From: Cyclobacteriaceae bacterium
GTDB taxonomy: Bacteria > Bacteroidota > Bacteroidia > Cytophagales > Cyclobacteriaceae
DNA length: 32,713 bases
Assembly (NCBI GenBank): GCA_016787625.1
Contig: JAEUUD010000016.1
Span: 1 to 32,713 of the forward strand
Direction: 5' to 3'
A model generated the notes under the pieces. That model was not told where the DNA came from. It did no database searches and worked only from the letters and a program-made list of their open reading frames with translations. The translations under genes were made by a program, and so were the position numbers. Below are positions 1-32,713 of this stretch, piece after piece; within the stretch, counting starts at the first letter, position 1; every line of letters begins with the position of its first letter.

Positions 1-346
<346 letters not shown>

Positions 347-689
347 ATTAATCCTTCGAATCAATCACTCCCCTGTCGGGAAGTCAATCAATCCTTTTTT
401 GTCTATTTCTCCTTGGCTTCATTTATCCTTTTCATTGATCCAACCCGATTACCTCTCGGCTCCTGGTCAGACCCCTGTTTTAGAATCAACTCGATCATAT
501 CCTCTATCGAACATGATCGGGTCCGCTATCAATTCCATTCATTCAATGAACGTTTACCTCTTTCTGGCCTCAAATCCTGTCCACTTTGGACCAAATTTTC
601 AATCAGAACCGGGTACTGAAGTCCTTCGACTTATCCGCTTAAAGGCCTTACTCCGACTGAATTTGGCCTTTCTCTTCAAAAACGGACTG
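347..689 (-). other. 16S rRNA operon leader (transcribed spacer), no gene seen
   Basis: About 340 bases separate the rRNA promoter from the mature 16S start. No credible protein gene is seen: the two plus-strand open frames here lack homology and run into the rRNA. The stretch is presumably the pre-rRNA leader that holds the upstream half of the 16S processing stem and any antitermination sites, but I could not pick out a boxA-like motif with confidence. The partner strand of the processing stem lies beyond the window. Confidence 0.7.
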
Positions 690-720
690 CAAAGATAGAA
701 GGACAGGTCACTTTTTCAAA
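690..720 (-). promoter_or_regulatory. rRNA operon promoter (Bacteroidota type)
   Basis: On the minus strand the sequence is TTTG (717-720), exactly 19 nt, then TATCTTTG (690-697). This matches the known Bacteroidota primary-sigma consensus TTTG-N19-TAnnTTTG in every fixed position. It points towards the 16S gene, and the start of transcription is inferred at about 683-686. The discriminator after the -7 box reads CAGTCC, shared with other promoters in this window. Confidence 0.85.
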
Positions 721-775
721 AAGCAAACCAATAAATTCTAGCGAAAAGGGCTCATATCGCAGGCAATGGCTCACT

Positions 776-806
776 TTTGTAAATAGAAAAATCCTACCCA
801 TCTTTG
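776..806 (+). promoter_or_regulatory. rpmH promoter (Bacteroidota type)
   Basis: TTTG at 776-779, a spacer of exactly 19 nt, then CATCTTTG at 799-806, one mismatch from the TAnnTTTG -7 box. The start of transcription is inferred at about 811-813, leaving a leader of about 17 nt before the rpmH ATG at 829. It is divergent from the rRNA promoter, with 55 bases between the two -33 boxes. Confidence 0.75.
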
Positions 807-828
807 CAGCCCTTAATTTTTAGCGACC

Positions 829-990
829 ATGAAACGTACGTATCAGCCCTCACGCAAGAAAAGAAAGAACAAGCATGGCTTCCGTGAACGGATGGCTTCT
901 GCCAATGGCCGCAGGGTACTCGCATCGCGCAGGAAAAAAGGCAGAAAGAAACTGACTGTTTCTGACGAAAAGACCTTTAAGCGCAAGTAA
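829..990 (+). CDS. rpmH: 50S ribosomal protein L34
   Basis: A 53-residue, highly basic protein beginning [18 protein letters not shown], the signature of bL34, and continuing through the conserved FRERMA and [10 protein letters not shown] blocks. L34 binds 23S rRNA in the large subunit. Most family members have 44-53 residues, so this one is at the long end with a Bacteroidota-style tail ([12 protein letters not shown]). It starts with ATG 23 nt after the -7 box of a consensus promoter. rnpA follows 35 nt downstream, the usual rpmH-rnpA pair, so the two are probably co-transcribed. Confidence 0.96.
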
Positions 991-1025
991 CGGCCCACCA
1001 CAGGGCGGAAGTTTATCTTTACGCC

Positions 1026-1400
1026 ATGGGGAAACTCCGGTTCCAAAAAGAAGAACGCCTCAGCAAGCGGAAGTCCATTGATGACCTATTTAAAAAAGGA
1101 TCATCATTCTCCTCGTTCCCACTCAAGGTCCTGTTCCTTCAATCAACTGACGAGGGTCAGGCCAAAAACCAGGTACTCATTTCCGTCCCAGCCCGAACTT
1201 TCCGGAAGGCTACCGACAGAAACACCTTAAAACGCAGGATACGGGAAGGCTACCGGCTCAACAAAGCATTGTTGGTTACATCCAACCCTCTCTGCCTGGC
1301 GTATATTTACATAGCCAAGGAGATACTTCCTTCATCAACGATTCACCAGGCCATCGAAAGCTCATTAAGGCGACTGAACCGCAATGAAAACAAGAATTAG
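1026..1400 (+). CDS. rnpA: Ribonuclease P protein component
   Basis: This 124-residue basic protein is the protein subunit of RNase P, which helps the catalytic RNA remove 5' leaders from pre-tRNA. The N-terminus (LRFQKEERLSKRKSIDDLF) and the signature RNR-type helix (TDRNTLKRRIREGYR, about residues 62-76) are clear. It follows rpmH as in most bacteria. Its 3' end overlaps the next gene by 17 nt in another frame, implying one transcript and possibly coupled translation. Confidence 0.95.
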   Translation: MGKLRFQKEERLSKRKSIDDLFKKGSSFSSFPLKVLFLQSTDEGQAKNQVLISVPARTFRKATDRNTLKRRIREGYRLNKALLVTSNPLCLAYIYIAKEILPSSTIHQAIESSLRRLNRNENKN

Positions 1401-3018
1401 CCTAGCCATACTCGTCAGTCTCGCATTGCTTGCCTTTACGCCACCCGCGGAAAAGTACTTCGATATTGCCAAGAACCTTGACCTCTTCACCACGCTCTTT
1501 CGTGAACTAAACGCATACTATGTTGATGAAATAGATCCCAAATCTGTCATCCATACAGGCATCAATGGAATGGTTGAGTCCCTTGATCCTTACACGGAGT
1601 TTATTCCCGAAGAAGATCTTGAGACATTCACCATACAAACCACTGGTCAGTATGCCGGCGTTGGGGCGCTCATCGGCACCATTAACGGCAAGAATGTGGT
1701 CACGCATCCTTATGAGAATTTTCCAGCCCACCGTGCCGGAATTCGTGTAGGCGATGAGATCATTTCAGTGGATGGCAAGAATGTCAAAGGTAAATCTACT
1801 TTCGACATCAGCAGCCTCCTCAAGGGCGGGCTTCGCTCTGACGTGACCCTTGTCATTCGTCGCCTCGACAAAGAGTACACATTCAACCTAACGCGAGAGC
1901 AAATCAAGATTTCCAATATTGCCTACGAAGGCATCATCGCGAAGGAAACCGGCTACATCAAACTGGAAGACTTTACTCCGGGCGCAGCCAAAGAAGTCGA
2001 AGACGCTGTTGTATCACTCAAGAAGCAAGGCGCTACCCGATTGATTCTCGATCTACGTGATAACCCAGGCGGCCTCCTTTACGAAGCTGTCAATCTGGTC
2101 AACCTGTTTATTCCTAAAGGTCAGCCTGTTGTCGAAACCCGTGGGAAACTCAGGGAATGGAACAAATCGTACGTTACACTCAATCCTCCCCTTGATCTCA
2201 ACATCCCGCTGGTCATTCTGGTGAGCGGCGGAAGTGCATCGGCCTCTGAAATTGTGGCTGGTGCCTTGCAAGATTATGACCGCGCGGCGCTGGTTGGTGA
2301 GAAAACATTTGGAAAAGGCCTCGTCCAAACGACACGACAATTGGGATACCGGTCACAACTGAAAGTAACCACCGCTAAATACTACATCCCCAGCGGCCGA
2401 TGCATCCAGGCGCTTGACTACACCCACAGAAAGAAAGACGGGACTGTTCAAAAAGTTGAAGACTCACTCAAAGTAGCATTCAAAACAAAAAATGGACGCA
2501 CCGTGTATGATGGTGGCGGACTGGATCCAGACTTCCCTGTTCACCGTCAACCCTACGGGAGTGCCGTTCTGGAACTTTCCGTCTCCGGAATGTTCTTTGA
2601 CTATGCTACAAGGTATTGTCAACTTCATCCTCAATTGAAGGTGGGTCCGGATTTCAAGCTCTCCGATGCTGAGTACCAGGCTTTCGGCCAATGGCTTACA
2701 GAAAAAAAATTCGTCTATACCACGACATTAGAAAAGGATGTGGATAAACTAATCTCGGAGGCCCGGCAAGCCCGACGGTACGAAGAACTACAAGGCGGAC
2801 TTCAGTCCATCAAGCGAAAGGTGGCTGATCATCATGCTGGATTTATGACGCGGTTTCGAGACGAGATACAGCCGTTGCTTGAGGAAGAAATTGGTTTCCA
2901 TACCGGACTGAGACATGGACGGGTCGAAGTATCTCTCGATCATGACCCGGATCTCCTCGAGGCAAAGCGTATCCTCGCTACTGGTGCATCAGTGCCAAGT
3001 ATCCTTAAATCAAATTGA
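1384..3018 (+). CDS. S41 family C-terminal processing protease with PDZ domain
   Basis: A 544-residue CtpA/Prc-like serine protease. An N-terminal hydrophobic segment (about 4-20) acts as a signal peptide or anchor, so it should work in the periplasm. The PDZ domain lies at about 85-165 and the S41 domain at about 175-345. By spacing to E. coli Prc, the catalytic serine is Ser286 in GSASASEI, the lysine is Lys311 in TFGKG, and Asp297 is also kept. The C-terminal 180 residues are helical, as in Bacteroidota homologues. The start is an ATG inside rnpA, and its stop overlaps the tsaB start by one base. The substrate is unknown; roles in envelope protein quality control are usual for the family. 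Confidence 0.93.
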   Translation: MKTRISLAILVSLALLAFTPPAEKYFDIAKNLDLFTTLFRELNAYYVDEIDPKSVIHTGINGMVESLDPYTEFIPEEDLETFTIQTTGQYAGVGALIGTINGKNVVTHPYENFPAHRAGIRVGDEIISVDGKNVKGKSTFDISSLLKGGLRSDVTLVIRRLDKEYTFNLTREQIKISNIAYEGIIAKETGYIKLEDFTPGAAKEVEDAVVSLKKQGATRLILDLRDNPGGLLYEAVNLVNLFIPKGQPVVETRGKLREWNKSYVTLNPPLDLNIPLVILVSGGSASASEIVAGALQDYDRAALVGEKTFGKGLVQTTRQLGYRSQLKVTTAKYYIPSGRCIQALDYTHRKKDGTVQKVEDSLKVAFKTKNGRTVYDGGGLDPDFPVHRQPYGSAVLELSVSGMFFDYATRYCQLHPQLKVGPDFKLSDAEYQAFGQWLTEKKFVYTTTLEKDVDKLISEARQARRYEELQGGLQSIKRKVADHHAGFMTRFRDEIQPLLEEEIGFHTGLRHGRVEVSLDHDPDLLEAKRILATGASVPSILKSN

Positions 3019-3692
3019 TGGCGATCATCCTCAGCCTTGAAACATCCACTTCAGTTTGCTCGGCGGCCATCCATGATCAAGGTAAGTTGGTGGTATCGAA
3101 GGAACTCAACACGCCCCAGGCAGCAGCGGCCCAACTCATGGTCCTGATGGACCAACTCATCCAGGAATCCGGGTTAACCAAATCAAGTATAGATGCTGTT
3201 GCTGTTTCCGGTGGGCCCGGATCCTACACCGGGCTAAGGATTGGGGCTGCGACAGCCAAAGGGGTTTGCTTTGCTCTGGGCATACCGTTGATTGCCCTCG
3301 ATTCCCTTCATGTGATTGCCTCCTCTGCTCCAGCCGTTCAAACGGAAAGCCTGATATGCCCAATGATTGATGCCCGGCGAATGGAAGTTTACTGTTGTTT
3401 GCTTACCTCCCGATTGGATGTCGTGGAGCCATCCAAACCTTTGGTTGTCGATGAAGGTAGTTTCAACGAAGCATTGGCAAGGAAGCCCATTGTTTTCATG
3501 GGCAGTGGAGCATCCAAGTGCAAAGTCGTTATCCGTCATCCGAACGCCAGTTTCCTTGATCACATTGATCCGAGAGCATCTGCCATGGGCGGCATGGCAT
3601 TTCGTAAATTTGAAGAAAAGGATTTTTCGGATTTGAGGACTTTTGAGCCGGCATACCTGAAAGAGTTCGTCGCAAAAACTAAAAAAACGTAA
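3018..3692 (+). CDS. tsaB: tRNA threonylcarbamoyladenosine (t6A) biosynthesis protein TsaB
   Basis: TsaB is the inactive paralogue of TsaD that scaffolds the TsaB-TsaD-TsaE complex making t6A at position 37 of ANN-decoding tRNAs. The ASKHA-fold start (ILSLETSTSVCSAAI) and the conserved SGGPGSYTGLRIG loop (about residues 65-77) identify it, and 224 residues is the usual length. A TTG three bases upstream is possible, but the ATG at 3018 is preferred: it sits in a TGATG junction, overlapping the protease stop by one base, typical of translational coupling. Confidence 0.94.
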   Translation: MAIILSLETSTSVCSAAIHDQGKLVVSKELNTPQAAAAQLMVLMDQLIQESGLTKSSIDAVAVSGGPGSYTGLRIGAATAKGVCFALGIPLIALDSLHVIASSAPAVQTESLICPMIDARRMEVYCCLLTSRLDVVEPSKPLVVDEGSFNEALARKPIVFMGSGASKCKVVIRHPNASFLDHIDPRASAMGGMAFRKFEEKDFSDLRTFEPAYLKEFVAKTKKT

Positions 3693-3723
3693 AACGGGTT
3701 ATTAAGGAAGTGACCCCTTTCCT

Positions 3724-4245
3724 GTGGAAGAAAAAGACATCATCAATCGCGTCTCCAATAGTGCGCTCGTTACACTCAATCTTGAGGATTTGGCGTCAGG
3801 GCGTGAATCAGTCGCTTTCGACCTGAAAGATCTCCTGTTTCAGGGGCTTGTGCTGCGGGAGAAAGACCTTCGTGAGTTTGTCCGTACCCATGATTGGCAG
3901 CAGTATGCCGGAAAAGATGTAGCGCTTTATTGTTCGGCAGATGCCATCATTCCGACGTGGGCCTTCATGTTGATTGCCATTTCATTGCAACCCATTGCTC
4001 ACCGCGTTGTTTTTGGAGACAAGTCCCAACTTGCTGCTGTTCATTTCCATGAAGCACTGAACAAGATTCATTGGGAGCAATACAGGAATGCAAAAGTGGT
4101 CATTAAGGGTTGCAGCGATGTTCACGTTCCCGAATCTGTTTTTGTAGAAGCTGCCATACGCCTCCGCGCCGTTGCCGCGTCAGTTATGTATGGCGAACCT
4201 TGCAGCACAGTGCCTCTTTTCAAACGCCAAAAAACAGGTGCCTGA
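3724..4245 (+). CDS. DUF2480 family protein
   Basis: A 173-residue soluble protein that I recognise as DUF2480, a family found almost only in Bacteroidota and of unknown function. Conserved features include the N-terminal VTLNLEDL block, the FDLKDLLFQGLVLREKDLR stretch (about 33-51) and a C-terminal VPESVFVEAA segment. No signal peptide or membrane segment is seen. It starts with GTG, since no ATG is available nearby. It lies 31 nt after tsaB and overlaps the next gene by 8 nt, so it is part of the same transcription unit. Confidence 0.85.
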   Translation: MEEKDIINRVSNSALVTLNLEDLASGRESVAFDLKDLLFQGLVLREKDLREFVRTHDWQQYAGKDVALYCSADAIIPTWAFMLIAISLQPIAHRVVFGDKSQLAAVHFHEALNKIHWEQYRNAKVVIKGCSDVHVPESVFVEAAIRLRAVAASVMYGEPCSTVPLFKRQKTGA

Positions 4246-4639
4246 AAAATCAATCATTCTCTTCGACGGTGTCTGCAACATGTGCGGGGGGTTTGTGAAG
4301 TTCATTCTTCCCCGTGATCATAAGAGTCAATTTGTATTCGGATCCCTTCAGTCAACAGGCGCTCAGCAACTTCTCTTATCATTTCGTCAACCGGCTGAAC
4401 GTATGACCACCGTTGTACTCATTGAACACGGTCAATTATATGTTAAGTCTGACGCGGTGCTGCGCATACTTAAGCAGATGGGCGGCGGATGGGCGCTTTT
4501 GTATTCAGGGATCATCCTGCCTTTATGGATTCGGGACGGGTTGTACGACCTGATTGCCAAACACCGCTACAGGTTGTTCGGCAAAAAGACAAGTTGCCTC
4601 GTCCCCAGGCCTGAGTGGAAGGATCGATTCATGGATTAA
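4238..4639 (+). CDS. DCC family thiol-disulfide oxidoreductase (DUF393)
   Basis: A 133-residue protein with the family hallmark ILFDGVCNMCGGFVKFIL. The CxxC pair is CNMC, and the Asp-Gly-x-Cys context named the DCC family. A hydrophobic segment with LPLWIRDGLYDLIAKHRYRLFG follows, also typical. Function is inferred as a small thiol-disulfide oxidoreductase; no partner is visible. Longer starts exist (ATG 4190, TTG 4172) but would overlap DUF2480 by over 50 nt. The GTG at 4238 gives an 8-nt overlap and places the DGVC motif about 9 residues in, as in relatives. Confidence 0.85.
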   Translation: MPEKSIILFDGVCNMCGGFVKFILPRDHKSQFVFGSLQSTGAQQLLLSFRQPAERMTTVVLIEHGQLYVKSDAVLRILKQMGGGWALLYSGIILPLWIRDGLYDLIAKHRYRLFGKKTSCLVPRPEWKDRFMD

Positions 4640-4660
4640 AAACCGATCTGAATCTTCCCT

Positions 4661-4673
4661 TATCTTGCAGTCC
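4661..4673 (+). promoter_or_regulatory. Possible promoter for the E1 dehydrogenase gene
   Basis: TATCTTGCAGTCC resembles the rRNA -7 box plus discriminator (TATCTTTGCAGTCC) with one T missing. It lies about 24 nt before the ATG at 4697. No TTTG -33 box is seen at the expected distance, so support is modest. Confidence 0.4.
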
Positions 4674-4696
4674 CAGAGTACTTTTATCCTTCTACC

Positions 4697-6676
4697 ATGA
4701 AATTCTCGAGAAAGAAATACTCCGACGATATATTGAAAAGACTCCACCATGAACTGTTGTGGCCACGTCTGATCGAAGAAAAAATGCTGATTCTTCTTCG
4801 TCAAAACAAAATCAGCAAGTGGTTCAGCGGCATCGGTCAGGAGGCCATTGCTGTTGGCGTCACTCAGGCGCTTCAGCCCGATGAGTATATTCTTCCGATG
4901 CATCGGAACCTTGGCGTGTTTACAGGCAGAAAACTCCCATTCGACAGATTGTTTGCACAATGGCAGGGTACCTCCATGGGTTACACGAAAGGAAGAGACA
5001 GGTCATTTCATTTTGGCACCAACGAGCATCACATTGTTGGCATGATCTCGCATCTTGGGCCTCAGAATGGAGTGGCTGACGGCATCGCGCTGGCTTCACT
5101 GATCAAGAAAGAGAAAAAGGTAACGGCCGTCTTCAATGGTGATGGCGGAACGAGTGAGGGAGATTTTCACGAGGCCTTGAACGTTGCCGCTGTTTGGGAC
5201 CTTCCTGTCATTTTTATCATTGAGAATAACGGCTACGGACTTTCTACGCCAAGTAATGAACAGTTCCGCTGCAAGCAGTTTATTGATAAGGCCATCGGCT
5301 ATGGTATTGAAGGCATTCAGGTAGATGGAAATAATATTCTTGAGGTTTTTGATACGGTGTCGCGAATTGCTGAACGCATGCGAAAGAATCCGAAACCCGT
5401 TCTCCTGGAGTGCATGACGTTCCGGATGAGGGGCCATGAAGAGGCTTCGGGCACAAAGTACGTTCCCAAGAAACTGATGGAGGAATGGGCCAAAAAGGAT
5501 CCTGTGCAGAACTATGAAGACTTCCTCATCAAGGAAAAAGTAGTTGATCGGAAGGATTGCGAAAACCTCAGAAAAAAAATTAAATCGGAGATAGAGAAGG
5601 GACTCGAAATTGCCTTTCAGGAAAAACACCCTGATCCCGCCATGAATCAGGACGTTGAGGATGTTTACTCACCGTACCAGCAAACTGTTGCAGAGCCATC
5701 TTCGGAAAAGAAATCAGAAAAAAGATTCATCGATGCCATCAGTGACGGGCTTAGACAATCCATGGTCAGGCACGACAACCTGGTATTGATGGGGCAGGAT
5801 ATTGCAGAGTACGGAGGCGTCTTCAAGATTACCGATGGATTTGTTGCTCAATTCGGCAAGGAACGGGTTCGCAATACGCCACTGTGTGAAGCGGCCATCG
5901 TTGGTACCGGTCTCGGGCTTTCCATCAAGGGAATGAAGGCGATGGTCGAGATGCAGTTTGCTGATTTCGTTACGGAAGGATTCAATCAAATCATCAACAA
6001 CCTGGCGAAGACACATTGGCGATGGGGTCAGGCAGCTGATGTCGTTGTCAGAATGCCAACAGGAGCAGGAACGGCAGCCGGACCCTTTCATTCACAAAGT
6101 AACGAGGCCTGGTTTTTTCATACACCTGGGTTGAAGATTGTGTATCCATCCAATCCCTATGACGCCAAAGGTCTTTTGTGCGCAGCGCTGGATGATCCGA
6201 ATCCTTACATGTACTTTGAACACAAACTACTTTACCGGTCGGTGAAGGAGAGCATTCCTGATGAGTACTACCAGGTGGAGATAGGCAAGGCTCGGTTGGT
6301 CACTGAAGGCAGTCATTTGTCGATCATCACCTACGGGATGGGTGTGCACTGGGCTCAGGAAGCGATGAATAGCTTTCCAGACATTTCAGCCGACATTCTT
6401 GATCTAAGGACATTGCTTCCCTGGGACAGGTCTGCTGTGGAGCAAACCGTAAAAAAAACCAATCGGGTTCTTCTGCTGCACGAAGACACACTCACTGGGG
6501 GAATAGGTGGAGAAATCAGCGCCTGGATCAGCGAGCACCTGTTCGAGCACCTCGATGCTCCCGTTATTCGTATAGCAAGCCTGGATACACCCATTCCCTT
6601 TGCGCCTACCCTCGAAGCCAACTTCCTGCCCCAAGTCCGGCTGAATAAAGCCATCGAAAGACTAATGGGTTACTAG
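4697..6676 (+). CDS. Fused 2-oxoacid dehydrogenase E1, alpha and beta subunits in one chain
   Basis: A 659-residue ThDP-dependent E1 of the pyruvate/branched-chain type. Residues 1 to about 320 are the alpha half: the ThDP-Mg motif runs from GDG (148-150) to ENN (176-178), and the phosphorylation-loop equivalent GHEEASG follows. A charged linker (about 325-342) leads to the beta half at about 343-659, with LVLMGQDIAEYGGVFKITDGF-like and PTGAGTAAGPFHSQS blocks. Fused E1s of this length are common in Bacteroidota and usually act on pyruvate or branched-chain 2-oxoacids, giving the acyl group to E2. No E2 or E3 gene is nearby, so the substrate cannot be decided. Confidence 0.9.
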   Translation: MKFSRKKYSDDILKRLHHELLWPRLIEEKMLILLRQNKISKWFSGIGQEAIAVGVTQALQPDEYILPMHRNLGVFTGRKLPFDRLFAQWQGTSMGYTKGRDRSFHFGTNEHHIVGMISHLGPQNGVADGIALASLIKKEKKVTAVFNGDGGTSEGDFHEALNVAAVWDLPVIFIIENNGYGLSTPSNEQFRCKQFIDKAIGYGIEGIQVDGNNILEVFDTVSRIAERMRKNPKPVLLECMTFRMRGHEEASGTKYVPKKLMEEWAKKDPVQNYEDFLIKEKVVDRKDCENLRKKIKSEIEKGLEIAFQEKHPDPAMNQDVEDVYSPYQQTVAEPSSEKKSEKRFIDAISDGLRQSMVRHDNLVLMGQDIAEYGGVFKITDGFVAQFGKERVRNTPLCEAAIVGTGLGLSIKGMKAMVEMQFADFVTEGFNQIINNLAKTHWRWGQAADVVVRMPTGAGTAAGPFHSQSNEAWFFHTPGLKIVYPSNPYDAKGLLCAALDDPNPYMYFEHKLLYRSVKESIPDEYYQVEIGKARLVTEGSHLSIITYGMGVHWAQEAMNSFPDISADILDLRTLLPWDRSAVEQTVKKTNRVLLLHEDTLTGGIGGEISAWISEHLFEHLDAPVIRIASLDTPIPFAPTLEANFLPQVRLNKAIERLMGY

Positions 6677-6787
6677 GATTCAGGATAGGCCATTTAGGGC
6701 CGAAATCTGCGGTTTTGTGTACCTTAGCCTGTTGACCTGGAGTCATTGGAACAAGAAATCCGATATCGCATCCGTTTTACCCTCAGT

Positions 6788-9772
6788 ATGTTGAGGTGCG
6801 CCATACTGGCAGTGGTATTTATTTTCCTGGCGGGTCCTGCCATGTCGCAAAACACCAAGGGCGACCGGCCAGTGAAGAACCAACGACAGGTCAGGGAGAC
6901 TAAAGGAAAATCCGTCAAGCGGAAGGAAAGAGGAAACACCCGGGATATTGCAGGAAGGCGGCTTCGAACCAAAGGCACCTCTTCCGCCAATCGGGCCAAC
7001 GCTAGCTACAGACAACCACCTACAACATCACGCAATGCGAGGAGTCAACCAGACAGATCTGCGTCACCCAGGGGTCGTGTATTCTCAAAGTCTCCACGTG
7101 AAAGCAAAGTGCGCGCATGGAAAGGCGATGTGTCGGGATACAGAATGCGCAGGATGAGACCGACAGGGGCAGATGCAGCACGTCACAATGTGTATCCCCA
7201 GAAAGGCCCTTATGTTCGGTATGCAAGAAAGCAACCGAAGGTAAAGCCTCCAGTATACTCTCGTACCATTAAGGGAAAGCGTTTTGTTGAGCATCGACCA
7301 AGGGCTCAGGAACGCGCCTGGGTTGGCGGCGCTGACAAGGGACCCATTAAAAACCAAAGCGCAACGGGGACAGTAAGAAATACCTATTCCCAACGTGGAC
7401 CTTATGTCGCCTATTACAAGAAGCGTCGTGGTGGAAAGGAAAAATCATTCTCCAATCGTGGAGCCGTCTCGAAAGTTCAACGATATTCCCGCGTACCAAA
7501 AACTGGCGGGTCTCAGCCTGGTTTCTATCCTTCGTCTGCAAGCCGCCCGAACGTTCAGCGTGGAAGAAAAAACGTGTACTGGGGAAAGTATCAAAAGAAA
7601 GAACGCGGTGTTACAACGGATATAACCGGCGGTCCGCTTAGGACACGAAACTATAAGTCGCCGACTGCAGGTCTTGTAGGTCGAGACACATTGAAATTCT
7701 ATGGCAGACGTCCCGGTGGTGACCGGCCGCCAACTCCACAAGGAGGCTACCCAACTGCGACGCCCCGTTCCCGCGGATGGAAAGGAGATGTCGCCGGTTG
7801 GCCCGTGAGAAATCCAAGGGCTCAACGTGCGCACTCCAACAAACACATCAGGCCCACCGAACCGGGGGACGGCGCGATCTGGCTTGCAAAGATTTTCAAC
7901 AAGGGGTTCAGAGGTGTCAAGCCCAAAGACCGTGTTCCCGATACACGGGCAGCCAGATACTCAGGCAATATTCACTCTGATGGTTCAACCAAAACGTTTG
8001 GGGACCAGGGCACGGGATATCGAGGCAACATCAAACGCGGGGCAGGTTTCTCACCCGGTGGAGCCGGCTATGGAGGGAAGGCTCGAAAAACTTCGCGGGC
8101 AAAAGGTGGCGCGGGATATTCCGGTAATCTCCGGAGGAAAGATCTGCCCGGCTTTTCAACGGCCTATTTTGAGTTTTCAGGCAACCAAAGGAGACAACAA
8201 CGACAGTTTCCGAAAAGGGGAGTCAATTATTCCGGATTCATGAAGAGCGGCCAGCAAGGTGGATATTCACTGGAGGGCCACAATTATTCAGGAAACATCA
8301 AGCGAGGCGGAAGAGGATTTTCCGGAGATTATGTGGGCTACTCAGGAAACATCAAGCGGGGCGCAAGAGGATTCTCCGGTGACTATGTCGGCTACTCAGG
8401 AAACATCAAGCGAGGTGCGAGGGGATTCTCTGGTGACTATGTCGGCTACTCAGGGAATATCAAACGTGGAGCGAGAGGGTTCTCCAGCGACTATATCGGT
8501 TACTCAGGCAAAATGAAAAGAGGTGACAGGGGTTTTTCAGGTGAGTATGTCGGGTACTCAGGCAACATGAAGCGAAACCGAATTCCGGGGTATTCACGAT
8601 TGGGGTACAACTACAAAGGAAACCTGAAGGACCGTAAAGGTTTTTCTGCTGAGTACGCTGGTTATTCCGGAAACATAGAACGAATTGGTCCGGTAAAGCA
8701 ATTCGAGGTTAATGGCGTGAATTATTCCGGTTTCATGAAGCGTGGCGGGCGCGGTTTTGATGAACAAGGGGCTAACTATCGCGGCAACATAAAAGTATCG
8801 AGCAAGGCTGGGTTGTTTGGAAATGATGGCGCCGACTTTTCGGGAACCATAAAATCAAAGAGACGACCCAAAGGTGGAGGGAGTATCAGCGGAGTTTTGT
8901 GGAACAACAATCAATCAGCCATCCAGGGAAATCCACCTACTGGCGCTGATATCAACTATTCTGGAAGGTACAAGGCGAAGAGAAAGGAGAAAGGCGGGGG
9001 CAGTGTCAGTGGCTTTCTTTGGAACAATAATGAAAGTCCCTTGGGAAAGAATCCTCCTGCGACGGCAGCCAACATCAACTATACAGGCAGGTTGAAAGCC
9101 AAGCGTCCAGAGAAAGGCGGTGGCACAGTCAGCGGAATTTTGTGGAACAATAACGAATCGGCTTTGGCCAAGAATCCTCCGGCAATGATGGTCAACATCA
9201 ATTACTCCGGCCGCACCAAAGCCAGGAAACCGGAAAAGGGAGGCGGATCGGTCAGCGGCATTCTCTGGAACAACAACAACGAGGCTTTACCAAAGAGTCC
9301 TCCACCCAATTTGAAAGCTGTCGATGGCCTTCAGGTACGGGTGAAAGAAGGTGACTACTCAAGAAAACTTCATGCGGCCAAGAATTCATTGCCTGGCATC
9401 AAGCCGACACGGTCCTCGGTCAAAGCCAGTGAATACACACGCGTCATGAAGCAGTATTGGGACTACAAACGTAATCCCAATAGCTCAAGGCTTGCTCTAA
9501 AAGGAATTGCTCCCGGTAAGGCTGAGGGAAGAATCGGCGATTTCCAGGGCAACCTTAAGATGCACAAGTATACCGGCAGAAAACTTCATCCCGACGCCAA
9601 GTTCGCTCATAGCGAGGAAGACAATGTTGACGGGGAGCGGAGCATTTTTACCAACATTAAAATGTTCTGGTCAAAGATGTTCCGTAAGAATGACACGCAA
9701 CCTTCCAGTGTCAAGGACAAGCCAAAGAAAATGCAATACGATAAGCGCGAGAAGGGACTTTGGGCTTATTAA
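6788..9772 (+). CDS. Secreted basic Tyr-x-Gly repeat protein, function unknown
   Basis: I do not recognise a named family. With ATG 6788 (994 residues) it opens with a clear signal peptide ending AGPAMSQ; a TTG at 6746 would only add 14 basic residues before it. The mature chain is rich in Gly, Arg, Lys, Tyr and Ser. Residues about 25-385 hold imperfect copies of KERGxTxDIxG, RAWxG/RGWKGD and GPYVxYxKK. Residues 391 to about 840 hold about 20 copies of Tyr-Ser-Gly-Asn-Ile-Lys-type motifs, including five exact 18-residue units and four 40-41-residue units with KGGGSVSGxLWNNN. A non-repetitive C-terminus with FTNIKMFWSKMFRKN ends REKGLWAY. No T9SS tail, lipobox or catalytic domain is seen. A structural, polymer-binding or surface role is possible but is inference. 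Its stop overlaps that of the convergent osmC-like gene. Confidence 0.8.
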   Translation: MLRCAILAVVFIFLAGPAMSQNTKGDRPVKNQRQVRETKGKSVKRKERGNTRDIAGRRLRTKGTSSANRANASYRQPPTTSRNARSQPDRSASPRGRVFSKSPRESKVRAWKGDVSGYRMRRMRPTGADAARHNVYPQKGPYVRYARKQPKVKPPVYSRTIKGKRFVEHRPRAQERAWVGGADKGPIKNQSATGTVRNTYSQRGPYVAYYKKRRGGKEKSFSNRGAVSKVQRYSRVPKTGGSQPGFYPSSASRPNVQRGRKNVYWGKYQKKERGVTTDITGGPLRTRNYKSPTAGLVGRDTLKFYGRRPGGDRPPTPQGGYPTATPRSRGWKGDVAGWPVRNPRAQRAHSNKHIRPTEPGDGAIWLAKIFNKGFRGVKPKDRVPDTRAARYSGNIHSDGSTKTFGDQGTGYRGNIKRGAGFSPGGAGYGGKARKTSRAKGGAGYSGNLRRKDLPGFSTAYFEFSGNQRRQQRQFPKRGVNYSGFMKSGQQGGYSLEGHNYSGNIKRGGRGFSGDYVGYSGNIKRGARGFSGDYVGYSGNIKRGARGFSGDYVGYSGNIKRGARGFSSDYIGYSGKMKRGDRGFSGEYVGYSGNMKRNRIPGYSRLGYNYKGNLKDRKGFSAEYAGYSGNIERIGPVKQFEVNGVNYSGFMKRGGRGFDEQGANYRGNIKVSSKAGLFGNDGADFSGTIKSKRRPKGGGSISGVLWNNNQSAIQGNPPTGADINYSGRYKAKRKEKGGGSVSGFLWNNNESPLGKNPPATAANINYTGRLKAKRPEKGGGTVSGILWNNNESALAKNPPAMMVNINYSGRTKARKPEKGGGSVSGILWNNNNEALPKSPPPNLKAVDGLQVRVKEGDYSRKLHAAKNSLPGIKPTRSSVKASEYTRVMKQYWDYKRNPNSSRLALKGIAPGKAEGRIGDFQGNLKMHKYTGRKLHPDAKFAHSEEDNVDGERSIFTNIKMFWSKMFRKNDTQPSSVKDKPKKMQYDKREKGLWAY
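8285..8554 (+). repeat. Five tandem 54-bp units (18-residue YSGNIKRGARGFSGDYVG repeat)
   Basis: In-frame units begin at 8285, 8339, 8393, 8447 and 8501, and a sixth, shortened one starts at 8555. Spacing is exactly 54 bp. Units 2 and 3 encode identical peptides yet differ at five codons, all synonymous. Units 3 and 4 differ at nine synonymous and two conservative codons (Gly to Ser, Val to Ile). Confidence 0.95.
8837..9310 (+). repeat. Four tandem 120-123-bp units (KGGGSVSGxLWNNN repeat)
   Basis: Units begin at 8837, 8957, 9080 and 9203 (spacing 120, 123, 123 bp). Each starts with [FY]-[ST]-G-x-x-K, followed by a basic stretch, KGGGS/T-[IV]-SG-x-LWNNN and a Pro-Pro segment ending in NIN or DIN. 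They continue directly from the shorter Tyr-x-Gly units, so the long unit looks like a short unit with an inserted KGGGSVSG/LWNNN module. Confidence 0.92.
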
Positions 9773-10173
9773 AAATCAAAAGTCACCGTTTGTACGACTT
9801 GCTCTCCAAGGCTGAGTGCCACAGGGCAAGTCCTTGCCGCATGTTCCAGTTTTTTCTTTTGCACATCGGTCACCTTTAGTGAAGGGTGAGAAAAAGCTAT
9901 TTGGATCTCAGCGATTCTTCGTGGATTAGAGGCCATGATTTTTGTAATGGATGATGACATCCCAGAGATGTCAATTCCTTCGCGGTTGGCAAGCATCCCC
10001 ATTAACGTCATCATGCAACTACTCAGGGCAGCGCAGACAAGGTCTGTCGGACTGAACGCTTCGCCCTTCCCCTGGTTGTCTGTGGGAGCATCAGTAATGA
10101 TTTTGTTACCCGACTGAAGATGGGTGTCCTCTGTCCGAAGGCCACCCAGGTATTGTCCATTCATTGATCCCAT
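9769..10173 (-). CDS. OsmC/Ohr family protein
   Basis: A 134-residue protein of the OsmC superfamily, which reduces organic hydroperoxides through two cysteines. The first reactive Cys is Cys53 in the ALSSCMMTLMG helix and the second is Cys116 in AARTCPVALSLG, both in the family context. The FSPTDLVCAAL block before Cys53 is typical of the YhfA/OsmC-like branch, so OsmC-like is safer than Ohr. ATG 10173 is used; a second ATG at codon 4 is possible. It converges with the repeat protein, and the two TAA stops share the palindrome TTAA at 9769-9772. Confidence 0.9.
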   Translation of the reverse strand: MGSMNGQYLGGLRTEDTHLQSGNKIITDAPTDNQGKGEAFSPTDLVCAALSSCMMTLMGMLANREGIDISGMSSSITKIMASNPRRIAEIQIAFSHPSLKVTDVQKKKLEHAARTCPVALSLGEQVVQTVTFDF

Positions 10174-10236
10174 ATATTAAATTCAGCTAAATTTACGTTT
10201 CTTAGTTGAGGCTAAATTAGGCCAAAGTCCTTCAGA

Positions 10237-10980
10237 ATGCTATCAGTCAGGTTTTCCCGGTTTATACTAACGCTCTTTGGAGTAGGTCTTTCGATGGGCC
10301 TTTTTGCCCAAACGCAGGACAGCTATGAATATACTTCAGAGTTTATCTGGGGTATCAACAAAAATTCATCGGGAGGTCTCATTGGTGGATTTATTTTCAA
10401 AAAGTCGCGAAAGCTCACCGACAGGATGCTGGAGACATTCGGTCTGGAGATTATGAATGTCAAGCACTCGCTCGAAGACCGCAAGAGCGCCCAGGCGACA
10501 GGGAATTATTTCATTTATGGAAAGAGTAATTACCTCTATGCTTTCCGGTTGCAATACGGAAGGGATTACATTCTCTTTGACAAAGCGCCTCAACAAGGCG
10601 TAGAAATCAAAGCTGTCGGAGCCATTGGTCCTTCCATCGGAATTATTGCCCCTTATTATATTGAAAGAATGGTTGACCGGAATTTCTTTATCACTGTTCA
10701 CGAACAGTACGATCCAACCAATCCGCAACACTATTTCACCAACATCCTGGGAACAGGAAATCTCTTTGAGGGTCTCGGGGAGTCAACCATTCAATTCGGA
10801 GTCAACATCAAGGCAGGCCTTGCTTTTGAATTCGGTACTGTGAAGAGTTCTGTGGCGGGCATTGAGGTGGGTTTTCTTCTGGATACCTATTTCAACGAAA
10901 TCATCCTCATGCCTGAGGCTAAGAATAAGAGCGTCTTCCCAACCGTCTATTTCAGCCTATTCTACGGCAGCCGCAAGTGA
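10237..10980 (+). CDS. Predicted outer-membrane protein, Bacteroidota-conserved type
   Basis: A 247-residue protein with an N-terminal signal peptide (basic start, hydrophobic core, end at LFAQ) and then alternating aromatic and polar stretches such as EYTSEFIWGINKNSSGGLIG and FPTVYFSLFYGSRK, which suggest a beta-barrel. No known catalytic motif is present. It begins 63 bp from, and divergent to, the OsmC-like gene. The tonB-like gene lies 124 nt downstream on the same strand but has its own -7 box. I cannot assign a function. Confidence 0.65.
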   Translation: MLSVRFSRFILTLFGVGLSMGLFAQTQDSYEYTSEFIWGINKNSSGGLIGGFIFKKSRKLTDRMLETFGLEIMNVKHSLEDRKSAQATGNYFIYGKSNYLYAFRLQYGRDYILFDKAPQQGVEIKAVGAIGPSIGIIAPYYIERMVDRNFFITVHEQYDPTNPQHYFTNILGTGNLFEGLGESTIQFGVNIKAGLAFEFGTVKSSVAGIEVGFLLDTYFNEIILMPEAKNKSVFPTVYFSLFYGSRK

Positions 10981-11077
10981 ACCTTGTGTGGAGGTCACCA
11001 GAATGGGGTATTCTCAGGGTAGTCAGCTAAAAGTGTGCATTTTCCGTGACCAAATGGGCAGGAGTGGATTCTGTTGC

Positions 11078-11085
11078 TATATTTG
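11078..11085 (+). promoter_or_regulatory. Probable -7 box for the TonB gene
   Basis: TATATTTG matches TAnnTTTG exactly and lies 19 nt before the ATG at 11105. No TTTG is found 19 nt upstream, so only the -7 element is supported. Confidence 0.5.
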
Positions 11086-11104
11086 AAATCCTAAAACCTG
11101 AAGT

Positions 11105-11779
11105 ATGGAAGCTAAAAAGACTGACAGCGCGGATTTGACCAAGAAATCAGGGTTTTTCCTGAGCATTGGCCTGATCATTACGATGACGCTTGTCGTAACT
11201 GCTTTTGAATGGAAGCAGTACGAGGATAGCCTGGTGGATTTGCAAGGCAAGAACATCGATGCTTTTGAAGAAACGATGGAAGCGCCCCCTACGGAGCAAC
11301 CACCCCCACCGCCACCATCTGTACAGCAACCTCAGGTGGTTGAAGTCCCCGATGAAGAAGAAATTAAGGAGGACATCAAGGTAAACCTTGATGTGGAAGT
11401 TACTTCAGAAACCAAGATCGAAGAGATTGTGGTTCAGGCAGAGGAACCTAAGGAAGAAACAGACGAAATTTTCACCATCGTGGAAGAGTCTGCAACTCCT
11501 AAAGGCGGTATGGCCGCTTTTTACAAATACGTTGGTGATAAAATCAAGTATCCACCCCAGGCACGACGTATGGGTATTGAAGGACGCGTATTCGTGGAGT
11601 TTGTGATTGGAAAAGATGGAACGCTTTCTGAAGTACGTGCGATCAAAGGAATCGGCGCCGGATGTGATGAAGAGGCCGTACGCATTGTGCAGTCAGCCCC
11701 TTCATGGAATCCTGGCAAGCAGCGGGGTAAACCAGTGAAGCAGCGCTACACGTTGCCGATTATCTTCAAGCTCGGCTAA
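11105..11779 (+). CDS. tonB: TonB family energy-transducing protein
   Basis: A 224-residue protein of the three-part TonB layout. A single N-terminal membrane helix (about 15-38) is followed by a Pro-rich then Glu/Val-rich periplasmic spacer (about 55-130) and a C-terminal TonB domain (about 133-224) with the conserved YPPQARRMGIEGRVFVEFVIG and SAPSWNPGKQRGKPVKQRY blocks. It should pass proton-motive energy from ExbB-ExbD to outer-membrane receptors; one such receptor is encoded at 17251-19602. No exbB or exbD lies beside it. It is followed by a strong terminator, so it is probably a single-gene unit. Confidence 0.9.
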   Translation: MEAKKTDSADLTKKSGFFLSIGLIITMTLVVTAFEWKQYEDSLVDLQGKNIDAFEETMEAPPTEQPPPPPPSVQQPQVVEVPDEEEIKEDIKVNLDVEVTSETKIEEIVVQAEEPKEETDEIFTIVEESATPKGGMAAFYKYVGDKIKYPPQARRMGIEGRVFVEFVIGKDGTLSEVRAIKGIGAGCDEEAVRIVQSAPSWNPGKQRGKPVKQRYTLPIIFKLG

Positions 11780-11800
11780 TTACTAAAATCAAAGATTTTC

Positions 11801-11832
11801 AAAACCCCGCGTCGTCAGATGCGGGGTTTTTT
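11801..11832 (+). terminator. Rho-independent terminator after tonB
   Basis: AAAACCCCGC (11801-11810) pairs perfectly with GCGGGGTTTT (11821-11830) around a 10-nt loop, followed by more T residues to 11832. It lies 21 nt after the tonB stop. It also separates tonB from the convergent chromate transporter gene, although the minus-strand T-tract is weaker. Confidence 0.92.
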
Positions 11833-11841
11833 GTTTACTGC

Positions 11842-13017
11842 CTAAACCACAAACCCAAGAATGAGCCCCATCAAAATAATCAGGGCTGAGGGAATTCTGG
11901 TAAAATTGAGAAGTACAAAAGTGCCAATGGTAAAGGCGTAGGTGACAAAGGCATTGTCAAGAGGCTGAAATAAAAACACAGCTGCTGCAGCTACCAGTCC
12001 TGCACTGGCAGCAGAAATTCCTTCCAGAGACGCACGCACCGCCCTGAACTTCTTGAGACTTTCCCAGAACCTTACCAGAAAAAATATCAAAAACGTCCCA
12101 GGGAGAAAGATGCCAGCTGACGAAACGAGCGCACCGGCGATTTGTCTTCCGAGACCAGCATCCTTCATTGAAAGCGCGCCGATAAAAGCAGAGAACGAAA
12201 ACACGGGGCCAGGTATTGACTGGGCAATGGCATATCCTGAAAGAAATTCCCTGGGCGTCAGGTATGACTTGAGTTCCACAAACTCGGTATACAGGAATGG
12301 CGTAAGTACCTGGCCACCGCCAAAGATGAGGCTTCCGTTGCGGTAGAAGTTCTCAAAAATCAAAATGAGCGGATGCCTGGTAAAGTGACCAAGCACCGCC
12401 GCCAGTATCAAAACACCTGCCCAGAGCAGAAAATTGGCCCAGTATATCTTGATGGGTATTTTCTCTTCCCGTGGATGTGCTTTGTATTTGAAAGCCGTGA
12501 TGATGCCGGCCACAACAAGGGCAATAGGATAAAAGAATGGCGAGCGGACAAAGTATGACAGCACCGCAGCAAGCACCATAACCACAATCGCCGTCCGGGA
12601 TTGAACCGTTTTTACTGTCATGGTATAAGCGGCATAGCTGACAAAACCAACGGCCATGGCTGGAACAAAACGGGTAAACTCCAGGGAGAGGTGACGATCC
12701 CGGAAATGATGAATGAGTAGTGCTGCACTGGTCATCATCAGGACACCGGGAAGGATCCACACCAACAGGGTTAAATAAGCAAGGTTGGGGCCGCCAAGTT
12801 TATATCCGATAGCGGTTAATGTCTGGGTGGATGTAGGTCCGGGGAGAACCTGACAGAGGGAGTTTACTTCAAGGAGGTCCTCTTCTGACAGGTACTTTTT
12901 CTTTTGAACCAGGACCCTTAGAAAATGTGCAAAATGCGCCTGAGGTCCACCGAACGTACTAATGGAGAGCATCAGCACATCACGCAGAAAGGCAGTGTAT
13001 CGTACTGGCTGAAACAA
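11842..13017 (-). CDS. chrA: Chromate transporter, CHR family, two-domain form
   Basis: A 391-residue polytopic membrane protein. Both CHR halves are visible: the first has STFGGPQAHFAHF and LCQVLPGPTSTQTLTAIGYKLGG, the second has FGGGQVLTPFLYTEFV and AIAQSIPGPVFSFSAFIG. Family members export chromate by proton-driven antiport, though the physiological substrate of environmental members is often untested. The start is TTG at 13017: an in-frame stop lies 9 nt upstream, and the next ATG would remove most of helix 1. It begins 9 nt after the 2OG oxygenase gene, so the two form an operon. Confidence 0.88.
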   Translation of the reverse strand: MFQPVRYTAFLRDVLMLSISTFGGPQAHFAHFLRVLVQKKKYLSEEDLLEVNSLCQVLPGPTSTQTLTAIGYKLGGPNLAYLTLLVWILPGVLMMTSAALLIHHFRDRHLSLEFTRFVPAMAVGFVSYAAYTMTVKTVQSRTAIVVMVLAAVLSYFVRSPFFYPIALVVAGIITAFKYKAHPREEKIPIKIYWANFLLWAGVLILAAVLGHFTRHPLILIFENFYRNGSLIFGGGQVLTPFLYTEFVELKSYLTPREFLSGYAIAQSIPGPVFSFSAFIGALSMKDAGLGRQIAGALVSSAGIFLPGTFLIFFLVRFWESLKKFRAVRASLEGISAASAGLVAAAAVFLFQPLDNAFVTYAFTIGTFVLLNFTRIPSALIILMGLILGFVV

Positions 13018-13026
13018 ATCTGCAGA

Positions 13027-13998
13027 TTATTTCTTGAGCCCTATCTCCTTGAGACGCTGGTTCAGAAAGTCCCCTGCCGTGATGTCATCCCAGAGTTTAG
13101 GGTGACCGGGGTCCACACAACCTGGCAAGGCAGCAAGACTCATTTCGCTTCTTGGATGCATAAAAAATGGAATGGAATACCGCGGAAGGTTCATCAAATG
13201 TCTTGGTGGGTTAACCACGCGATGGATGGTGGATTTCAGTTTCTTGTTGGTCAGACGCTCCAGCATATCGCCCACATTGACAACCAACTGATCGGGCAAA
13301 GCCGTGATGGGTATCCACTTGCCATCTCGTCTCAATACCTGAAGACCATCGGCACTGGCCCCCATGAGCAGGGTGATCAGGTTAATATCTCCATGCTCAG
13401 CGGCTCGAACAGCATCGGCTGGTACACTGTCTGGATTTTCAATGGGATAATAATGAATGGGTCTGAGGATGCTGTTGCCGTGTCTGACTTTGGCATCAAA
13501 GTAATTCTCCGGGAGCTTGAGGTACAGCGCTATGGCGCGAAGCATTTCTATGCCGGTTTTCTCCAGTTGCTTGTATACATCCAGGCTTACCTCCCGTAAT
13601 GCAGGCAGTTCGTTCGGCCAAATGTTATCAGGGTACTCTGCCTTGATAGGGTCATTGTCTTCCACTTGCTGGCCAACATGATAGAATTCCTTCAGGTCTC
13701 CGGTATTGCGGCCCTTCGCATGTTCCTTCCCTTTGCCAATGTATCCGCGCTGACCAGCAAGCGCCGCTATTTCATATTTCTTCTTGACCTCTTCGGGCAT
13801 TCCGAAAAATGTCTTGATGGTGTCATAAAGCTTTCGCGAAAGCTCATCCTTCAGAAAGTGATTTCTGATAGCGACAAAACCGATGGTATTGTAAGCACCG
13901 CCAAGATCCTCGACAAACTTTTTCTTTTTTTCAGCATTGCCTCCCGTGAAATCCGCGAGATCAAGGGAAGGAATCTGATCATGCAACATGTCATCCAT
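13027..13998 (-). CDS. 2-oxoglutarate/Fe(II)-dependent oxygenase, isopenicillin N synthase-like
   Basis: A 323-residue non-haem iron oxygenase. An N-terminal DIOX_N-type region (about 8-110, with TIGFVAIRNH) precedes the 2OG-Fe(II) double-stranded beta-helix. The facial triad is visible as His202 and Asp204 (EHGDINLITLL) and His259 (STIHRVVNP). Arg273 and Ser275 in RYSIPFF are the expected 2-oxoglutarate carboxylate binders. Related enzymes hydroxylate or desaturate small molecules; the substrate is unknown. It is the first gene of a pair with the chromate transporter and diverges from the superoxide dismutase gene. Confidence 0.88.
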   Translation of the reverse strand: MDDMLHDQIPSLDLADFTGGNAEKKKKFVEDLGGAYNTIGFVAIRNHFLKDELSRKLYDTIKTFFGMPEEVKKKYEIAALAGQRGYIGKGKEHAKGRNTGDLKEFYHVGQQVEDNDPIKAEYPDNIWPNELPALREVSLDVYKQLEKTGIEMLRAIALYLKLPENYFDAKVRHGNSILRPIHYYPIENPDSVPADAVRAAEHGDINLITLLMGASADGLQVLRRDGKWIPITALPDQLVVNVGDMLERLTNKKLKSTIHRVVNPPRHLMNLPRYSIPFFMHPRSEMSLAALPGCVDPGHPKLWDDITAGDFLNQRLKEIGLKK

Positions 13999-14029
13999 AG
14001 CTGTACACGTTTAGTCCATTAAAGCTAAA

Positions 14030-14037
14030 TATTTTTG
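14030..14037 (+). promoter_or_regulatory. Possible -7 box for the superoxide dismutase gene
   Basis: TATTTTTG fits TAnnTTTG exactly, 87 nt before the chosen start at 14125. A convincing -33 TTTG at 19 nt is not present (TTTA occurs with a 16-nt spacer), so this is tentative. Confidence 0.35.
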
Positions 14038-14124
14038 GGTAACTTTCCTTTATGCTTCCATGTACAAAACCTTCCAGGAAGCCACCTGCGGCCTGAATAT
14101 TGCTACATCAATCCGAATGTTCAT

Positions 14125-14835
14125 ATGAAAACGATCACCAGAAGAACCTTTGTAAAGAACTCATTGAAGGCCACCTCCGCCATAGCGATAGGCGCTTCTC
14201 TGGTAGCCAATGTCAAAGCGGCTCAAGCCTCTGCTCCGTCATTGGTTTTCTCACAGATACCCCTACCCTATTCTTTCGGAGCGCTTGAACCGTCGATCGA
14301 TACAATGACCATGGAAATTCACTATGGCAAGCATCATTCAGCCTACATCAAAAATGTCAACGACGCGATTGTCGCTGAGTCCATCAGCTTCACATCAGAA
14401 ACTGATTTTTTTACGAATGCATCAAAACTTTCTGCTAAAGCCCGCAACAACGGAGGTGGTGCATGGAACCACAACTTCTTCTGGCAGGTGATGAAACCAG
14501 GAGGGATCAATTTGCCCGGAAAAGTTTCAGAAGCACTCACACAAGGATTTGGATCTTTTGATTCCTTCAAGGAACAATTCACAGCTGCTGCCACAGGGCG
14601 GTTTGGATCTGGATGGGCATGGCTGGTCAATGACCATGGAAAATTGAAAATCGGAAGCACGCCTAACCAGGACAACCCGATGATGGACTCGAGTGATCTG
14701 AAGGGCACACCCCTGCTTGCGCTTGACGTCTGGGAGCACGCATATTATCTGAAGTATCAGAACAAGCGAGCAGATTATGTCGCCAACTGGTGGTCAATCG
14801 TCAACTGGGATGAAGTAGCAAAGCGACTGGCCTGA
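14125..14835 (+). CDS. sodA: Superoxide dismutase (Mn-type signature) with Tat signal peptide
   Basis: A 236-residue Fe/Mn superoxide dismutase converting superoxide to hydrogen peroxide and oxygen. The start at 14125 gives a twin-arginine signal (MKTITRRTFVKNS, then a hydrophobic stretch to about residue 36), so export in folded form is likely. Metal ligands by alignment are His66, His116, Asp201 and His205. Gln182 in STPNQDNP and Gly-rich GGGAWNHNFFW are features of Mn enzymes rather than Fe enzymes, although cambialistic use of metal cannot be excluded. A longer frame from 14035 would bury the Tat signal and is rejected. The next gene starts 3 nt after the stop. Confidence 0.92.
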   Translation: MKTITRRTFVKNSLKATSAIAIGASLVANVKAAQASAPSLVFSQIPLPYSFGALEPSIDTMTMEIHYGKHHSAYIKNVNDAIVAESISFTSETDFFTNASKLSAKARNNGGGAWNHNFFWQVMKPGGINLPGKVSEALTQGFGSFDSFKEQFTAAATGRFGSGWAWLVNDHGKLKIGSTPNQDNPMMDSSDLKGTPLLALDVWEHAYYLKYQNKRADYVANWWSIVNWDEVAKRLA

Positions 14836-14838
14836 TTC

Positions 14839-15309
14839 ATGAAGTTCATTTTTCTGGCATCAATTGCCGTTGTCTTTAGTCATTTGGCCAGCGGTCAGCA
14901 GTTGAGCATGTATCCAACGTTTGGCGGAGCTCATTTTGAGTTTGAGAAGGACACCATGGTTTATCAGGTTAGCCCCCGTCAAGTGGGGCAAATACTTTTT
15001 GAATACCCTGATGCCTATTCAGAATTCAAGAAAGCAAGGAGGAATAGCACCATTGCTGGTATCATGGGCTTTGCCGGAGCCGGGCTCATTATCGTTCCCC
15101 TGGCCAGTGTGATTACCGGAGCTGATCCAGAATGGGCCATGGCGGCTGGCGGAGCAGCGCTCATCATTGGTTCGATTCCGCTCAGCACCAACTACAGGAT
15201 GCGCGCCCAGAATGCTGTTGACATGTATAATCAACGCAAGGCGTCCATGAAAACGCAAACCAGGCTTCACCTCCACACCACGGGTGCGAGTCTTATCATC
15301 AAATTCTGA
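14839..15309 (+). CDS. Small membrane protein of unknown function
   Basis: A 156-residue protein with a signal peptide (to about SGQQ, residue 21), a short exported segment, two hydrophobic helices (about 70-92 and 97-116) and a basic C-terminal region. No recognised domain. It starts 3 nt after the superoxide dismutase stop, so it is probably translated from the same message. Its 3' end overlaps the convergent ribD gene by 11 nt. It could be a membrane partner of the exported dismutase, but only position suggests that. Confidence 0.7.
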   Translation: MKFIFLASIAVVFSHLASGQQLSMYPTFGGAHFEFEKDTMVYQVSPRQVGQILFEYPDAYSEFKKARRNSTIAGIMGFAGAGLIIVPLASVITGADPEWAMAAGGAALIIGSIPLSTNYRMRAQNAVDMYNQRKASMKTQTRLHLHTTGASLIIKF

Positions 15310-16336
15310 TAGCAGCTGGATTAGACAGCCAGGTCAATCGGTCTCCCGAAAGTGAATCTTCCTGAACAGGCATTCCCTGAAGCCTTGGTGCAGCCACACC
15401 GCTATGCAGCATCGTTCCTGTCTTGAAGATCCGGGCTTCATGCCAACATCCTGAGGCGATGAACCATTCAAGGGTTTGCGCGCCTCCCTCAACAATAACC
15501 GATCCGATCCCTCTCTTAGCCAGGTCTCGCAGCAGGTGGTTCAAAAATTGTTCATCAGGGAGCTTTACGGAAGTCATCATTGACGTCTGCTCGTCCTTCA
15601 TCAAATTATAACATAGGGTTGGCTGCGAGCCGTCAAGCAGGTTCAACTTGCCACTCAAGCGCAAAGAGCGATCAATGTACACCCTCACCGGATTGCGGCC
15701 CGACCAATCGCGCACATTGAGTTGAGGATTATCAATCTCTACCGTACGGGTCCCTACCAGCACGGCATCTTCCTCAGATCGCCACTGGTGAACTCGTTGT
15801 CTGGAATATTCATTACTGATCAGGGTTGGGCCATTGCTAGTACCCAAAAATCCATCCGAACTCTCGGCCCATTTGAGAATCACAAAAGGTGACTCCTTTC
15901 TGATCCATGTAAAAAAACGACGATTAAGTGCCTTTCCCTCCTCTTCAAGGATGCCGACATCCACCTTGATTCCCGCCGATCTTAACTTTTCAATTCCTTT
16001 CCCACCTACAAGTGGGTTTGTGTCCTTATTGGAGATGACAACCCGCTTGATGCCAACCTCAATCAGTTTGTCAGCACAGGGTGGTGTCTTTCCATGATGA
16101 GAGCACGGTTCGAGATTGACGTATGCTGTCGCATGTCGAAGGAGTGAATGATCGGTGACTGAGGTGATTGCATTGACTTCCGCATGTTCTTCACCAAATT
16201 TCCTGTGCCACCCTTCTCCAATGATCACCTCATTGGCGACAATCACACAACCCACCAACGGATTGGGACTCACCCTGCCAAGTCCAAGACTGGCAAGTTC
16301 GAAGGTCCGACGCATGAAAAAATCATCCTGTTCCAC
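15299..16336 (-). CDS. ribD: Bifunctional riboflavin biosynthesis deaminase/reductase RibD
   Basis: RibD performs steps 2 and 3 of riboflavin synthesis. The N-terminal deaminase domain (about 1-145) has the zinc site His51-Ala-Glu53 and PCSHHGKTPPC with Cys78 and Cys87. The C-terminal reductase domain (about 148-345) has FVILKWAESSDG and SVIVEGGAQTLEWF. I start it at GTG 16336, giving 345 residues and numbering close to E. coli RibD (His50, Cys75, Cys84). The upstream TTG at 16354 lies inside a -7 promoter box and so should not be in the mRNA. No other rib gene is adjacent. Confidence 0.93.
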   Translation of the reverse strand: MEQDDFFMRRTFELASLGLGRVSPNPLVGCVIVANEVIIGEGWHRKFGEEHAEVNAITSVTDHSLLRHATAYVNLEPCSHHGKTPPCADKLIEVGIKRVVISNKDTNPLVGGKGIEKLRSAGIKVDVGILEEEGKALNRRFFTWIRKESPFVILKWAESSDGFLGTSNGPTLISNEYSRQRVHQWRSEEDAVLVGTRTVEIDNPQLNVRDWSGRNPVRVYIDRSLRLSGKLNLLDGSQPTLCYNLMKDEQTSMMTSVKLPDEQFLNHLLRDLAKRGIGSVIVEGGAQTLEWFIASGCWHEARIFKTGTMLHSGVAAPRLQGMPVQEDSLSGDRLTWLSNPAAIRI

Positions 16337-16351
16337 TGTACGAAAGATGCT

Positions 16352-16359
16352 CAAATGTA
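16352..16359 (-). promoter_or_regulatory. Probable ribD -7 box
   Basis: On the minus strand the sequence is TACATTTG, an exact TAnnTTTG match, with ATTG 18 nt upstream as a 3-of-4 -33 box. Transcription would begin near 16346, about 10 nt before the GTG start of ribD. This excludes the TTG at 16354 as the start codon. Confidence 0.55.
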
Positions 16360-16414
16360 AAAATCAAAACAAATGAACAATGGTTCCGAAAATGATTGGT
16401 ACACTTGTGAAAGC

Positions 16415-17254
16415 ATGAACGCGAGGGAGTTATTTCAACACCTGGTGAACCAAATCACCTTAAAGGTTCCAGAGGGCGAAAGGCAAGCCATTATTGAATG
16501 GCTTCTTGAGGATCGCCTTCATCTCTCCCGAACCGATATACTCACTGAAAAATCTACTGACAGTTCGCCTGAGTATTTTCAAAATGACATCAGGCGATTG
16601 AACGCTGAGGAGCCCTTACAATACATTCTCGGGAAAGCCAGTTTTTTTGGCAGGGAATTTCAGGTCAATCCATCTGTACTCATTCCCAGGCCCGAAACTG
16701 AATTGCTCATATCAGAAGTGGTCAAGGCTGTCGCCAAAAGCAAACCTCTTCGTGTGCTGGACATTGGAACCGGCAGCGGTTGTATTGCCATTACCCTCGC
16801 TCTTGAGTTACCCTTGTCAACGGTTGTAGCCACCGACATCGATACCGATTCCATCAGGTTAGCCTCCACCAACGCCATTGGACATCAGGCACAGGTTGAA
16901 TTTCTACATCATGACATTCTCCATGATTCGCTGCCGACTGGCTCATGGGATGTTGTGGTGAGTAATCCTCCTTACATCATGCAGAGCGAACGGAAAGGGT
17001 TAGACGCGAATGTCAGGAAGTTTGAACCTGACCGTGCGCTTTTTGTCGATGATGAAGATCCATTGATTTTCCATCGAACCATCGCGAGAAAATCAAAGAC
17101 CGGTCTTCATACTGGTGGCCTGCTGATAATGGAAATAAACGAGCGTCTCGGTCCACCGTGCGCTGATCTCCTGAAAAACCTTGGGTTTGTCAATGTCAGG
17201 CTGGTTCATGATCTGGACGGCAGGGATCGATTTGTTGTGGGCACCATTCATTAA
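16415..17254 (+). CDS. prmC: Release factor glutamine N5-methyltransferase PrmC
   Basis: PrmC methylates the glutamine of the GGQ motif in release factors RF1 and RF2. The SAM-binding motif VLDIGTGSGCIAITLAL and the catalytic SNPPY (NPPY at residues 184-187; 183-186 in E. coli) are intact, as is the N-terminal helical domain with PLQYILG and the LIPRPETELL block. The start is ATG 16415, giving 279 residues; the ATG at 16373 adds 14 residues not typical of the family. It is divergent from ribD. Its TAA stop shares TTAA with the convergent receptor gene at 17251-17254. Confidence 0.95.
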   Translation: MNARELFQHLVNQITLKVPEGERQAIIEWLLEDRLHLSRTDILTEKSTDSSPEYFQNDIRRLNAEEPLQYILGKASFFGREFQVNPSVLIPRPETELLISEVVKAVAKSKPLRVLDIGTGSGCIAITLALELPLSTVVATDIDTDSIRLASTNAIGHQAQVEFLHHDILHDSLPTGSWDVVVSNPPYIMQSERKGLDANVRKFEPDRALFVDDEDPLIFHRTIARKSKTGLHTGGLLIMEINERLGPPCADLLKNLGFVNVRLVHDLDGRDRFVVGTIH

Positions 17255-19602
17255 AACCTTACGGTCATCATGGCCATGTAACTCCTTCCTGCCTGCGGAA
17301 AAAAATACGGCGTGCCTCCATAACCATATCCATTGGAGGAGTACTTCGTATCGAGAACGTTGTTGAGCAGAAGACTCCAAACAATTGACTTCACTCCACC
17401 AGGCGACCATGTGTAGCTCATCCGGAGGTCATTGACCCAATAGTCACTGAGTTTTACGTTGTCACTTTGCTCATTGTCCAGATACTGCGACCCCACGTAC
17501 TTTGAGAGCCACACAATTTCAGCCGTTGCTATTGGTTTCCACGACAGTTGGCTTCCGCCAATAATACCGGGCGACAAAATAATGGTGGTATTCCTTGTGA
17601 CTGGCAGACCATTCTCAAAAAGGAGATAGTTATTGTTCTGGTTGATACTCCAGGTCACATTGGCATTCCAATTCCATCGATCCGACAGCCTGATGCCACC
17701 GGAAAACTCAAGCCCCGTACGGTAGCTGCTGCCTACATTCTCACGGATTGGATTCCCCGTGGCGTCGATGGCACCCGTCTGAACCAATTGATCCGTGTAG
17801 TTCATGAGGTAGTAGTTTACTTCAAAAGCATACAGTTTTGTATTTCGTCGGAGGCCAAGCTCAAGATTGTGCAGGCGCTCAGGCTTTGGCCTGGTCGTAT
17901 TTTCCAGGTAGTCTGTCCTGTTGGGCTCGCGGTTGGCCACAGCGAAGGACGTGTAGAGTACATTTTTCTCCGACAACCGGTAACTCAAACCCGCTTTTGG
18001 ATTGAAGAAGTTAAACTGGTCATCAACGGAATAGGAACTCTGGTCATCGCGAACACCAACAGTAGTATAGTTAACGTAGCGATACTGTACATCGACAAAA
18101 GAATTCAGCCTGTCGTTGATGCGGTAGTTCCACTTCAAGAATAGGTTGCCATCCCCTTTATCTGAATGACCATCATAATAGGTATAATCAGGAGGAATGG
18201 AGCCAGCGTACTGAGACCAGATGATTTCACCAAAGTGTCTGGCCTTACCATAGTGGTGGAAGGCTCCGCCCAAAGTCCAATTGGACTTCTCACCCTGGTA
18301 TTGAACGTTGAAAGTCGCGCCATAGAACTTGTTGTCAAGCCATTTTCTAACGACCATATCGCTTGCTGAGAGGGTCGTATCTGTCATCGTGATGTCCGGG
18401 AGTCCGACACTGGCAAACGTCCTGCCCTGATGATACTCTTCATAGAAGCCCTTGCCCGTTGTGTAATGCATGGATGCCGTCATACTCCAGGCATCCGTGA
18501 ACTGGTGTGTTGCATGAAGTTGATAGTGATCCTGACGGTAATCATCAACCTGGTTCTTGTAATATCCAGAAATCTGTCCCTGGCTATCATACAATGCTCC
18601 TGCATAATTCATGGTCCTGTTAGATCCGAGTGTTGCTTCATCAACACCATACCATGATTGGTAGGTCCGCTCAGTACCACCAAATGTGATTGCCTTGATG
18701 ATGGTCTTGTCACCAAAGTATCCAGCGCTCATGTAGTATGAACCTAGGTCAGCGCTGGCCCGGTCAACATATCCGTCTGACTTTATGCTGGAAGCCTTCA
18801 CATCCAATACCCATCGTTTATTGATAAGTCCTGTTCCAGCCCGCATGGTGTACCGTTGCGAGGCAAAAGATCCGCCAGCTGCCACCAATTCACCATAAGG
18901 GTCTGCCTGCAGGGAGGTGGTTTGTAAATTGATACTGGCCCCGAAAGCGGCGGCGCCGTTGGTTGAAGTGCCTACCCCTCGCTGCACCTGAATGCTTTGA
19001 GTGGATGATGCCACATCAGGAATGTCAACCCAATACGTTGACTGCGATTCGCTGTCGTTGTATGGGATTCCATTGATGGTGACATTGACTCTTGTCGCAT
19101 CGCTTCCGCGAATCCGGATTCCTGTGTAGCCAATGCCTGCGCCTGCATCGGAAGTCGTGACCACAGAAGGCGTCCAGTTAAGCAGGTAGGGTAAATCCTG
19201 ACCAAAATTCTGCTTCTGAAGGGTTGGACCAGCCACATTGATAAAGGTTGTCGGCGTATTTTCATTCGCACGGGTTGCATGAACGATGACTTCTTCGGTG
19301 AGGATCGGGTTCTCTTCCATCACAACCTCCATCCTTGCGTCTTCGCGAAGCACCACGGTTTCAAGATGGTCCCGCATACCCAGGAATTTGAATAACACTT
19401 CGTAGTTCCCTGCAGGTATTCTATCGAAACGGAACACTCCGAACTCGTCCGTCACCGCAGAATGCTTTGATTCCAAAATCTGCACTGTTGCTCCCGCCAG
19501 AGGCCGGGACCCTGACTCACGCACAACTCCGGAAATGGATAACTGGCCAAAGCCCGGGATGCTCATACCGGACAGGCAAACCGTCAACAAAAATCGATTC
19601 AT
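17251..19602 (-). CDS. TonB-dependent outer-membrane receptor, probable thiamin transporter
   Basis: A 783-residue receptor. A signal peptide ends at GFGQ (about residue 20). A carboxypeptidase-regulatory-like domain (about 22-105), a plug (about 110-225, with TGIRIRGSDATRVNVTINGI) and a 22-strand barrel ending in Phe (SYMAMMTVRF) follow. The aromatic C-terminus is the usual Bam signal. A TPP riboswitch in its 5' leader strongly suggests that it imports thiamin or a thiamin precursor, as known for riboswitch-controlled receptors in Bacteroidetes. It needs TonB; one candidate lies at 11105-11779. No pnuT or thiamin kinase gene is next to it. The convergent prmC stop overlaps by 4 nt. Confidence 0.9.
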   Translation of the reverse strand: MNRFLLTVCLSGMSIPGFGQLSISGVVRESGSRPLAGATVQILESKHSAVTDEFGVFRFDRIPAGNYEVLFKFLGMRDHLETVVLREDARMEVVMEENPILTEEVIVHATRANENTPTTFINVAGPTLQKQNFGQDLPYLLNWTPSVVTTSDAGAGIGYTGIRIRGSDATRVNVTINGIPYNDSESQSTYWVDIPDVASSTQSIQVQRGVGTSTNGAAAFGASINLQTTSLQADPYGELVAAGGSFASQRYTMRAGTGLINKRWVLDVKASSIKSDGYVDRASADLGSYYMSAGYFGDKTIIKAITFGGTERTYQSWYGVDEATLGSNRTMNYAGALYDSQGQISGYYKNQVDDYRQDHYQLHATHQFTDAWSMTASMHYTTGKGFYEEYHQGRTFASVGLPDITMTDTTLSASDMVVRKWLDNKFYGATFNVQYQGEKSNWTLGGAFHHYGKARHFGEIIWSQYAGSIPPDYTYYDGHSDKGDGNLFLKWNYRINDRLNSFVDVQYRYVNYTTVGVRDDQSSYSVDDQFNFFNPKAGLSYRLSEKNVLYTSFAVANREPNRTDYLENTTRPKPERLHNLELGLRRNTKLYAFEVNYYLMNYTDQLVQTGAIDATGNPIRENVGSSYRTGLEFSGGIRLSDRWNWNANVTWSINQNNNYLLFENGLPVTRNTTIILSPGIIGGSQLSWKPIATAEIVWLSKYVGSQYLDNEQSDNVKLSDYWVNDLRMSYTWSPGGVKSIVWSLLLNNVLDTKYSSNGYGYGGTPYFFPQAGRSYMAMMTVRF

Positions 19603-19659
19603 AGCTACTGAATAGTTTCAGCAACGCGCAGGGGAAGAGTTGCGGAATGGTTTTTACTG

Positions 19660-19739
19660 ACTTACCTCCCTTCGGCCGCATTATCGGCATCAGGTTCATT
19701 GGGTATAATCTCAGCCCGTGTATTAAGGCACCCCTAACG
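19660..19739 (-). promoter_or_regulatory. TPP riboswitch (THI element)
   Basis: On the minus strand the conserved aptamer blocks come in order: GGGGTGCC, GGGCTGAGA, TACCC, a variant of the ACCTGATC block (GAACCTGATGCC), GATAATGC and GAAGGGA. These are the pyrimidine- and pyrophosphate-binding elements of the TPP aptamer. It lies about 58-137 nt upstream of the receptor start. High TPP should lower expression. Downstream CUUCCC (19632-19637) can pair with GGGAGG of the aptamer 3' end (19665-19670), and GCAAC/GTTGC can form a hairpin (19621-19643). These are possible parts of the expression platform. Confidence 0.95.
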
Positions 19740-19743
19740 GATG

Positions 19744-19776
19744 TAAATATAAGCTGATTGAAACCCGAAATTCAAA
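19744..19776 (-). promoter_or_regulatory. Probable promoter of the TPP-riboswitch transcript
   Basis: On the minus strand TTTG (19773-19776), 21 nt, then TATATTTA (19744-19751), one mismatch from TAnnTTTG. The inferred start near 19738-19740 coincides with the first bases of the aptamer, which supports the assignment. Confidence 0.5.
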
Positions 19777-19789
19777 AGACCCGAAAAAT

Positions 19790-20584
19790 TTATCCGATCC
19801 GGAGCGGGTCCTGCTGGTAAAGGTTTACCATGGCTTTGTATACCTGAGGTAGTTCCTTTTCAAATTCCGCAGGGCGTTCAAAGAAATTCTCAGCGGCAAC
19901 GGCTATGAATTCATGAAAATTGGTGAGGCCATAGTTCCTGAAAAAATGTGATTCTACTTCTGCAGCGAGTTTCAATTCATTCATGGCTACCTTCTGAAAA
20001 TGATCAGCAGCGTCACTGTCGAATGTCAAATAGCTTGTTACCCCATGTTCAATCCACAGCGCATGCGCATACTCATGGATGATCAGGTTCAGGCCATCCT
20101 TGAGGGATGCAATGCCTTCGGCAATTCCCGACCAGGACAGCACAATCATGCCTGCCTTAGGGTTGGTCTCTCCTTTGTGATATTGCTTGGAGTGCTGCGA
20201 ATAATATGGCTTAGGGTAAACAACGATCGTATGGATCATGGTGAAGCACGCTTCAGGGAGGAACAAGGTCATTTGTGTCGCTACACTTGCCAACAGATGG
20301 CGGATCTTGTTCCTGTCAGCTTCACTGTATCCATCGAATTGTCTGAACTCTACAATGGTGGTATGGAGAAAGTAGAAGGACCTCCAGTCGAATTTCTCCC
20401 TGAATTGTTCAGTGAGTTTAGGGTACATCGCCGTGTAGGGTTGGATGCCCCGGTTTTCCGCCTTGAGGGTTGACGGTAAGAAACGATAGCGGAACCTGAC
20501 ACCGTGGCGGCGTGTCCATATCCAATAACCGGCAACCATGAAGAAGGCAAAGCTAACCGGCAGGAAGAACACCGCCGATGTCAC
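19790..20584 (-). CDS. MtfA/M90-like zinc metallopeptidase with N-terminal membrane anchor
   Basis: A 264-residue protein of the zinc peptidase family that includes MtfA (DgsA anti-repressor). The HExxH motif is HEYAH (residues 170-174), and the third ligand is probably Glu232 in AVAAENFFERP, 62 residues after the first His, as in MtfA. Residues about 4-25 form one membrane helix, so it is probably anchored, unlike soluble E. coli MtfA. The start is GTG 20584, overlapping the glycyl-tRNA synthetase stop by 4 nt (GTGA); a TTG at 20617 would overlap more. The substrate is unknown, and a link to glucose regulation should not be assumed. Confidence 0.85.
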   Translation of the reverse strand: MTSAVFFLPVSFAFFMVAGYWIWTRRHGVRFRYRFLPSTLKAENRGIQPYTAMYPKLTEQFREKFDWRSFYFLHTTIVEFRQFDGYSEADRNKIRHLLASVATQMTLFLPEACFTMIHTIVVYPKPYYSQHSKQYHKGETNPKAGMIVLSWSGIAEGIASLKDGLNLIIHEYAHALWIEHGVTSYLTFDSDAADHFQKVAMNELKLAAEVESHFFRNYGLTNFHEFIAVAAENFFERPAEFEKELPQVYKAMVNLYQQDPLRIG

Positions 20585-22128
20585 TTGATATTCTTCAACA
20601 GGGAGACCATGGAGCAATCTTCTGCAAGACGGTCGCGCAGACTGGCGACAGCAACCCGATCCTGTTGCATGGTGTCACGGTGCCTGATGGTGACGGTATC
20701 ATCTTGTAAAGTCTGGTGATCGACCGTCACACAATAGGGTGTGCCAATCGCATCCATCCTGCGGTAACGTTTTCCTATTGTATCCTTATCCTCATAGTAG
20801 GATGAGAATTCAAATTTGAGGTCATGAAGGATGGTCTCTGCCTTTTCGGGCAAGCCGTCTTTCTTTACCAGAGGCAGAACAGCGACTTTGTGAGGGGCAA
20901 GTGCAGGCGGGATTGAAAGCACAACCCGATCGCTTCCATCTTCCAGTTTCTCTTCCTTGTATGCACTGGACAGCGTTGCCAGAAACAAGCGATCGAGCCC
21001 GATGGATGTCTCGATGACATATGGAATAAAACTCTGATTGGATTCCGTATCGAAGTACTGCAATTTCTTTCCTGAGTACTTTTCGTGACTCTTGAGATCA
21101 AAGTCGGTGCGGGAGTGTATTCCTTCCAGTTCTTTGAATCCCATTGGAAAATTGAATTGGATATCACAGGCTGCATTGGCATAATGCGCCAGGTTGAGAT
21201 GGTCATGAAAGCGGTAGTTCTCACTGCCAAGGCCGAGGGCATGGTGCCATTTGAGGCGTTGCTCCTTCCAGAAAGCATACCAGTTCATTTCATCACCTGG
21301 CTTTACAAAGAACTGCATTTCCATTTGTTCAAATTCACGCATGCGGAAGATGAACTGGCGGGCAACAATTTCATTGCGGAATGCTTTACCGATCTGGGCG
21401 ATACCAAAGGGGATCTTCATCCGACCGGTTTTCTGTACGTTGAGAAAGTTCACAAAGATTCCTTGTGCTGTTTCAGGCCTCAGGTAAATCTTATTGGCTT
21501 CCTCCGCGATGGATCCCATCTCCGTGGAGAACATCAGGTTAAACTGGCGTACATCCGTCCAATTCCTTGTACCAGAAACCGGATCGGCGATCTCCAGGTC
21601 AGTCATCAGCTGCTTCATGGAAGCCATGTCCGATGATGACATCGCGTTCTTCAGTCGTTCGTTCGCCTCATTGATCTTTTTTACATACTCCTGCACACGG
21701 GGGTTGGTGCTTACAAACATGACCTTGTCGAAAGAGTCACCAAATCGTTTGGCCGCTTTCTCCACTTCCTTGTCAATTTTCTCCTGAATTTTGTCCAGGG
21801 CTTCCTCTATCAGAACATCGGCACGATAGCGCTTCTTGGAGTCTTTGTTGTCAACCATCGGGTCGTTAAATGCGTCGACGTGCCCGGAGGCTTTCCAGAT
21901 GGTGGGGTGCATGAAAATGGCCGAGTCAATACCAACAATATTGTCCTGCACCTGAGTCATGAAGCGCCACCAGTACTCTTTCAGGTTGTTCTTGAGCTCA
22001 ACGCCATTCTGACCGTAGTCATAAACAGCTCCCAGGCCGTCATAGATCTCACTGGAAGGAAAGATGAATCCGTATTCTTTTGCGTGAGAAACTACTTTCT
22101 TAAGGAGGTTGTCGTCTTGCTGTGCCAT
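20581..22128 (-). CDS. glyQS: Glycine--tRNA ligase, single-chain (alpha2) class II
   Basis: A 515-residue class II synthetase of the eukaryote/Gram-positive dimer type, which charges tRNA-Gly. Motif 2 (FRNEIVARQFIFRMREFEQMEMQFF-like, about 248-272) and motif 3 (PYVIETSIGLDRLF, about 364-377) are present, as is the C-terminal anticodon-binding domain (about 400-500, with LAPHKVAVLPL). The N-terminal GFIFPSSEIYDGLGAVYDYG is typical. The ATG at 22128 follows a -7 box by only 7 nt, so the mRNA leader is extremely short. The MtfA-like gene follows with a 4-nt overlap. Confidence 0.96.
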   Translation of the reverse strand: MAQQDDNLLKKVVSHAKEYGFIFPSSEIYDGLGAVYDYGQNGVELKNNLKEYWWRFMTQVQDNIVGIDSAIFMHPTIWKASGHVDAFNDPMVDNKDSKKRYRADVLIEEALDKIQEKIDKEVEKAAKRFGDSFDKVMFVSTNPRVQEYVKKINEANERLKNAMSSSDMASMKQLMTDLEIADPVSGTRNWTDVRQFNLMFSTEMGSIAEEANKIYLRPETAQGIFVNFLNVQKTGRMKIPFGIAQIGKAFRNEIVARQFIFRMREFEQMEMQFFVKPGDEMNWYAFWKEQRLKWHHALGLGSENYRFHDHLNLAHYANAACDIQFNFPMGFKELEGIHSRTDFDLKSHEKYSGKKLQYFDTESNQSFIPYVIETSIGLDRLFLATLSSAYKEEKLEDGSDRVVLSIPPALAPHKVAVLPLVKKDGLPEKAETILHDLKFEFSSYYEDKDTIGKRYRRMDAIGTPYCVTVDHQTLQDDTVTIRHRDTMQQDRVAVASLRDRLAEDCSMVSLLKNIK

Positions 22129-22135
22129 AAGGGCG

Positions 22136-22143
22136 CAAAGATA
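22136..22143 (-). promoter_or_regulatory. -7 box of the glycyl-tRNA synthetase gene
   Basis: On the minus strand TATCTTTG, followed by CGCCCTT and the ATG at 22128. It is identical to the rRNA -7 box. No TTTG is seen 19 nt upstream. A start site about 5 nt downstream leaves a leader of only a few bases. Confidence 0.6.
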
Positions 22144-22229
22144 AAATAGGAATTGAGGATTTGCAGGATTATGGCAAATAGACAGCGGCTATACCTTGGT
22201 AAGGCCATTTCGAATTGGCCAAGAGCGTT

Positions 22230-22237
22230 TAAATTTG
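22230..22237 (+). promoter_or_regulatory. -7 box of the GNAT gene, near-leaderless
   Basis: TAAATTTG is an exact TAnnTTTG match ending 4 nt before the ATG at 22242, with TTTC 18 nt upstream as a 3-of-4 -33 box. The inferred transcription start coincides with the start codon or lies within two bases of it. Confidence 0.55.
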
Positions 22238-22241
22238 GTCT

Positions 22242-22676
22242 ATGACAATCCGTGAGGCATCCCTGGAAGATCGACAGGCTATACGCAGGTTGCTGGGACA
22301 ACTGGGCTACCCTGAACTGAGCGAAAGCGATGTTGCCAGTAACATCATCAGCCATCAACAGAAGGACTATGCGATGCTGGTTGGTGAGATGGATGATAAG
22401 GTTATCGGTTTCATTGCCCTACACTGGTTTGATGTGGCACACTGGAAAGCAAAAATTGGAAGGATATCCGCTTTTTGCGTCGATGATTCAAGTCGATCTC
22501 AAGGCGTAGGTCAAAAGATGCTTGAGCATGCTGAAGGTCTGCTCTTGTCAAAGGGGTGCGCCAAGATTGAAGTGACAAGCAATGCCCGTCGAACGAGGGC
22601 CCACCAGTTCTATCTCAGGCTTGGTTACGTGGAAGATTCACGCCGTTTTGTCAAGTACGCCGGGAAGACTCCATAG
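22242..22676 (+). CDS. GNAT family N-acetyltransferase
   Basis: A 144-residue GNAT protein with the usual order: beta1/alpha1 (MTIREASLEDRQAIRRLL), a VIGFIALHW strand, the beta4 strand RISAFCVDD, then the acetyl-CoA pyrophosphate loop with Ser-Gln-Gly-Val-Gly-Gln, and a C-terminal AHQFYLRLGYVE motif, which is typical. The substrate amine cannot be told. It is divergent from the glycyl-tRNA synthetase gene and is not clearly linked to the operon starting 105 nt downstream. Confidence 0.92.
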   Translation: MTIREASLEDRQAIRRLLGQLGYPELSESDVASNIISHQQKDYAMLVGEMDDKVIGFIALHWFDVAHWKAKIGRISAFCVDDSSRSQGVGQKMLEHAEGLLLSKGCAKIEVTSNARRTRAHQFYLRLGYVEDSRRFVKYAGKTP

Positions 22677-22781
22677 GTTCACCTACGCCCATCCGGCATT
22701 CGCCGACAACCTGCCTTACCCCGCCTATCTGGCCTGTCACATAATGTCTGATGTCCGTTTCTTTGAATAAAAATCAAGGAT

Positions 22782-23516
22782 ATGGAAACGAACGACATGA
22801 ACAAGGAAGACGGCAGACACAACCGGATTCAAAACAATACAGGAAGGATGCTGGGCGGCGCCGTGCTGCTCATTATTGGTCTGACCTTTTTTGCCCGGGA
22901 GGCAGGGATCAGGTTTCCATATTGGCTCTTCAGTTGGCCGATGATTCTCGTTGCCATCGGACTCTACATCGGAGGCCGCCAATCATTTCGCTTAGGCGGA
23001 TGGCTTGCGCCCCTTATCGTAGGACTTGTCTTTATAGGCGATGATATCCTTGAGGACATGGGACTCGACTATTCTCACATGCTCTGGCCGACCATCATGG
23101 TTTTCGCGGGACTTTATCTCATCTTCAAACCCCGGCAAAGTAACGTTTACAGAAAGGGAGACGGAATCCTGCACGCCGATGATACTGTCGATGACACCGC
23201 CATTTTTGGAGGATCAAAACGTCACATCATTTCCAAGAGCTTCAAGGGAGGAGAAATCACTACTTTCTTCGGCGGCACCGACCTCAACTTTGGACAAGCA
23301 GATATTCAGGGTACCGCAGTCATTCAAACGTCAACGGTCTTTGGCGGCATCAAATTGATTGTGCCCCAGCATTGGAATCTGAAATCTGAAGTGGTTTGCA
23401 TTTTCGGCGGGATCGATGACAAGCGGATGTTGTCCAAAGAGCCGACTGATCCCAGCAAAACGCTGGTGTTAAAAGGGACTTGCATTTTCGGGGGCATTGA
23501 TATCAAAAGTTATTAA
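22782..23516 (+). CDS. LiaF-like membrane protein (LiaI-LiaF TM region plus cell-wall response domain)
   Basis: A 244-residue protein. Four hydrophobic helices (about 23-40, 47-64, 71-86 and 99-114) form the LiaI-LiaF-like region with pairs of short hairpins (RMLGGAVLLIIGLTFF, FSWPMILVAIGLYIG). The C-terminal beta-rich domain (about 135-244) has four AIFGG/TFFGGT/TVFGGI/CIFGGID repeats, as in the LiaF/VraT cell-wall-active antibiotic response family. In Firmicutes LiaF inhibits the LiaS kinase. Here it heads an operon that ends in a LytS-type kinase and a LytTR regulator, so a comparable sensing or inhibitory role is inferred. Confidence 0.85.
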   Translation: METNDMNKEDGRHNRIQNNTGRMLGGAVLLIIGLTFFAREAGIRFPYWLFSWPMILVAIGLYIGGRQSFRLGGWLAPLIVGLVFIGDDILEDMGLDYSHMLWPTIMVFAGLYLIFKPRQSNVYRKGDGILHADDTVDDTAIFGGSKRHIISKSFKGGEITTFFGGTDLNFGQADIQGTAVIQTSTVFGGIKLIVPQHWNLKSEVVCIFGGIDDKRMLSKEPTDPSKTLVLKGTCIFGGIDIKSY

Positions 23517-23534
23517 ACCTCAAACATCAACGTT

Positions 23535-23864
23535 ATGAACTGGTATCTTGCCAAAGTGATTTTCAAAATCAAAGGCACAGGATCTTCCATGACCCAGTTT
23601 GACGAACATCTCCGACTCATTCAGGCCGAGGATTTTGAATCGGCTTTCAGGAAGGCCAAATTGATCGGGATTCGTGAAGAAGACCAGTTCTTCAACGACC
23701 GGCTTGAGCCTGTGAAGTGGGAATTCGTGAATGTTGCTGAGCTCCTTCCTTTGCAAGGACTTACCGACGGGCTGGAACTGTATTCACAAATCCACGAGAC
23801 CAGCGAGGCTTGCCACTATATCCGGGCTGTACACAGCAAGGCCGCAGCCCTTCATCACCAATAG
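23535..23864 (+). CDS. DUF4288 domain protein
   Basis: A 109-residue soluble protein beginning MNWYLAKVIFKI and containing QFDEHLRLIQAEDFESAFRKA, the pattern of DUF4288, a small family of unknown function. No signal peptide, membrane helix or catalytic motif is seen. It lies 18 nt after the LiaF-like gene and 16 nt before the kinase gene, inside a four-gene operon, so a link to that signalling module is likely by position only. Confidence 0.8.
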   Translation: MNWYLAKVIFKIKGTGSSMTQFDEHLRLIQAEDFESAFRKAKLIGIREEDQFFNDRLEPVKWEFVNVAELLPLQGLTDGLELYSQIHETSEACHYIRAVHSKAAALHHQ

Positions 23865-23880
23865 ATCAAGATCAATCGGC

Positions 23881-24918
23881 GTGTCGATTCCATCTCTTCC
23901 ATATTCCAGAATCCTCCTTGCATATGCCGGCTGGTGGGTGATCTGGTTTATTGAGCTGTCAGTTGTTCTGGTTCAGTATGGATTTGATTGGAACACCGCC
24001 CTTGTTGATGCCCTGGTTACTCAATCCGTTTTTGCGCTTGCCGGGTATACCATTAATTCTTCCATGCATGCTTATCAGCCCAGCGGAAAGCATGCGCTGT
24101 ATGTTCTCGGATGGAGCATAGCCCTCGCAGCGTTATGCGTGGTTGTTCAGCGTGCGATGCTCAACCAATTCCTGGGTGATGTTCCATCATACGCCTCCTT
24201 TTTGAATAGCTCTTTATGGATTCGGGGCGCTTTCGGATGGCTGATGATCATGCTCATTGCTGTGTTAACATGGTTTTGGGTTTATGTGAAGGACCGGCAG
24301 GAGAGTGAGCAAAGAAAGAACGAAGCCATCCGACTAACCCGTGAAGCTGAACTCACGAACCTCCGCCAACAACTTCAACCGCATTTTCTTTTCAACAGCC
24401 TTAATTCCATCAGTGCGCTGGTGATGGTCAAGCCCGAACAAGCAAGAACCATGGTTCAGCAACTTTCCGATTTCCTTAGGGGAACCATCAGGAAGGATGA
24501 TAAAGCACTGGTATCTCTCGAAGAAGAACTTCATCACCTTCAATTGTATCTCGACATCGAAAAGGTTCGCTTCGGTCATCGTTTGATTACCGTCATTGAA
24601 TGTAGTCCTGAAGTCAACCAACTCAAGCTTCCATCTCTTATCCTTCAACCAGTCGTTGAAAACGCTATCAAGTTTGGTCTTTACGACACGACGGGCACCA
24701 TTACCATCACCCTTCGCGGCGAGCTTGATAATAATATGCTTAAAGTGGAAGTCACTAACCCATTTGACGAAAGTACAGCGGCTCGTACCGGCACTGGCTT
24801 CGGACTTGCTTCTGTTCAGCGAAGGCTTGACTTACTTTTTATGCGCAATGACCTGCTGGGTACATCAAAGAATTCAGGTACGTTTGTCACCACCCTTCGC
24901 ATTCCTCAATCTGCATGA
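23881..24918 (+). CDS. LytS/YehU-type sensor histidine kinase
   Basis: A 345-residue kinase. Four hydrophobic helices (about 11-31, 41-60, 72-91, 116-136) precede a short coiled segment and the His_kinase domain (phosphoacceptor His168 in QLQPHFLFNSLNSISALV). The ATPase domain follows, with the N-box SLILQPVVENAIKFGL (about residues 254-269) and a GTGFGLASVQRRL G-box. GTG 23881 is the start: the longer open frame would run through the DUF4288 gene in another frame, and GTG sits 16 nt after that stop. The stop overlaps the regulator by 4 nt (ATGA), so the pair is translationally coupled. Confidence 0.92.
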   Translation: MSIPSLPYSRILLAYAGWWVIWFIELSVVLVQYGFDWNTALVDALVTQSVFALAGYTINSSMHAYQPSGKHALYVLGWSIALAALCVVVQRAMLNQFLGDVPSYASFLNSSLWIRGAFGWLMIMLIAVLTWFWVYVKDRQESEQRKNEAIRLTREAELTNLRQQLQPHFLFNSLNSISALVMVKPEQARTMVQQLSDFLRGTIRKDDKALVSLEEELHHLQLYLDIEKVRFGHRLITVIECSPEVNQLKLPSLILQPVVENAIKFGLYDTTGTITITLRGELDNNMLKVEVTNPFDESTAARTGTGFGLASVQRRLDLLFMRNDLLGTSKNSGTFVTTLRIPQSA

Positions 24919-25649
24919 CCTCTGTTATTCTCATCGATGACGAACCACTCGCCCGCAGTATTGTGCGGGAGTACCTGAACCATCATTCCGATTTTCGAAT
25001 CATCGGTGAATGCGGTGATGGGTTTGAAGGCGTCAAAGAAATTTCACAAAAGAAGCCTGACCTGATTTTTCTGGACATTCAGATGCCCAAGATCAACGGG
25101 TTTGAAATGCTGGAGATTCTTGAAAACCCTCCCGGGGTGATCTTTACAACAGCCTTCGACGAGTATGCCATGCAAGCCTTTGAGCGCCATGCCATCGATT
25201 ATCTGTTGAAGCCATTCAGCAAGGAGCGTTTTGACAAGGCCCTGAGCAAATGGAAAAGTATGACGACTGCAGAGAAGGAAAGTACTTCTTCCCTGATTTC
25301 ATCGATTTCACAACCAGAGGAACGGCACCGTATTGTGGTGAAGAAGGGATCCAATCTGGTCATTGTGCCTGTTCATTCGATTTTCTATCTCGAAGCATTT
25401 GATGACTACATCAAAGTCCACACTCGGGATGGATTCTATCTGAAGAAGCAGACCATGTCGCATTATGAAAAGACACTTGATCCCTCACAGTTCATTCGGA
25501 TTCACCGGTCGTTCATCATCAACCTGCAGGAACTCACCCGCATAGAACCCATGACGAAGGACACCCATGTTGCCCTGCTTAAAAGCGGGGTGCGCGTTCA
25601 ACTCAGCCAGGCGGGTTATGCGAGGTTGAAAGAAGTCCTTGGAATCTGA
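24915..25649 (+). CDS. LytTR family response regulator
   Basis: A 244-residue two-domain regulator. The receiver domain (1 to about 115) has the acidic pair Asp8-Asp9, phosphoacceptor Asp54 in IFLDIQMPK and Lys99 in LLKPF. A linker leads to the LytTR DNA-binding domain (about 140-244), with IFYLEAFDDYIKVHT and FIRIHRSFIINL. It is the partner of the kinase before it (ATGA overlap). Its target is unknown; the LiaF-like gene heading this operon is an obvious candidate for feedback. It converges with the DUF2461 gene 12 nt away. Confidence 0.94.
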   Translation: MTSVILIDDEPLARSIVREYLNHHSDFRIIGECGDGFEGVKEISQKKPDLIFLDIQMPKINGFEMLEILENPPGVIFTTAFDEYAMQAFERHAIDYLLKPFSKERFDKALSKWKSMTTAEKESTSSLISSISQPEERHRIVVKKGSNLVIVPVHSIFYLEAFDDYIKVHTRDGFYLKKQTMSHYEKTLDPSQFIRIHRSFIINLQELTRIEPMTKDTHVALLKSGVRVQLSQAGYARLKEVLGI

Positions 25650-25661
25650 TCGCTCAAGGAG

Positions 25662-26324
25662 CTACTCCATCGCTTCAATAAGAAAATCATTCAATGGTTT
25701 GATGGCCTTGGATGCCTCGACCAGTTTCTTTAAGAACTGTTTGTCCTTCACCTCCTTGTCGGTAAAGTAGTGCGATGAAATGAATGATTTATTCTGTAGC
25801 CAGCTAAGTCTTGGATGGTCTTTAGCATATCCCTTCGGGACGGTTTTCAATCTGTCGAAATCATCAAAGCCCTTAAACCATTTTTTAAATGACTTGCTGG
25901 CAAGGATTTTCTGAAGCTTGTCGCCATTATAATCGATCTCTTGCCGGATTTTGGACAAGTTGGGCGGATCAGGCATATACATGCCACCGGCAACAAAACA
26001 CCTTCCCGGCTCAACATGAACATAATACCCAGGCTCCTGCATCATCTTTCCGCCTGGGGAGATGCCCGCACCCATGTTGATTTTGTAGGGGCTTTTGTCC
26101 TTGCTGAAGCGCACATCCCTGTAAATACGGAATGGAAGTTTCTTGTAATTCAATCCGGCCAGTGAAGGATTGAACTTGATCAGTTCATCAAGATACTTAC
26201 CGACGAACTCTTCAAAGTTGTCTTTGGCATACAGATACTTGTCCTTGTTCTTTTCAAACCATTCCCGGTTGTTGTTCCTGGACAACGTGCCAAGAAATTT
26301 CAGAATTTGTTCAAAGTCCATCAT
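25662..26324 (-). CDS. DUF2461 (TIGR02453) family protein
   Basis: A 220-residue soluble protein with the family's conserved blocks: LSRNNNREWFEKNKDKY near the N-terminus, PFRIYRDVRFSKDKSPYKINMGAGI (read in parts at about 64-88) and GYYVHVEPG. The function of the family is unknown. It starts 11 nt after murF ends on the same strand, so co-transcription is likely. Either of two adjacent ATGs (codons 1 and 2) may be the start. Confidence 0.88.
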   Translation of the reverse strand: MMDFEQILKFLGTLSRNNNREWFEKNKDKYLYAKDNFEEFVGKYLDELIKFNPSLAGLNYKKLPFRIYRDVRFSKDKSPYKINMGAGISPGGKMMQEPGYYVHVEPGRCFVAGGMYMPDPPNLSKIRQEIDYNGDKLQKILASKSFKKWFKGFDDFDRLKTVPKGYAKDHPRLSWLQNKSFISSHYFTDKEVKDKQFLKKLVEASKAIKPLNDFLIEAME

Positions 26325-26335
26325 GTGAGAATTTG

Positions 26336-27619
26336 TTAAAGTGCATCAAGAATTTTTTCCATTTTCATTCCACGGGATCCCTTAATGAGTATGGTGGAGT
26401 CTACAAGCGGTTTTGCCTTCAACGCCGACATCAGCTCCTCCAATGAATCAAAGAAATGCCCCTCGCTAAATGTCGAGCTTGCTGACTTCATCAGAGGGCC
26501 GCACAGATAAGCTTCCCGTATGCTGTTTTCGCGAAGGATCGTTCCGATACGGGCATGCTCTGACACTGTTTCATCACCAAGCTCATACATGTCACCAAGT
26601 ATGGCAATCCTTCTGGCATCCTTCATTTTGGAGAGATTGCCGATGGCAGCTTCCATGGAACTTGGGTTGGCATTGTACGCATCAAGGATGATGGTATTAG
26701 AGCCTTTACGGATCACCTGAGAGCGCATATTGCCGGGCGAATAAGCGGCAACGGCTTCATTCGCTCGCTTGCCGTCGATACCAAAATACTTTCCTATGGT
26801 GAGCGCTACCGCAACATTCTCAAAATTGTATGATCCGGTAAGCTGGGTATTGATGATCTCCCCATCCTCCGCTTTGACCCTGAGCAAGTAGCTTTCATCC
26901 ACTCGTTCACAATGGTAGTAGTCACCCTGGGCAGGATAGAACACGGGCTTTTCAAAGCGCTTGGCCATGCCGGATAGGATAGGATTCAGGGAGTTGATAA
27001 ACACCGTTCCCTGGTTCTGAATCAGGTGGTGATACAATTCTGACTTTCCTCTGATCACCTGATCAAAACCTCCGAAGGTGCCGATGTGTGCCTTACCAAT
27101 GTTGGTGATAAATCCATGTGTCGGATTGGCGATCGAGCAGAGTAAGGCAATTTCACCAACATGGTTCGCACCCATTTCAATGATGGCCATCTCGCAGGTT
27201 CGATCAATCGACAATATGGTCAGCGGAACACCGATGTGATTATTGAGATTCCCGACGGTGGCCAGTGTTCTGAATTTTCGAGAAAGCACGGCATGAACAA
27301 GTTCCTTGCTGGTCGTTTTGCCATTGGAGCCTGTGAGTCCAATCACCGGAATAGAAAGCTGGTTACGATGGTGGCGGGCAAGACCCTGAAGAGCTTCAAG
27401 GGAATCCTTTACAAGAACATGCCTGGGACTGGAAGCAAAGCGCGGATCATCTACCACCGCACAAAGAGCACCCTGTCGAAGGGCCTCGTCGGCAAATTCA
27501 TTCGCATTGAACTTCGGCCCTTTCAGAGCAAAGAATACCGAACCAGACGTGATCTGCCGGGTATCCGTAGATACTTTACCCGTTTCTAAATACTTTTGAT
27601 ACAATTCTCCGATTTCCAT
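26336..27619 (-). CDS. murF: UDP-N-acetylmuramoyl-tripeptide--D-alanyl-D-alanine ligase
   Basis: A 427-residue Mur ligase that adds D-Ala-D-Ala to the UDP-MurNAc-tripeptide in peptidoglycan synthesis. The ATP loop is GLTGSNGKTTSKEL (GSNGKTT at 97-103). The MurF-typical VGNLNNHIGVPLTIL, IIEMGANHVGEI and DAYNANPSSM blocks follow, and the C-terminal domain has ILGDMYELG. The short N-terminal domain has STDTRQITSGSVFFALKG. It is not in a dcw-type cluster here. Upstream TATATTTC (27635-27642 on the minus strand) may be its -7 box (one mismatch). Confidence 0.96.
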   Translation of the reverse strand: MEIGELYQKYLETGKVSTDTRQITSGSVFFALKGPKFNANEFADEALRQGALCAVVDDPRFASSPRHVLVKDSLEALQGLARHHRNQLSIPVIGLTGSNGKTTSKELVHAVLSRKFRTLATVGNLNNHIGVPLTILSIDRTCEMAIIEMGANHVGEIALLCSIANPTHGFITNIGKAHIGTFGGFDQVIRGKSELYHHLIQNQGTVFINSLNPILSGMAKRFEKPVFYPAQGDYYHCERVDESYLLRVKAEDGEIINTQLTGSYNFENVAVALTIGKYFGIDGKRANEAVAAYSPGNMRSQVIRKGSNTIILDAYNANPSSMEAAIGNLSKMKDARRIAILGDMYELGDETVSEHARIGTILRENSIREAYLCGPLMKSASSTFSEGHFFDSLEELMSALKAKPLVDSTILIKGSRGMKMEKILDAL

Positions 27620-27687
27620 GCCACGATCTGTTGGGAAATATAACAGTCAGAAATTCTCCGTCGTTATAGGGGTATAATTTATTTGAC

Positions 27688-29880
27688 GTGCGCATACTGC
27701 TCCTTTGTCTTCTGCCCCTGCCCGCACTGGCTCAATTCACCTATGTTCTTGATCAGAGCATTCCGGTAACGGTCAATGATGTGGCGCTCAAGATGCCCTG
27801 GGCAGGAGGATTTAACAGTCCGCAGGTAAGTACCATGGACCTTAACGGCGATAGCAAAAGTGACATCGTCATTTTTGACAAGACGACGTCGAGGATCAGC
27901 ACGTTTATTTACAAAGAAAGCGGCTATCAATACGCTCCGCAGTATGAAGTCCTTTTCCCCGAAGGCCTCAGCACCTTTGTCTTGTTGCGCGATTTTAATG
28001 GCGATGAAAAGAAAGATCTCTTCACCTTCGGACAAATTGGAATCCATGTCTACCAGCAAATCACTGTCCCTGGCAAGCCCTTCGGCTGGAAGAAGCTCTC
28101 CTTCTTCAACGCACCGACAGGCCTTTTCAGTGAAGTTCTTTTAACAAAGAGCAGCACATCCCCGCCCACTTCCCCCAAGTTCAACCTGCTGCCAGGAAGC
28201 AATGATCTCCCGGATTTTACCGACGTTGATGGCGACGGTGATCTCGATGTTCTCAACATGAGGTTTGTCAGTCCAAATACAGCCGAGTACCACAAGAATT
28301 TTAGCATGGAACGTTACGGTATCCCCGACTCCCTTGATCTGGAGCGTGTGACCAATTCATGGGGAGGCTTTCTTGAATGCAGTTGCAGCAAGGTGGCCTT
28401 TCAAGGGCAAACCTGCGAGGACATTGGAGGCCGGATCAACCATACGGGTGGAAAGGCCATGCTCAGCCTGGACACGAACAATGATGGCGACCTGGATCTG
28501 CTCTTTACGGAAGAAACGTGTAACCAGCTGTATCATATGGAGAATATAGGTACTGCAGCAGTTCCCGTAATGGACAACCTCACAGAGTTTCCCCCAAGTG
28601 CACCCGTTGGCATTCTCAGCTATCCAAGCCCCTACCTTGAAGACGTTGACCATGATGGCAAGGCCGATCTGCTCGTAGCACCCAACTTGAGCTCCCGCAA
28701 CCAGGCTTTTAACGATTTTCGCGAGTCACTGTGGTTGTACCGAAACACAAGCGCTACCGGCACTTCCTCATTCACGTTTTCGAAAACAAACTTTCTTCAG
28801 GAGGATATGATCGAGCTCGGCGATCTCTCGGCTCCGGCGTTTGCCGATATGGATCTCGATGGGGATCTCGATATGGTTGTTGGCTCATATCTTAATTCGA
28901 CCACCATACGTGGTGTGCTTGCCTATTATGAGAACACAGGCACGCCTTCTCTGCCATCGTATCAATGGGTCACCGACGACTTTGCCAATGTTACCTACTA
29001 CTCTCTCTACAACATCAGGCCGCAGTTTGTCGACATCGACAAGAATGGCAGTCTCGATCTGGCTTTCACCGCGTCAAACAGCGGACAAAGCAAGCTGTAC
29101 TACGTGCTCTCAAGCAGCACAACGGCACCGTTGTTCAATGGTCAGGCTCTTCAATCGATGGACGTGCCCATTCCATTCAGCGCAAGTGCCAGCCTTGTGG
29201 ATGTGGATCTGGACGGTCATTTAGATGTTCTTGTTGGAGTCTCCAGCGGAGCGTTGGTATACTACAGAAACAATGGGTCATATGTATTCTCGCTTGGATC
29301 AGATGCCTACCTGGGTCTTGGACCAAGTACTTCACGACAGTATTTGTCTGTGGCATCCGGCGATCTTGATGGCAACGGACAAGATGACCTGATCACCGGC
29401 GACTATGAAGGCAACCTCGTTGTCTACCCAGATTTCAGGACGGCAGGCGCAAATCCTGAAGGTGAATCAAATCTTATCCTTGATTCATTGACTCAAACCT
29501 ATATCGCCCGACGATTGGGAGGAAGCATTCGGCCTGCAATCGCCAACATTTTCGGAGTAACCCGTCCGTCGATCGTGATAGGAAACCGTCAGGGAGGACT
29601 TCACCTGCTGCGCCATGATAACAGTGAACCGCTGAGCGACATTCCATCCATTGTCTTCTATCCAAATCCTGTCGTTGCCGGTGGCTCAATGACCATACTA
29701 TCAGACAGGAGTGTAACCATAGAAATATTCACTGTGCTTGGAGTGAGGGTTGGGGCGTCGCAGGTAATTCCGGGGAATCAGCCAACCAGCTTTCCCCTGC
29801 AGGGCATTGCTTCGGGCCTTTATATCGCCCGATTTACTGCAGCCAGTAAGTCCGTTGGCCACAGGTTCATTATTCATTAA
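27688..29880 (+). CDS. Secreted FG-GAP/VCBS repeat protein with T9SS sorting domain
   Basis: A 730-residue secreted protein. A signal peptide (basic start RILLLCLLPLPALAQ) is followed by at least nine Asp-rich calcium-type loops of the FG-GAP/VCBS kind, for example MDLNGDSKSDIVIFD, VDGDGDLDVLNM, VDVDLDGHLDVLVG and GDLDGNGQDDLITGD. They should fold as a beta-propeller. The last 75 residues (from about 655, FYPNPV to GLYIARF and HRFIIH) are a type A T9SS C-terminal domain, so secretion through the gliding/PorSS route is likely. The start is GTG 27688, 68 bp from the divergent murF start. Ligand unknown; surface binding or adhesion is usual for the class. Confidence 0.9.
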   Translation: MRILLLCLLPLPALAQFTYVLDQSIPVTVNDVALKMPWAGGFNSPQVSTMDLNGDSKSDIVIFDKTTSRISTFIYKESGYQYAPQYEVLFPEGLSTFVLLRDFNGDEKKDLFTFGQIGIHVYQQITVPGKPFGWKKLSFFNAPTGLFSEVLLTKSSTSPPTSPKFNLLPGSNDLPDFTDVDGDGDLDVLNMRFVSPNTAEYHKNFSMERYGIPDSLDLERVTNSWGGFLECSCSKVAFQGQTCEDIGGRINHTGGKAMLSLDTNNDGDLDLLFTEETCNQLYHMENIGTAAVPVMDNLTEFPPSAPVGILSYPSPYLEDVDHDGKADLLVAPNLSSRNQAFNDFRESLWLYRNTSATGTSSFTFSKTNFLQEDMIELGDLSAPAFADMDLDGDLDMVVGSYLNSTTIRGVLAYYENTGTPSLPSYQWVTDDFANVTYYSLYNIRPQFVDIDKNGSLDLAFTASNSGQSKLYYVLSSSTTAPLFNGQALQSMDVPIPFSASASLVDVDLDGHLDVLVGVSSGALVYYRNNGSYVFSLGSDAYLGLGPSTSRQYLSVASGDLDGNGQDDLITGDYEGNLVVYPDFRTAGANPEGESNLILDSLTQTYIARRLGGSIRPAIANIFGVTRPSIVIGNRQGGLHLLRHDNSEPLSDIPSIVFYPNPVVAGGSMTILSDRSVTIEIFTVLGVRVGASQVIPGNQPTSFPLQGIASGLYIARFTAASKSVGHRFIIH

Positions 29881-29943
29881 AAGCGCTGATTTCGACCTTC
29901 CCAATATTTTGGGTGCACCTTGGAAAATTGAGGGTGTTTTGTC

Positions 29944-29951
29944 GATATTTG
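29944..29951 (+). promoter_or_regulatory. Possible rpmB operon -7 box
   Basis: GATATTTG differs from TAnnTTTG at one position and is followed by CAGTCC, the same discriminator as the 16S promoter. CTTG at 29919-29922 could act as a weak -33 box (21-nt spacer). Confidence 0.4.
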
Positions 29952-29955
29952 CAGT

Positions 29956-29971
29956 CCTTTTCAGGAAAAGG
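29956..29971 (+). other. Stem-loop in the rpmB leader
   Basis: CCTTTT (29956-29961) pairs perfectly with AAAAGG (29966-29971) around a CAGG loop, 17 nt before the rpmB start and at the inferred 5' end of the message. It could stabilise the mRNA or take part in ribosomal protein feedback, but there is no direct support. Confidence 0.4.
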
Positions 29972-29988
29972 TTTAAAACCAACGAGTT

Positions 29989-30225
29989 ATGGCAAGGGTT
30001 TGTGAAATCACAGGAAAGCGTCCGCACGTGGGAAATAAGGTTTCTCACGCCAATAACAAGACCAAACGCCGGTTCTATCCGAACCTGCAGACCAAGCGCT
30101 TTTATGTCCCCGAAGAGGGCAAATGGATTACCCTGAAGGTATCCACGTCGGCAATCAAGACCATCAATAACAAGGGCATTTCTGCCGTGCTGAAGGAAGC
30201 GCGTGCCAAGAAAATGCTTGCATAA
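29989..30225 (+). CDS. rpmB: 50S ribosomal protein L28
   Basis: A 78-residue bL28 with the diagnostic N-terminus [27 protein letters not shown] (read in parts) and [18 protein letters not shown]. It is a large-subunit protein near the E-site. Unlike zinc-binding forms it has only Cys5, so it is of the zinc-free type. The rpmG gene follows 14 nt later, giving the usual Bacteroidota L28-L33-DUF4295-ftsY order. Confidence 0.97.
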
Positions 30226-30239
30226 ACGTCACAAAGATC

Positions 30240-30422
30240 ATGGCAAAGAAAGGCAACCGCATACAAGTGATTCTGGAGTGCACGGAGCATAAGGCTACCG
30301 GGCAAGCTGGAACCAGCCGGTACATCACCACCAAAAACCGGAAGAATACCACCGAGCGCATTGAACTCAAGAAGTACAATCCGGTGTTGAAAAAATATAC
30401 CCTGCACAAAGAAATTAAGTAG
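30240..30422 (+). CDS. rpmG: 50S ribosomal protein L33
   Basis: A 60-residue bL33 with [18 protein letters not shown], a [13 protein letters not shown] block and [18 protein letters not shown]. The zinc-binding CxxC pairs of the C+ form are absent: only one Cys remains (ECTEH), so it is a zinc-independent C- form. Adjacent genes start 14 nt before and 2 nt after, indicating one transcript. Confidence 0.96.
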
Positions 30423-30424
30423 TC

Positions 30425-30583
30425 ATGGCAAAGAAAGTTGTTGCATCACTCAAGAAAACAGACGGAAAGAACTTCGCTAAGGTGATCCGTGCGGTCAAGT
30501 CTGAAAAGACCGGGGCCTATTCATTCCGTGAAGAAATCGTACCTGCCGAATCGGTAAAAGAAGCATTGGCCAAGAAAGGCTGA
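30425..30583 (+). CDS. DUF4295 family small protein
   Basis: A 52-residue basic protein (MAKKVVASLKKTDGKNFAKV, then IRAVKSEKTGAYSF and a charged C-terminus). I recognise DUF4295, a small family found after L33 in Bacteroidota. Its function is unknown; its size, charge and constant position beside ribosomal protein genes suggest a ribosome-associated role. It starts 2 nt after the rpmG stop. A terminator hairpin follows its stop. Confidence 0.85.
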   Translation: MAKKVVASLKKTDGKNFAKVIRAVKSEKTGAYSFREEIVPAESVKEALAKKG

Positions 30584-30603
30584 TCCTTTGCGTACTTATC
30601 AAT

Positions 30604-30640
30604 AAAGTCCCGATCCCGATTGAACCGGGAGGGACTTTTT
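30604..30640 (+). terminator. Rho-independent terminator or attenuator before ftsY
   Basis: AAAGTCC (30604-30610) pairs with GGACTTT (30632-30638). Inside, TCCCG (30614-30618) pairs with CGGGA (30626-30630) around a small loop, and a T-tract runs to 30640. It ends only 16 nt before the ftsY ATG, so it lies within the ftsY leader and may act as an attenuator for ftsY. Confidence 0.88.
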
Positions 30641-30656
30641 CATTTTCAGGCCACTT

Positions 30657-31616
30657 ATGTCATTCCTGGGCGGATTATTCTCAAAAGAAAAAAAGGAGTC
30701 TCTTGACAAGGGTCTTGCCAGGTCCAGTGCCGGAATATTTGAGAAATTAACCAAGGCCATCGTCGGAAAATCTTCGGTTGATGCCGATGTACTCGACAGT
30801 CTTGAAGAAGCGTTGATCAGCGCCGATGTTGGCGTGGAAACGACCATCAGGATTATCAAACGAATAGAGGACCGAGTATCCAGAGACAAGTACCTGGGGG
30901 CCGGAGAACTCGACCGCATCCTCAAAGATGAAGTAGCTGCACTGCTCAGTCATGACCACAAAGATCCTTCCGGAGAATTCAGCACGCCGACAGGAATAAA
31001 GCCCTACGTGATCCTCGTGGTTGGTGTCAATGGCGTAGGGAAAACCACCACCATAGGAAAACTGGCAGCGCAGTTCCGAAAAAACAACAAGGAGGTTGTT
31101 CTTGGGGCAGCCGATACTTTCCGTGCTGCCGCAGTCGATCAGCTGAAACTCTGGGGGCAGCGGGTCGGCGCCCCGGTGATCAATAAAGGGATGAACACAG
31201 ACCCATCAGCCGTTGCTTTTGAAGCCGTCGAAGAAGGCGTTCGTTCGGGTGCAGACATTGTGATTGTCGATACTGCCGGACGGCTTCATACCAAGGTTAA
31301 CCTGATGGCTGAGTTGACCAAGATCCGAAGGGTGATGCAAAAAGTTGTTCCGGATGCTCCTCACGAAGTTCTCCTTGTGCTGGACGGAAGTACCGGGCAG
31401 AATGCGGTCGCGCAAGCAAGGGAATTCACGAAAGCGACCGAAGTAACTGCGCTGGCCATCACCAAACTTGACGGTACCGCCAAGGGTGGCGTGGTGATTG
31501 GGATCGCTGATGAATTCAAAATTCCCGTGAAATACATTGGTGTTGGTGAAAAAGTAGAAGACCTTCAGGCGTTTGACACGCACGCGTTCATTGATGCCCT
31601 TTTCAAGAAGGGTTAA
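30657..31616 (+). CDS. ftsY: Signal recognition particle receptor FtsY
   Basis: A 319-residue SRP GTPase that docks SRP-ribosome complexes at the membrane. The NG domain is complete: helical N domain (about 20-100), P-loop GVNGVGKT (123-130), DTFRAAAVDQLKLWG (about 153-167), DTAGR (205-209) and TKLDGTAKGG (269-278). The long acidic A domain of E. coli FtsY is absent, leaving a short basic N-terminus (FSKEKKES). The start is ATG 30657. There is no room for a promoter after the preceding hairpin, so transcription must come from upstream. Confidence 0.97.
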   Translation: MSFLGGLFSKEKKESLDKGLARSSAGIFEKLTKAIVGKSSVDADVLDSLEEALISADVGVETTIRIIKRIEDRVSRDKYLGAGELDRILKDEVAALLSHDHKDPSGEFSTPTGIKPYVILVVGVNGVGKTTTIGKLAAQFRKNNKEVVLGAADTFRAAAVDQLKLWGQRVGAPVINKGMNTDPSAVAFEAVEEGVRSGADIVIVDTAGRLHTKVNLMAELTKIRRVMQKVVPDAPHEVLLVLDGSTGQNAVAQAREFTKATEVTALAITKLDGTAKGGVVIGIADEFKIPVKYIGVGEKVEDLQAFDTHAFIDALFKKG

Positions 31617-31619
31617 GGA

Positions 31620-32396
31620 TTATGGCGCTTTTACCGCAGGTTTTTTTGGTTTAACAACAGGGATGCGCCAGAATACCTGGTAGTTGAATCCCCAGTTGGC
31701 GCCATCGCCAACAATCCCATAGCCTGGCACGTCATAACTTGTAAAAGCGTTGCCTTTGTTAACGCCCAGGGCAAATTTCATTCTAGAAGTGAATCCCATC
31801 CAGAATTCCTTCCAGATTTTTACACGAATGCCAGCTAAAAGTTCTCCCCATCCTGCCGTTGCCGATCCATTGGTCAGCTGGTATGACAGTGTTCCAAAGT
31901 AAGGGTCGGGATTCACCATGACGATCTGTTCCTGAAAGGATGACCGTGCATAGCGTAAGCCAAAGAAGAACATGTTGCGGTCCGGGTCCTTCTTCAACAA
32001 ACTTATATCCACACCTGCCCGCCAGTAAGTGCCATCGTTGTGATAGCTCCCACCTGTAGCGAGAACATCATCTTTACCCCATTTGCCGTAATCTGCCGCG
32101 AGATAGAATGGTCCGAGGTCGATATCACCATTAACTTCCCAGCCGCCAAACCTTTCTGACCCGCTGAGCGCCAGGGCAAGAATGTCTGTTCCAAAACGGA
32201 TGGATCTGAAGTAAAATTTTTCCCGGAGGCTGTCCGGCTTCTTTACCTTCACCTGAACAGTATCCTCTTCATCGACGGTTGGCTGCTGCGCCAAGGAGGC
32301 AGTGACCATCAGCAGACAAAGCAGCAGACTACAGCTTAATGGTAATATTGGTCGTGCCACCGGAAATGAGTTGAGGATTTTTGACAATGACTTCAT
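31620..32396 (-). CDS. DUF6048 family predicted outer-membrane protein
   Basis: A 258-residue protein with a long N-terminal hydrophobic signal ending TASLAQQ (about residue 37). The rest, with repeated aromatic/Gly-alternating strands (FYLAADYGKWG, MFFFGLRYARSSF, WGFNYQVFWRIPV), suggests a beta-barrel. I recognise the pattern as DUF6048, a Bacteroidota family of unknown function that usually follows DUF6452. It overlaps the DUF6452 gene by 68 nt, but no later start keeps the signal peptide. Its stop is 3 nt from the convergent ftsY stop. Confidence 0.75.
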   Translation of the reverse strand: MKSLSKILNSFPVARPILPLSCSLLLCLLMVTASLAQQPTVDEEDTVQVKVKKPDSLREKFYFRSIRFGTDILALALSGSERFGGWEVNGDIDLGPFYLAADYGKWGKDDVLATGGSYHNDGTYWRAGVDISLLKKDPDRNMFFFGLRYARSSFQEQIVMVNPDPYFGTLSYQLTNGSATAGWGELLAGIRVKIWKEFWMGFTSRMKFALGVNKGNAFTSYDVPGYGIVGDGANWGFNYQVFWRIPVVKPKKPAVKAP

Positions 32397-32713
32397 GAAA
32401 GGATGAGCTGACGACGGCCAAATCCTGGAAATAATTAAACGCGCCGCATTTGGGGCTTATCATTTTTGTTTGCCTGGAGTAGGAAACGACGAGTGAATCA
32501 AATTCCGTGTCTTCGTAAAAAAAACGGAAGGTGGTTTGCGATGTTCCCGGATTGATGCGGAGCGTCAGACTGGATGTGGTATCGCCGGCGTAGAATACTG
32601 AATCCGTTCCCGGGATCAGTATTTGATTAAAGGCTATCTCGTGCGCGGTATCTGCTTCAAGTGCTTCAAGAGTGATATACACCTCATTGGTTGCCGTTAC
32701 AATACAATCGGGC
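32329..32713 (-). CDS. DUF6452 family protein, N-terminus outside window
   Basis: The open frame continues past the window edge without a stop; 127 residues of its C-terminal part are visible. It includes CIVTATNEVYITLEAL near the edge, a FRFFYEDTEFDSLVVSYSR block and a C-terminus ending TTNITIKL. The pattern and its place before DUF6048 fit DUF6452, a Bacteroidota family of probably exported or lipid-anchored proteins of unknown function. A GTG within this stretch (32682) is an artefact of truncation, not the start. Confidence 0.7.
   Translation of the reverse strand, partial: PDCIVTATNEVYITLEALEADTAHEIAFNQILIPGTDSVFYAGDTTSSLTLRINPGTSQTTFRFFYEDTEFDSLVVSYSRQTKMISPKCGAFNYFQDLAVVSSSFHEVIVKNPQLISGGTTNITIKL

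Follow-up and report, generated by a model that had tools for sequence, protein, structure and literature searches.

What does a protein of 994 residues do in a bacterium when it is strongly basic, carries repeats along much of its length and belongs to no recognised family? The question is raised by a gene, here called REP, in the window, the stretch of 32,713 nucleotides from a Cyclobacteriaceae contig that we analysed. The gene occupies positions 6788 to 9772 of the forward strand (the strand of every feature given below unless stated otherwise), where translation runs free of stops for 994 codons, and this reading frame is real and intact. Its own genome, 84% complete, gave a single match.

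Export signal and composition

REP starts MLRCAILAVVFIFLAGPAMS|QNTKGD, that is, with a typical Sec signal whose end reads AMS|Q; the signal peptide MLRCAILAVVFIFLAGPAMS (positions 6788 to 6847) was predicted, from the sequence and the Bacteroidetes Q-rule, to be cut before Q21. Glutamine at +1 is described as typical of Bacteroidetes signal peptidase I substrates (PMC5837995; PMC10653852), and REP has both the signal peptide and, directly after it, this residue. A simple rule recognised a small-x-small|Q export site in 69 of the 75 ORFs picked as relatives, two of which proved not to belong to the family. Export through Sec and signal peptidase I is well supported by these features of the sequence. 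The mature protein (974 residues) has 201 Lys and Arg residues (104 Arg, 97 Lys) versus 64 Asp and Glu, a net charge of +137, together with 143 Gly and 53 Tyr. It contains no Cys, and hence no lipobox Cys at the cleavage site. The same 75 ORFs, the two non-family ones included, were Cys-free in 72 cases and had a pI of at least 9.5 in 74, the lone exception being one of the two non-family ORFs. These results agree with the preliminary description of the gene, which had proposed an exported protein of 994 residues with high Arg, Lys, Gly and Tyr content. The same account had called the protein giant, which holds for the lineage of the window; relatives range from about 245 to about 1120 amino acids.

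Repeats and segments of REP

Motifs in mature REP were counted against 2000 composition-preserving shuffles. [YF]xG occurred 35 times (shuffles: mean 12.4, maximum 24), [YF]xGxx[KR] 19 times (mean 2.5, maximum 9) and [YF]xGxxK 16 times (mean 1.2, maximum 6). About 20 [YF]-x-G-x-x-K motifs had been claimed, slightly too many by the strict count. Motif spacing was 16 to 19 residues over residues 411 to 609 and 40 to 41 residues over residues 684 to 806, and it separates two repeat regions: Tyr-x-Gly repeats with a unit of about 18 residues (residues 411 to 630, positions 8018 to 8677), and repeats of about 41 residues built on GGG[ST].SG..WNNN and NYSG..K (residues 660 to 850, positions 8765 to 9337). 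At the DNA level a 54-bp tandem repeat of 5.3 copies with 81% matches lies at positions 8288 to 8575. The repeats are preceded by a basic N-terminal region (residues 21 to 346, positions 6848 to 7825) with conserved blocks such as NVYWGK (residues 262 to 267) and followed by a C-terminal module (residues 862 to 994, positions 9371 to 9769) that profile and alignment show to be conserved across the order. The module ends in the signature YDKREKGLWAY (positions 9737 to 9769), whose family form in the alignment is P[RK]YDK.E..[IL]W. The C-terminus had been called non-repetitive; it does have fewer repeats, but one degenerate unit, GDFQGNLKM, is present.

Searches for known families

REP had no match in Pfam or NCBIfam at E <= 0.05, in PHROGs at E <= 0.1 or among PDB sequences at E <= 1, and no catalytic or other domain was found in these four collections, as the preliminary description had anticipated. 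A MORN profile match was absent from REP (E <= 0.05) and from 31 relatives (E <= 0.1), and a type IX sorting domain was absent from REP in Pfam and NCBIfam and from the 31 relatives in Pfam. Pfam searches of the 31 relatives gave 12 scattered weak families, each in at most two members; a scan of ten distant proteins, made up of eight repeat proteins, a lipoprotein and a BrxC-like protein, gave weak matches, again scattered, on five of the eight repeat proteins. Two matches in one of these, L121, exceeded their curated cut-offs (DUF7912, 27.0 versus 25 bits; Phage_Coat_A, 22.4 versus 20.8). We treated both as chance because they are short (24 to 29 residues), lie within the repeats and were absent from the other scanned proteins; no stretch passed alone. 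Among the matches listed for open-licence PubMed Central literature, titles and abstract openings held no description of the family, which is apparently undescribed so far. It is easily missed, since its repeats defeat similarity searches and only the last 110 to 130 residues unite a family that is order-wide, mostly syntenic and fast-evolving.

Distribution in Cytophagales

Direct searches with REP gave matches in all 36 genomes of the same genus, its own included, and none in the 22 genomes searched from elsewhere in the order. Two profiles reached further: A1, covering the last ~131 residues, and A2, a broader profile of 27 sequences. A1 matched 39 of 391 order genomes. A2 matched 63 of 292, spread over 12 families and 39 of 97 genera, a count that includes the own genome and several genomes that supplied profile rows, and that is not a census since the order samples were drawn evenly; the other 229 sampled genomes had no A2 match. 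Nearly all A2 matches in the order reached the last positions of the profile and so took in the C-terminal signature. Outside Cytophagales no relative was found in a phylum sample searched with the narrower A1 or in a class sample searched with A2 (296 genomes each; four matches, all within the order). The search for the C-terminus in Bacteroidota that the preliminary description had suggested was thus productive inside the order and, in the two samples, empty outside it, and these searches indicate that the family is specific to one order, Cytophagales. REP is not unique to the window genome; it is one member of an order-wide family.

Several sets of relatives were used. An alignment of 33 ORFs excluded L056 and any ORF running off a contig end; it retained L031, L035, L054 and L057, whose frames are split, shifted or devoid of an in-frame signal. 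Alignment A3 comprised 31 sequences. The set of 75 ORFs excluded L054, L057 and L069, had its distant members chosen by rules and, after removal of the non-family ORFs L187:13423 and L195:9928, left 73 relatives for the repeat, fold-index and locus counts. One 245-residue relative (L193) was missed by the picking rules.

Conserved and replaced features

In the alignment, relatives have kept an aromatic-x-Gly unit near the C-terminus, along with a His-Pro and a tail of the form P...K...P[RK]YDK.E..[IL]W. The pattern [YFHR][DNM].{2,4}E..[IL]W was present in 66 of the 73 relatives, and most of the remaining seven had a variant that could still be recognised. The suggestion that the C-terminus is a special sorting or docking segment stands as far as its conservation across the order goes, but finds no counterpart in the type IX sorting domains. 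Repeats behaved differently: autocorrelation exceeded that of all 20 shuffles in 62 of 73 relatives, with periods that differed among them, and the 11 relatives with no significant period were mostly short proteins. Unit length (strongest lags from 17 to more than 60 residues), unit number and spelling all vary.

Most REP copies retain a long intact frame. In the only pair with low synonymous distance (L048/L049, dS 0.34) dN/dS was 0.11, with 0.12 for the body and 0.09 for the C-terminus; a second pair (L043/L055) gave 0.17 at dS 1.28, and synonymous distances in the remaining pairs were saturated or nearly so. The last 130 residues had a lower dN than the body in all 13 pairs, and dN of REP exceeded that of the neighbouring E1 gene in 12 of 13, the exception being L046/L058. 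These substitution rates indicate that REP is under purifying selection.

The fold index was negative for 73 of 73 relatives versus 0 of 191 proteins from four neighbouring gene families. The full-length AlphaFold2 model of REP had a mean pLDDT of 40.0, and 847 of its 994 residues scored less than 50. Such low values do not prove disorder, because the inputs held just 31 related sequences for the whole protein and 28 for the C-terminus. The C-terminus alone (133 residues) could be modelled, as the preliminary description had advised for the last ~130 residues, but with low confidence (pLDDT 57.5). Fold index and low pLDDT together indicate disorder, most of the C-terminal module included, and on these predictions the module looks like a set of linear motifs and not a domain. 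Judged from the sequences, evolution has been free to replace the repeats and the length of REP and has retained its export signal, its basic character, the predicted disorder and the C-terminal signature.

The locus and its neighbours

Upstream of REP lies a gene for a 2-oxoacid dehydrogenase E1 (alpha/beta fusion; positions 4697 to 6676), identified by family match and synteny and serving as the conserved syntenic anchor. Downstream are an OsmC-like gene on the reverse strand, convergent with REP (positions 9769 to 10,173; family match), and a gene for a 247-residue exported protein (positions 10,237 to 10,980) that by eye resembles an outer membrane barrel and for which the NCBIfam and order searches gave no family. 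The usual order in relatives is E1, REP, a BrxC/YtxJ-like gene, then OsmC on the opposite strand and an exported protein of about 245 residues. The BrxC assignment comes from a Pfam match in one member, which we judged real. E1 upstream and/or the BrxC-like gene downstream was found at 63 of 73 loci and neither at 10, and very different repeat proteins, for example a relative of 316 residues, were joined to the family by this synteny. In the 46 loci measured, the start of the longest BrxC-like ORF was at most 46 bases from the REP stop or overlapped it; co-transcription of the two genes is therefore likely. The window, L031, L033 and some further loci (L051, L104) had no BrxC-like ORF of at least 80 residues after REP.

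In genus g26, two genomes that lack REP (L160, L162) have E1 followed directly by the BrxC-like gene, a clean loss of REP. Varied genes followed E1 in the other fetched genomes that had no REP match. The REP gene is dispensable, as both this junction and the 229 order genomes without a match show.

Candidate partners

Candidates were compared in a panel of 60 genomes, 30 REP-positive by A1 or A2 and 30 for which the searches covering them had given no match; for one (G046) absence was judged with the window protein search only. The 247-residue outer membrane-like neighbour had relatives in 58 of the 60, including 28 of the 30 REP-negative genomes, and as it is near-universal and retained where REP is missing we rejected it as a partner. 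GldB is uninformative, as matches occurred in all 60 genomes (47 above the cut-off). The CotH kinase (PF08757) was likewise set aside, since it was not associated with REP (13 of 30 REP-positive versus 11 of 30 REP-negative genomes); the genome with the 316-residue relative had no CotH match.

In several families outside f1, the family of the window, a gene for a small basic lipoprotein lies directly upstream of REP; the relative of 316 residues likewise follows E1 and this gene. Its profile, A5, was run on 67 genomes, 27 of them REP-positive and outside f1 and 24 within f1. Twelve of the 27 had a match at E < 1e-10, and all 12 matches adjoin REP (checked for ten against gene order or ORF positions, and for G094 and G180 by match coordinates only). 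Nine of these 12 genomes supplied rows of A5 itself, so that independent support consists of three strong matches (G094, G180, G101) and four weaker ones just upstream of REP (G097, 2.5e-8; G037, 4.3e-6; G084, 1.6e-4; G063, 0.003). Weak A5 matches also occurred away from REP or in REP-negative genomes, for example in G052 (9e-7, with a stop), G036 (1.8e-5), G090 (9.6e-5), G044 (1.2e-4) and G045 (2e-4). BLAST added one more upstream lipoprotein, in L194. The 24 f1 genomes, including that of the window, gave nothing above chance with A5, with one match at E 0.007; the lipoprotein is therefore not a general docking partner and is at most a partner of REP in part of the family.

A proposed role for REP and its alternatives

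The repeats change fast and the tail is conserved, so REP is probably a flexible part of the envelope. Our preferred reading, held tentatively and at somewhat less than an even chance, is that REP would be a disordered, polycationic spacer or scaffold of the cell envelope, variable in length, docked through its C-terminus and specific to Cytophagales. We propose that, once exported, REP would stay a flexible chain; that its aromatic-x-Gly-[Asp/Asn]...Lys/Arg units may act as weak multivalent stickers for anionic polymers such as peptidoglycan, LPS or polysaccharide; that the C-terminal module ending in YDK.E..[IL]W would dock REP to a partner in the envelope, for which the small basic lipoprotein with its gene directly upstream is a plausible candidate in several families; and that repeat number would set the reach or spacing of the chain. 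Polyanion binding is what we infer from charge alone. Weighing against this reading are the dispensability of the gene, the lack of association with CotH, GldB or the outer membrane-like neighbour, the failure of the lipoprotein profile in f1 and the 11 relatives that show no significant period. With no sorting domain, lipobox or recognisable barrel in REP, the periplasm or inner face of the outer membrane is the default location, and we take periplasm or outer membrane to be the most likely one. Some of these bacteria have a long flexible cell form. A more specific version, which we consider unlikely, would make REP a dedicated disordered polycation with length tuned by evolution, a C-terminal anchor and a paired lipoprotein in many families, acting as a tether or spacer from the outer membrane to wall or surface polymer and perhaps tied to the long flexible cells. 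If a spacer or tether role is true, REP would be a Bacteroidota counterpart of the charged disordered spacers of spore coats and would offer envelope mechanics a candidate open to test, with the conserved C-terminal peptide and the lipoprotein encoded upstream as handles for pull-downs.

The same composition, the fast turnover of repeats among relatives and Sec export would also suit a surface or extracellular matrix or adhesive protein, which would cross the outer membrane by an unspecified route and glue through its Tyr-, Lys- and Arg-rich repeats. This is possible but doubtful, as the searches of REP and its 31 relatives gave no type IX sorting-domain match, neither a lipobox nor a barrel was seen and the locus holds no recognised secretion partner. 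Its charge of +137 over 974 residues could instead mean that REP mainly binds nucleic acid, such as extracellular or incoming DNA, as an exported polycation of protamine or histone type; we think this improbable, since such a role would account neither for the Tyr-x-Gly-[Asp/Asn] pattern nor for the conservation of the C-terminal signature.

Two further explanations start from the repeats themselves. A coat protein of CotG type, with its charge neutralised by a CotH kinase, would share with REP the plan of charged central repeats between conserved ends, but the near-equal occurrence of CotH in REP-positive and REP-negative genomes, and the lack of a match in the genome with the 316-residue relative, make it highly improbable. 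That the frame is a functionless by-product of a minisatellite is scarcely credible: the 54-bp tandem repeat inside it, the wide variation in length and the four defective copies among 33 ORFs (L031, L035, L054 and L057) speak for it, and the long intact frames of most copies, the purifying selection and the order-wide retention of signal peptide and C-terminal signature speak against it. The spacer or scaffold reading remains the one we prefer.

Comparison with known proteins

Other repeat and exported proteins resemble REP in part. MORN repeats have a Y-x-G-x-x-K-type motif and a unit of about 23 residues; REP shares the look of the motif, but its unit is 18 or about 41 residues, it has no MORN profile match and no confident fold was obtained. 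Type IX cargo and REP are alike in being large proteins exported by Bacteroidota whose C-terminus stands out, but that of REP lacks a sorting-domain match, and its low-confidence model does not have the form of an Ig-like sandwich. Silaffins and mussel foot proteins, which are eukaryotic, have disordered Lys/Arg-, Tyr- and Gly-rich repeats that bind polyanions or surfaces; the repeats of REP are similarly rich in these residues, an analogy between unrelated proteins.

CotG is made inside the mother cell, without a signal peptide. REP differs from it in being Sec-exported, in belonging to Bacteroidota, in family lengths of up to about 1120 residues, in having its own conserved C-terminus and in showing no CotH association. 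The profile searches in Pfam and NCBIfam gave no CotG family match for REP, nor did the Pfam search for its 31 relatives. CotG of Bacillus subtilis is described as a spore-coat protein, 195 residues long and phosphorylated by CotH, intrinsically disordered and positively supercharged, whose central tandem repeats serve to space two interacting ends; its CotG-like counterparts in other Bacillus species are not homologous, yet preserve the chromosomal position, the modular layout and, for the most part, the charge (PMC9765600). REP shares with CotG the plan of disordered tandem repeats of positive charge flanked by ends that are conserved, a likeness that on the side of REP is predicted, and the non-homologous replacement at a fixed place resembles the replacement of repeats in REP. 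By analogy REP at most works like CotG, and we claim no membership of the CotG family; CotG is the closest parallel, among those worked out, that we found.

Genes adjoining the repeat gene and variant copies

In several families the repeat gene was directly preceded by a gene for a small basic lipoprotein of about 76–120 aa, in which Cys-Pro and Gly-[LIV]-[IV] were the landmarks. Just upstream of the repeat gene at three of the relatives' loci, such lipoproteins were encoded on the plus strand at 8149–8409 of L180, 8842–9114 of L118, and 7785–8081 of L185; a Pfam scan with one of the upstream lipoproteins gave no match. At locus L168 (genome G047), two overlapping basic ORFs of 214 and 157 aa sat between the gene for 2-oxoacid dehydrogenase E1, the upstream syntenic anchor, and the BrxC-like gene. 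One of these ORFs had a lipobox-like start, and the two may be divergent counterparts of the lipoprotein and the repeat protein.

Two copies of the repeat protein with different C-termini, L055 and L056 (the latter truncated by the contig end), were found in the single genome bin G010 and represent either a paralogue or contamination. Copies at L054, L057, and L035 had broken or split frames, which may reflect either assembly errors or decay.

The BrxC/YtxJ-like gene, which comes next after the repeat gene in most relatives, was absent from window positions 9772–10237, and was also absent in L031 and L033. A 247-aa exported protein (10237–10980, plus strand), outer-membrane-barrel-like as judged by eye, matched nothing in Pfam or NCBIfam; its relatives were found in 58 of the 60 genomes of the order that were searched. 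Further downstream, a 730-aa FG-GAP protein (27688–29880, plus strand) gave a type IX sorting-domain match of 26.4 bits, slightly below the cut-off of 27.
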